The notes beneath the pieces were generated by a model, which saw nothing but the letters and a program-made list of their open reading frames with translations, was not told the DNA's origin and searched no databases. From Candidatus Zixiibacteriota bacterium (GTDB lineage: Bacteria; Zixibacteria; MSB-5A5; RBG-16-43-9), in assembly GCA_030692925.1 (NCBI GenBank), contig JAUYBY010000110.1:1-42148 (forward strand): a stretch of 42,148 nucleotides of DNA. The letters run 5' to 3'. Shown piece by piece: positions 1-42,148 of the stretch. The position numbers and the translations under genes are program-made. Numbering within the stretch: position 1 is the stretch's first letter; every line of letters starts with the position of its first letter.

Positions 1-177
1 AATATACTTGGGCAGAAGGTGCGAACTTTGGTAGATGAGGATAAACTACCGGGTAGTTATCAGGTTATCTGGGATGGGAAAGATGAAGGGGGTAAAGAAG
101 TCAGCAGTGGAGTCTACTTCTATGTTATTAAGGTCCAGGGCCTTATCCAGACGAGGAAAATGACGCTATTAAGGTGA
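1..177 (+). CDS. C-terminal end of secreted protein with FlgD-Ig/T9SS-like sorting tail (partial)
   Basis: Frame 1 is open from the window edge to a TGA at 175-177 and gives 58 residues. They read like the final Ig-like domain of FlgD-like or T9SS type A C-terminal modules: a GQKVRTLVDEDKLPG strand-turn, then YQVIWDGKDEGGKEVSSGVY, then a closing YFYVIKVQG...RKMTLLR strand. In families with this tail the domain ends large surface or secreted enzymes and serves in export or anchoring. The N-terminal part lies outside the window, so the main function cannot be told. The W-DG-DxxG-xxSSGVYFY pattern is the diagnostic part. No terminator immediately follows; a long palindrome at 421-460 may end the transcript. 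Confidence 0.8.
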   Translation, partial: NILGQKVRTLVDEDKLPGSYQVIWDGKDEGGKEVSSGVYFYVIKVQGLIQTRKMTLLR

Positions 178-373
178 GATTTTCTGATAGCCATCCAAAG
201 TGAAATAACCTAGTACCTGTTCAAAGGCGGTCCAGCTAAAATTGACAAGAACCGCTTTCTCAGGGCTTCGCCTTTTGTTGACCCCGTTCATAAGCCTTTA
301 GGAATCAGAACTCCTGGACCCTTTGGCGATCCCAACTGGAAAGGCCTTCATCCGTAAACTGAACCTGAAATAG

Positions 374-412
374 TTCGACAAGCTCACTATCCTGAGCAAA
401 GTCGAAGGATAG
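374..412. repeat. Dispersed nested hairpin
   Basis: Two interleaved inverted repeats: TTCGAC (374-379) with GTCGAA (401-406), and CTATCC (387-392) with GGATAG (407-412). Intergenic and non-coding in appearance. The stretch 178-370 before it shows nothing I can assign. Confidence 0.45.
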
Positions 413-420
413 AAATGGAT

Positions 421-460
421 AAAATCCCCTCGCCCCGACAAGTCGGGGCGGGGGGATTTT
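421..460. terminator. Long perfect-stem palindrome, probable bidirectional terminator
   Basis: A 40-base near-perfect palindrome: AAAATCCCC then CGCCCCGAC, a two-base loop, the complement, and GGGGATTTT running into TTATT. GC stem flanked by A-run and T-run makes it terminator-like in both directions, so it could serve the plus-strand gene ending at 177 and deoA ending at 715 on the minus strand. It is far from both, so the assignment is inference. Confidence 0.5.
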
Positions 461-478
461 TTATTCCCAATTACTCAA

Positions 479-677
479 GTAGAGCGACCCTTTTAGGGTC
501 GCATAATCTGCAAGTATTTAACGTCCTCACGGGAGTGAGGACGCTACGGAAGAACGAGACGCATGGCTATGCGTCTCTACGACATCTTAGGCGACTCTGT
601 CCTACAGTGCCTACGGTAGACGCCCAAATGGCGGGCTGGCTCGTAGTCTCCGTTATCAGGAAAAGGGTCGCGCTACG
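479..677. repeat. Cluster of GTAG-footed REP-like hairpins
   Basis: Contains at least three hairpins with unrelated stems. 479-502: GTAG then GCGACCC/GGGTCGC. 522-547: CGTCCTCA/TGAGGACG followed by CTAC. 556-580: GAGACGCAT/ATGCGTCTC followed by TAC. At 664-677 AGGGTCGCGCTACG repeats the first arm in opposite orientation. Between them (600-655) is a segment ending GTAGTCTCCG that recurs at 5883-5892. No gene is visible from 178 to 714. Confidence 0.7.
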
Positions 678-714
678 ATCTATAATTGAGGATTTTATTT
701 CAGATAAAAAGAAA

Positions 715-2049
715 TCAACCTGTAGGAAGTTCCCTGACCCCTTTCTCATCCACCAGGGACAGAACTTTCTTAAGTCTTTTGGCCTTCTGCCTGGTAATTC
801 TGAAAGCTTTTTTAATCCTTTGTTCAGCCTTTTTCCCTTTCTCAAAATCGTTTGCCAGGATTTTTGCCAGCTCCTCATTTTTCTTGACCGGATCGCCGAT
901 CTTTTTTCTTATAAAGATACCTACGTCCAGGTCTACATCAGAATCAAGCTTCTCCCTGCCTGCGCCTAACTCCACTGCCGCCAGTCCTATTTCTTTTGTG
1001 TCCATGGCATTGACGTATCCTTTCTCATCCGATTTAACGTCAATCTGATAATTCGTCTTGGGAAAAAGGGAATAATCATCTATTACAGCCGGGTCCCCTC
1101 CCTGCTGCAATACCAGTTGTTTAAATTTATCCAGACCTTCGCCATTTTCGATTTTCTCTAAAATCAGCTCTTTCCCCTTGCGAAAATTGTTCGCCTTACC
1201 TCCGAGAATCAGCATGAATGACCCTAAGGTTAAAGTTACTTCCAGGAGGTCCTCAGGCCCTTTTCCCTTCAGGGTATCTATCGCTTCGATAACCTCTACT
1301 GAATTCCCCACTGCATTTCCTAAAGGCTCGTTCATATCGGTGAGCAGAGCTATTGACCTTCTGCCTGCTTTTTTGCTTACCTTGATCAGGTTCCGGGCTA
1401 AAGCCAGAGCAGTCTCCTTTGATTGCATAAAAGCGCCACTCCCCATCTTCACGTCGAACACAAGCGCATCAGCACCTGAGGCAAGCTTTTTGCTCAGAAT
1501 GCTGGCAGTAATCAGAGGAATGGACGGGACTGTTCCGGTAACATCCCTTAAGGCATATATTTCTCTATCTGCTGGAGCTAAATCCTTTGTCTGCCCCATA
1601 ATCGAAACCTGATTATGTTTTAAGTTTTCTATGAATTCCTCTATGGAAAGACCAGTTTTGAAACCAGGTATGGATTCCAGCTTATCCAGGGTCCCGCCGG
1701 TGTGACCCAGACCTCTCCCTGAGACCATAGGTACAGTGACACCGCAGCAGGCAACCAGAGGAGCTAAAATCAAGGAGACCTTATCCCCTACTCCGCCGGT
1801 GCTGTGCTTGTCTACTTTTACGCCGGGAATAAACCCCAGTTCCAGGATCTTGCCTGAATTCAGCATGCACCAGGTGAGATTCTCTGTCTCCTCTAAATCC
1901 ATTCCCCGGATAAAGACTGCCATAAGAAAAGAAGACATCTGGTAATCAGGAACCGCTCCGGAAAGATAACCTGAGAGGATAAACTCGATCTCCTGGCGGG
2001 TCAGTTTTCCACCATCCCTTTTTCTGGCTATGATTTCAGATGTTATCAT
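715..2049 (-). CDS. deoA: Pyrimidine-nucleoside phosphorylase (thymidine phosphorylase family)
   Basis: Reversible phosphorolysis of thymidine, deoxyuridine or uridine to base plus (deoxy)ribose-1-phosphate, in the cytosol. The 444-aa length matches the family. The phosphate-binding KHSTGGVGDK segment is at 81-90 and the glycosyltransferase family 3 thymidine phosphorylase signature SGRGLGHTGGTLDKLE at 110-125; a DVKMGSGAFM loop follows near 199. The start has an AAGGGGA Shine-Dalgarno. It is last in the minus-strand series deoB-cdd-deoC-deoA, which together degrade deoxynucleosides to glyceraldehyde-3-phosphate and acetaldehyde. The uridine-accepting Pdp form and the thymidine-specific DeoA form cannot be separated by eye; the symbol is for the family. 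Confidence 0.93.
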   Translation of the reverse strand: MITSEIIARKRDGGKLTRQEIEFILSGYLSGAVPDYQMSSFLMAVFIRGMDLEETENLTWCMLNSGKILELGFIPGVKVDKHSTGGVGDKVSLILAPLVACCGVTVPMVSGRGLGHTGGTLDKLESIPGFKTGLSIEEFIENLKHNQVSIMGQTKDLAPADREIYALRDVTGTVPSIPLITASILSKKLASGADALVFDVKMGSGAFMQSKETALALARNLIKVSKKAGRRSIALLTDMNEPLGNAVGNSVEVIEAIDTLKGKGPEDLLEVTLTLGSFMLILGGKANNFRKGKELILEKIENGEGLDKFKQLVLQQGGDPAVIDDYSLFPKTNYQIDVKSDEKGYVNAMDTKEIGLAAVELGAGREKLDSDVDLDVGIFIRKKIGDPVKKNEELAKILANDFEKGKKAEQRIKKAFRITRQKAKRLKKVLSLVDEKGVRELPTG

Positions 2050-2114
2050 AAAGTCCCCTTTTGTTACAGAGGTTTAATCTGCCACTGGTCCTGATGTTTT
2101 AGGCCCTTAAGCTC

Positions 2115-2780
2115 CTATGCTCTTAGATACTCCTCCATTATCTTCAAGGATGCAGAGGTGCCTATCCTATTTGCACCAGCCCGAATAAGCTGTAAAGTTT
2201 TTTGATAATCCCTGATTAAGCCTGAGGCTTTGACTCCGAAATCTTTACCCACGGTCTTCCTCAGTAAAGCCACATCCTCAACTGTAGCTCCCCCAGGTCC
2301 CCAGCCAGTTGAGGTTTTGACAAAATGTGCTCCTGACTCTTTGACTATCTTGGCTCCCTTTATTTTTTCCTCTTGGGTCAGAAGCGCAGTTTCTAAGATC
2401 ACTTTGAGAATCTGACCCTTTCCTATTGCCTTCAAAATCAGCTTAACCTCTTCTTCTATAGACCTGTAATCTCCAGATCTCAACGCACCAACGTTGATGA
2501 CCATATCTATTTCGGCCGCACCATCTTTGCATCCCAACTTTGCTTCTTTAGCTTTCAGATCTGACCTGTTTGCGCCTAAGGGAAATCCAGATACGGAACA
2601 GACCTTTACCTTGGAGCCTTTGAGCTCTTGGGCAGCCAGTTTGACATAACAGGGGTTCACACAAACCGTGCAGAATCCATATTTTATTCCTTCCTGGCAA
2701 AGCCTTTTTATGTCCGCTGGCGTGGCTTCAGGTTTTAGGTTGGTATGATCTATCAAAGGTGCTAAATTTATTCGGGTCAT
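2115..2780 (-). CDS. deoC: Deoxyribose-phosphate aldolase
   Basis: Cleaves 2-deoxyribose-5-phosphate to glyceraldehyde-3-phosphate and acetaldehyde, a class I Schiff-base aldolase of TIM-barrel fold. The 221 aa match the short bacterial type. Visible catalytic parts: LIDHTNLKPEA at the N-terminus, IDMVINVGAL with Asp92, HFVKTSTGW with Schiff-base Lys155, and VKASG with proton-relay Lys184. The usual VKASGGIR reads VKASGLIR here, a single odd residue next to the relay lysine. It sits 65 bases downstream of deoA's start on the transcript's upstream side and 21 bases after cdd's stop, consistent with one operon. Confidence 0.95.
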   Translation of the reverse strand: MTRINLAPLIDHTNLKPEATPADIKRLCQEGIKYGFCTVCVNPCYVKLAAQELKGSKVKVCSVSGFPLGANRSDLKAKEAKLGCKDGAAEIDMVINVGALRSGDYRSIEEEVKLILKAIGKGQILKVILETALLTQEEKIKGAKIVKESGAHFVKTSTGWGPGGATVEDVALLRKTVGKDFGVKASGLIRDYQKTLQLIRAGANRIGTSASLKIMEEYLRA

Positions 2781-2801
2781 ATTCTTCTCTATTTGAGACT
2801 C

Positions 2802-3224
2802 CTATTTCTTTGTTTTCTTTTTTTCGTATTTAAAGGGGTAAGGCAATAGCTCTCTTAGGGTATATTTTCTCACTTTCCCTTTCAAGTTTACAGATAGGAC
2901 CTCAAGCTGGGGCGCAAATTCAAATAAAGCCTGCCGACAGATCCCGCAGGGAGTAACCGGTTCTGCTCCCGGAGCAACAATAGCGATTTTTTTGAAATCT
3001 TTTTCTCCGTCGCTGACAGCCTTATACAGGGCGAGTCTTTCAGCACATACAGTCTGACCGAAAGAGGAATTCTCCAGATTGGCTCCGGTATAGACTTTTC
3101 CGCTTCTTGCTAACAAGGCTGCTCCCACTTTGAAATTAGAATAAGGGGCATAGGAGTTTTTCCTGGTTTTCTTAGCCTCCAGAACAAGCTTTCTGTCCTC
3201 CGCTGAGGATTTCTTATCGGTCAT
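2802..3224 (-). CDS. cdd: Cytidine deaminase
   Basis: Zinc-dependent hydrolytic deamination of cytidine/deoxycytidine to uridine/deoxyuridine, feeding the phosphorylase. From the start chosen, zinc ligands are Cys60 with catalytic Glu62 (TVCAERL) and Cys93/Cys96 (TPCGICRQ); [16 protein letters not shown] is the substrate loop. A longer frame to 3284 exists, but the ATG at 3222-3224 has GGAGAG eight bases upstream and gives 140 aa, the usual homotetramer size. It overlaps the 3' end of deoB by 11 bases, indicating translational coupling. The tail ends in a lysine-rich run (KYEKKKTKK). Confidence 0.94.
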
Positions 3225-4395
3225 GGATTTCTCTCCACAAACTCTCCCCTTTGCCAGTTCCCTGCACTCCAAATATATCCGCAAGGGTAGCTGAGATATC
3301 AGAAAAACTTATCCTGGTTCCCAGATCCACCCTTTTTTTTAACTTCTTACCAAAAATCAAAAGTGGAACATACTCCCTCGAGTGGTCCGTGCTCGGAGTG
3401 GTAGGATCGCATCCGTGGTCCGCAGTTATTATGAGTACGTCATAGGTTTGTAATAGATCCAGAACTTCCTCCAGTCTTCTATCGAAATCCTCCAATCCTT
3501 TTGCAAACCCCTGAATGTCATTCCTGTGCCCCCAGACCATATCGAAATCAACCAGGTTGATAAAGATTAAACCTTCCTTCTCTTCCTTTATTGTTTGTAT
3601 GAGCTTATCCATAGCATCCTGATTATCCCTAGTGTGAATCGATCGTGAAATTCCTCGTCCAGCAAAAAGGTCATTTATTTTCCCTATTCCGATGATCTTG
3701 ATTCCTTTACTTTGAAGGATCTCCAGAATCGTTTTCTCTGGAGGAGGAAGTGAAAAATCTTTTCTTCCGTCTGTCCTTTTAAAAGACCCTGGTTTTCCGA
3801 CAAAAGGTCGGGCGATGACCCTGGCAACCGCATTTTCTCCTGTAAGAAGTTCTCTTGCTATCTGACAGATCTCATACAATCTTGGCACGGGGATTTTCTC
3901 CTCGTGCGCGGCTATCTGAAAAACGCTGTCAGCCGAGGTGTACACGATCGGCTTACTAGTTCTGAGATGTTCCTCACCTAATTCTTTAATGATCTCAGTT
4001 CCTGAAGCCGGTTTATTTCCCAGAACTTCTATGCCGATTGCTTTCTCGAATCTTTTTATCAGCTCATCTGGAAATCCATTTGGATAGACCGGAAAAGGCT
4101 TTTTCAAGATGACCCCTGCCATTTCCCAGTGTCCCGTGGTGCTGTCTTTTCCAGGTGACACCTCAGCCATTTTTCCATATGAGGCTAATGGTTTATCCTG
4201 AGGCTCAACTCCTGAGATAGACGCAATATTCCCCAGCCCCAACCTTTGTAAATTAGGGAGATGTAATCCGTCTACCGCTTTAGCCGTATTACTCAAGGTG
4301 TTAGAGCCCTGATCACCATATTTGAAGGCATCCGGAAGTTCACCCACCCCGCAGGAATCAAGCACAATCAGGACTACCCTCTTAATTTCTTTCAC
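3214..4395 (-). CDS. deoB: Phosphopentomutase
   Basis: Interconverts (deoxy)ribose-1-phosphate and -5-phosphate, linking the phosphorylase to DeoC. Alkaline-phosphatase superfamily, 393 aa, normal length. Metal site: [12 protein letters not shown] with Asp13; [14 protein letters not shown]; and [18 protein letters not shown] supplying Asp and His ligands. The phosphothreonine nucleophile lies in [10 protein letters not shown] (83-92). The gene is first in the minus-strand operon and its stop overlaps cdd. Upstream (4396-4571) lie two palindromic repeats and no obvious promoter consensus. Confidence 0.95.
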
Positions 4396-4423
4396 GTCAA
4401 ATATTTCTCATTATCTGTATTGC

Positions 4424-4554
4424 GTCATTGCGAGCTCCGATTCATCGGAGCGAAGTAATCCCTTTCCTCCGCCAGAGGCAGATTGCTTCGTCGTCCAAAT
4501 GGACTCCTCGCGATGACACTCAAAATGCAAGAGACGCATGCTATGCGTCTCTAC
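4424..4554. repeat. GTCATTGCGAG-type long palindrome plus GTAG-type hairpin
   Basis: 4424-4517 starts GTCATTGCGAG and ends CTCGCGATGAC, with inner arms GATTGCTTCGTC and GCGAAGTAATCC, the same modular type as 6405-6493 and 16738-16805. 4531-4554 is GAGACGCAT/ATGCGTCTC plus CTAC, the same stem as 556-580 and, imperfectly, 7063-7089. Confidence 0.7.
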
Positions 4555-4571
4555 ATTTTTTCAAGTGCGAT

Positions 4572-5240
4572 TCATTTCAAGAATTTCCAGGTTTGCAGAA
4601 TTCTGGAGAATTCATCTTCATCCGTTGAGAAATACTCGCTTTCATCAGTGAACTGGATCAGATACAGGTTAATCCCTTTTTTCAGAACCACCACCTCTCC
4701 TAAGAAATAGTCTTCCTTGGTCACAGCGGTGGTTCCCTCTGGTCCGTATCGCGCTGAAGGATCAATTACCTGTCTTAGATAGCTCTTCTTGTAGCCGTAT
4801 ATTTTCCCCTTTATACTGTCCAAAGCAATATCTTTGGTCTTGATCAACTCGTATGAGGCTATAGCATCCAGTTTCATTAGATATTCATCTTTATTCCTGA
4901 AAGTACCTTTCCCTTGTATCAAAGAATTCTCGATCTCCGGCAAAGAAAGAGAGGTGGTATCTGCGCAGATGATTATTGTCGGGATGAGCCTTTCTTCCTC
5001 GAACATGGTAGAAGCTTTATTTGCCTGATAGTTCTTCTTGGTTATGGTGCTTCTCACCAATGAAGGCTCTTTTTCTAATTGTATTTTCCAGTTAGATAAA
5101 ACCCTTAGCTCATACCCGTACTTTGCATCTATCAGAGTATCCTTTTCTATCCTGCCGGTTTTCTCTTGTTTTGCCGACGTGGATTGAACCATTAAGAGGA
5201 AGATAAAAGCAACTGAGATAAATGAAACTACCTTTCTCAT
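4572..5240 (-). CDS. Secreted protein of unknown function
   Basis: 222 aa, not recognised. Residues 1-23 form a signal peptide: basic MRK, hydrophobic core, then STSAKQ as a likely cleavage region, with no lipobox. The mature part starts with KYGYELRVLSNWKI, which resembles the opening of PsbP/DUF1795-like folds, and is a mixed alpha/beta sequence with charged stretches. No catalytic motif is visible. The start is well supported by AAGGAGG. It is transcribed away from the DUF2089-type regulator at 5467 across an AT-rich divergent region. A periplasmic or outer-surface location is inferred from the signal peptide only. Confidence 0.75.
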   Translation of the reverse strand: MRKVVSFISVAFIFLLMVQSTSAKQEKTGRIEKDTLIDAKYGYELRVLSNWKIQLEKEPSLVRSTITKKNYQANKASTMFEEERLIPTIIICADTTSLSLPEIENSLIQGKGTFRNKDEYLMKLDAIASYELIKTKDIALDSIKGKIYGYKKSYLRQVIDPSARYGPEGTTAVTKEDYFLGEVVVLKKGINLYLIQFTDESEYFSTDEDEFSRILQTWKFLK

Positions 5241-5370
5241 CTTTCCTCCTTTGTTGGATTACTAAATATATGCAGATCTCTCTTCTTAAAGCAAATACTT
5301 TCTTTAGAGTTCTAAAGTTTCAAAAATAATGTACTTAAGCCTAAAAAGAAGATTTTCAAAGACTTACTTC

Positions 5371-5455
5371 AACTTATTTAAGCCTATAATCAATTTTATT
5401 AATTTTTAATAAGATTTTTCTTGATTTATTTAATTAATCTATTAACTTATTTAAG
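5371..5455 (+). promoter_or_regulatory. Candidate promoter and operator pair upstream of the DUF2089-type regulator
   Basis: A consensus -10 box TATAAT lies at 5385-5390; no good -35 is visible. The 12-mer AACTTATTTAAG occurs exactly twice, at 5371-5382 just upstream of the -10 and at 5444-5455 at the gene start. A related CTTAAG lies at 5334-5339. Sites covering a promoter and a start are where an autoregulator would bind; this is inference. Confidence 0.4.
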
Positions 5456-5466
5456 TGAAAAACAAA

Positions 5467-5826
5467 ATGATGAACGAATGCCCATTTTGTAAGTCCGAGT
5501 TAAAAATCTCGGAACTTACCTGCTCTAAATGCGGAACCATCTTAAGAGGAGATTTTAGAGGATGTGATTTCTGCAAGTTGGCGGAGGAAGATTTAAATTT
5601 TATTAAGGTTTTTTTGAAGTCTCATGGAAGTATTAAAGAGGTAGAAAAGGAATTAGGAATCTCCTATCCGACAGTTAAGAATCGTTTGAATCAGATCATT
5701 TCGAGTCTGGGAATAGAGACAAAAGGATCACTTAATAAGGAGGAGAGACTGGAGATTTTAGGAAGGTTAGAAAAGGGTGAACTGACTTTGCAACAAACCC
5801 TTTCTCTTTTGGAAGGGAAGAAGTAG
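5467..5826 (+). CDS. DUF2089-type zinc-ribbon/HTH protein
   Basis: About 119 aa in three parts. A zinc ribbon (CPFCKSELK...CSKCGTILRG, then CDFCKL) is followed by a helix-turn-helix with KEVEKELGISYPTVKNRLNQI, then a C-terminal SHOCT-like stretch ERLEILGRLEKGELTLQQTLSLLE. This order is that of DUF2089 proteins, presumed DNA-binding regulators. Start is uncertain: a GTG at 5455 adds four residues, ATG at 5467 and 5470 are alternatives, and none has a clear Shine-Dalgarno, so translation may be weak or leaderless. The partner gene at 6019 begins with a motif like this protein's C-terminus. Confidence 0.85.
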   Translation: MMNECPFCKSELKISELTCSKCGTILRGDFRGCDFCKLAEEDLNFIKVFLKSHGSIKEVEKELGISYPTVKNRLNQIISSLGIETKGSLNKEERLEILGRLEKGELTLQQTLSLLEGKK

Positions 5827-5851
5827 AAAATTTGTCAGAAAAATGTGGGGT

Positions 5852-5988
5852 GCAAACCTTTCCTACGGTGGCTACGCCAGACGTAGTCTCCGTTTCTCGG
5901 ATAGGTTTGCCATAGGATTTACCTAAGCAACTACAGGTAAAGCTAAAGTCTTCGCCAGGATCCTGTGGACAAGACCTTGAGGCTTTAC
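5852..5988. repeat. Two dispersed inverted repeats
   Basis: GCAAACCT (5852-5859) pairs with AGGTTTGC (5903-5910), enclosing GGTGGCTACGCCAGACGTAG, a segment also echoed at 600-652 and 28373-28383. GTAAAGCTAAAGTCTT (5937-5952) pairs with AAGACCTTGAGGCTTTAC (5971-5988), the same family as 37268-37336. They separate the DUF2089-type gene from its SHOCT-like neighbour. Confidence 0.55.
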
Positions 5989-6018
5989 ACTCCACAGGTA
6001 AACTATTCAGGAGGATTT

Positions 6019-6393
6019 ATGAGAGAAGAAACAATGAAGATTTTAAAGATGGTCGAAGACAAAAAGATTTCCGCAGAGGAAGCAGCTAAGCTCTTAGAAG
6101 CTCTGGAGCGCTCAAGTGGAAAAGAGGAACCTTCGCAGGAGAAATATGGAAAGACTTTGAGGATAAAAGTTTTCGAAGGCGACCTTTCCAAGCCAAAGGT
6201 GAATGTCAATATCCCTCTCACCATAGTCAAATTCATTGGAAAGCTGATGCCGGACAGGGTGAAAACCAAATTAGATGAGCATAAAGTAAGTTTCGAGCAG
6301 ATTATGGAGATGGTAGAAAAAGGAGAAACGGGGAAATTAGTGGAGGTAGAGGATACAGAGGAAAACGAAAGGGTGGAGATTTATATTGAATAG
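6019..6393 (+). CDS. SHOCT-like/YvlB N-terminal domain protein
   Basis: 124 aa. The N-terminus EETMKILKMVEDKKISAEEAAKLLEALE is the short amphipathic SHOCT-like module found at the start of YvlB/DUF4097-type proteins and at the end of DUF2089 proteins. The rest (KTLRIKVFEGD...VNVNIPLTIVKFIGKLMP) is a short strand-rich segment, much shorter than a full DUF4097 adhesin-like domain. The frame is open upstream to 5965, but GGAGG at 6010-6014 fixes the ATG at 6019; the upstream codons lie in a repeat. Probably co-transcribed with the regulator, whose own tail carries a similar motif, so interaction or shared control is plausible. Confidence 0.75.
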   Translation: MREETMKILKMVEDKKISAEEAAKLLEALERSSGKEEPSQEKYGKTLRIKVFEGDLSKPKVNVNIPLTIVKFIGKLMPDRVKTKLDEHKVSFEQIMEMVEKGETGKLVEVEDTEENERVEIYIE

Positions 6394-6404
6394 TTTCTTG
6401 AACT

Positions 6405-6565
6405 GTCATTGCGAGCCCGCCGTAGGCGAGACGAAGCAATCCGTTTACTTTAATGGGATTGCTTCGTCGGTCAAATGACCTCCTCACAATAACAACCCAG
6501 AACAGTAGGGGCGTATCGCAATACACCCCTACAATTTTCTTCCGTCGGGGCAGGGGACCCGACGG
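6405..6565. repeat. Three palindromes between convergent genes
   Basis: 6405-6493: GTCATTGCGAG at the start, inner arms GACGAAGCAATCC/GGATTGCTTCGTC, end CCTCACAATAAC. 6505-6532: GTAGGGGCGTAT and ATACACCCCTAC, GTAG-footed. 6542-6565: CCGTCGGG/CCCGACGG. They lie between the SHOCT-like gene and the ABM-like gene, whose 3' ends face each other. Confidence 0.7.
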
Positions 6566-6651
6566 CCACATTAAAAGCTTCGTTACCTTCCATAGCTTTC
6601 TTCAAAAAAAACGACACCCGATTACTTCTCAGAAATAAATTTCTATCTATT

Positions 6652-6960
6652 CTAAGGCGAAGCTAAAACTTCATAATGTTTGACATTGGGCTCAAGCTCA
6701 AGCAGGAATTCTTTATCTCTAGGATAATAATATACTGCTTTTTCTATATCATCACCTGCGAATTTTCTAATCGCCTCAAATGAGTCCCATAGAGAAATCA
6801 AAAGGAATTCTGCTTGTCCGTTTCTTATGCGTCTTAAGACATAAACTCCACGATTTCCTTCAGTAGAACGATAACCCTTCACTCCTGTTTCCATTATGTA
6901 ATTAAAGTATTCATCCCCTTTTGATTCAAGGGTGACCCCATGCCAGATCCTTGCAATCAT
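6652..6960 (-). CDS. ABM (antibiotic biosynthesis monooxygenase)-like ferredoxin-fold protein
   Basis: 102 aa. MIARIWHGVTLESKGDEYFNYI...VKGYRSTEGNRGVYVLRR...AEFLLISLWDSFEAIRKFAG is the small dimeric alpha-beta barrel pattern of ABM/DUF4286-like proteins: a long strand, helix, strand with W, then SLWDSFEAI before the last helix. Members include monooxygenases and many proteins of unknown role, so no reaction is claimed. A longer frame to 6993 exists, but AAGGAG lies upstream of the ATG at 6958-6960. It stands alone on the minus strand, with hairpins on both sides. Confidence 0.75.
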   Translation of the reverse strand: MIARIWHGVTLESKGDEYFNYIMETGVKGYRSTEGNRGVYVLRRIRNGQAEFLLISLWDSFEAIRKFAGDDIEKAVYYYPRDKEFLLELEPNVKHYEVLASP

Positions 6961-7006
6961 AACATTTCTCCTTATTATTGAATATCGATTCACTGAATTA
7001 TTTATT

Positions 7007-7089
7007 GTAGGGGCAATTCATGTCCATTTGGATCCATCTGGAAATTGCCCCTACTTAAAGCAGTAGAGACGCATGCAATGCGGCTCTAC
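7007..7089. repeat. Two GTAG-footed hairpins
   Basis: 7007-7054: GTAGGGGCAATT ... AATTGCCCCTAC around a 24-base loop. 7063-7089: GTAGAGACGCAT ... ATGCGGCTCTAC, an imperfect copy of the 556-580 and 4531-4554 stem. Both carry GTAG on one side and CTAC on the other. Confidence 0.75.
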
Positions 7090-7093
7090 AAGC

Positions 7094-7627
7094 TTATCCT
7101 CTCATGAATTTTACAAACATCCTTCCGTACGACAAAACTGTCATCAAAAGAACCGCCACCCCAATCCCCAGAAAAATCTTTTTTATCGAGTTGAGTTCTA
7201 AAATATAAAACAGGACTACACCACCCCAGACTAAAGCATTGAGTTTGCCCCAGAAAGCAGACACCGGGACAATCTTCCTTTTTTTGATGACAAATAACCC
7301 TGCCAGAAGCATAAGCGCTTCCTTAACAATCACCAGGATGCAAGCCCATAGCGGAAACCCCCTGTACAAAGTGGCATAAACTATAAAAATCCCGATCCCT
7401 AATTTATCCACAAAAGGGTCTAGTATCTTGCCTAAATCCGAAACCTTATTAAGAGTCCGGGCTAAAAAACCATCTAAGAGGTCTGTGGTGACTGCCAGAC
7501 CCATAAAGATAACAGCAGGAATTAAATCCTCTTTTTTTAAAAAATAAAATATAAAAGGGTAAGTAAAAAGCCTTAAGATAGTAAGCAGATTGGGAATTAA
7601 GAATAAATCAGTTTTTTTAATCTCCAT
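7094..7627 (-). CDS. CDP-alcohol phosphatidyltransferase (PgsA-like)
   Basis: 177-aa polytopic membrane enzyme. The family signature is complete: Asp49, Asp52-Gly53, Ala56-Arg57, Gly66, Asp70, Asp74 (TDLLDGFLARTLNKVSDLG then KILDPFVDK). About six hydrophobic segments surround it. Such enzymes transfer a phosphatidyl group from CDP-diacylglycerol to an alcohol; the size, N-terminal IPNLLTILRL and VSAFWGKLNA later on fit phosphatidylglycerophosphate synthase, but phosphatidylinositol-type acceptors are not excluded. No clear Shine-Dalgarno; the region just upstream is a perfect palindrome. Downstream of recN on the same strand. Confidence 0.88.
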   Translation of the reverse strand: MEIKKTDLFLIPNLLTILRLFTYPFIFYFLKKEDLIPAVIFMGLAVTTDLLDGFLARTLNKVSDLGKILDPFVDKLGIGIFIVYATLYRGFPLWACILVIVKEALMLLAGLFVIKKRKIVPVSAFWGKLNALVWGGVVLFYILELNSIKKIFLGIGVAVLLMTVLSYGRMFVKFMRG

Positions 7628-7648
7628 CCGATTCGTTTGGATTAAAAC

Positions 7649-7676
7649 GTAGGGGCACGGCGCGCCGTGCCCCTAC
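7649..7676. repeat. Perfect 28-base GTAG-footed palindrome
   Basis: GTAGGGGCACGGCG followed exactly by its reverse complement, ending CCCCTAC, with no loop. It lies between recN's stop (7688) and the start of the phosphatidyltransferase (7627), directly upstream of that start. Confidence 0.8.
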
Positions 7677-7687
7677 AAAAAAATCTG

Positions 7688-9385
7688 TTACTCCTCAATC
7701 ATCTCCGCCGCATGCTCCAAGGACAGATCGCTTATTTTTTTACCACCGATCATCCGGGCGATCTCTTTTATTCTTTCCTCTCTGGAGAGGAGCTTAATTT
7801 TAGTAATGGTCCTGTTTTTTGATACCTCTTTATAGACCTTGAAATGATAATCTGCCTGTGAGGCGATCTGTTGGAGATGGGTTATGCAGATGATCTGGTG
7901 AGTGGAGGAGAGAGTTTTCATCCTTTTCCCCACAGCCTCAGCTATCTCCCCACCAATTCCCACATCCACTTCATCGAAAATCATGGTGGGCACCTGATCT
8001 GACTTAGCCAGAACCGATTTTAGAGCTAGCATAATTCTGGAGATTTCGCCTCCGGAGGCTATTTTAGCTAATGGTTTCAACTCTTCTCCCGGATTAGGGG
8101 AAACGCAAAACTCAACCTGGTCCATTCCTTTTTCATCCACATAGTATCTTTTACCATTTATTTCCAGAAGACCGTTCTCTTCTTCTCGCCATGAAATTCT
8201 GATCTCAAAATCACATCTTTCCATCCCCAAAAAAGAAAGCTCTTTTTTGATTTTCCTTGATAGCTCGCTCCCCTTTTCCTTCCTTTTGTCAGAAAGAAGC
8301 ATAGAATCTTTTTTAAGGATTTGTTTTAAATCTTTTATCTCTTGTTCAGTTTTCTGAATCAGCTCATCCCGGTTCTCGATTTTCTCTAAATCGACCTTTA
8401 TCTTATCAGCATAGCTTAAGACTTCTTCGATAGACTGACTATATTTCTTCTTCAGGCTGTTAATCAGATTCAATCTCTCTCTTATCTTTTCTAATTTCTC
8501 CGGGTCGAAGTTCAGGCCATCTTTATACCCCTGTAGAAACCTTGAGCTGTCATTTAACTGAAGAATAGCCGAATTCAGATTCTCGATATGGTCCTTTAAC
8601 CTGGGATCGTATTCTCCTCCTTTTTCCAGTTCTTTTTTGGTCAAGGAGAGCCTTTCAATTATGGATCCATCTATATCATAGAGCTCCTGAAAAACCATAG
8701 AGGCAACCTGAAACAGTGCCTCAGAATTCTCCAGTATCTTTTTCTCGGCAGAAAGCTTCTCCTCTTCCTCGACTGAAAGACCAGCTCTGGTTATCTCGTT
8801 TAATTGAAACTGATAAAGCTCCTTTTTTTCTCTTGATACTTTGTCTATTCTTTTTAGCTCTTCCAATTCTTCCAGCTTTTTCTTCAACCTGAAATAGTCA
8901 TCACCAGCTCGAGCTAAAAGGTCTCCAGCTTCTGCATAATTGTCCAGATAAGTAAGATGTTCTCTGGAATCCAGGAGAGATTGGTGTTCATGCTGGCCAT
9001 GCAGGTCAGCTAATAGGTCACCTATAAATTTGAGGTTGGCTAAGGTGACCAACCTGTCATTCATGAAACATCTGCTCACCCCTTTATTAGAAATTTCCCT
9101 TCGGATTATCAATTGATTTTCGTGGCAGAGTATACCTAATTCAGATAAATTTATCTCGATTAGGTTTTTTGGTTTTATCTCGAAAACAGCTTCAACTATA
9201 GCGCAGTCCGCCCCGGTCCGAATCATCTCCTGTGAAGCTCGCTCCCCTAAGGCCAAATTAAGAGCGCCGATGATAATAGATTTGCCTGCACCGGTTGCGC
9301 CGGTCAGGATATTTAGGCCTTCGAAAAACTCTACCTCTAAATTTTCAACAATGGCAAAGTTTTTTATCCTTAGCTCTTTGAGCAT
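7688..9385 (-). CDS. recN: DNA repair protein RecN
   Basis: SMC-like ATPase for double-strand break repair. 565 aa. Walker A GATGAGKS at 29-36 follows MLKELRIKNFAIVENLEVEF; a long coiled-coil region (about 150-370) is rich in E/K/L heptads; the C-terminal head has ASGGEISRIMLALKSVLA (ABC signature) and MIFDEVDVGIGG (Walker B with the RecN-typical DVGIGG). Length and order match the family. In the minus-strand block it follows nadK, but the two are separated by a four-helix-bundle gene bounded by inverted repeats. No strong Shine-Dalgarno precedes the ATG at 9383-9385. Confidence 0.95.
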   Translation of the reverse strand: MLKELRIKNFAIVENLEVEFFEGLNILTGATGAGKSIIIGALNLALGERASQEMIRTGADCAIVEAVFEIKPKNLIEINLSELGILCHENQLIIRREISNKGVSRCFMNDRLVTLANLKFIGDLLADLHGQHEHQSLLDSREHLTYLDNYAEAGDLLARAGDDYFRLKKKLEELEELKRIDKVSREKKELYQFQLNEITRAGLSVEEEEKLSAEKKILENSEALFQVASMVFQELYDIDGSIIERLSLTKKELEKGGEYDPRLKDHIENLNSAILQLNDSSRFLQGYKDGLNFDPEKLEKIRERLNLINSLKKKYSQSIEEVLSYADKIKVDLEKIENRDELIQKTEQEIKDLKQILKKDSMLLSDKRKEKGSELSRKIKKELSFLGMERCDFEIRISWREEENGLLEINGKRYYVDEKGMDQVEFCVSPNPGEELKPLAKIASGGEISRIMLALKSVLAKSDQVPTMIFDEVDVGIGGEIAEAVGKRMKTLSSTHQIICITHLQQIASQADYHFKVYKEVSKNRTITKIKLLSREERIKEIARMIGGKKISDLSLEHAAEMIEE

Positions 9386-9413
9386 ACAAAGATAAAGGGA
9401 TAAAGGGTTGAAG

Positions 9414-9870
9414 GGCTAAAGGGTTAATTATCCTTAACCTTTAAAATCTTATTTTTACCTTTCTGATTCTTGAGATAAGAAATAAGATTACCCAACATTC
9501 CAGAAACTCTTCTGGAGGTATCAATGGTCTGTTCAAATTCTTTCTCATTAATATAACCCTGATCCTTTGCGATGAAAAGCTGGGCTCTCAGCTCACCACA
9601 GGAAGCTTTGGAGATATAAAGGAATCTAATAAAATCGCTATTAGAACCTCTTTCGTATCCCTCAGAGATATTCGACAGAACTGAAATTGCAGATTTCCTA
9701 ATTTGATCCATGAGTATTCGATCTTTATAAAATTTAGAATCTTTTGTCATGAGATAAACTTGGTTTACCAATTCTCTTGACCTCTGCCAGACATTTAAAT
9801 TTTCAAACCCTTCTTTTTTCATTTTTTACTCTTTTTCCCTGAATCTCTTTATCTCTTGAACCCTTTAGCC
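9414..9870. mobile_element. Candidate four-helix-bundle gene cassette bounded by inverted repeats
   Basis: The 12-mer GGCTAAAGGGTT at 9414-9425 recurs inverted as AACCCTTTAGCC at 9859-9870. Outer sequences are also related: purine-rich GATAAAGGGATAAAGGGTTG on the left, and RC-oriented AAGAGATAAAGAG on the right. The pair encloses only the IVP-like gene and sits between recN and nadK. No transposase is present, so any movement would be in trans. Element status is inference. Confidence 0.4.
9424..9822 (-). CDS. Four-helix-bundle protein (23S rRNA intervening-sequence protein family)
   Basis: 132 aa. The text FENLNVWQRSRELVNQVY, then DQIRKSAISVLSNISEGYERGS, then FIRFLYISKASCGELRAQLFIA is the strongly conserved IVP/S23 family signature. 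Members form a small pentameric helical bundle; some lie in intervening sequences inserted in 23S rRNA genes, others are scattered singly in candidate-phylum genomes. Biochemical role is unknown. The lysine-rich C-terminus (NQKGKNKILKVKDN) ends inside the left inverted repeat. Its position splits a recN-nadK pair, and the flanks suggest insertion of a cassette rather than an old operon member. Confidence 0.9.
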   Translation of the reverse strand: MKKEGFENLNVWQRSRELVNQVYLMTKDSKFYKDRILMDQIRKSAISVLSNISEGYERGSNSDFIRFLYISKASCGELRAQLFIAKDQGYINEKEFEQTIDTSRRVSGMLGNLISYLKNQKGKNKILKVKDN

Positions 9871-9876
9871 TTTATT

Positions 9877-10743
9877 TTATTCCCCGATCTTAGGTTTCGC
9901 TCCCCAGTGAAGCTTGGTCCTCAAGACCTCGTAGTATGACCTTTCCTGAAACTTTATCAGGTTTATTGAATGTTTGGCTCTATGCACCAGGATAGTGCTG
10001 GGTGAGCCTAATTTAAAAGAGGTCTGTCCATCCAGGGTCAGCATCGCCTCTTTATGTTCTGATTCGACCACTATTTTCAAAAAATCTTTTCCCGAAAAAA
10101 CCATAGGACGTACCGCCAAGGTAAAAGGGCAGATAGGTGAGGCAATTATGGCATTTATTTTGGGATTGATGATCGGACCTCCGGCAGCCATAGAGTAAGC
10201 AGTTGAGCCAGTGCTAGTGGAAAGGATTAAGCCATCAGCCGAATAGGAGCAGACGAATTCCTGGTTATCATACAGGTGAAGATAGATCAATCGGGCTACC
10301 TTCCCTTTATCGATAACTATGTCGTTTAAGGCGTAAAGATTTTTTTCTTTAGAACCCAAAATCTCTGCCTGTAAGCACATCCTTTTCTCGATTACATAAT
10401 CCTCTTTTTTAATCCGGTCCAATGTCTTTTCGATCTTATCAGAGGTGATTTCAGTTAAAAAGCCAATACCTCCTAAGTTAATCCCTAAAATAGGATTTCC
10501 CTTTTTTCCCACTGCCCGGGCCGAGGCAAGCATAGTGCCATCCCCGCCCAGGGAGACCATAAACTGTGAGTAATCGGGAAGTTTCTCCAGAGTCAGAGCT
10601 TTGTCTTTATGTCCGACTAACCCGGAAAGCTCCAGAGTCAAATAATAATCTATCTTATTTTTTTCTGCCCAGCGGAGTATTCGATTAACTGTGGATTTGA
10701 CCTCCGGTTTTTTAACATTAGCTACAATCCCAATGCTTTTCAT
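9877..10743 (-). CDS. nadK: NAD kinase
   Basis: ATP- or polyphosphate-dependent phosphorylation of NAD to NADP. 288 aa. The GGDGT motif is at 66-70 (VSLGGDGTMLASAR), the NE/D motif appears as ALNDIVIDKG, and the conserved block YSADGLILSTSTGSTAYSMA is followed by GGPIINP. Length and order are normal for the bacterial enzyme. A GGAAGAGGG Shine-Dalgarno supports the start. It is followed on the minus strand by the four-helix-bundle cassette and recN, and preceded by dxs, ispA and xseBA, a grouping common in bacteria. Confidence 0.95.
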   Translation of the reverse strand: MKSIGIVANVKKPEVKSTVNRILRWAEKNKIDYYLTLELSGLVGHKDKALTLEKLPDYSQFMVSLGGDGTMLASARAVGKKGNPILGINLGGIGFLTEITSDKIEKTLDRIKKEDYVIEKRMCLQAEILGSKEKNLYALNDIVIDKGKVARLIYLHLYDNQEFVCSYSADGLILSTSTGSTAYSMAAGGPIINPKINAIIASPICPFTLAVRPMVFSGKDFLKIVVESEHKEAMLTLDGQTSFKLGSPSTILVHRAKHSINLIKFQERSYYEVLRTKLHWGAKPKIGE

Positions 10744-10790
10744 TTTTTCTTTGCCCTCTTCCTTTTTAAACTTATGAAAGTTACTATCTA

Positions 10791-12704
10791 TTACAAAATA
10801 TCCAGCTGGGGCGAAGGAGTTTTACTTTTGACTTTGACCATTTCCTTAATTGCCTTAATTATCCCTTCCTTATCCATTCCTAAGAGTTTCAAAAGTTCTT
10901 TTCTACTCCCGTGCTCGATAAACTTATCCGGGATACCAATCCTTTTAAGCTCGATTTTCCCGAATCCTTTTTCAAAGATAAACTCAGCCACAGCACTGCC
11001 GAAGCCACCTGAGAGAACATTTTCCTCTAAGGTTATGACTTTATCGAATCCTTTAAGGGATGACAAAAGAAGCTCCTCATCTAAGGGCTTCAGGGAACGG
11101 CAGTTGATAACTTCTGCTTCAATCCCTTCTGAGGAAAGCTCGTTTGCCACCTCTAAAGCTGGATAAACCATAGAGCCTATTGCTAAGACCAGAAGGTCTT
11201 TCCCTTTTTTTAATATCTCCCACCTGCCCAGAGGAATTAATCCGAATTCTTCTTTGAGTTTCTTATCCGGAATTACGGTTCGCGGGTAACGAATAGCCAC
11301 AGGAGATTTCCCCCATTTAATCGCAGTATATAACATATCTCTTAATTCATTCCCGTCTTTCGGAGCCAGAACCACCATATTTGGTATCTGCCTCAAATAG
11401 GTAAGGTCAAAAGCACCGTGATGGGTAGGTCCATCTTCCCCTACTAAGCCTGCCCGGTCAATTGCTAAGGTAACCGGAAGGTTCTGCAAAGCCATATCAT
11501 GAATCACCTGGTCAAAAGCCCTTTGTAAAAAAGTCGAATAGACCGCAAAAACTGGCTTCAGCCCGGAAACAGCCAAGCCGCAGGCAAAAGTTGCTCCGTG
11601 TTGTTCTGCAATCCCTACGTCAAAAAACCTTTTGGGGAATTTTAAAGAAAAATCCACCAGTCCGGCACCCAGGCACATAGCCGCAGTGATAGCCACTAAA
11701 TCTTTTTCTATCTCTGCTAATTCTACCATGGTCTGGCCGAAAACATCCGTATAAGTTTTCTTTCCGATATCGTTGGATTCACCAGTCACCTTGTCAAACC
11801 TGCCTATCCCGTGAAATTTGGGCGAATCCTCTTCCGCGAACTTATATCCTTTCCCCTTCTGGGTCAGAAGATGCAAAAATATCGGTCCCTTTAAATTCTT
11901 GAGATGTTCTAAGATTTTTAAAAGTTGATTTATATCATGCCCATCCAGAGGACCAAAATACCTGAACCCTAATTTCTCAAAGACTATCCCGGGAACCAGA
12001 AAACCTTTTATGCTCTCTTCCACCTGAGCCACCATCGCCCTGATCTTATCTCTTCTTTTGAACCTGCCCACCAGCTCCCAGACCTCAGCTTTGAGCTTAT
12101 TGTATTTCTCGTCTGTCAAAAGGCCCGTAAGATATCTGGAAATACCTCCCACATTTTTGGAGATGGACATCGCATTGTCGTTCAAAATCACCAAAAGGTC
12201 TTTCCCGGAAGCCCCCGCATTATTCAGACCTTCATAGGCTATCCCGCCTGTCAAGGCACCATCCCCTATAACTGCGATTACCTTATGATCCTCGCCTTTC
12301 TGGTCCCTGGCACAAGCCATGCCCAAGGCGGCGGAGATAGAGGTGGAGGCATGCCCGGCTCCAAACGGATCATATTCGCTTTCCTTCCTTTTAGTGAATC
12401 CACTTATACCCTGATATTGCCTCAAGCTCTCAAATCTATCTTTCCTTCCGGTTAATAGCTTATGGGTATAACATTGATGGCTCACATCCCAGATGAGCTT
12501 ATCCTTGGGCAGATCGAAAACGTAATGCAGAGCCAAGGTTAGCTCCACCACTCCTAAATTTGAAGCTAAATGCCCTCCGGTCTTTGATACAACCGTAATG
12601 ATTTTATCCCTGATTTCCTGAGCCAATTTAGGAAGCTGCTCCGGAGGGATTTTTTTCAGGTCTTTGGGTGAATTAATCTTCTCTAATAGGCTTTGCGTTT
12701 TCAT
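10791..12704 (-). CDS. dxs: 1-deoxy-D-xylulose-5-phosphate synthase
   Basis: First step of the MEP isoprenoid pathway: thiamine-diphosphate-dependent condensation of pyruvate and glyceraldehyde-3-phosphate. 637 aa, full length. Visible: GGHLASNLGVVELT with substrate/TPP histidine (43-56), SHQCYTHKLLTGR, GAGHAST, the TPP-binding IGDGALTGG (146-154) to LNDN (174-177), and the transketolase-like pyrimidine domain GIAEQHGATFA and RAGLVGEDGPTHHG. The C-terminal ends in an atypical short PSPQLDIL. Eleven bases separate it from ispA's stop, so the two are co-transcribed. Confidence 0.96.
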   Translation of the reverse strand: MKTQSLLEKINSPKDLKKIPPEQLPKLAQEIRDKIITVVSKTGGHLASNLGVVELTLALHYVFDLPKDKLIWDVSHQCYTHKLLTGRKDRFESLRQYQGISGFTKRKESEYDPFGAGHASTSISAALGMACARDQKGEDHKVIAVIGDGALTGGIAYEGLNNAGASGKDLLVILNDNAMSISKNVGGISRYLTGLLTDEKYNKLKAEVWELVGRFKRRDKIRAMVAQVEESIKGFLVPGIVFEKLGFRYFGPLDGHDINQLLKILEHLKNLKGPIFLHLLTQKGKGYKFAEEDSPKFHGIGRFDKVTGESNDIGKKTYTDVFGQTMVELAEIEKDLVAITAAMCLGAGLVDFSLKFPKRFFDVGIAEQHGATFACGLAVSGLKPVFAVYSTFLQRAFDQVIHDMALQNLPVTLAIDRAGLVGEDGPTHHGAFDLTYLRQIPNMVVLAPKDGNELRDMLYTAIKWGKSPVAIRYPRTVIPDKKLKEEFGLIPLGRWEILKKGKDLLVLAIGSMVYPALEVANELSSEGIEAEVINCRSLKPLDEELLLSSLKGFDKVITLEENVLSGGFGSAVAEFIFEKGFGKIELKRIGIPDKFIEHGSRKELLKLLGMDKEGIIKAIKEMVKVKSKTPSPQLDIL

Positions 12705-12715
12705 AAGATTTGAAC

Positions 12716-13579
12716 TTATCCTATCCTTTCATATACGTAATCAGCCAATTTCTCAAAAACCCACTTTTCATTTTTCAAGACTCTCAATCTGTTTTTCGCC
12801 TGCGTCAATAAGTCCTTTGCCAGATTTTTTGACTCCTCTAATCCTATGACCTCAGGATACGTAGCTTTGGAATTGGCCTTATCCGACCCCTTTTTCTTTC
12901 CGATGACCTCCTCTTTTCCCACTACATCCAGGATATCATCCACTATCTGAAAAGCTAAGCCGAACTTCTCGCCGTAACTGGACAGAGCAGAAAGAGTGGC
13001 CTTATCCGCGCCTCCTAAGATAGCTCCAGCTCTCACTGAGGCTCTCAGCAATTTACCGGTCTTATGAGTGTGGATATATTCCACCTGTTTAAGGGAGACT
13101 TTCTTCCCCTCAGCTTCTAAATCCTTCACCTGTCCACCGATCATCCCTTCTGTGCCGATTGCTTTAGCCACTTCATAAACCACTTGCGGATTTTTCGACT
13201 GTAACAGTAACTCAAAGGCTAAAGCATGCAAGGCATCCCCGGCCAACACCGCCATTCCATCGCCATAAACCTTATGCAGGGTAGGTTTTCCTCTTCTTAA
13301 GTCATCATCATCCATGCAGGGCAGGTCATCATGGATCAAAGAATAGGTATGGATCATCTCTATGGCACAGGCAACCGGTAGAATAGCTTTCCCCTTTCCA
13401 CCTACAGCTTCAAATGAAGCAATTGCTAAAATCGGACGAAACCTTTTCCCGCCAGCAAAAACCGAATATCTCATCGCCTGATGCAGGCTCTTAGGCTCTT
13501 TATTTTCGTCTGGAAGGCACCTATCCAGGGCCTGATTTACAATTTCCCTTTTCCTTTTTATATATTTCCCAAAATCCAT
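12716..13579 (-). CDS. ispA: Polyprenyl diphosphate synthase (farnesyl/geranylgeranyl type)
   Basis: Head-to-tail prenyl elongation of DMAPP with IPP units. 287 aa, the size of IspA. GGKRFRP at 43-49, first aspartate-rich motif DDLPCMDDDD at 84-93 with two residues inserted between the aspartates (DDxxxxD form, as in IspA/GGPS), RRGKPT, and the second DDILD at 214-218 in LAFQIVDDILD. Product chain length (C15 or C20) cannot be fixed by eye. It lies directly upstream of dxs and after xseB in the transcript, the usual bacterial arrangement. Confidence 0.93.
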   Translation of the reverse strand: MDFGKYIKRKREIVNQALDRCLPDENKEPKSLHQAMRYSVFAGGKRFRPILAIASFEAVGGKGKAILPVACAIEMIHTYSLIHDDLPCMDDDDLRRGKPTLHKVYGDGMAVLAGDALHALAFELLLQSKNPQVVYEVAKAIGTEGMIGGQVKDLEAEGKKVSLKQVEYIHTHKTGKLLRASVRAGAILGGADKATLSALSSYGEKFGLAFQIVDDILDVVGKEEVIGKKKGSDKANSKATYPEVIGLEESKNLAKDLLTQAKNRLRVLKNEKWVFEKLADYVYERIG

Positions 13580-13645
13580 TCTATTTTTTGTTTTTCCTTC
13601 TTCCTTGTTCCTTTCTACGTTTCCCGTCTTACGTCTTAGTCTTTT

Positions 13646-13897
13646 TTATTCTTTTTCCTCTTCTTCCCCCTCTTCCACATCCAAAGGCTCTGTTTTAAAC
13701 TCTTTCTCTCCTAATTTTATCAATCTTTCGACTCTTGCTTCAGCTTCAGAGAGCTTTTTAGTGCAGAGACGGGATAACTCAATCCCTTCCTCGAAGAGCT
13801 TAAGAGATTCATCCAGGGATAAATCCCCACCCTCCAATTTCTGAACGATCTCCTCTAATCTCTTCAATGCGCTTTCAAAATTGCTTTTCTTTGCCAT
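13646..13897 (-). CDS. xseB: Exodeoxyribonuclease VII small subunit
   Basis: 83 aa. MAKKSNFESALKRLEEIVQKLE then GDLSLDESLKLFEEGIELSR is the XseB signature; the family is a short helical hairpin that sheathes the XseA coiled coil. The C-terminus has an acidic tail (DVEEGEEEEKE). No clear Shine-Dalgarno; a GTAG-footed hairpin lies 18 bases upstream of the start (13915-13943), between xseA and xseB. Confidence 0.93.
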   Translation of the reverse strand: MAKKSNFESALKRLEEIVQKLEGGDLSLDESLKLFEEGIELSRLCTKKLSEAEARVERLIKLGEKEFKTEPLDVEEGEEEEKE

Positions 13898-13914
13898 AAT
13901 GTAGTCATTTCTTT

Positions 13915-13943
13915 GTAGGGACAGAACACTGTTCTGTCCCTAC
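13915..13943. repeat. GTAG-footed palindrome between xseA and xseB
   Basis: GTAGGGACAGAACA, one base, then its exact complement ending GTCCCTAC. The same stem appears at 18240-18265 beside larC. Confidence 0.8.
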
Positions 13944-14022
13944 GAATCTGCGTGACCTTCGTCCACAAAGTCAGAGTCAGAGTTTAAGCGGGCACATCTT
14001 TTTCCGTCTTCCGTCTCCCATC

Positions 14023-15246
14023 TTACTGCTCTTTTTCCACCTTCTTGACCTCAGCCTCTATTCTTCCTCTGAAAAACTTCACCTCGATCTCATCCTTCAG
14101 TCGGAGTGAGCCTGCATCTCTTATTATCTCCATCTGGGGCAATTTTCTGGTCAGGGAAAAACCTCTTTCCAAGACCGCCAGAGGGGAAAGGGCGTTCAGT
14201 TTACCTGAGACTAAAGATAAACTTTTCTTCTTGGAATCAAAATAGTTTTTTACCTCTTTTAAAAGCCCTCTTAGAAGCTCATCCGCTCTCTGAGCTTTCT
14301 GGGCTATCAAATCAATCGCCCTTCTGAACCCGTAACTCTCCCTGGCTGAATTAATCCTGGATTTATAGTCTTCTATGATGAGCCTTTGAGTGGAGATCAA
14401 GGTCTTGAAAAGATTCTTTACTTCTTTTGCAGTTTCTAATCTATTTTTAACTGCTAACTCTGCTGCGGCTGAAGGAGTAGGAGCTCTTAAATCTGCCACA
14501 AAATCTGCAATGGTGAAATCCACCTCGTGCCCAACTGCAGAGATGACCGGGATTTTTGAGTTATAAATAGCTCTGGCAACAACCTCCTCGTTAAAAGCCC
14601 AGAGATCCTCTAAAGAGCCACCACCTCTGCCAACAATTAACAGGTCAACTTTTTTATACTCATTGAAATCCTTAATCGCCTGAGCGATCTCTTCACCTGC
14701 GCCTTCGCCCTGGACCCTGGCTGGATATAGAATTATCTTTACACCCGGGTCCCTGCGATGGATTATATTTATGATGTCCCGGATAGCCGCACCAGTTGGT
14801 GAGGTAACTACTCCAATAGTTTGAGGATATTCAGGAATCGGCTTCTTATGAGCTTCATCGAACAGGCCTTCGTTATACAATCTTTCCTTCAACTGCTGAA
14901 AAGCTAATTCTAACTCCCCAATGCCGACTGGATGAAGCCGGATGACGCTCAGTTGATATTGTCCGCTTTTTTCGTAGACAGTTAGATTCCCCAGTGCATA
15001 GACCTTCATCCCATCCTGCGGTTCAAAGCCAAGCCTTCTCCCTTCCCAACGAAAAAGGACACACCTGATCTGGGCATTTTCATCTTTTAGAGAGAAATAC
15101 CTGTGCCCGGAGGAGTGCAGGGTATAGTTGGAGATTTCACCCTCCACCCACAGAGTAGGAAAACTCTGTTCCAAGAGATTTTTAATCTCCCTGGTGATCT
15201 CAGAGACTTTGTAGATTTTCGCCTGCATTTTTTGTTCCACTTTCAT
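14023..15246 (-). CDS. xseA: Exodeoxyribonuclease VII large subunit
   Basis: Catalytic subunit of the single-strand exonuclease VII. 407 aa. N-terminal OB-fold (LWVEGEISNYTLHSSGHRYF, IRCVLFRW) at about 30-100, then the nuclease core GVVTSPTGAAIRDIINII with RRDP, GRGGGSLEDLWAFNEEVVARAI, and AVGHEVDFTIADFVADLRAPTPSAAAE, followed by a long helical region. The ATG at 15246 abuts a repeat (15247-15332) with no Shine-Dalgarno; an ATG six codons in (15228) has GTGGA upstream and could be the true start. It heads the series xseA-xseB-ispA-dxs-nadK. Confidence 0.95.
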   Translation of the reverse strand: MKVEQKMQAKIYKVSEITREIKNLLEQSFPTLWVEGEISNYTLHSSGHRYFSLKDENAQIRCVLFRWEGRRLGFEPQDGMKVYALGNLTVYEKSGQYQLSVIRLHPVGIGELELAFQQLKERLYNEGLFDEAHKKPIPEYPQTIGVVTSPTGAAIRDIINIIHRRDPGVKIILYPARVQGEGAGEEIAQAIKDFNEYKKVDLLIVGRGGGSLEDLWAFNEEVVARAIYNSKIPVISAVGHEVDFTIADFVADLRAPTPSAAAELAVKNRLETAKEVKNLFKTLISTQRLIIEDYKSRINSARESYGFRRAIDLIAQKAQRADELLRGLLKEVKNYFDSKKKSLSLVSGKLNALSPLAVLERGFSLTRKLPQMEIIRDAGSLRLKDEIEVKFFRGRIEAEVKKVEKEQ

Positions 15247-15332
15247 GTCATTCTGAGGGAGCGGAGCGACCGAAGAATCTGCCTCATTTAACAGACGTAG
15301 ATTCTTCGTCCCCTACGGGGACTCAGAATGAC
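15247..15332. repeat. GTCATTCTGA-type long inverted repeat
   Basis: GTCATTCTGAG at 15247-15257 and CTCAGAATGAC at 15322-15332, with inner arms CGAAGAATCT and AGATTCTTCG and a small CCCCTACGGGG hairpin. Directly abuts the xseA start codon. Resembles the GTCATTGCGAG family in design but has different bases. Confidence 0.65.
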
Positions 15333-15347
15333 AGACAATGGTGGATC

Positions 15348-15398
15348 TGCTCAAAAAATCAGCTTAATCCGCTCCATCAGCTGTGAATTTCCTCACTC
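15348..15398. repeat. Direct repeat copy 1 at the 3' end of the TPR gene
   Basis: TGCTCAAAAAATCAGCTTAA and onward matches 16500-16549 at about nine bases in ten, including CCGCTCCATCAGCTGTGAAT and CTCACTC. It overlaps the TPR gene's stop region at 15393. Copy 2 lies upstream of the gene. Confidence 0.65.
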
Positions 15399-16406
15399 CA
15401 CCAATCTCTTGAAATCCTCATCCTGCCATAGATTCTTAAAATCCTCGTCTTTCCTTGCCTTTTCCTTAAATGTGGAGTCAAGCCCAATAGCTTTTTTAAG
15501 ATTTTCTAATGCTTCTTTATTCTTATTTTGTAATGAATCACAACAGGCAATATTATACCAGGCCGTTGCATCATCAGGCTCCAGCTCTATCGACTTCTTG
15601 TACTTCTCTTGCGCCTCCGCATACTTGCCCAAGTGACCTAAGGCTAATCCCCAGTTATAATAGGCCTTTGCATAATCCGGCTTCAGCTCTATCGCCGCCC
15701 TATACTTCTCTATCGCCTTATTATACTCTTTCTGATCAAGAAATCTATTGCCTTCTGTAAGATAACTAATAGCTGAAACTTCTGTTTTGCTTTTATCAAC
15801 TGAACGTTTTTTCTCATCTACATCTTTACCTACTTTTTGAACATCTTTTCCTATATTTTCTATATCTTTATAAATTTTATTTATATCTTTAATTAAACTC
15901 TCTAATTTTTTACTTTCCTCGTCAATATATTTCCCTTTTTCTTTTATCAAGTTATATATTTGTTCAATTTCATTACTTTTTGCTTTAATTTTTTCTCCAC
16001 CTTCTTCAATTTCTTTTCTTGTTTTCTTCGCTTTATCTAAATCTTCTTCAAAACTTTTTTTAAGTCCTGAAATGGTTTCTTTAAAGTCTGTTTTTGTTCT
16101 ATCATAATCTGCTTTTATCTCTCTAATTCTAAAATACCCGAAAATACCAACTGCTATAGCTAGTAAAGTTACAAAGAGAACCACAAGAGTTGAAATAAAG
16201 ATACTTTTGTTCGCTCCTTCAATTGCCTTCTCATAACCCTCCTTTTTAACTTTCTCAAATTCCATTTTCAAAGTATCATTCTGAGCTTTTAGTTTCAAAA
16301 TCTCTTGAGCAACCTGAGAAGTATCCTTAGGAATAGTTTGAGCACTAACCGAAAGCGATGATAAAAGAACTAAACTCAAAGCCCAGATAAAGATAATTTT
16401 TTTCAT
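15393..16406 (-). CDS. Membrane-anchored coiled-coil protein with C-terminal TPR repeats
   Basis: 337 aa. Signal-peptide-like N-terminus (1-22, ending SVSAQ), a helical stretch, one clear transmembrane segment at about 69-92 (IFISTLVVLFVTLLAIAVGIFGYF), then some 110 residues of charged K/E/D coiled coil, and about three tetratricopeptide repeats from 217 on (ALGHLGKYAEAQEKYKKSIE is typical). TPRs mediate protein contacts; no enzyme domain is seen. Whether the coiled coil and TPRs are periplasmic or cytosolic is unclear. The gene lies between two copies of a 50-base direct repeat (15348-15398 and 16500-16549). Confidence 0.85.
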   Translation of the reverse strand: MKKIIFIWALSLVLLSSLSVSAQTIPKDTSQVAQEILKLKAQNDTLKMEFEKVKKEGYEKAIEGANKSIFISTLVVLFVTLLAIAVGIFGYFRIREIKADYDRTKTDFKETISGLKKSFEEDLDKAKKTRKEIEEGGEKIKAKSNEIEQIYNLIKEKGKYIDEESKKLESLIKDINKIYKDIENIGKDVQKVGKDVDEKKRSVDKSKTEVSAISYLTEGNRFLDQKEYNKAIEKYRAAIELKPDYAKAYYNWGLALGHLGKYAEAQEKYKKSIELEPDDATAWYNIACCDSLQNKNKEALENLKKAIGLDSTFKEKARKDEDFKNLWQDEDFKRLVE

Positions 16407-16430
16407 AAGCCCATTCCTCTTTTTAGCTCT

Positions 16431-16549
16431 GGAGGTTTGAAGACCTCCGCTACTTTTAATAATACCTCACAGCTGATTATTAGGATTAAGCAGAGAATTT
16501 GCTAAAAAATCAGCTTAACCCGCTCCATCAGCTGTGAATAAACTCACTC
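16431..16549. repeat. GTAG-footed hairpin, then inverted repeat containing direct-repeat copy 2
   Basis: 16431-16453: GGAGGT/ACCTCC-type stem then GCTAC. 16467-16536: TCACAGCTGAT...TTAAGC against GCTTAAC...ATCAGCTGTGA. 16500-16549 is the second copy of the 15348-15398 direct repeat; that copy has only the right arm of the inverted repeat. Confidence 0.6.
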
Positions 16550-16664
16550 TTTCAAATCGTTACATTTTTCCGCCTGATAAATCAGGCAACTACAAAAATA
16601 TATTCTCAATTTAGATAAATAATATGCACACTTATGGGGTTTGTCAATCAATATAATCAAAAAA

Positions 16665-16902
16665 GAAATGACGGATGACTGATGACGAATGACGGATAAA
16701 AAAATGCAGGGGCTGGGTTACCCAAGCCCTTCATTACGTCATTGCGAGGAGGTCATTTGACCGACGAAGCCCATCTGGGCTTCGCCCACATGGGCTCGCA
16801 ATGACGGTGGATAAGAACCCGGTAACCCCATCTTGCCCTCAAGATGGGTCTAATTCATAACGAATGGATAAAGAACCATGGAGGTCTAAAGACCTCCGCT
16901 AC
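16665..16902. repeat. Repeat-only gap upstream of the TPR gene and downstream of the RlmI-like gene
   Basis: Holds five elements and no gene. 16665-16697: a tract of ATGACGGATGACTGATGACG type, matched in reverse at 26426-26458 (30 of 33 bases). 16709-16730: GGGGCTGGGT/ACCCAAGCCC hairpin. 16738-16805: GTCATTGCGAGGAGG...CTCGCAATGAC with inner GAAGCCCATCTGGGCTTC. 16827-16848: CCCATCTTG/TCAAGATGGG. 16880-16902: GGAGGTCT/AGACCTCC plus GCTAC, GTAG-footed on the minus strand. Confidence 0.65.
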
Positions 16903-16906
16903 AAAA

Positions 16907-18082
16907 CTACACCACCTCTAAAATCGCGCATTTCAGATATTCGGTCTCCGGCATAGACAAAAGGATCGGATGGTCTTTTGCCTGGGTGCGGAACTCGATC
17001 AGGCGAAGCGTCTTATGTGCATCTTTTGCGGCTGATTTAAGCATCTCCATAAAAAGGTCTTTAGAGAAATTATGCGAACAGGAACAGGAAATAAGTATTC
17101 CACCCTTGTCTAAAAGCTTCAAAGCTTGGAGATTAATCTCCTTGTAACCTTTCATCCCCTCTACCAATTTGCTTTTGCTTTTCACAAAAGCCGGTGGATC
17201 TAAGATAACCATATCGAATTTTTCATTCTTTTGTACCAACCCTCTCAAGACATCAAAGGAATCCCCTTTTACAAAAGTGCAGAGCTTTTCAACCTCATTT
17301 AACTTAGCATTCTTCTGCGCTAACTCCAAACTTTTCTCGGAGCTATCGATCCCCAAAACACCTTTTGCTCCATTCTTAGTTGAAGCTATCCCCCAGGCAC
17401 CGGTGTAACAAAAACAGTCCAGCACTTTTCTTCCTTTGGCATAGATTGCGCCCATTAACCGGTTTTCCTTCTGGTCAAAGAAAAAACCGGTCTTCTGCCC
17501 CTCTTTCAAATCCACAAAGAATTTCAAGCCGAACTCCTCGATCAGAGCTGGACTCTCGATATCGCCTTTGACAATTTTCACTCCTTGAACCAGACTCTCC
17601 AACTCTCTGAAAGAGGTATCGTTCCGCAGAACTATTCGAGCAGGCAGGAATAACTTCTCGCAAGCCTTGATAATTTCAGCCTCAAATTTCTCCATCCCTA
17701 AAGTCAAAATCTGCAGGACCAAATTTTTCTCATATCTATCTATAATCAAGCCCGGCAAAAAGTCGCCTTCAGAATAAACCACTCGGTAGGAAGAAAGCTG
17801 GGGATAAATCCTGTGCCTGTATTTCAATGCCTGTTCAATCCTTTTGAAAAAGAAATCGCCATCTATTTTCTCATCCTTTTCATAGGTCAAGACCCTTATT
17901 GCAATTAGAGAATGACGGTTATAATACCCCTTTGCTAAGAAGCCCCCTCTAGAGTCATGCACTTCTACAACTTCCCCTTCCCCTTTTGCTTCTATAAGCT
18001 CATCTATCTCATTAGAGAAGACCCACAGATGCCCCTCTCTTATCCTTTTATCCTCGTTCCTTTTTAATCTTATCTTTTCCAA
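16907..18082 (-). CDS. rlmI: Class I SAM-dependent rRNA methyltransferase, RlmI-like
   Basis: 391 aa. N-terminal PUA domain (LKRNEDKRIREGHLWVFSNE) and a Rossmann-fold methyltransferase: SAM motif I VLDCFCYTGAWGIA (about 227-240), acidic GIDSSEKSLELA, catalytic-loop VILDPPAFVKSK, and CSCSHNF with the cysteine typical of m5C enzymes. The pattern DCFCYTG ... DPPAF ... SCSC is that of RlmI, which makes m5C1962 in 23S rRNA; target specificity is inferred from family. Downstream of larC on the same strand, with REP-like hairpins on both sides. Confidence 0.92.
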   Translation of the reverse strand: MEKIRLKRNEDKRIREGHLWVFSNEIDELIEAKGEGEVVEVHDSRGGFLAKGYYNRHSLIAIRVLTYEKDEKIDGDFFFKRIEQALKYRHRIYPQLSSYRVVYSEGDFLPGLIIDRYEKNLVLQILTLGMEKFEAEIIKACEKLFLPARIVLRNDTSFRELESLVQGVKIVKGDIESPALIEEFGLKFFVDLKEGQKTGFFFDQKENRLMGAIYAKGRKVLDCFCYTGAWGIASTKNGAKGVLGIDSSEKSLELAQKNAKLNEVEKLCTFVKGDSFDVLRGLVQKNEKFDMVILDPPAFVKSKSKLVEGMKGYKEINLQALKLLDKGGILISCSCSHNFSKDLFMEMLKSAAKDAHKTLRLIEFRTQAKDHPILLSMPETEYLKCAILEVV

Positions 18083-18114
18083 AAATTTCTCTCGTGTTTT
18101 TTGCTTTGACCTTC

Positions 18115-18174
18115 GTAGGGGCGGAGTTTATCTCCGCCCTATATTTAGGGGGTGGAGGCAAGCTCCACCCCTAC
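18115..18174. repeat. Paired GTAG hairpins in opposite orientation (BIME-like)
   Basis: GTAGGGGCGGAG with CTCCGCCCTA, then TAGGGGGTGGAG with CTCCACCCCTAC. Two different stems arranged foot-outward across 60 bases, the composite layout called a BIME in enterobacteria. Lies between the rlmI start and the larC stop. Confidence 0.75.
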
Positions 18175-18187
18175 GCGATTTTTATCC

Positions 18188-19423
18188 TCATTCTTCTCGA
18201 ATCTTGTCCCTACGGAAGTTTTTTTCTCGCCTCCTTTTTGGGACAGAACGATGTTCTGTCCCTACGCCTGACCAGAAATTCTTTTCGACTTCTCTGTACA
18301 CTTCTCTCAATGCTATCTTATTTTTGTCAGCCAAAGCTCTGCAATCCTCAAATTCAGGAGAAATATGAACTTTTTCTCCATAAGTGATTACCTTTACCCG
18401 TGCTTTTCCAAACCTCGTATTAACCACTTCGATCTTTCGGGGAAGTTTTTTTCTTAAATGAAATTGAGTCCTGAATCCAATGGTTCCGGTCTCGGAAAAG
18501 ATAATGGAAGAAAGCTCATTCAACTTGTTAGCATTACACAGAACCGAAAGAATAGTTCCAGGTCTTCCCTTTTTCATAATGATAGGCACAAGATAAACAT
18601 CCAGAGCACCTTTTTGCAAAAGCTTTTCTGTAAGATATCCTAAGACTTCGGGAGTAGTGTTGTCAATGTTGGTCTCCAAAACTAAAATCTCATCCTGCTC
18701 TAAGTCCTGTTCTTTTTGGCCGATCACCACTCTTAGGAGATTAGGGATTTCCTTTAAATCTGCTGAGCCAGCTCCATACCCCACCTTTTCGATTTTGAGA
18801 TCCAGCCTGGGTGAAAAATCTGCTAAGGTAGTTACGATCGCTGCACCGGTCGGAGTGACCAACTCGCCTTCTATATCAGCATATCTTACTGGAATATCTT
18901 TGCAGAGCTCAACTGTGGCTGGGGCAGGAACAGGAAATTTTCCATGAGAGAATTTGACATATCCTTTTCCAAAAGAAAGCGGAGATGAATAGATTTTATC
19001 GACTTTAAGAATGTCCAAGCCTATAACCGCACCCACGATATCGATTATCGCATCCACTCCCCCGACTTCATGAAAATGGATTTTATCAACACTTACACCG
19101 TGAACTTTTGCCTCAGCCTCAGCTAACCTTCTGAATATTTTTTTAGAATCATCCCTGATTTTTTTATCCAGAGAACTTTTATCAATTATTTTGAATATAT
19201 CTTTCAGATTTCTGTGAATCTTCTCTTCAGGTGCTTTGACCTCAAATTTCGTCCCTTTGATTCCCTTTTTTTCAGTTTTAAAAGCTTTGATCTGATATCC
19301 TGTCAAAGGGAGTTTCTTAAGCTCTTTTTTTAGAGCCGAAATCTCCAGCCCCGCATCTAACAAAGCTCCGATAATCATATCCCCGGCAATGCCGGAGAAA
19401 CAGTCAAAATAAGAGATTTTCAT
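18188..19423 (-). CDS. larC: Nickel-pincer cofactor biosynthesis protein LarC
   Basis: CTP-dependent cyclometallase inserting nickel into the pyridinium bisthiocarboxylate mononucleotide. From the ATG at 19423 the protein is about 411 aa and opens MKISYFDCFSGIAGDMIIGA, the standard LarC start; HFHEVGGVDAIIDIVGAVIG, GELVTPTGAAIV and NIDNTTPEVLGYL follow. It is one continuous frame, unlike the frameshifted larC1/larC2 of lactobacilli. An upstream extension to 19450 falls in a hairpin repeat and is rejected. The last 25 residues (from Val387) are encoded across repeat DNA at 18188-18265 and read VGTEHRSVPKRRREKNF..., not family sequence. Confidence 0.93.
   Translation of the reverse strand: MKISYFDCFSGIAGDMIIGALLDAGLEISALKKELKKLPLTGYQIKAFKTEKKGIKGTKFEVKAPEEKIHRNLKDIFKIIDKSSLDKKIRDDSKKIFRRLAEAEAKVHGVSVDKIHFHEVGGVDAIIDIVGAVIGLDILKVDKIYSSPLSFGKGYVKFSHGKFPVPAPATVELCKDIPVRYADIEGELVTPTGAAIVTTLADFSPRLDLKIEKVGYGAGSADLKEIPNLLRVVIGQKEQDLEQDEILVLETNIDNTTPEVLGYLTEKLLQKGALDVYLVPIIMKKGRPGTILSVLCNANKLNELSSIIFSETGTIGFRTQFHLRKKLPRKIEVVNTRFGKARVKVITYGEKVHISPEFEDCRALADKNKIALREVYREVEKNFWSGVGTEHRSVPKRRREKNFRRDKIREE
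18240..18265. repeat. GTAG-footed hairpin inside the 3' end of larC
   Basis: GGGACAGAAC and GTTCTGTCCCTAC, the same stem as 13915-13943. A second partial foot, TTGTCCCTACG, lies at 18204-18214. Read on the minus strand the hairpin codes the extra LarC tail. Confidence 0.8.
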
Positions 19424-19437
19424 AGATTTACTCATTG

Positions 19438-19560
19438 GTAGAACAGACATTCTTGTCTGTTCTCTTATTCAATGTCAGACACGAATGTCTGACCTACCTG
19501 TGGCAGAATCAACCCTTTTTGATTACCTATTTATAGGACAGGCACAGAAGCCTGCCCTTA
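19438..19560. repeat. Three hairpins between larB and larC
   Basis: 19438-19463: GTAG then AACAGACA/TGTCTGTT. 19474-19497: GTCAGACA...TGTCTGAC then CTAC. 19534-19560: TAGGACAGGC/GCCTGCCCTTA. The first two have the GTAG foot; the GTCAGAC stem recurs at 28357-28397 and 29078-29097. Confidence 0.7.
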
Positions 19561-19563
19561 CAA

Positions 19564-20316
19564 TCACAACTGATTTATCAAACTTGCAGCACATCCAGCT
19601 CCAAAGCCGTTATCTATATTCACCACCACCACCCCAGAAGCACAGGAGTTAAGCATTGCCAATAAAGCAGCTACCCCTCCAAAGCTGGTGCCGTACCCTA
19701 TACTCGTAGGAACCGCAATCACCGGCTTATCCACCAATCCTGAGACCACAGAAGGCAAAGCACCTTCCATACCGGCGACTACTATGATAACTTTAGCTCT
19801 CCTTAATTTATCTAAATGCACTAAAAATCTATGGATACCGGCAACACCCACATCATAAAGCCTTTCCACCCTGTTTCCCATCACCTCACAGGTCAAAGCC
19901 GCCTCCTCAGCCACGGGAATATCTGAGGTCCCTGCAGAGATGACCAAGATGTTCCCTTTTAGCTTGAGAGTTCCTCGTCTTTTAGGCTCCAGGACAAAAA
20001 TCCTGGCTTGCGGATAATATTTCGCTTCCGGGAAATATGGTTTAACTTGCTGGAAAACCTCTTTTTCTATTCTGGTTCCGAGCACTACTGAACCTGACTG
20101 CCTGATCTTCTGGGCAATCTTGACTATCTGCTCAACTGATTTTCCCTGGCAATAGATGACTTCAGGGAATCCCTTTCTCAGGTGACGGTGGAGGTCAACC
20201 CTGGCAAAACCTAAATCCTCAAAAGGCAGAGTCTTCAGGTATTCGAGTGCTCTTTGGGGAGTAAGCCTTTTAGCTTTTACTTTATTTAAAAGCTCTAACA
20301 GCTTCTGAGGGTTCAT
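19564..20316 (-). CDS. larB: Nickel-pincer cofactor biosynthesis protein LarB
   Basis: Carboxylates and hydrolyses nicotinic acid adenine dinucleotide to start the LarA cofactor. 250 aa, related to PurE. Typical LarB text: FARVDLHRHLRKGFPEVIYC, VISAGTSDIPVAEEAALT, then VVAGMEGALPSVVSGL and PVIAVPTSIGYGTSFGGVAA. The start is 3 bases after the dusB stop, so the two are translated together; larC follows after three hairpins. larE and a lactate racemase LarA are absent here, so the cofactor's user must lie elsewhere. Confidence 0.93.
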   Translation of the reverse strand: MNPQKLLELLNKVKAKRLTPQRALEYLKTLPFEDLGFARVDLHRHLRKGFPEVIYCQGKSVEQIVKIAQKIRQSGSVVLGTRIEKEVFQQVKPYFPEAKYYPQARIFVLEPKRRGTLKLKGNILVISAGTSDIPVAEEAALTCEVMGNRVERLYDVGVAGIHRFLVHLDKLRRAKVIIVVAGMEGALPSVVSGLVDKPVIAVPTSIGYGTSFGGVAALLAMLNSCASGVVVVNIDNGFGAGCAASLINQL

Positions 20317-20319
20317 CTT

Positions 20320-21318
20320 TTAAATCTCAGCCCCTATACTCCTCTCTGAGAGAGGAGTATTTGAAAATAAATAGAATTCAAATGCTCTTTTCAAATCTTC
20401 GAATTTCTCAGTAGAGAGAATATTTTTTCTTAATTCCTGATTCCCGGGAAGTTTTTTTAGATACCAGAGAAGATGTTTTCTCATCCTCATAATTCCCCAG
20501 TACTCGCCTCTATCGGTGATGGAAAGCTGCAGATGTCTTAAAGCCAAAGAAACGATTTCTTCAGCAGAAGGGTCGGGCAAGAGAGTATCGTTCTCCAGAT
20601 AATAGTTGCTCCTTTGAAAAATCCAGAGATTTCCCAGAGCACCTCTTCCTACCATCACTCCATCGCAACCGGTCGAATCTATCATTTCCTTGACGTTCTG
20701 AGGAGAAAAAATATCACCTGAGCCCAGAATAGTCAGGTTGACTTTAGATTTCACCTCTCCAATTATATCCCAATTTGCCTTTCCCCTGAACATAGATTTC
20801 CCGGTCCGGGGATGGATGGTTAAGGCGATTACTCCACAATCTTCAGCAATCTTAGCCACCTCCAAAGCCACGATATTTTCTGAATCCCAGCCGCTCCTGA
20901 TCTTAAGAGTTACCGGAAGGGAAACAGATTTGGTCACAGCTGAAACGATCTTTTTTAGAAGTCCTAAATCTTTTAAAACCGCTGCGCCCCCATTTTTCTT
21001 AGTCACTTTCTTTACGGGACAGGCGAAGTTAAGGTCGATCAGATCCGGCTTTAGCCTTTCGACTTCTTTTGCTGCAGAAGCCAGTTTCTCCGGATCTGAG
21101 CCGTAAAGCTGAACCCCTATTGGTCTTTCCTCCTCTTTAAAGTAAAGGAGCCTCAGCGAGTTAGTGTTCTTACGGACCAGGCCATCAGCTGAGATCATCT
21201 CAGTATAGCTTAAAGCAGCTCCAAAACTTCGGGCTAAAATCCGAAAAGTAGAGTCTGTTACCCCAGCCATTGGAGCTAAAATCACTCTACCCGAAAGATT
21301 TAAGTTTCCCAGTTTCAT
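20320..21318 (-). CDS. dusB: tRNA-dihydrouridine synthase (DusB-like)
   Basis: FMN/NADPH-dependent reduction of uridines in tRNA D-loops. 332 aa TIM barrel plus helical domain. VILAPMAGVTDSTFRILAR at the N-terminus, GVQLYGSDPEKLA, LNFACPVKKVTKKNGGAAVL with the catalytic Cys (usually LNMGCPVKKV), then LTIHPRTG and VMVGRGALGNLWIF. The set matches DusB-type bacterial enzymes. First gene of the dusB-larB-larC run. The divergent FHA gene starts 116 bases away. Confidence 0.93.
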   Translation of the reverse strand: MKLGNLNLSGRVILAPMAGVTDSTFRILARSFGAALSYTEMISADGLVRKNTNSLRLLYFKEEERPIGVQLYGSDPEKLASAAKEVERLKPDLIDLNFACPVKKVTKKNGGAAVLKDLGLLKKIVSAVTKSVSLPVTLKIRSGWDSENIVALEVAKIAEDCGVIALTIHPRTGKSMFRGKANWDIIGEVKSKVNLTILGSGDIFSPQNVKEMIDSTGCDGVMVGRGALGNLWIFQRSNYYLENDTLLPDPSAEEIVSLALRHLQLSITDRGEYWGIMRMRKHLLWYLKKLPGNQELRKNILSTEKFEDLKRAFEFYLFSNTPLSERSIGAEI

Positions 21319-21433
21319 GACGACAATATAATTGAATAGGGCTTATTGGCAAGCCTTTTTTGGCAAAGATATTCTGGTAAAGCTGTTGACAAATAAAAAG
21401 AAATCCTTTTTTTAAGTCAGAAGGAGGAGGGAT

Positions 21434-22126
21434 ATGCCTGAAATAGTCGTAAAATATGAGGACAAAATTATCGAAAGGGTGGTTACCGAGAAGAAGAGAA
21501 TAACCATCGGCAGGACTCAGGATAATGACATCATTCTGAATAACCGAGGAGTTTCCAGGAAACATGCTCAGATAGAATTCAATCCAAGCGGGGCAGTGAT
21601 CATCGATAATGAAAGTCTGAATGGGACCTTCGTCAATAACCGCAAGATAACAGAGGAATTTCTAAAGGACAATGACCTGATAACCATAGGGAAATTTAAC
21701 CTGACCTATCGCCAGAGCATATCCAAGGATCCTCGCCTTTCAGATATGGATGGCACTATGGTCATGCAGACTCGAAAACACAAGGACCTGTTGAGCAAAG
21801 ACAGGAAAGAGCAGGAGATAACTCAAAAGGTCGGATGTTCAGTACTTTTAGGCGATCTTAACGTAGATAGAAAGGAGTACCCTCTGGACAAGGAGGTCAT
21901 CACCCTGGGTAAAGGTGCTTTTGTCAATATCAAAGCTCGAGGATTTTTCCTGCCCAAGCTTCAGGCTAAGATAGTGAAAGAGAACGATGAGTATCTGCTG
22001 GTCAGTCTGGGCAGGAAAGGGATGACCCAGGTAAATGGTGAGGAGGTCCAGAGACACAGGCTGAAAAACGATGATCTTATCCAGATAGGTAAATCGGTTT
22101 TCCGCTTCATACAAAGGAAAAGTTAA
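21434..22126 (+). CDS. Tandem FHA-domain protein
   Basis: 230 aa. FHA1 (about 22-95) is complete: TIGRTQDNDIIL, RGVSRKHAQIEF, and NGTFVNNRKI carry the phosphothreonine-contacting Arg, Ser, His and Asn. FHA2 (about 135-226) keeps the fold (VITLGKGAFVNIKARGFF, RLKNDDLIQIGKSVFRF) but lacks the GR..S..H residues, so it is probably a non-binding scaffold. Between them is SDMDGTMVMQTRK, a DGTM threonine like those phosphorylated in other FHA partners of Ser/Thr kinases. A strong GGAGGAGGG precedes the ATG. Its stop touches the next gene's start. Confidence 0.88.
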   Translation: MPEIVVKYEDKIIERVVTEKKRITIGRTQDNDIILNNRGVSRKHAQIEFNPSGAVIIDNESLNGTFVNNRKITEEFLKDNDLITIGKFNLTYRQSISKDPRLSDMDGTMVMQTRKHKDLLSKDRKEQEITQKVGCSVLLGDLNVDRKEYPLDKEVITLGKGAFVNIKARGFFLPKLQAKIVKENDEYLLVSLGRKGMTQVNGEEVQRHRLKNDDLIQIGKSVFRFIQRKS

Positions 22127-22855
22127 ATGCGTCTGGCTTTTTTCTCTGATGTCCACGCTAATTTAGAAGCACTAAAAAGCGTGATCAGAGATTTCGAGAC
22201 AGAGAAAATAGAGAAGTTTTTTTTCCTGGGGGATGCCGTGGGCTACGGACCTGAACCAAACGAATGCTTGAGCCTGATCCGGAAGACGGCTGAAGTACGG
22301 CTGATGGGGAATCACGATTACGCCGCCTTAGGGCTTCTGGATATTAGCTATTTTAATCCTTACGCCAAAGAAGCTATTGAGTGGACCCGTAAGAAGCTGA
22401 CCGAGAAAAGCATTGAGATGATCTCTGGATATAAGATCGACCATCGCTTTGACCTATTTCATCTGGTCCATTCCACTCCCAAAGAGCCTTTGAACTGGGA
22501 CTATATCTTCTATCTGGAAGAAGCTGAGGAGAATTTTTCTTACTTCAATAACCAGATCTGCTTAATCGGGCATTCTCATTCTCCTTTTATAATAAAAAAG
22601 TACAAGGATAAATGTTGTTTCCTGCATGACGAACCGGAAACCCAGATCGAGGAGGGATACAAATACCTTATAAATATAGGTTCTGTAGGACAGCCCAGAG
22701 ATGGCAACAATAAATCCTGTTATCTGATCTATGACTCCCAGGAGAAAAAAGCCTGGCTTAAAAGGATTCCTTATGATCTAAAACGCACTCAGCAGAAGAT
22801 GAAAAAAGCAAACTTGCCCTCTTATCTCATAGAAAGGTTAGCCTTAGGGAAATAA
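22127..22855 (+). CDS. Calcineurin-like metallophosphoesterase
   Basis: 242 aa. All binuclear metal motifs are present: FFSDVHANLEAL (Asp8, His10), LGDAVGYGPEP, LMGNHDYAAL, LVHSTP, and LIGHSHSPF. The GDAVGYGPEPNE text is typical of the predicted phosphodiesterase/serine-threonine phosphatase group (COG0639/YfcE-like). Substrate unknown. Position between an FHA protein and a Ser/Thr kinase, with zero bases to the FHA stop and 17 to the kinase, suggests it could reverse the kinase's phosphorylation, in place of the usual PP2C enzyme. That role is inference. Confidence 0.87.
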   Translation: MRLAFFSDVHANLEALKSVIRDFETEKIEKFFFLGDAVGYGPEPNECLSLIRKTAEVRLMGNHDYAALGLLDISYFNPYAKEAIEWTRKKLTEKSIEMISGYKIDHRFDLFHLVHSTPKEPLNWDYIFYLEEAEENFSYFNNQICLIGHSHSPFIIKKYKDKCCFLHDEPETQIEEGYKYLINIGSVGQPRDGNNKSCYLIYDSQEKKAWLKRIPYDLKRTQQKMKKANLPSYLIERLALGK

Positions 22856-22872
22856 GCAAAAAGGGGTTCAAG

Positions 22873-25215
22873 ATGGGGCTTAAAGATCTATTTCAATTAA
22901 ATACCAAAAGCGCATTCTCGGATTGGACCAGAAGGTTCTCCGGGGTCATTCTGTATATTCTGATAACCTTTCTGGTAATGGTATTATATCTGGACCAGCA
23001 GAGTTGGCTGGAAAAGTTTAACCTGAAATTTCAAGATTTAGGCTATAAGTTCCGGGGGAAAATTGATACCGGGAATGAGCTGGTCATCTTAGCTCTGGAC
23101 CGCCAGAGCTTAGACCAGTATGGACGCTGGCCCTGGTCCAGAGATAAACTGGCAACCCTGGTTGAAAAACTTTCCTCAGCTAATCCCAAGGTTATCTACC
23201 TGGATTTTTACTTACCTTCAGACATAGTTGAGGATACTTCCGGTAGAACCGATCTCCTTACAGGAGCGATAAGAAATGCCGGTAATGTCATCCTTCCTTT
23301 ATACTTCAACTTTGCAGAGGTGGGTTTGACCCCTACGCGGTATCCGGATATCCTTTTGAGCTCTACTCTAAAGAATATCCAGGATAGAGAGGAACTCAGC
23401 TACGATCTACCCTTCAAGGCCAAGGAGGTCTATTATCCAGGTCAGACCTTGGCTGAAGCAGCTTGCGCCTTAGGATACGTTAATCAGGTTCGCGATCTGG
23501 ACAAGAAAGTCCGTCACGAATCGATGATTGTGGCTTATGATGACAATTATTACCCCTCGGTCTGCCTGCAGATAGCCCGCAGATATTTAAATCTGAGGAT
23601 GGAGGATCTAAAAATAGAGCCAGGCGGAAAGATCTATTTGAAGGACACTTTTATCCCCACGGATAACAAGTGGAGATTTTTAATTAACTACGATGGTCCC
23701 CAGGGTTCTTTCAAGTATTATTCTGCATCTTCTCTTTTAGATGGCTCGTTCAGTTCGGATCTTTTCTTCCGGAAGATCGTTCTGGTGGGGTTGACTGACC
23801 TCTCCACTTCCCAGGTAAATACCCCGGTCTCTTCACGCTTCCCCTCTGTGGAGAAAACCGCTTGCGTGGTGGAGAATATTATCCATAAGAACTTTTTGAA
23901 AACTTCCGGATTCCTTTCGATCCTTGATTTCTTAGTTCTTATCCTGATCGGAAGTTTTTGTGCATTTGTCTTACCCAATGTCAACTTGCTTCAGAGACTG
24001 GTTATACTCTTCGTTTTCCTTTTTGTAATTCTCAATTTGAGCTTCATACTCTTTTCCTCTTTTCATATAATAACCAAGCCTTTCTACCCGCTTTTGGAGC
24101 TTCTACTTTTCCTGTTAGTCTCTCCTGGTATAAAATCTCAAAAATCCTCAGCTACAAAGATCCGAAAAGAGGAGGAGGTCGGGGAACCGGATGTGATGCA
24201 GGAAAGGTTTATCCCGGCTGAACCTGAGCCGGAAAAGACTATGAGGCTGGGGCTAAAGGAAGAAACTAAAGAGAGGACACCTACTCCTTTTCCTTCTACT
24301 CCTGTTCCTAAACCGTTAGAAGAGACCTCAACCCCTAAAGTTGAGAAAAGCACTTCGCATATTTCGGTTAGTCAGTTCGGCAGATATCAGGTTCAGGAGA
24401 TAATAGGCAGGGGAGCAATGGGCACGGTGTACAAAGGTGTGGACCCGGCTATTGACCGCCTGGTGGCTTTGAAGACTATCAGATTAGATACTCTGGCTTC
24501 CCCTGAGGAGATGGCTGAGCTGGTAGACCGGTTAATCAAAGAGGCTCAGGCTGCAGGCAGGCTCTCTCATCCGAATATTGTCACCATTTACGATGTGGGA
24601 CAGGAAGGAGACCTTTACTATATTGCTATGGAATACCTGCAGGGATATACTCTGGATAAGATGATCCAGAAGAAATCGGACCTGAATTACAAGATCGTGG
24701 CTAAGATTATGATCCAGACCTGCCTGGCTTTAAGTTATGCCCATGAAAAAGGGATAATCCACCGGGATATCAAGCCGGCCAACATAATGATTCTGGATAA
24801 TTTCGATATAAAAGTGATGGACTTCGGAATCGCCAGGTTAGGCGGCTCTGCAACTATGACCCAGACCGGAATGGCAATGGGAACGCCCAGCTATATTGCT
24901 CCGGAGATTCTCCAGGGGAAGACTGCTGACAAAAGATCGGATATCTTCTCCCTGGGAGTAGTCCTGTACGAGATTTTAACCGGGCAAAAACCTTTTAGAG
25001 GAGAAACCATCAGCGCTTTAATCTACAGCATATTGAACGACCAGCCCCTAATGCCCTCAGCCATAAATGAGAAAACTCCGACACTTTTTGACCGCATTGT
25101 AGGCAAAGCCCTGATGAAGAATCCCGAGGAAAGATACCAGAATGCCTCTGAGATGGAAGCCCAGTTAAAAGAATTCCTTTCCTCTTTTGTCGTCACCCGC
25201 ACTTTCAGGATCTGA
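22873..25215 (+). CDS. CHASE2-sensor membrane serine/threonine protein kinase
   Basis: 780 aa. TM1 at about 24-40, CHASE2 extracytoplasmic sensor at about 45-345 (ELVILALDRQSLDQYGRWPW, VIYLDFYLPSD, FLINYDGPQGSFKYYS, FFRKIVLVG), three TMs at about 348-368, 375-397, 402-417, a Pro/Thr-rich linker (about 420-500) including EKTMRLG and ERTPTPFPSTP, then a Hanks kinase: glycine loop GRGAMGTVYKG, VALK (Lys534), IHRDIKPANIMI (Asp632), DFG (650-652), GTPSYIAPE. The C-terminal helical lobe is complete. It would sense an external signal and phosphorylate cytosolic targets, the FHA protein being an obvious candidate. Confidence 0.93.
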   Translation: MGLKDLFQLNTKSAFSDWTRRFSGVILYILITFLVMVLYLDQQSWLEKFNLKFQDLGYKFRGKIDTGNELVILALDRQSLDQYGRWPWSRDKLATLVEKLSSANPKVIYLDFYLPSDIVEDTSGRTDLLTGAIRNAGNVILPLYFNFAEVGLTPTRYPDILLSSTLKNIQDREELSYDLPFKAKEVYYPGQTLAEAACALGYVNQVRDLDKKVRHESMIVAYDDNYYPSVCLQIARRYLNLRMEDLKIEPGGKIYLKDTFIPTDNKWRFLINYDGPQGSFKYYSASSLLDGSFSSDLFFRKIVLVGLTDLSTSQVNTPVSSRFPSVEKTACVVENIIHKNFLKTSGFLSILDFLVLILIGSFCAFVLPNVNLLQRLVILFVFLFVILNLSFILFSSFHIITKPFYPLLELLLFLLVSPGIKSQKSSATKIRKEEEVGEPDVMQERFIPAEPEPEKTMRLGLKEETKERTPTPFPSTPVPKPLEETSTPKVEKSTSHISVSQFGRYQVQEIIGRGAMGTVYKGVDPAIDRLVALKTIRLDTLASPEEMAELVDRLIKEAQAAGRLSHPNIVTIYDVGQEGDLYYIAMEYLQGYTLDKMIQKKSDLNYKIVAKIMIQTCLALSYAHEKGIIHRDIKPANIMILDNFDIKVMDFGIARLGGSATMTQTGMAMGTPSYIAPEILQGKTADKRSDIFSLGVVLYEILTGQKPFRGETISALIYSILNDQPLMPSAINEKTPTLFDRIVGKALMKNPEERYQNASEMEAQLKEFLSSFVVTRTFRI

Positions 25216-25285
25216 CGAAAACATTAATCAACAGGGGCAGACCCCTGGAGGCTGTTGCCGAAGTCTTTTTTGGGAGAAATTTTAT

Positions 25286-25347
25286 GTAGGGACAGGGCTT
25301 GTCCCTGTCCTAACTCTAATGCGGACAGCCACAAGGGCTGTCCCTAC
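25286..25347. repeat. Paired GTAG hairpins (BIME-like) in the gap before phoB
   Basis: 25286-25313: GTAGGGACAGGGC then TTGTCCCTGTCC. 25323-25347: GGACAGCC/GGCTGTCC then CTAC. Feet face outward. A separate GGCTGTTGC (25250-25258) pairs with GCAACAGCC (25389-25397) around the block. Apart from these and the promoter region at 25517-25564, the gap 25216-25571 shows no gene. Confidence 0.7.
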
Positions 25348-25516
25348 GTCAACGACTCCTGACTCAATTTACCATTTCTATGAGTTAAGCAACAGCCCCT
25401 TGCGTGTTTGCCCCATTCACACTTTTCTCGCAGCTAAAGTTTTAGGTTTCTGTATATCTATTGATGTAGGATCAGTTCATGAATTGTCCCCATGCAGTTC
25501 CGCATTAAAATTTTAT

Positions 25517-25564
25517 TTGCTTGATAGCGAAATTAGAATTATAATATCTCTGAGTTTTTCAGAG
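25517..25564 (+). promoter_or_regulatory. Sigma-70-like promoter and SD-masking hairpin ahead of the response regulator
   Basis: A consensus TATAAT at 25540-25545 follows a weak -35 TTGCTT at 25517-25522 with 17-base spacing; transcription would begin near 25552. CTCTGA (25548-25553) pairs with TCAGAG (25559-25564), part of the AGAGGA Shine-Dalgarno five bases before the ATG. If transcription starts early enough to include it, the hairpin could limit translation. Confidence 0.45.
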
Positions 25565-25571
25565 GAAATCA

Positions 25572-26264
25572 ATGTCCAGAAAGATCTTGATAATTGAGGA
25601 TGACAAGGATATCGTCGAATTGGTCAGACATTATCTGGAAAAGGAAAATTTTGTCCTGAAAGATGCTGCAGATGGTTTTTCAGGTCTTAAGAAGGCAAAA
25701 GCTGAAAATTTTGACCTGGTTATACTGGATATAATGCTTCCGGAAATGGATGGACTGGAGGTCTGCAAAGAGTTAAGAGCAGATCCAAAAACTTCCTCTA
25801 CTCCTGTAATAATGCTAACCGCTAAAGGAGAGGAGACAGATAAGATCGTTGGCTTGGAAATAGGAGCGGATGATTACCTAACCAAGCCTTTCAGCCCCAG
25901 AGAGCTGGTTGCCAGAATTAAAGCTCTGCTCCGGAGAGTTGAGAAAAAAACTGAAAAGGAGAAAATCTATCGTTATGGTAATCTGGTTCTGGACCCATTC
26001 AAACATGAGGTAACTCTGGACAGAAAGGTATTTCAACTGACTTCAAAGGAGTTTGCCTTGCTCGAATGTTTACTGCGAAACAAGGGAAGGGTTTTAAGTC
26101 GGGATTACCTGATGGACCAGGTCTGGGGGTACGATTATTATGGAGGGATGCGCACTGTGGATGTTCATATCCGCAGATTAAGGGAAAAAATTCCCGTATT
26201 ATCTAAAAGCATTCAGACCGTGAAAAACCTGGGATACAAACTGAAAGAGAACCCTTCTGAATGA
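25572..26264 (+). CDS. OmpR/PhoB-family response regulator
   Basis: 230 aa. Receiver domain 4-118: acidic pair IIEDDKD, phospho-acceptor Asp53 in LVILDIMLPEMDG, Thr in VIMLTAKGEE, Lys in DYLTKPFSP. C-terminal winged helix about 130-226: RYGNLVLDPFKHEVTLD, LTSKEFALLECLLRNKGRVL, and MRTVDVHIRRLREKI. Closest in pattern to PhoB, but pst or phoU genes are not here, so the signal need not be phosphate. The partner kinase follows after a repeat-containing gap. Confidence 0.93.
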   Translation: MSRKILIIEDDKDIVELVRHYLEKENFVLKDAADGFSGLKKAKAENFDLVILDIMLPEMDGLEVCKELRADPKTSSTPVIMLTAKGEETDKIVGLEIGADDYLTKPFSPRELVARIKALLRRVEKKTEKEKIYRYGNLVLDPFKHEVTLDRKVFQLTSKEFALLECLLRNKGRVLSRDYLMDQVWGYDYYGGMRTVDVHIRRLREKIPVLSKSIQTVKNLGYKLKENPSE

Positions 26265-26289
26265 TTCATAACTCTTAAAGGCACTATTA

Positions 26290-26316
26290 ATGAAAATGCA
26301 ACTGAAATTATTTGTT
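26290..26316 (+). pseudogene. Duplicate remnant of a histidine-kinase 5' end
   Basis: ATG here encodes MKMQLKLFV; the real kinase 188 bases later starts MRMQLKLFL. Over 27 bases the two share 20, and most differences are third-position or Lys/Arg changes, as between old coding paralogues. The frame then runs into repeats and stops at 26481. This may be the broken start of a second kinase or of the original one. Confidence 0.5.
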
Positions 26317-26318
26317 CA

Positions 26319-26458
26319 TTCGGGAATAGGAATTCCCGAATGTGGTGGGGTGCGGGAAAACCAATTCCCGCACCAACAAGTGAAATTTCCCCGTCTCTGG
26401 GGGTATGCCCTAAATTTTTGTTTTTATTCGTCATTCGTCATCTGTTATCCGTCATTTC
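26319..26458. repeat. Repeat mosaic separating two copies of the kinase start
   Basis: 26319-26340: TTCGGGAAT/ATTCCCGAA hairpin, matched at 39588-39606. 26349-26374: GGTGCGGG/CCCGCACC. 26426-26458: reverse copy of the 16665-16697 tract, 30 of 33 bases alike. All lie between the remnant ATG at 26290 and the working ATG at 26478. Confidence 0.65.
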
Positions 26459-26477
26459 ATTTTTGGTGGTTTTTTCA

Positions 26478-28247
26478 ATGAGGATGCAGCTTAAGTTATT
26501 TTTGACTTATCTTCTGGTCAGCTTGCTGGGTCTTTTCTTAGCCGGCGTTTTGATTTTGACTTCAGAGAGAAAACGCTCCCTGACTCAACTCGAGCAGAGT
26601 ATGTTTTCTCAAACTCACCTTTTGTCTATTATCTTCTCTACTTCCTTGTGTGACAGTTTAAGCCTTGCCAAAATAGACAGTTTAACTGATGAGCTCAGCA
26701 GAGATATTCAGGGCAGGATAACCATCATCGACAAACAAGGTAAAGTCCTGGGTGATTCTTACGAAAGTGGCGAGAAACTTTCCAATATGGAGAATCACAG
26801 AAACAGGCCTGAGGTAGCTTCAGCTTTGCAGGATAAGCATGGAAAGAGCATTCGCTATAGCTATACCGTAAAGGAGGAGATGCTTTATGTAGCTTCTCCC
26901 ATCAAATTCCAGGGCGAGATCATAGGTGTAGCGCGCTTAGCTCTTCCATTGACCGAATTGAGACATCAGCAGAACAGGATATTGAATATTGTCCTTTTAG
27001 GACTCGTTCTGGCCTTCATATTTTCTCTGGTCTTGAGTTTGGGCTTTGCTGACCGGGTATCCAAACCTTTGCGCCAGATGATTCAGATAGGCAAGTCGAT
27101 GTCCAAAGGAGATTTTACCCAGAGGACTAAGACAAAGACCAGAGATGAAATAGGGGAATTAGGCGAGATCTTGAACCAGATGTCAGATGAGCTTTCACAG
27201 AAGATCGCTCAGATAAGTGAGGAAAAATCTCAGCTCGATTCGGTTCTCTCCAGCATGGTGGAAGGAGTTCTGGCTGTGGACTCCTCTGGAAAAGTCCTTT
27301 TAGTTAACAAGACTTTGAGTCAGGTGTTTAATCTGGGTTCCGCAAATTACGGAAAGCCATATTACGAGGTAATTCGTAATCCGGAACTTGATCAATTCAT
27401 TCAGGAGGTTCTGACAAACCCAAAGGAGAAAAGAAAAGAAGTCTCTTTTTTTCATCCGGAAGAAAAGGATTTTATGGTGCAGTCCGCCTTGGTGGAGCAG
27501 AAAAGAAAAGGCTCCATCTCACTGCTTTTCGTTTTCCACGACATCACCGAGCTTAAGAAAACAGAGCGGGTTCGGAAAGATTTCGTGGCAAACGTCTCTC
27601 ACGAATTGAGAACTCCATTGACCTCAATCAAAGGTTTCGTGGAAGCCCTGAGAGATGGTGCCATTAACGACCCGGAAAAATCTCTACAATTTCTATCCAT
27701 AATCTCCCAGCATGCTGATCGCATGAATAAAATCGTGACCGATCTTCTCCAGCTCTCCCGAATCGAATCTAAGGACTTTACCTTGAAGATAGAGCCTTTT
27801 TTTCTGAAAGAGCTTTTGGATGAGGTTTCTTCTACTCTCAAGAACTCAGCCCAGGATAAATCTCAGATTCTGGAGATCAGCCTTCCGTCTCCTGATCTTC
27901 AAATCTCAGCAGACAGACACTGGATAATCCAGGCTCTGACCAACCTGGTGGACAATGCCATCAAATACACTCCTGAAAAAGGGAAGATAAGGATTGAAGT
28001 GAAAGATAAAGGAGAATCTGTCGAGATTGCGGTAATCGACAACGGAATAGGAATTCCTCAGAAAGACCTGCCCCGCATTTTCGAAAGGTTTTACCGGGTG
28101 GACAAAGGGCGTTCCCGGGAATCAGGAGGAACCGGGCTAGGGCTTTCCATAGTCAAGCATATAATCGAAGCCCATGCTGGAAAAGTCGAGGTCAAAAGCC
28201 AAGAAGGAAAAGGAAGCGAGTTCAGTTTTACGCTGAGAAAGGTGTAA
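26478..28247 (+). CDS. PhoR-type sensor histidine kinase
   Basis: 589 aa from the ATG at 26478. TM1 about 9-27, extracytoplasmic sensor about 30-168 (dCache/PAS-like, RITIIDKQGKVLGDS), TM2 about 169-190, HAMP about 191-244, PAS about 251-359 (VEGVLAVDSSGKVLLVN), HisKA with His375 in FVANVSHELRTPLTSIKGF, and HATPase with LVDNAIKYTPEKG, IDNGIGIPQKDLPRIFERFY, GGTGLGLSIVKHI. Order is that of PhoR/WalK kinases. The frame is open back to 26340, but those 46 residues come from repeats. The Shine-Dalgarno is weak (GGTGG). Partner of the regulator at 25572. Confidence 0.92.
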   Translation: MRMQLKLFLTYLLVSLLGLFLAGVLILTSERKRSLTQLEQSMFSQTHLLSIIFSTSLCDSLSLAKIDSLTDELSRDIQGRITIIDKQGKVLGDSYESGEKLSNMENHRNRPEVASALQDKHGKSIRYSYTVKEEMLYVASPIKFQGEIIGVARLALPLTELRHQQNRILNIVLLGLVLAFIFSLVLSLGFADRVSKPLRQMIQIGKSMSKGDFTQRTKTKTRDEIGELGEILNQMSDELSQKIAQISEEKSQLDSVLSSMVEGVLAVDSSGKVLLVNKTLSQVFNLGSANYGKPYYEVIRNPELDQFIQEVLTNPKEKRKEVSFFHPEEKDFMVQSALVEQKRKGSISLLFVFHDITELKKTERVRKDFVANVSHELRTPLTSIKGFVEALRDGAINDPEKSLQFLSIISQHADRMNKIVTDLLQLSRIESKDFTLKIEPFFLKELLDEVSSTLKNSAQDKSQILEISLPSPDLQISADRHWIIQALTNLVDNAIKYTPEKGKIRIEVKDKGESVEIAVIDNGIGIPQKDLPRIFERFYRVDKGRSRESGGTGLGLSIVKHIIEAHAGKVEVKSQEGKGSEFSFTLRKV

Positions 28248-28329
28248 GCCGTATTTCTGGAATGTAAAGCTTCAGCTTTGCCATTATAAAGCTAAAGGTT
28301 TCTACTCCAGTTCTTCTGCAAAACCTGTG

Positions 28330-28513
28330 GAACAGGCATCTTGCCTGTTCAGTGTTGTCAGAGAGCAAAGCCTGGCGTAGCCACAGGAATGTCTGACCTA
28401 TCGAAATATTTTTGTAGCGGAAACCTTCAGGTTTCCATTAAATGGATGGAAGGCTGAAGCCTTCCGCTACAATATGTTGTAGGGACAGAATCCGCCTGAG
28501 GCGGATTCTGTCC
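28330..28513. repeat. Dense REP-like block between convergent genes
   Basis: Five hairpins: 28330-28350 GAACAGGCA/TGCCTGTTC; 28357-28397 GTCAGA...TCTGAC with an inner GGCGTAGCC; 28414-28436 GTAGC then GGAAACC/GGTTTCC; 28448-28470 GGAAGGCT/AGCCTTCC then GCTAC; 28479-28513 GTAGGGACAGAATCCGCC and complement. 28414-28470 is a foot-outward pair. An additional TAAAGCTTCAGCTTT segment lies at 28264-28278. Confidence 0.75.
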
Positions 28514-28516
28514 TTA

Positions 28517-28927
28517 CTATTTAATTACCCAGGAATAATCCAGTTCTGCGGTTTTTCTTATCATTGCGCTCACCGAGCAGTATTTGTCTGCAGAAAGCTC
28601 CACTGCATTTTTCAAGTCAGAATCTTTGAGGTCTTTCCCCTGAAAAATATATTCTATCTTGATCTTTTTGAAAACCCGGGGATGTTCATCCTCTCTTTCT
28701 GCCTCAAGTTTTATCTCCAGACCATCTAATTTGACCCTTTTCTTTTCCAGAATCGGAACCACATCCAATCCGGTGCAGGCTCCGAGGGCTGTTAGCACTA
28801 ACTCCATCGGAGTTGGTCCGGTGTTTTCTCCGCCTTTTTCGACGGCTATATCCATCTTCACCTTGTGTCCTGATTCGGTTTCTCCTTCAAATCTGCGTTT
28901 ACCCAGCCATTTTATCTTAGCCCACAT
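28517..28927 (-). CDS. OsmC-family protein
   Basis: 136 aa. OsmC/Ohr fold with the two redox cysteines: Cys51 in ALGACTGLDV and Cys117 in DKYCSVSAM; GPTPMELVLTALG precedes the first. Members of the OsmC/YhfA group reduce organic or inorganic peroxides or have unknown roles. AAGGAG supports the start. It is separated from the thioredoxin genes by repeat DNA, but functional kinship with them (thiol redox) is plausible. The stop codon is 3 bases from a large GTAG-footed hairpin. Confidence 0.9.
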   Translation of the reverse strand: MWAKIKWLGKRRFEGETESGHKVKMDIAVEKGGENTGPTPMELVLTALGACTGLDVVPILEKKRVKLDGLEIKLEAEREDEHPRVFKKIKIEYIFQGKDLKDSDLKNAVELSADKYCSVSAMIRKTAELDYSWVIK

Positions 28928-28981
28928 ATTTCTCCTTTTATTACTTAGGGATTCTCCTTTTTAATGATAGCCTTAATATCT

Positions 28982-29097
28982 GGAGTGTAAATCTCAAGAT
29001 CCATTCTGGACCTTCAGGTTTACCAGTCGAACTAAGGTAAGAAGGTAAAGCTAAAGCTTTACACTCCATTCTGCGATGTCAGACAGGAATGTCTGAC
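28982..29097. repeat. Nested inverted repeat plus GTCAGAC hairpin
   Basis: GGAGTGTAAA (28982-28991) pairs with TTTACACTCC (29058-29067); the inner part has further GGTAAAGC/GCTTTAC pairing. 29078-29097 GTCAGACA...TGTCTGAC matches stems at 19474-19493 and 28357-28397 but lacks the CTAC foot. Confidence 0.6.
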
Positions 29098-29151
29098 CTG
29101 CTGGAAAAAATCTAAAGTTAAAAAGAGAGAACCTCTCTTTTAATTATCCTA

Positions 29152-29340
29152 TCAGCCGCACCCTTTAGATCCATATCCGCTGATCGGACAGGACACCTCG
29201 CCATTTACCCTTTTAAGTCTGGCGAAGTGACAATTGGGGCATTCCTGCCCCTCTTTCAGTATCTCAACTGTGAAACTCTCTTTATCTCCAGATTCTTTTT
29301 CCTCTTCTGTTTCTTCTTTCTTACCTAAATTCGCCAGCAC
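29152..29340 (-). CDS. Small cysteine-rich protein after thioredoxin
   Basis: 62 aa from a GTG at 29340. The first third is very acidic/lysine-rich (KKEETEEEKESGDKES), the rest is GQECPNCHFARLKRVNG followed by EVSCPISGYGSKGCG with cysteines as C-x2-C...C-x9-C. Only 8 bases separate it from the thioredoxin stop. The CxxC plus glycine-rich Cys end is reminiscent of the redox-active tail of B12-dependent ribonucleotide reductase (usually CxxCGYSKC), but here one Cys is missing; alternatively a degenerate zinc ribbon. Role unknown; a thioredoxin substrate or partner is a fair guess. Confidence 0.6.
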   Translation of the reverse strand: MLANLGKKEETEEEKESGDKESFTVEILKEGQECPNCHFARLKRVNGEVSCPISGYGSKGCG

Positions 29341-29348
29341 AATCCTGA

Positions 29349-29678
29349 CTAATTTATCAAAACTCTTTCTAATTTCTCCACGAAACTGCCCTTCGGAGCA
29401 GCGCCAACCATCTGATCCACCACCTGACCTTTTTTGAAGAAAAGCAGGCTGGGGATGCTCATTATCCCGTATTTGATCGAGGTCTTGCCATTGTTGTCCA
29501 CATTAAGCTTTCCTACCTTAATGCGACCAGCATATTCCTTTGCCAGATCATGCACAATCGGGCCCACCATCCTGCAGGGACCACACCAGGTAGCCCAGAA
29601 ATCCACTAAAACCGGTAAATCCGATTTCAAAACCTCCTGCTCAAAATTATCATCAGTCAGCTCAATAGGCTCGCTCAT
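29349..29678 (-). CDS. trxA: Thioredoxin
   Basis: 109 aa. Classic thioredoxin fold with WATWCGPCRMVGPIV (redox CGPC), buried Asp in LVDFWA, cis-Pro in SIPSLLFF, and GAAPKG near the end. Disulfide reductant for cytosolic proteins. GAGGAGA precedes the ATG. Second of two thioredoxins in the operon; it is the more canonical of the pair. Followed by the small Cys-rich gene. Confidence 0.94.
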   Translation of the reverse strand: MSEPIELTDDNFEQEVLKSDLPVLVDFWATWCGPCRMVGPIVHDLAKEYAGRIKVGKLNVDNNGKTSIKYGIMSIPSLLFFKKGQVVDQMVGAAPKGSFVEKLERVLIN

Positions 29679-29708
29679 CTTCTCTCCTCATGCTTTGAGA
29701 TTTAGTTG

Positions 29709-30041
29709 TCACTTGGACCCGATTTCGGATAGAATCTCTTTGATCCTTTCAAATAACTTCTGCTCCTTTTCCATTCCAATTATCTGCTCTAAAACCTTTC
29801 CCTGTCTGAAAAAAAGTAGATTGGGCATGCTCAGGATATTAAACCTTGCGCCTATCTCAGGATATTTGCCCACATCTAATTTCCCTACCTTTAATTTACC
29901 TTTATATTCAGTTGATACTTTTTCTAAGATTGAGAACATCCCTTTGCAGGGTCCGCACCACTCTGCCCAGAAATCGACCAGACAAACATCCTTTGATTGT
30001 ATAACCTCGGAGTCAAAATTTTTATCAGTTAATTCGATCAT
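29709..30041 (-). CDS. Thioredoxin-family protein
   Basis: 110 aa. [18 protein letters not shown] has the CGPC site, LVDFWA the buried Asp, and SMPNLLFF the cis-Pro with Met before it. The KGMF continuation and [11 protein letters not shown] tail set it apart from its neighbour at 29349, so they are diverged paralogues rather than a recent copy. Its start overlaps lpxD's stop by four bases (ATGA), showing translational coupling. No signal peptide, so cytosolic. Confidence 0.92.
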
Positions 30042-31063
30042 ACCTTCTTTTCTAAGTCTTTTATTCTCTTCTCCAATTCCCTGATCTTTTTGACATATAG
30101 AGGTAAAAGAGTGATGCAGGCTTCGATTTTCTTAGCTTTAGTGTGCTCTCTGGCTGGATAACCCGAGACTATGGTGTTAGAGGGAATAGACTTGGTTACT
30201 CCGGCCTGGGCACCGAACATCACATTATCCCCTATCTTTAAATGCCCCAGTAACCCGACCTGCCCTCCCATAACTGCATTTTTACCCACCCTGGTACTTC
30301 CTGAAATCCCTACCTGTGCGGCTATAACGGTATTCTCTCCAATGGAAACGTTATGGCCTATCTGAACCAGGTTGTCGATTTTAGTTCCCCTCCCTATCCT
30401 GGTCTCGCCTAAAGTAGCCCTATCGATGGTGGTATTAGCGCCTATCTCGACATCGTCCTCTAACACAACTTTCCCCACCTGAAGTATCTTATGATAAACT
30501 CCACCTTCTTTTGCGTACCCAAATCCATCGCTACCGATAACTGCTCCACTATGCAGGATAACTCTTTTGCCGATCAGGCTTTCTTCCCGGATCGTCACCC
30601 TGGGATAGAGAAAGCTCTCCTCTCCTAAAACAGAATCGTCGCCAATAAAGCTTCCGGCTAAAATCGTTACCCGGTCTTCGATTTGAACCCTGTCGCCGAT
30701 AATCACATATGGACCGATATGGATACCCTTTCCAATCCTGACATCTTTTCCCAGAATGGAGCTTTTATGAATACCCTCTGGAAAATCTTTTTTTATTGTG
30801 AAAATTTCTAACGCTTTGCAAAAAGCATAGTAAGGATTGTTATGCCTGATCAAAGGAATCTTTGCTTTATCGATCTCCCTGCCCACTATCACTGCGGAGG
30901 CTCTGGTTTTCTCCAGATAAACCCTGTACACAGGATTAGCCAGGAAAGAAAGCTCACCTGGTTCTGCCTCCTCGATTCCTGCTATACCCTTAATCCTGAT
31001 GGAGCCGTCCCCTATGAGTTCTCCTGAGATAAGAGAAGCTATTTCCTCTAAGGTTTTCTCCAT
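30038..31063 (-). CDS. lpxD: UDP-3-O-(3-hydroxyacyl)glucosamine N-acyltransferase
   Basis: Third step of lipid A synthesis, acyl-ACP dependent. 341 aa. N-terminal uridine-binding domain (about 1-95) then a left-handed beta helix of hexapeptide repeats to about 310; catalytic His237 in [23 protein letters not shown] before it, and [21 protein letters not shown] after. A helical C-terminal arm ([15 protein letters not shown]) closes the trimer. Shine-Dalgarno is weak. Placement after skp and bamA is the classic outer-membrane cluster; fabZ, lpxA and lpxB are not in the window. Confidence 0.95.
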
Positions 31064-31086
31064 ATCCGAGCTTTTTAAACGAAAAT

Positions 31087-31629
31087 TTATTGCATCTTGC
31101 TCAAAGCATCTAAGACCATATCAGTCAAATCCAGACCTTTTTTCGCCCAGGCAACGTTCCCGTTAACTGCATCGAAGATCATTATATAATTATTCTCCAG
31201 GGCTATCTTCTCTAAAGCGGCATTGATCTTATCTAAAATCGGCTTAGTCAGGTCAGTATTTAGCTTCTCCATTTTCCCGCCCGGGCCAAAGGTCTGATTG
31301 ACAAAGGTCGTATATTCGGTCTTCTTCTGCTCGATGAAATGCTCTTTCTCCTTTTTCTTCTCCTCGCTCAAAAGCAGGCTCTGTTTGTCGAAGTCAGCCT
31401 GCAGGCTATCCACACCTTTTTTAAGGCTGTCTGCCTGGAGCTGCCATTTAGCTACCTCCTGATCAAATTTTACCTGAACGTCAGCGAATTCTTTATAACT
31501 GGTCCGGAGCTTCATAGAATCTATATATCCGATCTTCCCCTCTTGAGCCAGAAGCTGGGTACTAAAAAGAATTAGAAAACTCATCCCGGACAAAAAAACT
31601 GCCAGGATTTTTGAATTTATTCTAAACAT
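31087..31629 (-). CDS. skp: Periplasmic chaperone Skp/OmpH family
   Basis: 180 aa. Signal peptide 1-29 ([18 protein letters not shown]), then [11 protein letters not shown], the conserved start of mature Skp, and a long helical hairpin of K/E/Q-rich heptads (about 45-125), ending in the strand [20 protein letters not shown] and [10 protein letters not shown]. It shields unfolded outer-membrane proteins on their way to BamA. GGAGGA supports the start; it lies 15 bases after bamA's stop. Confidence 0.92.
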
Positions 31630-31644
31630 TTTTTCCTCCGAAAC

Positions 31645-33930
31645 TTAGAAGGGTCTGCCGAACTGGAAGTGAGGTCTCCACTTATCTTTTCCAGGATAGT
31701 CAAATCCATAGCCAAAATCAAAACCGATCATCCCTAAGCTGGGCACGACCATCCTGAAACCAAAACCGGCTGATTTGTAAAGTCGTCCGAAAGAAACAGG
31801 AGAAAACTGCCGGCCGGTCATCCAGGCATTTCCGGCATCCGCAAAAAGCAGCGCATAAATCTGCTGTTCCACCAGGGGAAATTGATACTCCAGATTATAT
31901 ACCAGCATACTCCTCCCGCGAATGAGATTACCAGAAGCATCTCTGGGACCTATCCAGCCATCCGGATAACCCCTTACCATTCCATCCGGGTCAGTGCCAC
32001 CAGGGGCAAATCTCTCGCTATAGGGAACATTTGAGTTGCGGTCATATCCATCGATTAACCCAGCCCGGACTTTTGCCACCAGGACGAATTTCCAGAAAGT
32101 TTTCACGTATTTGGAGAACTCGAATATATATTTATGATAGGACCAGTTTCCACCTAAAAGCCCGCCGGCTAATTCAACATCATAAGTCAGAACCGAACCG
32201 GAAGTGGCAAATTGAGGTAAGTCTCTGGAATCCCTCAAGAAAGTGAAGTTCACACTTGATGTCATTTGTGGCCATTTTATGTACTGCAGTCCGTAGGGAC
32301 TATCTTTGTAATTTGTCAGATAAGTCTCAGAGAAATCAAAATAGCGAACGCTTTCCAGTCTGTATCTGACGTAGAGCCTCGAGTAGTTATCTGGCCAGCT
32401 TAGTCTTCTGCCTATCCTCAGTCCAACCCCGGTTCTGCCTTCTGTGAAGTCAGTATACCATCTGCGGTTGACCCGATAAATGTCTATTCCCACAGAAGTA
32501 GGGGTATCTCTGAACCAAGGCTCAGTAAAATCAAGCTGAAGGGAATTTCTAGTTTTTCCGAATTCCCAGTTAAGCTGCACATTCTGCCCATTACCCATAA
32601 AATTAGGTATCCCCAGGCCAATAGAACCCACTAATTTGTCGACCGCACTATACCCTGCTCCAAAATTAATAGTGCCGGTCTGTTTCTCCTCGATTTTGAG
32701 TATGAGGTCTATGTCGCCATTCGGTAATACCTCGATATCCGGAGTCACATTGGAGAAATAGTTCAGATACATCACATCCCTCAGGCTCCTCAAAAGGATC
32801 GAACGATGAAACCTCCGACCCGGAATCACTGATAATTCCCTCCGGACGACTTTCTCCTTGGTCTTGATATTACCTTCGATTCTCACGAAATGGATATTAG
32901 CTGGAACCCCTTCAGTTATCTGGTAATCGATATTGACCACATTTCCCTGGGTGGAGGTATTGTCCAGGATCTGGACGTAGATATATCCTTCTTCTTGATA
33001 AAGATTGTTTAGCTCGGTTAAAGTCTCCTCAAATTTCTTCTGATCATAAAATTCCCCTGGTTTGAACTTAACTACCTTCCGAAGTTTCTCTTCTGGAAAG
33101 ATAGTGTTCCCATGGAAACTCACCCCTCCGAATTTATATCTTTCCCCTTCAGAAAGCACCAGCCGGATGAACATATCCTTGCCTGTGGGATCAAACCAGA
33201 TCGAATCCGACAGGATCTCCGCATCCAGGTACCCATTTTTCTTGTAGAAATCCGTGATCCGCCCCTTATCCTCCTGGTATTTTTCAGAATTGAACTCACC
33301 GCTTCTGAGCAAGCTGGCCTGTTTGGTCTTCATCTGTTTTTTGATCTTCCCCTCGCTGAAATCCTTGTTCCCCTGGACGTTGATTTTCTTTATCTTGACT
33401 TTCTGGCCCTCATCGATCTTATAATCCAAGACCACTTCCTCTTCCTTCGAACCAGGCTTGAGCTCAGACTGCACCCTGGTTGCCGCATAACCTTTATCCC
33501 GGTATAAGCCCTGAATGACATTGATGCCATCCTTAACCTGCTGGGGGCTTATCTGCATCCCGGCTTTCAGACCCAGTTTATCTTCTATCTCCCGATTCTT
33601 AAATCTCTTGTTCCCTTTTATCTCTAGCTGGGCAAGTTTTGGATATTCTTGAAGTCTGATCGTGAGGATAACCCCTCCTTCAGTTTGCGTGGCGGTAATC
33701 GTTACATTTGAAAAAAGTCCTAAGCCGTAAATCCTTTTGATAGCCCTCTGGATGCTGGTCAGATCAAGATTAGAGCCCGGGGTAAATCCAGAAGCTAAGA
33801 GAACCAGAGATTTATCAGCAGATTTATTCCCCACAACCTCTACCCGGGATATGGTTAAAACCTGGGCATAGGAAAAAGAGTAAACTAAAAGTATTAAAAG
33901 CAGGAGCAGAATAGATTTTTTGGATATCAT
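31645..33930 (-). CDS. bamA: Outer-membrane assembly protein BamA
   Basis: 761 aa. Signal peptide 1-22 (ILLLLLILLVYSFSYAQ), five POTRA domains to about 345 (IKGNKRFKNREIEDKLGL, NVQGNKDFSEGKIKKQMK, FHGNTIFPEEKLR, VRIEGNIKTKEKVVRRE), then a 16-strand beta barrel with RDTPTSVGIDIY, the YNLEYQFPL strand and the family's FRMVVPSLGMIGFDFGYGF end. The last residue is Phe (HFQFGRPF), the expected C-terminal aromatic sorting signal. Inserts outer-membrane proteins. Ten bases after rplU's stop. Confidence 0.95.
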   Translation of the reverse strand: MISKKSILLLLLILLVYSFSYAQVLTISRVEVVGNKSADKSLVLLASGFTPGSNLDLTSIQRAIKRIYGLGLFSNVTITATQTEGGVILTIRLQEYPKLAQLEIKGNKRFKNREIEDKLGLKAGMQISPQQVKDGINVIQGLYRDKGYAATRVQSELKPGSKEEEVVLDYKIDEGQKVKIKKINVQGNKDFSEGKIKKQMKTKQASLLRSGEFNSEKYQEDKGRITDFYKKNGYLDAEILSDSIWFDPTGKDMFIRLVLSEGERYKFGGVSFHGNTIFPEEKLRKVVKFKPGEFYDQKKFEETLTELNNLYQEEGYIYVQILDNTSTQGNVVNIDYQITEGVPANIHFVRIEGNIKTKEKVVRRELSVIPGRRFHRSILLRSLRDVMYLNYFSNVTPDIEVLPNGDIDLILKIEEKQTGTINFGAGYSAVDKLVGSIGLGIPNFMGNGQNVQLNWEFGKTRNSLQLDFTEPWFRDTPTSVGIDIYRVNRRWYTDFTEGRTGVGLRIGRRLSWPDNYSRLYVRYRLESVRYFDFSETYLTNYKDSPYGLQYIKWPQMTSSVNFTFLRDSRDLPQFATSGSVLTYDVELAGGLLGGNWSYHKYIFEFSKYVKTFWKFVLVAKVRAGLIDGYDRNSNVPYSERFAPGGTDPDGMVRGYPDGWIGPRDASGNLIRGRSMLVYNLEYQFPLVEQQIYALLFADAGNAWMTGRQFSPVSFGRLYKSAGFGFRMVVPSLGMIGFDFGYGFDYPGKDKWRPHFQFGRPF

Positions 33931-33939
33931 TTTTATTTT

Positions 33940-34272
33940 TTAAGATTTTGACTTTTTAGGTGCGTTTATCTTACTGATCATTATCTGGGTATAGTCCTGC
34001 CGGTGCCCTTTTTTCCTTCTGTACTTCACTCTTCTTTTGAATTTATAAACCAGGATCTTTTTTCCTTTACCGGTAGACAAAACCTGAGCCTCAATTTTAG
34101 CACCCTCCAGATAGGGTTTCCCCATCAGGGGCTCTTTTTCATCCCTGGAGATCAAAAGCACCTTATCGAATACGATCTCTTTCCCCTGTTCTGCTGCTAT
34201 TTTCGGAATTTTCAGCTTATCCCCTTCCTGGACTTTAAACTGCAGACCACCGGTTTCCATTACTGCATACAT
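33940..34272 (-). CDS. rplU: Ribosomal protein bL21
   Basis: 110 aa. METGGLQFKVQEGDKLKI is the bL21 start (usually GGKQYKV, here GGLQFKV) and KILVYKFKRRVKYRRKKGHR the rRNA-binding loop with YTQIMISKI after it. GGAGG supports the start. Instead of rpmA (bL27), the next gene is bamA, so the common rplU-rpmA pair is broken here. It is the first gene of the outer-membrane operon and has its own good promoter at 34329-34356. Confidence 0.95.
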   Translation of the reverse strand: MYAVMETGGLQFKVQEGDKLKIPKIAAEQGKEIVFDKVLLISRDEKEPLMGKPYLEGAKIEAQVLSTGKGKKILVYKFKRRVKYRRKKGHRQDYTQIMISKINAPKKSKS

Positions 34273-34328
34273 CTATCTTCCTCCGTTTGTGAAATTTTGA
34301 CTCAAATTCTAAATTTTATACGAAGGCT

Positions 34329-34356
34329 AATATATTACTATTTTACCCTTAGTCAA
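34329..34356 (-). promoter_or_regulatory. Sigma-70 promoter for rplU-bamA-skp-lpxD operon
   Basis: On the minus strand TTGACT (-35, 34351-34356) and TATATT (-10, 34329-34334) with 16-base spacing, each five of six to consensus, about 57 bases before the rplU ATG. The best housekeeping-type promoter in the window. Confidence 0.6.
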
Positions 34357-34452
34357 GCAGATTTGTTTCATCAGTTTTCTCAAAAATTAACTTTGGGGAA
34401 AGATAGAATAAGGGAGTATCTATGTTCATATAAATGTAACAAGTTAAATGAT

Positions 34453-34475
34453 GTAGCGGAGGTCTTCAGACCTCC
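34453..34475. repeat. GTAG-footed hairpin
   Basis: GTAGC followed by GGAGGTC/GACCTCC with TTCA between. Same stem type as 16431-16453 and 16880-16902. Lies between the rplU promoter and the PEP-CTERM gene's terminator. Confidence 0.75.
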
Positions 34476-34490
34476 ATTTTTTCCTTCAAA

Positions 34491-34533
34491 ATAAAAAAAT
34501 CCTGTTCTCTTTTTAAAAGAACAGGATTTTATT
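34491..34533 (-). terminator. Rho-independent terminator after the PEP-CTERM gene
   Basis: On the minus strand AAATCCTGTTCTTTT pairs with AGAACAGGATTTT, followed by a T-run (T7). It lies about 20 bases past the stop codon of the 34553 gene. Confidence 0.8.
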
Positions 34534-34552
34534 TTAAAACCTTATTATTTCT

Positions 34553-35203
34553 TTACTTTTTCCTTCTAAATCTGAAAGCACCTAAACCCAACAAACCTGT
34601 GCCTAAAAGCATCAGAGTGGATGGTTCGGGAATAACACCAGGTCTATACACATTAGAGGCATCACCTGACATGTTGTCTGTCAGCCAATAATTGCCCGCA
34701 TCATGCATTAAAACGTAAGCCATGTTGCTGGGTGCGTTGACTGTGAGGTAACCGAGACTATAATTCCCTTCCCACTGTGTGTTCGCGGGTCCCGCAGCCA
34801 AATCGAGAAGGTTGTCAAACTCATCATAGGCTTCCAGATAAAAATCACTGGCTGAGTTATAGCCAGTCGTGAAAAAGGAACCGTCATGCGACAGGAAGTC
34901 AATTCGACCCATTCCCTGAGTTTGGCCAAGCCACGCAAAAACATAGCCAGCCATATTGTACCTTCCTGTACCCCAGGAGTCGCCTAAGTCGTTGGAGACA
35001 TTCCAGTTTCCGGTTGTAGCGTCACCATATATCCAGTCAAAGCCTGCTGTGTTGGTGAACTGTAAACCAGGAATACCTGAAGCAATGGCTCCTCCATCAT
35101 TACCCAGACCCCACTCAAAATCCAAAGACCATTGTGCGTTACTCTGAACCGCAGAAGCGAAAACCAGAGCTAACGCTAATCCCAAGAGCGATAAGTACTT
35201 CAT
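34553..35203 (-). CDS. PEP-CTERM sorted surface protein
   Basis: 216 aa. Signal peptide 1-24 (LGLALALVFASAVQSNAQ), a mature part rich in aromatic, Gly and Asn residues (WSLDFEWGLGNDGGA, YNMAGYVFAWLGQTQGMG), and a C-terminal sorting tag VIPEPSTLMLLGTGLLGLGA followed by FRFRRKK: PEP motif, hydrophobic segment, basic end. Such proteins are cleaved by an exosortase and often join extracellular matrix. No exosortase or EPS genes are seen here, so they must lie elsewhere. AGGTGA before the ATG, and a clean terminator follows: a single-gene transcript. Confidence 0.92.
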   Translation of the reverse strand: MKYLSLLGLALALVFASAVQSNAQWSLDFEWGLGNDGGAIASGIPGLQFTNTAGFDWIYGDATTGNWNVSNDLGDSWGTGRYNMAGYVFAWLGQTQGMGRIDFLSHDGSFFTTGYNSASDFYLEAYDEFDNLLDLAAGPANTQWEGNYSLGYLTVNAPSNMAYVLMHDAGNYWLTDNMSGDASNVYRPGVIPEPSTLMLLGTGLLGLGAFRFRRKK

Positions 35204-35576
35204 TCTTCTTTCACCTCCATACTTTGTTTAAATGTTAATTGTTTAGTTTCTTTAATTTTCCAAGAACTTAAATAATAATTCTATCACATATTAAGAAACT
35301 CATATGCCAAAGGGCACCGTAAAAAGACATCTTTTTTATCTTCTTTATTTGATTGAAGTTATAAGCAGATTACTGAGCCTATTTTAGTTGGAACTATTTT
35401 CTGCCTTAACCAAAATGTCAATATTCTTGAACAACAAGCTTTTTGGCTTTGACGAATTTCAGATTAAGATATTGTTATTCTTCAGGTTAGACAAATTATT
35501 GTGTTTGTTCAAATTCTGGACAAAAAGACAGATATCTTTTTTTAAATTAAATGTAGATTAATCGAGTTTTCTTTGC
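35204..35576. other. AT-rich intergenic region upstream of the PEP-CTERM gene
   Basis: No gene, REP-like hairpin or convincing promoter found. TTGGCA with a TAGAAT box exists on the minus strand near 35290-35325 but with spacing of about 21, too long for a confident call. PEP-CTERM genes in other bacteria often use sigma-54; a GG-N10-GC box is not visible. Confidence 0.4.
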
Positions 35577-35623
35577 AGAAAAAAATAAAACACCCGATCC
35601 GTCGCCAGAGCGGACCGGGCGTT
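35577..35623 (-). terminator. Rho-independent terminator of the lipoprotein gene
   Basis: On the minus strand AACGCCCGGTCCG pairs, with two mismatches, with CGGATCGGGTGTT, followed by TTATTTTTTT. It lies about 58 bases past the stop of the 35681 gene. Confidence 0.75.
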
Positions 35624-35680
35624 CTCAATTACAATCTTTCCCTCTCATCTCAGGAAAAGATGCTTTCAGCAAGGATTAAA

Positions 35681-36589
35681 CTATGGAACATTTACCCTGT
35701 AATGAATTCCCCAGATCCTGGAATCATAAGGATCAGAGGCGCTCCCATCCAAGCTTGTATGCTTTATCACATCAATTCCTGCATGTCTTATGGCAACATA
35801 GACCGAATCCATCATACCACTACCGACCATCCAGGTACCGGTAAAAGATCCATCTCCGTTGTTATGAAAAGATCGTCGGTGAGGTTTGCAATTAAAGTAA
35901 TGACAGGCGAGTGAATGTAGATAAACCGAATCCGAAGCATCTCCCGTGTAAACAGTCAGGGTCACGGAATCACCGGCATTGAAGGTTAAGATATTTTCCT
36001 TTGAAGTGGTATCAGTTATATCCGACTCAGTTAGAGCCAGGTTATGTTCTGGAGAAACGACTTTCACTGAATCTATTATTCGCGTATTTGCTGGAAATGA
36101 ATGAACTAAAAGACCTGAGATCCCTACTAATCTCCAGCCCCGATGATGTGTCTCATTTCCTTCCCTTTTCTCGAAATAAGCATGCTTTACTGCCTCATCG
36201 GTTAAAGGCTTAGACATACTCTGTGAACTATCTTTTGCTAAAACAAAAAGGCGTCCATAAAGGGTATCAGTCACAGTTACATAAGCATAGGGATAGAGAT
36301 GAGTTGAATCTGCCTGATGGACAGTTACATTTATGTCCCTGGTCACGCGGTTTATTTTTCTCCACCAGAATCTTATGGTATCAACTGTTGCTATTTTGGG
36401 AAAGCCTGTGGAGTCCGGGCTGATTATCTCCTGAGGAAATGAGTATGAGTCTGAACCTATCAGGCTGTAGATAGCTTCCTGATCCAAGTTCGTAGTAGGG
36501 CTGGTGGATTTCTTGCAGCCTGAGAAAAAAATGAAAACCAGAACTAAAATCATTCCCCCGAGCATCAATTTTTCTTTGTTCATTTTCAT
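35681..36589 (-). CDS. Lipoprotein of unknown function
   Basis: 302 aa. Type II signal peptide: MKMNKEKLMLGGMILVLVFIF then the lipobox FFSGC with Cys at about 25, followed by KKSTSPTT. The mature part is beta-rich with many Asp-Ser-Val strands (IDSVKVV, GDSVTLTVYTGDASDSVY, TGTWMVGSGMMDSVYVAI) suggestive of Ig-like or bacterial beta-sandwich domains; no enzyme motif. Repeated DSVY/DS(V)K units may mark two related sandwich domains. AAAGGAGAG before the ATG and a terminator after it make it a separate unit. Outer-membrane or inner-membrane anchoring is not decided. Confidence 0.8.
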   Translation of the reverse strand: MKMNKEKLMLGGMILVLVFIFFSGCKKSTSPTTNLDQEAIYSLIGSDSYSFPQEIISPDSTGFPKIATVDTIRFWWRKINRVTRDINVTVHQADSTHLYPYAYVTVTDTLYGRLFVLAKDSSQSMSKPLTDEAVKHAYFEKREGNETHHRGWRLVGISGLLVHSFPANTRIIDSVKVVSPEHNLALTESDITDTTSKENILTFNAGDSVTLTVYTGDASDSVYLHSLACHYFNCKPHRRSFHNNGDGSFTGTWMVGSGMMDSVYVAIRHAGIDVIKHTSLDGSASDPYDSRIWGIHYRVNVP

Positions 36590-36617
36590 TTCTTCTCTCC
36601 TTTAAGGTTAAAGTTCT

Positions 36618-36644
36618 TTAAAAGGTCTTTAATCTTTTTTGCAC
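36618..36644 (-). other. Possible leader mini-ORF upstream of the lipoprotein gene
   Basis: GTG at 36642-36644 has AGGAGGTGAG just upstream and opens an 8-residue frame (VQKRLKTF) that stops at TAA 36618-36620, 28 bases before the lipoprotein ATG. The strong Shine-Dalgarno is the only reason to list it; the gap 36590-36878 shows no other gene. Confidence 0.2.
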
Positions 36645-36878
36645 CTCACCTCCTCTAAAATTGTCTTTTTAATATATTTGACCCCCCATCCTTAAAAAGG
36701 TTTAATATCTATTACCTACGATATAAAGTCGGAAAGTAATAAATGAAAATTTAAGCTTTTTTTAGCTTTTCTATAGAAAAAATGCCAGATGAGGCTGACA
36801 AAATAAAAATAATATCCTTTCCCCCCCATTTGTGAAGTACTAATTTGTAAAATATCTCAAATTCCAGCAGACCCTAAA

Positions 36879-37244
36879 CTAAGCCGCAGCCTGGGGTGTT
36901 TCTTTTTTCTCCTTAACAATAAGATTAGTGATCAGGGCGATGAAAAATCCATACACCCCGCCTAAAATCAGAGTTCCCCAGAAAATCATGGTTCCTTTTT
37001 CAGGAACTGAGCCGGCTGCAAAAGCCATAGGTATAGAGATTATCAAACCGATCAGAATTCCGTGAGCCAGGTAGTTTATCTTCCAGGCCGAAATACCGAT
37101 GACAAAACCGATAAGCGTCCGGCTCAGGATAATCGACCAGGCCATACTCCCTGGCATTGGCCCGCCTGAACTGGCTAATCTCCAGCAGACGATTCCGGCA
37201 ATAACACCAAGGATGGTAGCAACTAAAATTTTCGTACCTTTCAT
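36879..37244 (-). CDS. Small polytopic membrane protein, paralogue A
   Basis: 121 aa, about four transmembrane segments: ILVATILGVIAGIVCWRLA, SIILSRTLIGFVIGIS, HGILIGLIISIPMAFAAG, and MIFWGTLILGGVYGFFIALI, then a charged tail KEKKETPQAAA. Not recognised. It is alignable along its length with the protein at 37364 (IxWSI...GFxIGISxxKxNYxxHGxxIG in both), so the pair is a tandem duplication. GGAGGAG supports the start. Confidence 0.75.
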   Translation of the reverse strand: MKGTKILVATILGVIAGIVCWRLASSGGPMPGSMAWSIILSRTLIGFVIGISAWKINYLAHGILIGLIISIPMAFAAGSVPEKGTMIFWGTLILGGVYGFFIALITNLIVKEKKETPQAAA

Positions 37245-37267
37245 CTTCTCCTCCGTTTCGAAAGTCT

Positions 37268-37336
37268 GGAGTATAAAGCCTCAAGGTCTTGAGACTTTAG
37301 CTTTATCGTTTAATCCCGCCAGCGGCGGGATACTCC
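37268..37336. repeat. Nested inverted repeat between membrane-protein paralogues
   Basis: Outer GGAGTA (37268-37273) and TACTCC (37331-37336); inside, AAAGCCTCAAGGTCTT...AAGC-type arms as at 5937-5988, and a small CCCGCC/GGCGGG hairpin (37315-37329) that looks inserted into the older palindrome. Confidence 0.55.
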
Positions 37337-37363
37337 AATTCCTTTCGGTTCAAATATCTTTCT

Positions 37364-37711
37364 TCAAACCGCTGGTGCCTCAGATGCTTTCTCCCTTATA
37401 ATCAGGTGAGAGATTATCTCGATCAAAGCTCCGTAGACCATACCTGAAACCCAGTATCTGACAAACCCGCCCATAGGAAGCGCAGGCAGAGCCGCCGGGA
37501 AGTAGACGATTGCGCCTATAATTAACCCGTGAAGGACATAGTTGAATTTGAAACCTGATATCCCGATGATAAAGCCTAAGATTCCTCCCTCGAAGACGAT
37601 TGACCAGTAAATTCCGGCACTCAGACCTGGCATCCCCCTGGTCATAAGATAAGCGATGATGCCAAAGATAAAACCTAAACCGGTAGTAACTAAAACCCTG
37701 GTTCCACTCAT
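37364..37711 (-). CDS. Small polytopic membrane protein, paralogue B
   Basis: 115 aa, about four transmembrane segments (VTTGLGFIFGIIAYLMT, IVFEGGILGFIIGISGF, HGLIIGAIVYFPAALPAL, GMVYGALIEIISHLII), ending REKASEAPAV. Shares length, segment order and the GFxIGIS..K.NY..HG.(L)IG core with the protein at 36879. Function unknown; glycine-rich helices resemble small transporter or integral scaffold folds but nothing specific. AAGGAGGGG precedes the ATG. First gene of the pair in transcription order. Confidence 0.75.
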   Translation of the reverse strand: MSGTRVLVTTGLGFIFGIIAYLMTRGMPGLSAGIYWSIVFEGGILGFIIGISGFKFNYVLHGLIIGAIVYFPAALPALPMGGFVRYWVSGMVYGALIEIISHLIIREKASEAPAV

Positions 37712-37911
37712 TTCCCCTCCTTAAGTTAAAGGGTTAAAGGTTTTCCTCTAAGCAAACACTGGCGAGAAGTTTTTAATAATTAGTAAATCTGAAAGCCGTT
37801 TGTCAAGGAAAAAAATTTATCGCTTCCAGTTCTAAAGAAAAAACCAACTAATCCGATATAATTTATCAAGAAGGGGGAACTCAAGAAAGAATCGAAAAGG
37901 AGGTGAAATAG

Positions 37912-38202
37912 ATGACCAAGACAACCAACCCGAATTTCAACCCAACTACCAAGGAAAACTACAGCTACAATTATGAGACTCTTCCTTATGAGAAGATAAA
38001 CACTCCAGGGACATATTACTTCAATCCCACCGGGATGCTGTTAAGGATTCCACCCGAGGGAGTATCGCAGGGACATAGCCCGGTTATCCCCTTTGTTTGG
38101 CGAGAGGAGTGCTTTGTTACCAAGATATCAGACGATCCCTGGGTACCGATTTCCAAGGCTCGTCAGCTTTGCGCTAACTGGGATCTGCCAGTGAATTTCT
38201 AA
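37912..38202 (+). CDS. Orphan 96-aa protein of unknown function
   Basis: Not recognised. A very strong AAAGGAGGTGAAATAG leads the ATG, and a perfect terminator follows at 38274, so it is a single-gene, probably well-expressed unit. The first 35 residues are Asn/Thr/Tyr-rich and look disordered (TTNPNFNPTTKENYSYNYET); the rest has PPEGVSQGHSPVIPFVWREE and two cysteines (ECFVTK, RQLCANW). No signal peptide, no membrane segment. Soluble cytosolic protein is the most that can be said. Confidence 0.75.
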   Translation: MTKTTNPNFNPTTKENYSYNYETLPYEKINTPGTYYFNPTGMLLRIPPEGVSQGHSPVIPFVWREECFVTKISDDPWVPISKARQLCANWDLPVNF

Positions 38203-38273
38203 GTTTTGTTTAGCAAATATAAAGCTCTCGATTCCCCCTTTTAATCTAAGAAATTTACATTAGATAACAAGAG

Positions 38274-38308
38274 GACCTGCTGGAACAAAAAATCCAGCAG
38301 GTCTTTTC
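38274..38308 (+). terminator. Rho-independent terminator of the 96-aa gene
   Basis: GACCTGCTGGA pairs with TCCAGCAGGTC around AACAAAAAA-type loop bases, followed by TTTTCTTTG. About 70 bases past the stop at 38202. Confidence 0.85.
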
Positions 38309-38322
38309 TTTGCTTCTTGGTA

Positions 38323-38423
38323 GACCCACATTGCCCTCAATGTGGGTCATACTGAGACATTAACGGTAGCGTTGCCACACCTGTGGCAACGTAGAAACGT
38401 CCTCACGGGAGTGAGGACGCTAC
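38323..38423. repeat. Three hairpins between convergent genes
   Basis: 38323-38348: GACCCACATTG/CAATGTGGGTC. 38366-38394: GTAGCGTTGCCACA with TGTGGCAACG, GTAG-footed. 38398-38423: CGTCCTCA/TGAGGACG then CTAC, the same element as 522-547 and the truncated copy at 42131. Confidence 0.75.
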
Positions 38424-38494
38424 GAACTTTGTACAAACAACTAAAATTAGTTTGAGATTTTCGGTTTCAATCCCGCCTCAAGCTCCAGCAGATA

Positions 38495-38977
38495 TTATTT
38501 TCGCCAGAGCTTGCCTCCGTAGCCGCGCAGGTTTCCATTGGCTTCGATTACCCGATGGCAGGGAATCACAATAGAAAGATAATTTGCTCCGTTTGCCCTG
38601 CCTACTGCTCTTTGAGCACCTGGTTTACCAAGATGTTTTGCTATCTGACCATATGACCTGGTTTCGCCATAAGGAATCTGAAGCAGTTGTTCCCAGGTCT
38701 TTTTTTCAAATGGCGTGCCGGTCACATCAATTTCCACTCCAAACTTCTTGAGTTTTTCAGCAAAGTAATCTCCCAGCTCATTTTCAAGTCTATCTAAATG
38801 CTGGTTATTTCCCTTAATCAATGACATCCGGTAACGTTTTTCTACCCGCTGTTTAATTCGCTCCACTCCGCCGCGGTCGTGCCATTCTAAAAAGCAGATG
38901 CCTTTATCAGTCGCGCCTGCTATCATTTCGCCAAGCGGACTATTCAGATTGCGAAAGAAAATCTTACCTTCTTGCAT
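38495..38977 (-). CDS. ogt: Methylated-DNA--protein-cysteine methyltransferase, C-terminus cut by an in-frame stop
   Basis: 160 aa. Suicide repair of O6-methylguanine: acceptor Cys140 in SIVIPCHRVIEANG, DNA-binding FEKKTWEQLLQIPYGETRSYG, and AVGRANGANY. The ATG at 38975-38977 follows GGGAGG and overlaps the adaA stop; an upstream frame to 39001 is less likely. The family normally ends GGGLWRK(x)xLLxLE; here TAA (38495-38497) follows GGKLWRK and the same frame then reads YLLELEAGLKPKISN before a second TAA at 38447. So the last family helix has been separated by one stop codon, through mutation, sequencing error or readthrough. The active site is intact. Confidence 0.9.
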   Translation of the reverse strand: MQEGKIFFRNLNSPLGEMIAGATDKGICFLEWHDRGGVERIKQRVEKRYRMSLIKGNNQHLDRLENELGDYFAEKLKKFGVEIDVTGTPFEKKTWEQLLQIPYGETRSYGQIAKHLGKPGAQRAVGRANGANYLSIVIPCHRVIEANGNLRGYGGKLWRK

Positions 38978-39506
38978 AAAACCTCCCTGGTGGTTGACCA
39001 AATTCTCTTACAAATGCCTCCCGAAAACCGCTTGCCGATTCATACCCGCACTCGTAGCCGGCTGAAAGATAGTCAGAGCCAGATTGAATCAGCAGGCGAG
39101 CATGATTCAGGCGTATCTTTCGATGAAAAGTTAGAGGCGTCATTCCGAGATGAGTTTTAAAATATCTCCTAATGGTTGATATGTCGACACTTGTGAGCTG
39201 TATGAGTTTTCCTTCGTTGAGTCTTTCAGTTCGGTTCTCTCTCATGAAATTTAAAACAGTATGTAGCCATTCGGGAAGGACATCAGGATACTTCTCCGAT
39301 CTGCACCTTTTACAGCCCCGCAGACCCGCGGCAATGGCTTCCTCACGCGTGGAATAGAAGACCACGTTTTCCAGCTTTGGCTTTTTGGCTTTACATGAAG
39401 GCAGACAGTAAATCCCAGTAGAATGCACCCCCACATAGAATTTTCCATCGTAGGTGGAATCATTCGTGAACATTGCCCGGACCATTTTCTGGTAGTTCAA
39501 TTTCAT
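38964..39506 (-). CDS. adaA: AdaA-like methylphosphotriester sensor and AraC-type activator
   Basis: 180 aa. Ada N-terminal zinc domain with Cys34, Cys38, Cys65, Cys68 (GIYCLPSCKA and GLRGCKRCRS); Cys34 matches the methyl-acceptor Cys38 of E. coli Ada. An AraC-type HTH follows (about 85-180; ISTIRRYFKTHLGMTPLTFHRKIRL, LSAGYECGYESASGFREAF). On methylation such proteins activate alkylation repair genes, including their own operon. The O6-methyltransferase part is a separate overlapping gene, as in the Bacillus AdaA/AdaB layout. Clear Shine-Dalgarno lacking; alternative ATG at codon 8. Confidence 0.93.
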   Translation of the reverse strand: MKLNYQKMVRAMFTNDSTYDGKFYVGVHSTGIYCLPSCKAKKPKLENVVFYSTREEAIAAGLRGCKRCRSEKYPDVLPEWLHTVLNFMRENRTERLNEGKLIQLTSVDISTIRRYFKTHLGMTPLTFHRKIRLNHARLLIQSGSDYLSAGYECGYESASGFREAFVREFGQPPGRFYARR

Positions 39507-39587
39507 CCTGCATAAAAGTTAAAATATAACCTTCTTTTTGTCCACCGATTTTCGAGCAAGTAAATAAAATATTTTAAGTGATAATTT

Positions 39588-39688
39588 GGGAATAGGAATT
39601 CCCGAAGCCTAAGTGCGCCGGCATCTCCCTGATGCTTATGCAGCAACCAAAACAATCTGTTAACCATCCTTCGGGATGGTTGAGCTAC
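39588..39688. repeat. GGGAATAGGAATTCCC repeat and UUCG hairpin
   Basis: 39588-39606 repeats 26322-26340 exactly for 19 bases. 39662-39681: AACCATCC, TTCG loop, GGATGGTT, followed by CTAC at 39685-39688, a GTAG-footed hairpin with a very stable tetraloop. They separate adaA from the operon at 39693-41427. Confidence 0.65.
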
Positions 39689-39692
39689 GAGG

Positions 39693-40472
39693 TTAAACTG
39701 ATAGTTGAAAATTTACTCTTTTCACCACGTAAGCATTACCTCTGTGAGTAATACAAATTCTTCCTTCATTTTTATGGATTAAAGAGTTTTTCTCCAATTG
39801 TCTCAGGACAGTATTGAAATGATTATCATCTTTAATCGATATCCAAGTTCTAAGTTCATCAAAAGTTGCACCATACTTGCTCCGGTAATAAAGAAGTATA
39901 AGTGTTTTCTTGGGGATTGATAGTTTAGGGTCCAAAATTTTTAAAAAACCATCAAAATCTTGCACAATTGGAATTTTTATTTCAATGAGAGAATCCACAA
40001 GTAGCTGTGCTTCTTTCATACTTGAAGTATAATACAATCTTATGAATTCACCTAACATCCATTTGCAAGCACTCAAGACAAAAGTTGCATCTAAAAAATT
40101 TGGATCTACGTCTCCGGTAGTATGACCCACACGTCTTCTATGTCGAATATCGTAAATACATCTACAGATCCTTGGAGCATGAATTCTGATAGAGTCATGA
40201 AATTTATCGCTGGGTAGTCTCTCCAATTTTTCGATAACACCCTTGTAGTCTAATTGATGCGTTAATTCAGTATAACTACCAGTCGTCAAGTACTCGAATG
40301 CTCTCATCATTACTTCTGTAAACTGGGCACCTTCTAGTTCAGAGGGCTTATACCTTCCCATGTAGTAATTCACATTTAGTTCTTTGTAATGCTCCAGCAT
40401 CCGGTCAACAAGTGCCTGATCTATGACCTTGGATAATTCATCTTTAACCTTATCAAGTAAGCTTTGTTTCAT
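39693..40472 (-). CDS. HEPN-like plus winged-helix protein of unknown function
   Basis: 259 aa, no named family recognised. A helical first half holds IYDIRHRRRVGHTTGDVDPNFLDATFVLSACKWML in order: Arg112-x4-His117 within a helix pair is like the R-x4-6-H RNase motif of HEPN and Abi_C domains. Residues about 188-250 (KKTLILLYYRSKYGATFDEL...NTVLRQLEKNSLIHKNEGRICIT) form a winged helix. GAGGAGG supports the start, and the 5' end overlaps gene 2 by 20 bases. Third gene of a compact operon (41427 to 39693). A toxin or effector role is a hypothesis only. Confidence 0.65.
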   Translation of the reverse strand: MKQSLLDKVKDELSKVIDQALVDRMLEHYKELNVNYYMGRYKPSELEGAQFTEVMMRAFEYLTTGSYTELTHQLDYKGVIEKLERLPSDKFHDSIRIHAPRICRCIYDIRHRRRVGHTTGDVDPNFLDATFVLSACKWMLGEFIRLYYTSSMKEAQLLVDSLIEIKIPIVQDFDGFLKILDPKLSIPKKTLILLYYRSKYGATFDELRTWISIKDDNHFNTVLRQLEKNSLIHKNEGRICITHRGNAYVVKRVNFQLSV

Positions 40473-41016
40473 TTTCCTCCTCTTTTAATTGTCTATTACT
40501 ATTGTCAACAAATTCCACTCCCTTAGGCAAAATAGAATATGCCCACTCTTTCCCTATCTTCCTTCTTTGCACCATCCTTCCCAACTCTTTTTTCAAAACA
40601 GTTGAAATGTTTTCCTTATGGATTTTATCCAGACCAAAGTTTCCTTTTAGGATTTTCTCTATTTCAGTAGGTGTCAACTCCTGCACAGGGAATTGTTCAC
40701 CCACTAACTTCAAAACCATAAGAGATTTATCCAAAAGCTTTCCTTTTTCCCTTATTCTTGTGTAATTGGATATGTCTATATTGGAGCCAATGACGATGTT
40801 GAGAGTTTCCTCCCTTGTTACTGTCGGTCTTTCCAATTCCTCCTCATGTTTCTCCATTATTGCTGTTTTGTTTCCCTTCGTGGACACTAATTGAGAAGCA
40901 TCACGCAATAAATGACTCAATACGATTTCGAAACAAGATTTTTGTAGTTCTTTTTCGACCTCTTTTGAAATTTTCTGAGCAATTACTAACTTCTCCCTTA
41001 TCAGTTCTTCATCCAT
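40453..41016 (-). CDS. Winged-helix-like protein of unknown function
   Basis: 187 aa, not recognised. The N-terminal two-thirds is helical and charged (KLVIAQKISKEVEKELQK, LLRDASQLVSTKGNK). From about 115 on, QELTPTEIEKILKGNFGLDKI...ISTVLKKELGRMVQRRKIGKEWAYSILPKGVEFV reads as a winged helix. The C-terminus is acidic (KEEENETK). Its ATG directly follows the TAA of gene 1, and its stop overlaps gene 3, so all three are translationally coupled. GGGGGG-type Shine-Dalgarno. Adapter or antitoxin-like regulator are possible roles, unproven. Confidence 0.6.
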   Translation of the reverse strand: MDEELIREKLVIAQKISKEVEKELQKSCFEIVLSHLLRDASQLVSTKGNKTAIMEKHEEELERPTVTREETLNIVIGSNIDISNYTRIREKGKLLDKSLMVLKLVGEQFPVQELTPTEIEKILKGNFGLDKIHKENISTVLKKELGRMVQRRKIGKEWAYSILPKGVEFVDNSNRQLKEEENETKLT

Positions 41017-41427
41017 TTAATTCCCCCCTTTTTTTAACCAATCCTTTATTAAATCAGCGATTGTTCTTATAGCGTGATTCGGCACAAAGTAACGACTCTT
41101 ATCGTCTTTCTGCAGCAGTCGATTCTTGTGTAGCCTTACAAGCGCTGGGTTCACTGTTCCCATGGGCATTCCAGTTCGCTCTTGAATGAACTTGGGCTTT
41201 GTTGCTTCATTCTCTGTTTCTGGTAGCAAGCCTAAATGCAGGGCAGCTTTTCTGCCGAGCAAGTATACAAAAATCTTAATATCAGGCGGGGCATCCTTAT
41301 ACGAGGAATGAAAGATAATATCCCCTGTCTTTTCGAGACCTACGAATGGTTTCAGAACATCGGTTAAGATATCCTCGTAGATTTTGCCACTATCGACCAA
41401 GAGCTCTTTGAGCTTCTCGTTTGACAT
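41017..41427 (-). CDS. Winged-helix protein of unknown function, first gene of the operon
   Basis: 136 aa from the ATG at 41425-41427, chosen over GTG at 41430 because AGGAGG then lies six bases away. An N-terminal helical region (LVDSGKIYEDILTDVLKPFV) leads to IFVYLLGRKAALHLGLL and QERTGMPMGTVNPALVRLHKNRLLQKDDKSRYFVPNHAI, a classic recognition helix plus wing ending in a VPN strand. Looks like a small DNA-binding or adapter wHTH; family not identified. It follows a 500-base AT-rich gap with no gene and has no other regulator nearby. Confidence 0.65.
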   Translation of the reverse strand: MSNEKLKELLVDSGKIYEDILTDVLKPFVGLEKTGDIIFHSSYKDAPPDIKIFVYLLGRKAALHLGLLPETENEATKPKFIQERTGMPMGTVNPALVRLHKNRLLQKDDKSRYFVPNHAIRTIADLIKDWLKKGGN

Positions 41428-41430
41428 CAC

Positions 41431-41940
41431 AGACCTCCTATTGTAAAAGGTTAAAAGTTTGCGGACCTCTGTTTCCTCTATACAATACGAGCAGAGACTA
41501 ATGTTGTTTGAGATTTTTTTGATTTTCTTTATTGATTATTAAAACGATAATTATCTGATAAGTAGTTAATACTTAGATTTCCGGAATAATCATTTGGTCG
41601 ATGATGATTCTACTGTAAGCATAAGCAGTTAACTATATGCAGTATTCACAATAATTACCATTCTATATTTTGTGATATAATTTAATAATAGTATTATTAT
41701 ATTAACAATGGATTGACCTTTTAACTTCCTTGGCTGCTGTGGATTAGCTAATATATTAAGAAACTCTCCATATAAATTCCTAAATAATAATTATTACTAC
41801 TTCCATTATTTTAGTGATTATTTTCATTGCATCATATATTACCATAGAACCCGTTTACTATCAACGAGTTCAGATTTAGTAAGTGAAGTTCGCAATTTCT
41901 ATTGGATTTCAATTTTGACAATTCATGATTTTGCAAAACG
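41431..41940. other. AT-rich gene-less region upstream of the three-gene operon
   Basis: Long A/T runs and several imperfect palindromes such as TTAATAATAGTATTATTATATTAA-like sequence at about 41691-41714. No open frame with ribosome site and no consensus promoter that I would defend. Base composition is clearly more AT-rich than the genes on either side, which fits acquired DNA or a control region. Confidence 0.4.
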
Positions 41941-41971
41941 TGAATGACTAAGAAGAGCAAGAGAAAGCGCC

Positions 41972-42148
41972 CCGTAGAAACATCGGGAACTACGGATTTG
42001 TGGTTGCCCAATTAGTTGGGCATTTTGGCTCCATAAATTGACAGAAAAAAGAACGTCCGACACGAAGTTCGGACGTTACGAAATACCCTCTCCTTGTAAG
42101 AGAGGGTTAGGGTGAGGTCTTCAATCATTTCGTCCTCACGGGAGTGAG
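41972..42148. repeat. Terminal cluster of hairpins at the window edge
   Basis: 41972-41995: CCGTAG/CTACGG. 42006-42021: GCCCAA/TTGGGC followed by ATTTT. 42052-42077: AACGTCCGA/TCGGACGTT. 42086-42106: CCCTCT/AGAGGG. 42131-42148: the first 18 bases of the CGTCCTCA/TGAGGACG element, cut off by the window end. No gene seen. Confidence 0.6.

Follow-up and report, generated by a model that had tools for sequence, protein, structure and literature searches.

A GTAG-type REP hairpin within the 3′ end of the larC reading frame in a family of Zixibacteria

Background

Here we report a short palindromic repeat, a GTAG-footed REP hairpin, that lies inside the reading frame of larC in a Candidatus Zixiibacteriota bacterium (genome G000, 2.4 Mb) and supplies the first part of a C-terminal tail foreign to the LarC family. 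Our explanation, which we hold with considerable confidence, is an old REP insertion at the stop or 3′ end of larC that is read through and has been tolerated. The analysis concerns a window of 42,148 nucleotides, the whole stretch of DNA under study (contig JAUYBY010000110.1 of assembly GCA_030692925.1), together with the rest of its genome, the family genomes G001, G002 and G003, and LarC loci from outside the family. It follows up an earlier note on the same DNA.

Results

The larC frame runs through a REP hairpin

The larC frame, 420 codons counted from the first start, is open throughout and stays in frame across the hairpin at 18240-18265 (Table 1). Its product belongs to the LarC family, with matches above the cut-offs of PF01969 (496.6 bits, 6.2e-149) and of the NCBIfam LarC1/LarC2 models TIGR00299 and NF052512. 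The Pfam model stops at residue 385 of 420, which bears out the claim of the earlier note that the tail is not part of the family, and a solved LarC chain (12bi_D) aligns with residues 9-386 only (2e-94). In an AlphaFold2 model based on an alignment of 24 LarC sequences, the last helix spans residues 381-395 and residues 397-420 have a pLDDT below 50. The core is constrained, with dN/dS values of 0.06-0.17 in six pairwise comparisons over 386 codons.

Table 1. Features at the 3′ end of larC and in the adjoining DNA (positions are those of the window)
Feature	Position	Strand	Details	Evidence
larC, nickel pincer cofactor biosynthesis (nickel insertion) protein	18188-19450	minus	420 aa; family domain residues 14-385	PF01969, TIGR00299, NF052512, 12bi_D
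GTAG-footed REP hairpin GTAGGGACAGAACATCGTTCTGTCCC	18240-18265	minus	encodes VGTEHRSV and two bases of P404	genomic copies, fold, same site in G001, G002 and G003
Coding spacer, last base of P404 to E420 (KRRREKNFRRDKIREE)	18191-18239 (49 coding bases)	minus	codons 405-420	single-copy in genome; disordered in model
TGA stop of the extended larC frame	18188-18190	minus		ORF reading
Possible old duplicate of the methyltransferase gene start (18046-18074)	18180-18208	minus	24/29 alike to the G002 copy	repeat scan
REP doublet, opposite orientation (GTAG...CTAC, REPIN/BIME-like)	18115-18174	minus	downstream of the larC stop	fold and many genomic matches
SAM-dependent methyltransferase with PUA domain, downstream gene	16907-18082	minus		PF10672, PF17785

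Val396, which comes directly after '...EVEKNFWSG', is encoded at 18265-18263 by the GTA of the GTAG foot. That the tail begins at the foot had been proposed before and holds here; the valine then numbered 387 becomes Val396, the former count having started from Met10. The presence of the hairpin inside the frame is likewise confirmed, by the ORF itself, by the genomic matches described below and by the fold, a 10-pair stem of -15.7 kcal/mol (z -5.5) that none of 200 shuffles equals.

Eight full codons and two bases of a ninth (396-404) come from the hairpin, about 9 of the 25 codons of the tail, which reads VGTEHRSVP-KRRREKNFRRDKIREE. All 25 had been attributed to the hairpin together with neighbouring repeat DNA. 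The hairpin share of this claim stands, while the other 16 codons lie in single-copy DNA. When 18176-18239 was searched alone against its own genome, with all seven candidates scored, only the self match was significant and the next best had an E value of 0.13. A search with the whole junction, in which 40 of 73 candidates were scored, gave two weak matches that pass from the hairpin slightly into the spacer (query 25-59 at 86 % and query 28-73 at 78 %). The repeat DNA that actually adjoins this region is the REP doublet, which lies beyond the TGA stop rather than within the coding sequence.

The repeat is abundant and mostly extragenic

Allowing up to two mismatches, the pattern GTAGGGACAG-N9-CTGTCCC has 55+61 = 116 matches in G000, spread over many contigs, against 0+0 for the reversed control. 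In the other family genomes the counts are 81 (G001), 73 (G002) and 64 (G003), with 2, 1 and 0 in the reversed controls. Further out, the pattern is matched 3 times in G004, 8 times in G005, once each in G006 and G026 and not at all in G011 (controls 0, 0, 2, 1 and 0). By sequence and fold the larC hairpin is a palindrome in the range of 20-40 bp with GTAG at one foot, as GTAG-type REPs are, and its family is both of high copy number and dispersed. It is also predominantly extragenic, as judged on 72 distinct copies merged by hand from 100 listed of the 116 places. The proposal that an intergenic element had become coding sequence is supported in this respect: the repeat is nearly always extragenic in G000 and is read as coding at the larC end. 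The base preceding GTAG is C in larC and T in 51 of 77 strand-wise copies, a count in which symmetric elements appear on both strands.

Y1_Tnp has five matches in the genome, four of them over the cut-off. The Y1 gene at L061 is flanked on either side by GTAGCGTCCTCAC-type repeats (L061:1390-1416 and 1938-1964), and the Y1 gene at L063 has one such repeat on one side (L063:1187-1212) and a different GTAGCG doublet on the other. These two Y1 (RAYT-like) genes are probably REPtrons of a different REP family. Scanning the stretches around the five Y1_Tnp loci revealed no GTAGGGACAG-type repeat flanking a Y1 gene. Palindromes of the GTAGCGTCCTCAC type also occur within the window, at 520-548 and 38396-38424.

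In the 72 copies, drawn from the 100 places listed out of 116, C-terminal read-through is verified for larC alone, and a single copy supplies a stop codon via its foot. With its GTAG in stop phase, this copy (G000:C96:54418-54443; L044:1501-1526) ends an acetyltransferase-like gene (PF13480) with TAG. A related GTAG hairpin likewise gives a TAG stop in G001; G002 shows no such element there, and its stop at that position is TAA, a natural empty-site comparison. Thus the landing phase of the foot decides whether a gene is given a stop, as on C96, or is read through, as in larC.

About ten ORFs of at least 120 aa carry a copy close to their 5′ end. Six of them were scanned with Pfam: a domain begins after the element in those on C1, C31 and C55, the C55 match being under the Pfam cut-off, and those on C66, C13 and at C21:25286 have no Pfam match. 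The others are those at C18:21582, C39:10438, C80 and C87. Copies at 5′ ends were not counted as coding, and ORFs that span a copy but are shorter than 120 aa were set aside. No closed ORF of at least 60 aa lies over the copy at C45:124-149. A 140-aa ORF on C47 (L124) was considered as a second C-terminal case and rejected, an antisense ORF being the most likely explanation. Pfam has no match for it, its best matches in six relatives span only its first 92-101 residues, all six with internal stops, and the opposite strand carries a long frame that we take to be nitrilase-like.

One site and four different tails in the family

The hairpin sits at the identical larC codon in all four family genomes examined (G000, G001, G002 and G003), and is therefore older than the genus. 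An insertion that rewrote specifically the larC of this one genome, as the earlier note had it, does not agree with this shared position, nor with a hairpin share of 9 codons in 25. The extra tail length in G000 comes from a separate second change downstream of the hairpin.

Across the family the tail exists in four versions, which differ in length and sequence and, in G001, also in frame. The G002 tail is VGTGRRSVHK, with a stop just past the hairpin; an extra G puts the G001 tail, VGDRASFCS, in a different frame; and the G003 tail, VGTEQYSIREKLGRR, finds its stop within a second REP. G001 and G002 share a short spacer unlike that of G000, and the spacer at 18191-18239 is present in G000 only. 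Between G000 and G002 there is no difference in the last 120 core bases, yet there are three in the 26-base hairpin, and the spacers are unrelated. The whole stretch from the hairpin to the next gene is unrelated in these two genomes, although the first blocks of that gene are identical at 57/59, 118/120 and 119/120 positions. G000 and G003 agree in 20 of the 26 hairpin bases at a core dS of about 1.9, near saturation. Persistence of this degree exceeds the neutral expectation and fits constraint or later gene conversion.

Two further observations concern the surrounding DNA. In G003 (L004) a second inverted REP (GGGCGGAGATGAACTCCATCCCTAC) lies directly behind the larC hairpin and resembles the right half of the doublet at 18115-18174; this unit may be ancestral and may have been lost in G001 and G002. 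Apart from hairpin and spacer, window positions 17785-18430 are about 97-99 % identical by block between G000 and G002, other larC blocks are 87-93 % identical, and a segment at about 18671-18790 is identical at 120/120 positions. This mosaic of identity suggests homologous recombination between congeneric species.

To place the natural end of the protein we rely on a survey of LarC C-termini, in which 75 loci were tried and 73 aligned, 68 of them from outside the family. The 73 include the window (L001) and two copies of the G002 locus (L002 and L066), and two outside pairs share DNA (L068/L071 and L094/L097). With a defined stop in 67 outside loci, 63 terminate at or before query residue 405 (62 when a shorter look-back for stops was used); the family ends at 404-420. 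Four outside LarCs run longer, three of them via His-rich stretches. The family end thus falls close to where the repeat went in, and a natural end was replaced or slightly lengthened by it. VGTE, VGDR or RSV occurs in none of the 68 outside tails, so that these loci do not bear out the possibility, raised in the earlier note, of unrelated orthologues carrying the same tail. The relative sought there, lacking the insert and with an earlier stop, was not present among the close relatives examined. With no empty larC site found, we infer the insertion from its position, and an entry upstream of the stop fits as well as one at or after it.

The REP doublet, the spacer and the downstream gene

The segment containing the doublet (18112-18180) folds at -40.6 kcal/mol (z -6.3) and is multi-copy, with many genomic matches to query 104-179. 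The pattern GTAGGGGYGG with a fixed loop gave one match against three in the control, a result that is noise and probably reflects a wrong loop length for the doublet. The methyltransferase encoded downstream is presumably RlmI-like.

Part of the larC spacer resembles the start of this gene. When the spacer was aligned locally, the methyltransferase start was the top place among 3504 window segments, with a score of 18 for its own copy and 19 for the G002 copy; of 2000 dinucleotide shuffles, 6, 0, 5 and 106 reached the spacer score with the G000, G002, G001 and G003 targets, respectively. In a BLAST-type search with the spacer, up to E 10, the methyltransferase gene start was absent from the matches. 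The alignment, the one test on which the duplicate reading depends, is suggestive of an old and diverged copy of the methyltransferase start, in which case the residues DKIREE would come from the first codons of the neighbour, read in a different frame. At 18075-18115, before the TTG start of the methyltransferase, G001 and G002 have AGAGGGTCAGG, a possible ribosome site, and the window has other sequence. This change may also touch the start of the methyltransferase gene.

Discussion

We propose that a short, non-autonomous GTAG-type REP entered larC at its 3′ end in an ancestor common to the whole family, as the four orthologous copies would indicate. The foot would have landed as GTA-Gxx, one of the two phases without a TAG stop, and the larC frame would then have crossed the hairpin and run on to a stop that by chance lay behind it; this course is read at the level of the sequence, and translation of the tail is putative. 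The resulting peptide would have been tolerated because it lies past the last helix, in a stretch predicted as disordered. Each lineage would later have reworked its tail, by an early stop in G002, by an extra base and a change of frame in G001 and by a stop in a second REP in G003. In G000 a replaced spacer would add 16 codons, with the REP doublet behind it. Since neither the length nor the frame of the tail is kept, the core is constrained and the tail is modelled as disordered, the tail is most likely an appendage without function that is merely tolerated.

The order of events could also have been different. The REP may have inserted just past the original stop, which a later mutation removed, so that translation would run on into an extragenic REP. 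According to PMC3733652, REPs often lie within 20 bp of gene ends, and here 7 of the 77 strand-wise copies overlap the stop of an ORF of 100 aa or more on the same strand, or start at most 30 nt after it. Most outside LarCs finish by residue 405, which would allow an original stop at 396 or close to it. However no stop or spacer remnant is left where the family-like residues give way to GTAG, and the foot adjoins the same codon in all four genomes; we consider such a loss of the stop possible, though short of probable. We find it hard to believe that the 25-residue tail arose as an artefact of assembly or consensus in a draft genome of 112 contigs. A spacer seen in this genome only, where G001 and G002 share another, and a site between repeats, where misassembly is common, would be expected of an artefact, but a single-copy spacer was not joined in from another copy of the repeat present in this assembly, and the hairpin-encoded part is present in four genomes.

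The hairpin may act in the larC mRNA. It could have been kept as an RNA element of the message, for 3′ protection or for slowing of the last codons, with the tail as a by-product; this is compatible with an insertion that was read through and tolerated, and we rate it as rather unlikely. Its retention at one codon throughout the family speaks for such a role, and so do inner stem changes in G002 and G001, which keep G-U pairing on the larC strand. That strand folds at -13.1 versus -8.5 for the opposite one in G002, and at -8.8 versus -0.3 in G001. For E. coli, PMC12306157 reports that REPs within 15 nt of the stop stall ribosomes. In G003, however, the comparison is reversed (-4.9 on the larC strand versus -8.2 on the opposite strand) with 3 of 10 stem pairs broken, the outermost pair is broken in both G001 and G002, and four sequences are too few. 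There is also no Rfam match up to E 0.1, and between 17900 and 18500 no terminator-like site lies on the larC strand, with two on the other. Much less likely still is the bolder proposal that hairpin and phase together are a REP domesticated as the end of larC, in which translation through the hairpin would tune LarC output or coupling to the methyltransferase and selection would have acted on the RNA, not the peptide, since before the genus split.

Read as insertion, read-through and tolerance, larC offers a well-bracketed natural example of a short mobile palindrome that alters the end of a protein. Across the four genomes the tail varies freely and the core is constrained, an argument for tolerance of tails of this sort rather than for their selection.

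GTAG-tagged REPs, including intragenic REPs, were reportedly described by Di Nocera et al. in 2013, and Rickettsia palindromic elements are said to have been reported by Ogata et al. With the GTAG-tagged REPs, as presented in PMC3733652, the larC element shares the GTAG foot, the palindrome of 20-40 bp, the high copy number, the inverted doublets and a position mostly downstream of genes. Both outcomes, the foot as a stop and read-through, are already published in that paper. The cases differ in that the word Zixibacteria is absent from the paper and in that the age of the insertion is bracketed here by orthologues; among the matches listed from the open-access REP literature, Zixibacteria are not mentioned either.

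Among in-frame cases the Rickettsia palindromic elements are the best known (PMC10969869), and they resemble the larC hairpin as palindromic repeats in frame inside protein genes (PMC10969869, PMC3733652). They are, however, described as about 150 bp long with a conserved in-frame peptide, whereas the larC hairpin is 26 bp long and C-terminal and its peptide frame is not kept, that of G001 being different. The doublet at 18115-18174 is built like the REPINs/BIMEs of PMC3116915 and PMC2817692, as two inverted REPs with outward GTAG feet, from which the larC hairpin differs as a single unit. Enterobacterial small mobile sequences that are read intragenically (PMC2759123) likewise add residues to proteins by means of a small mobile repeat, but are other and longer elements of 103-168 bp. 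Events of this kind have been published before, and the larC case is a new instance.
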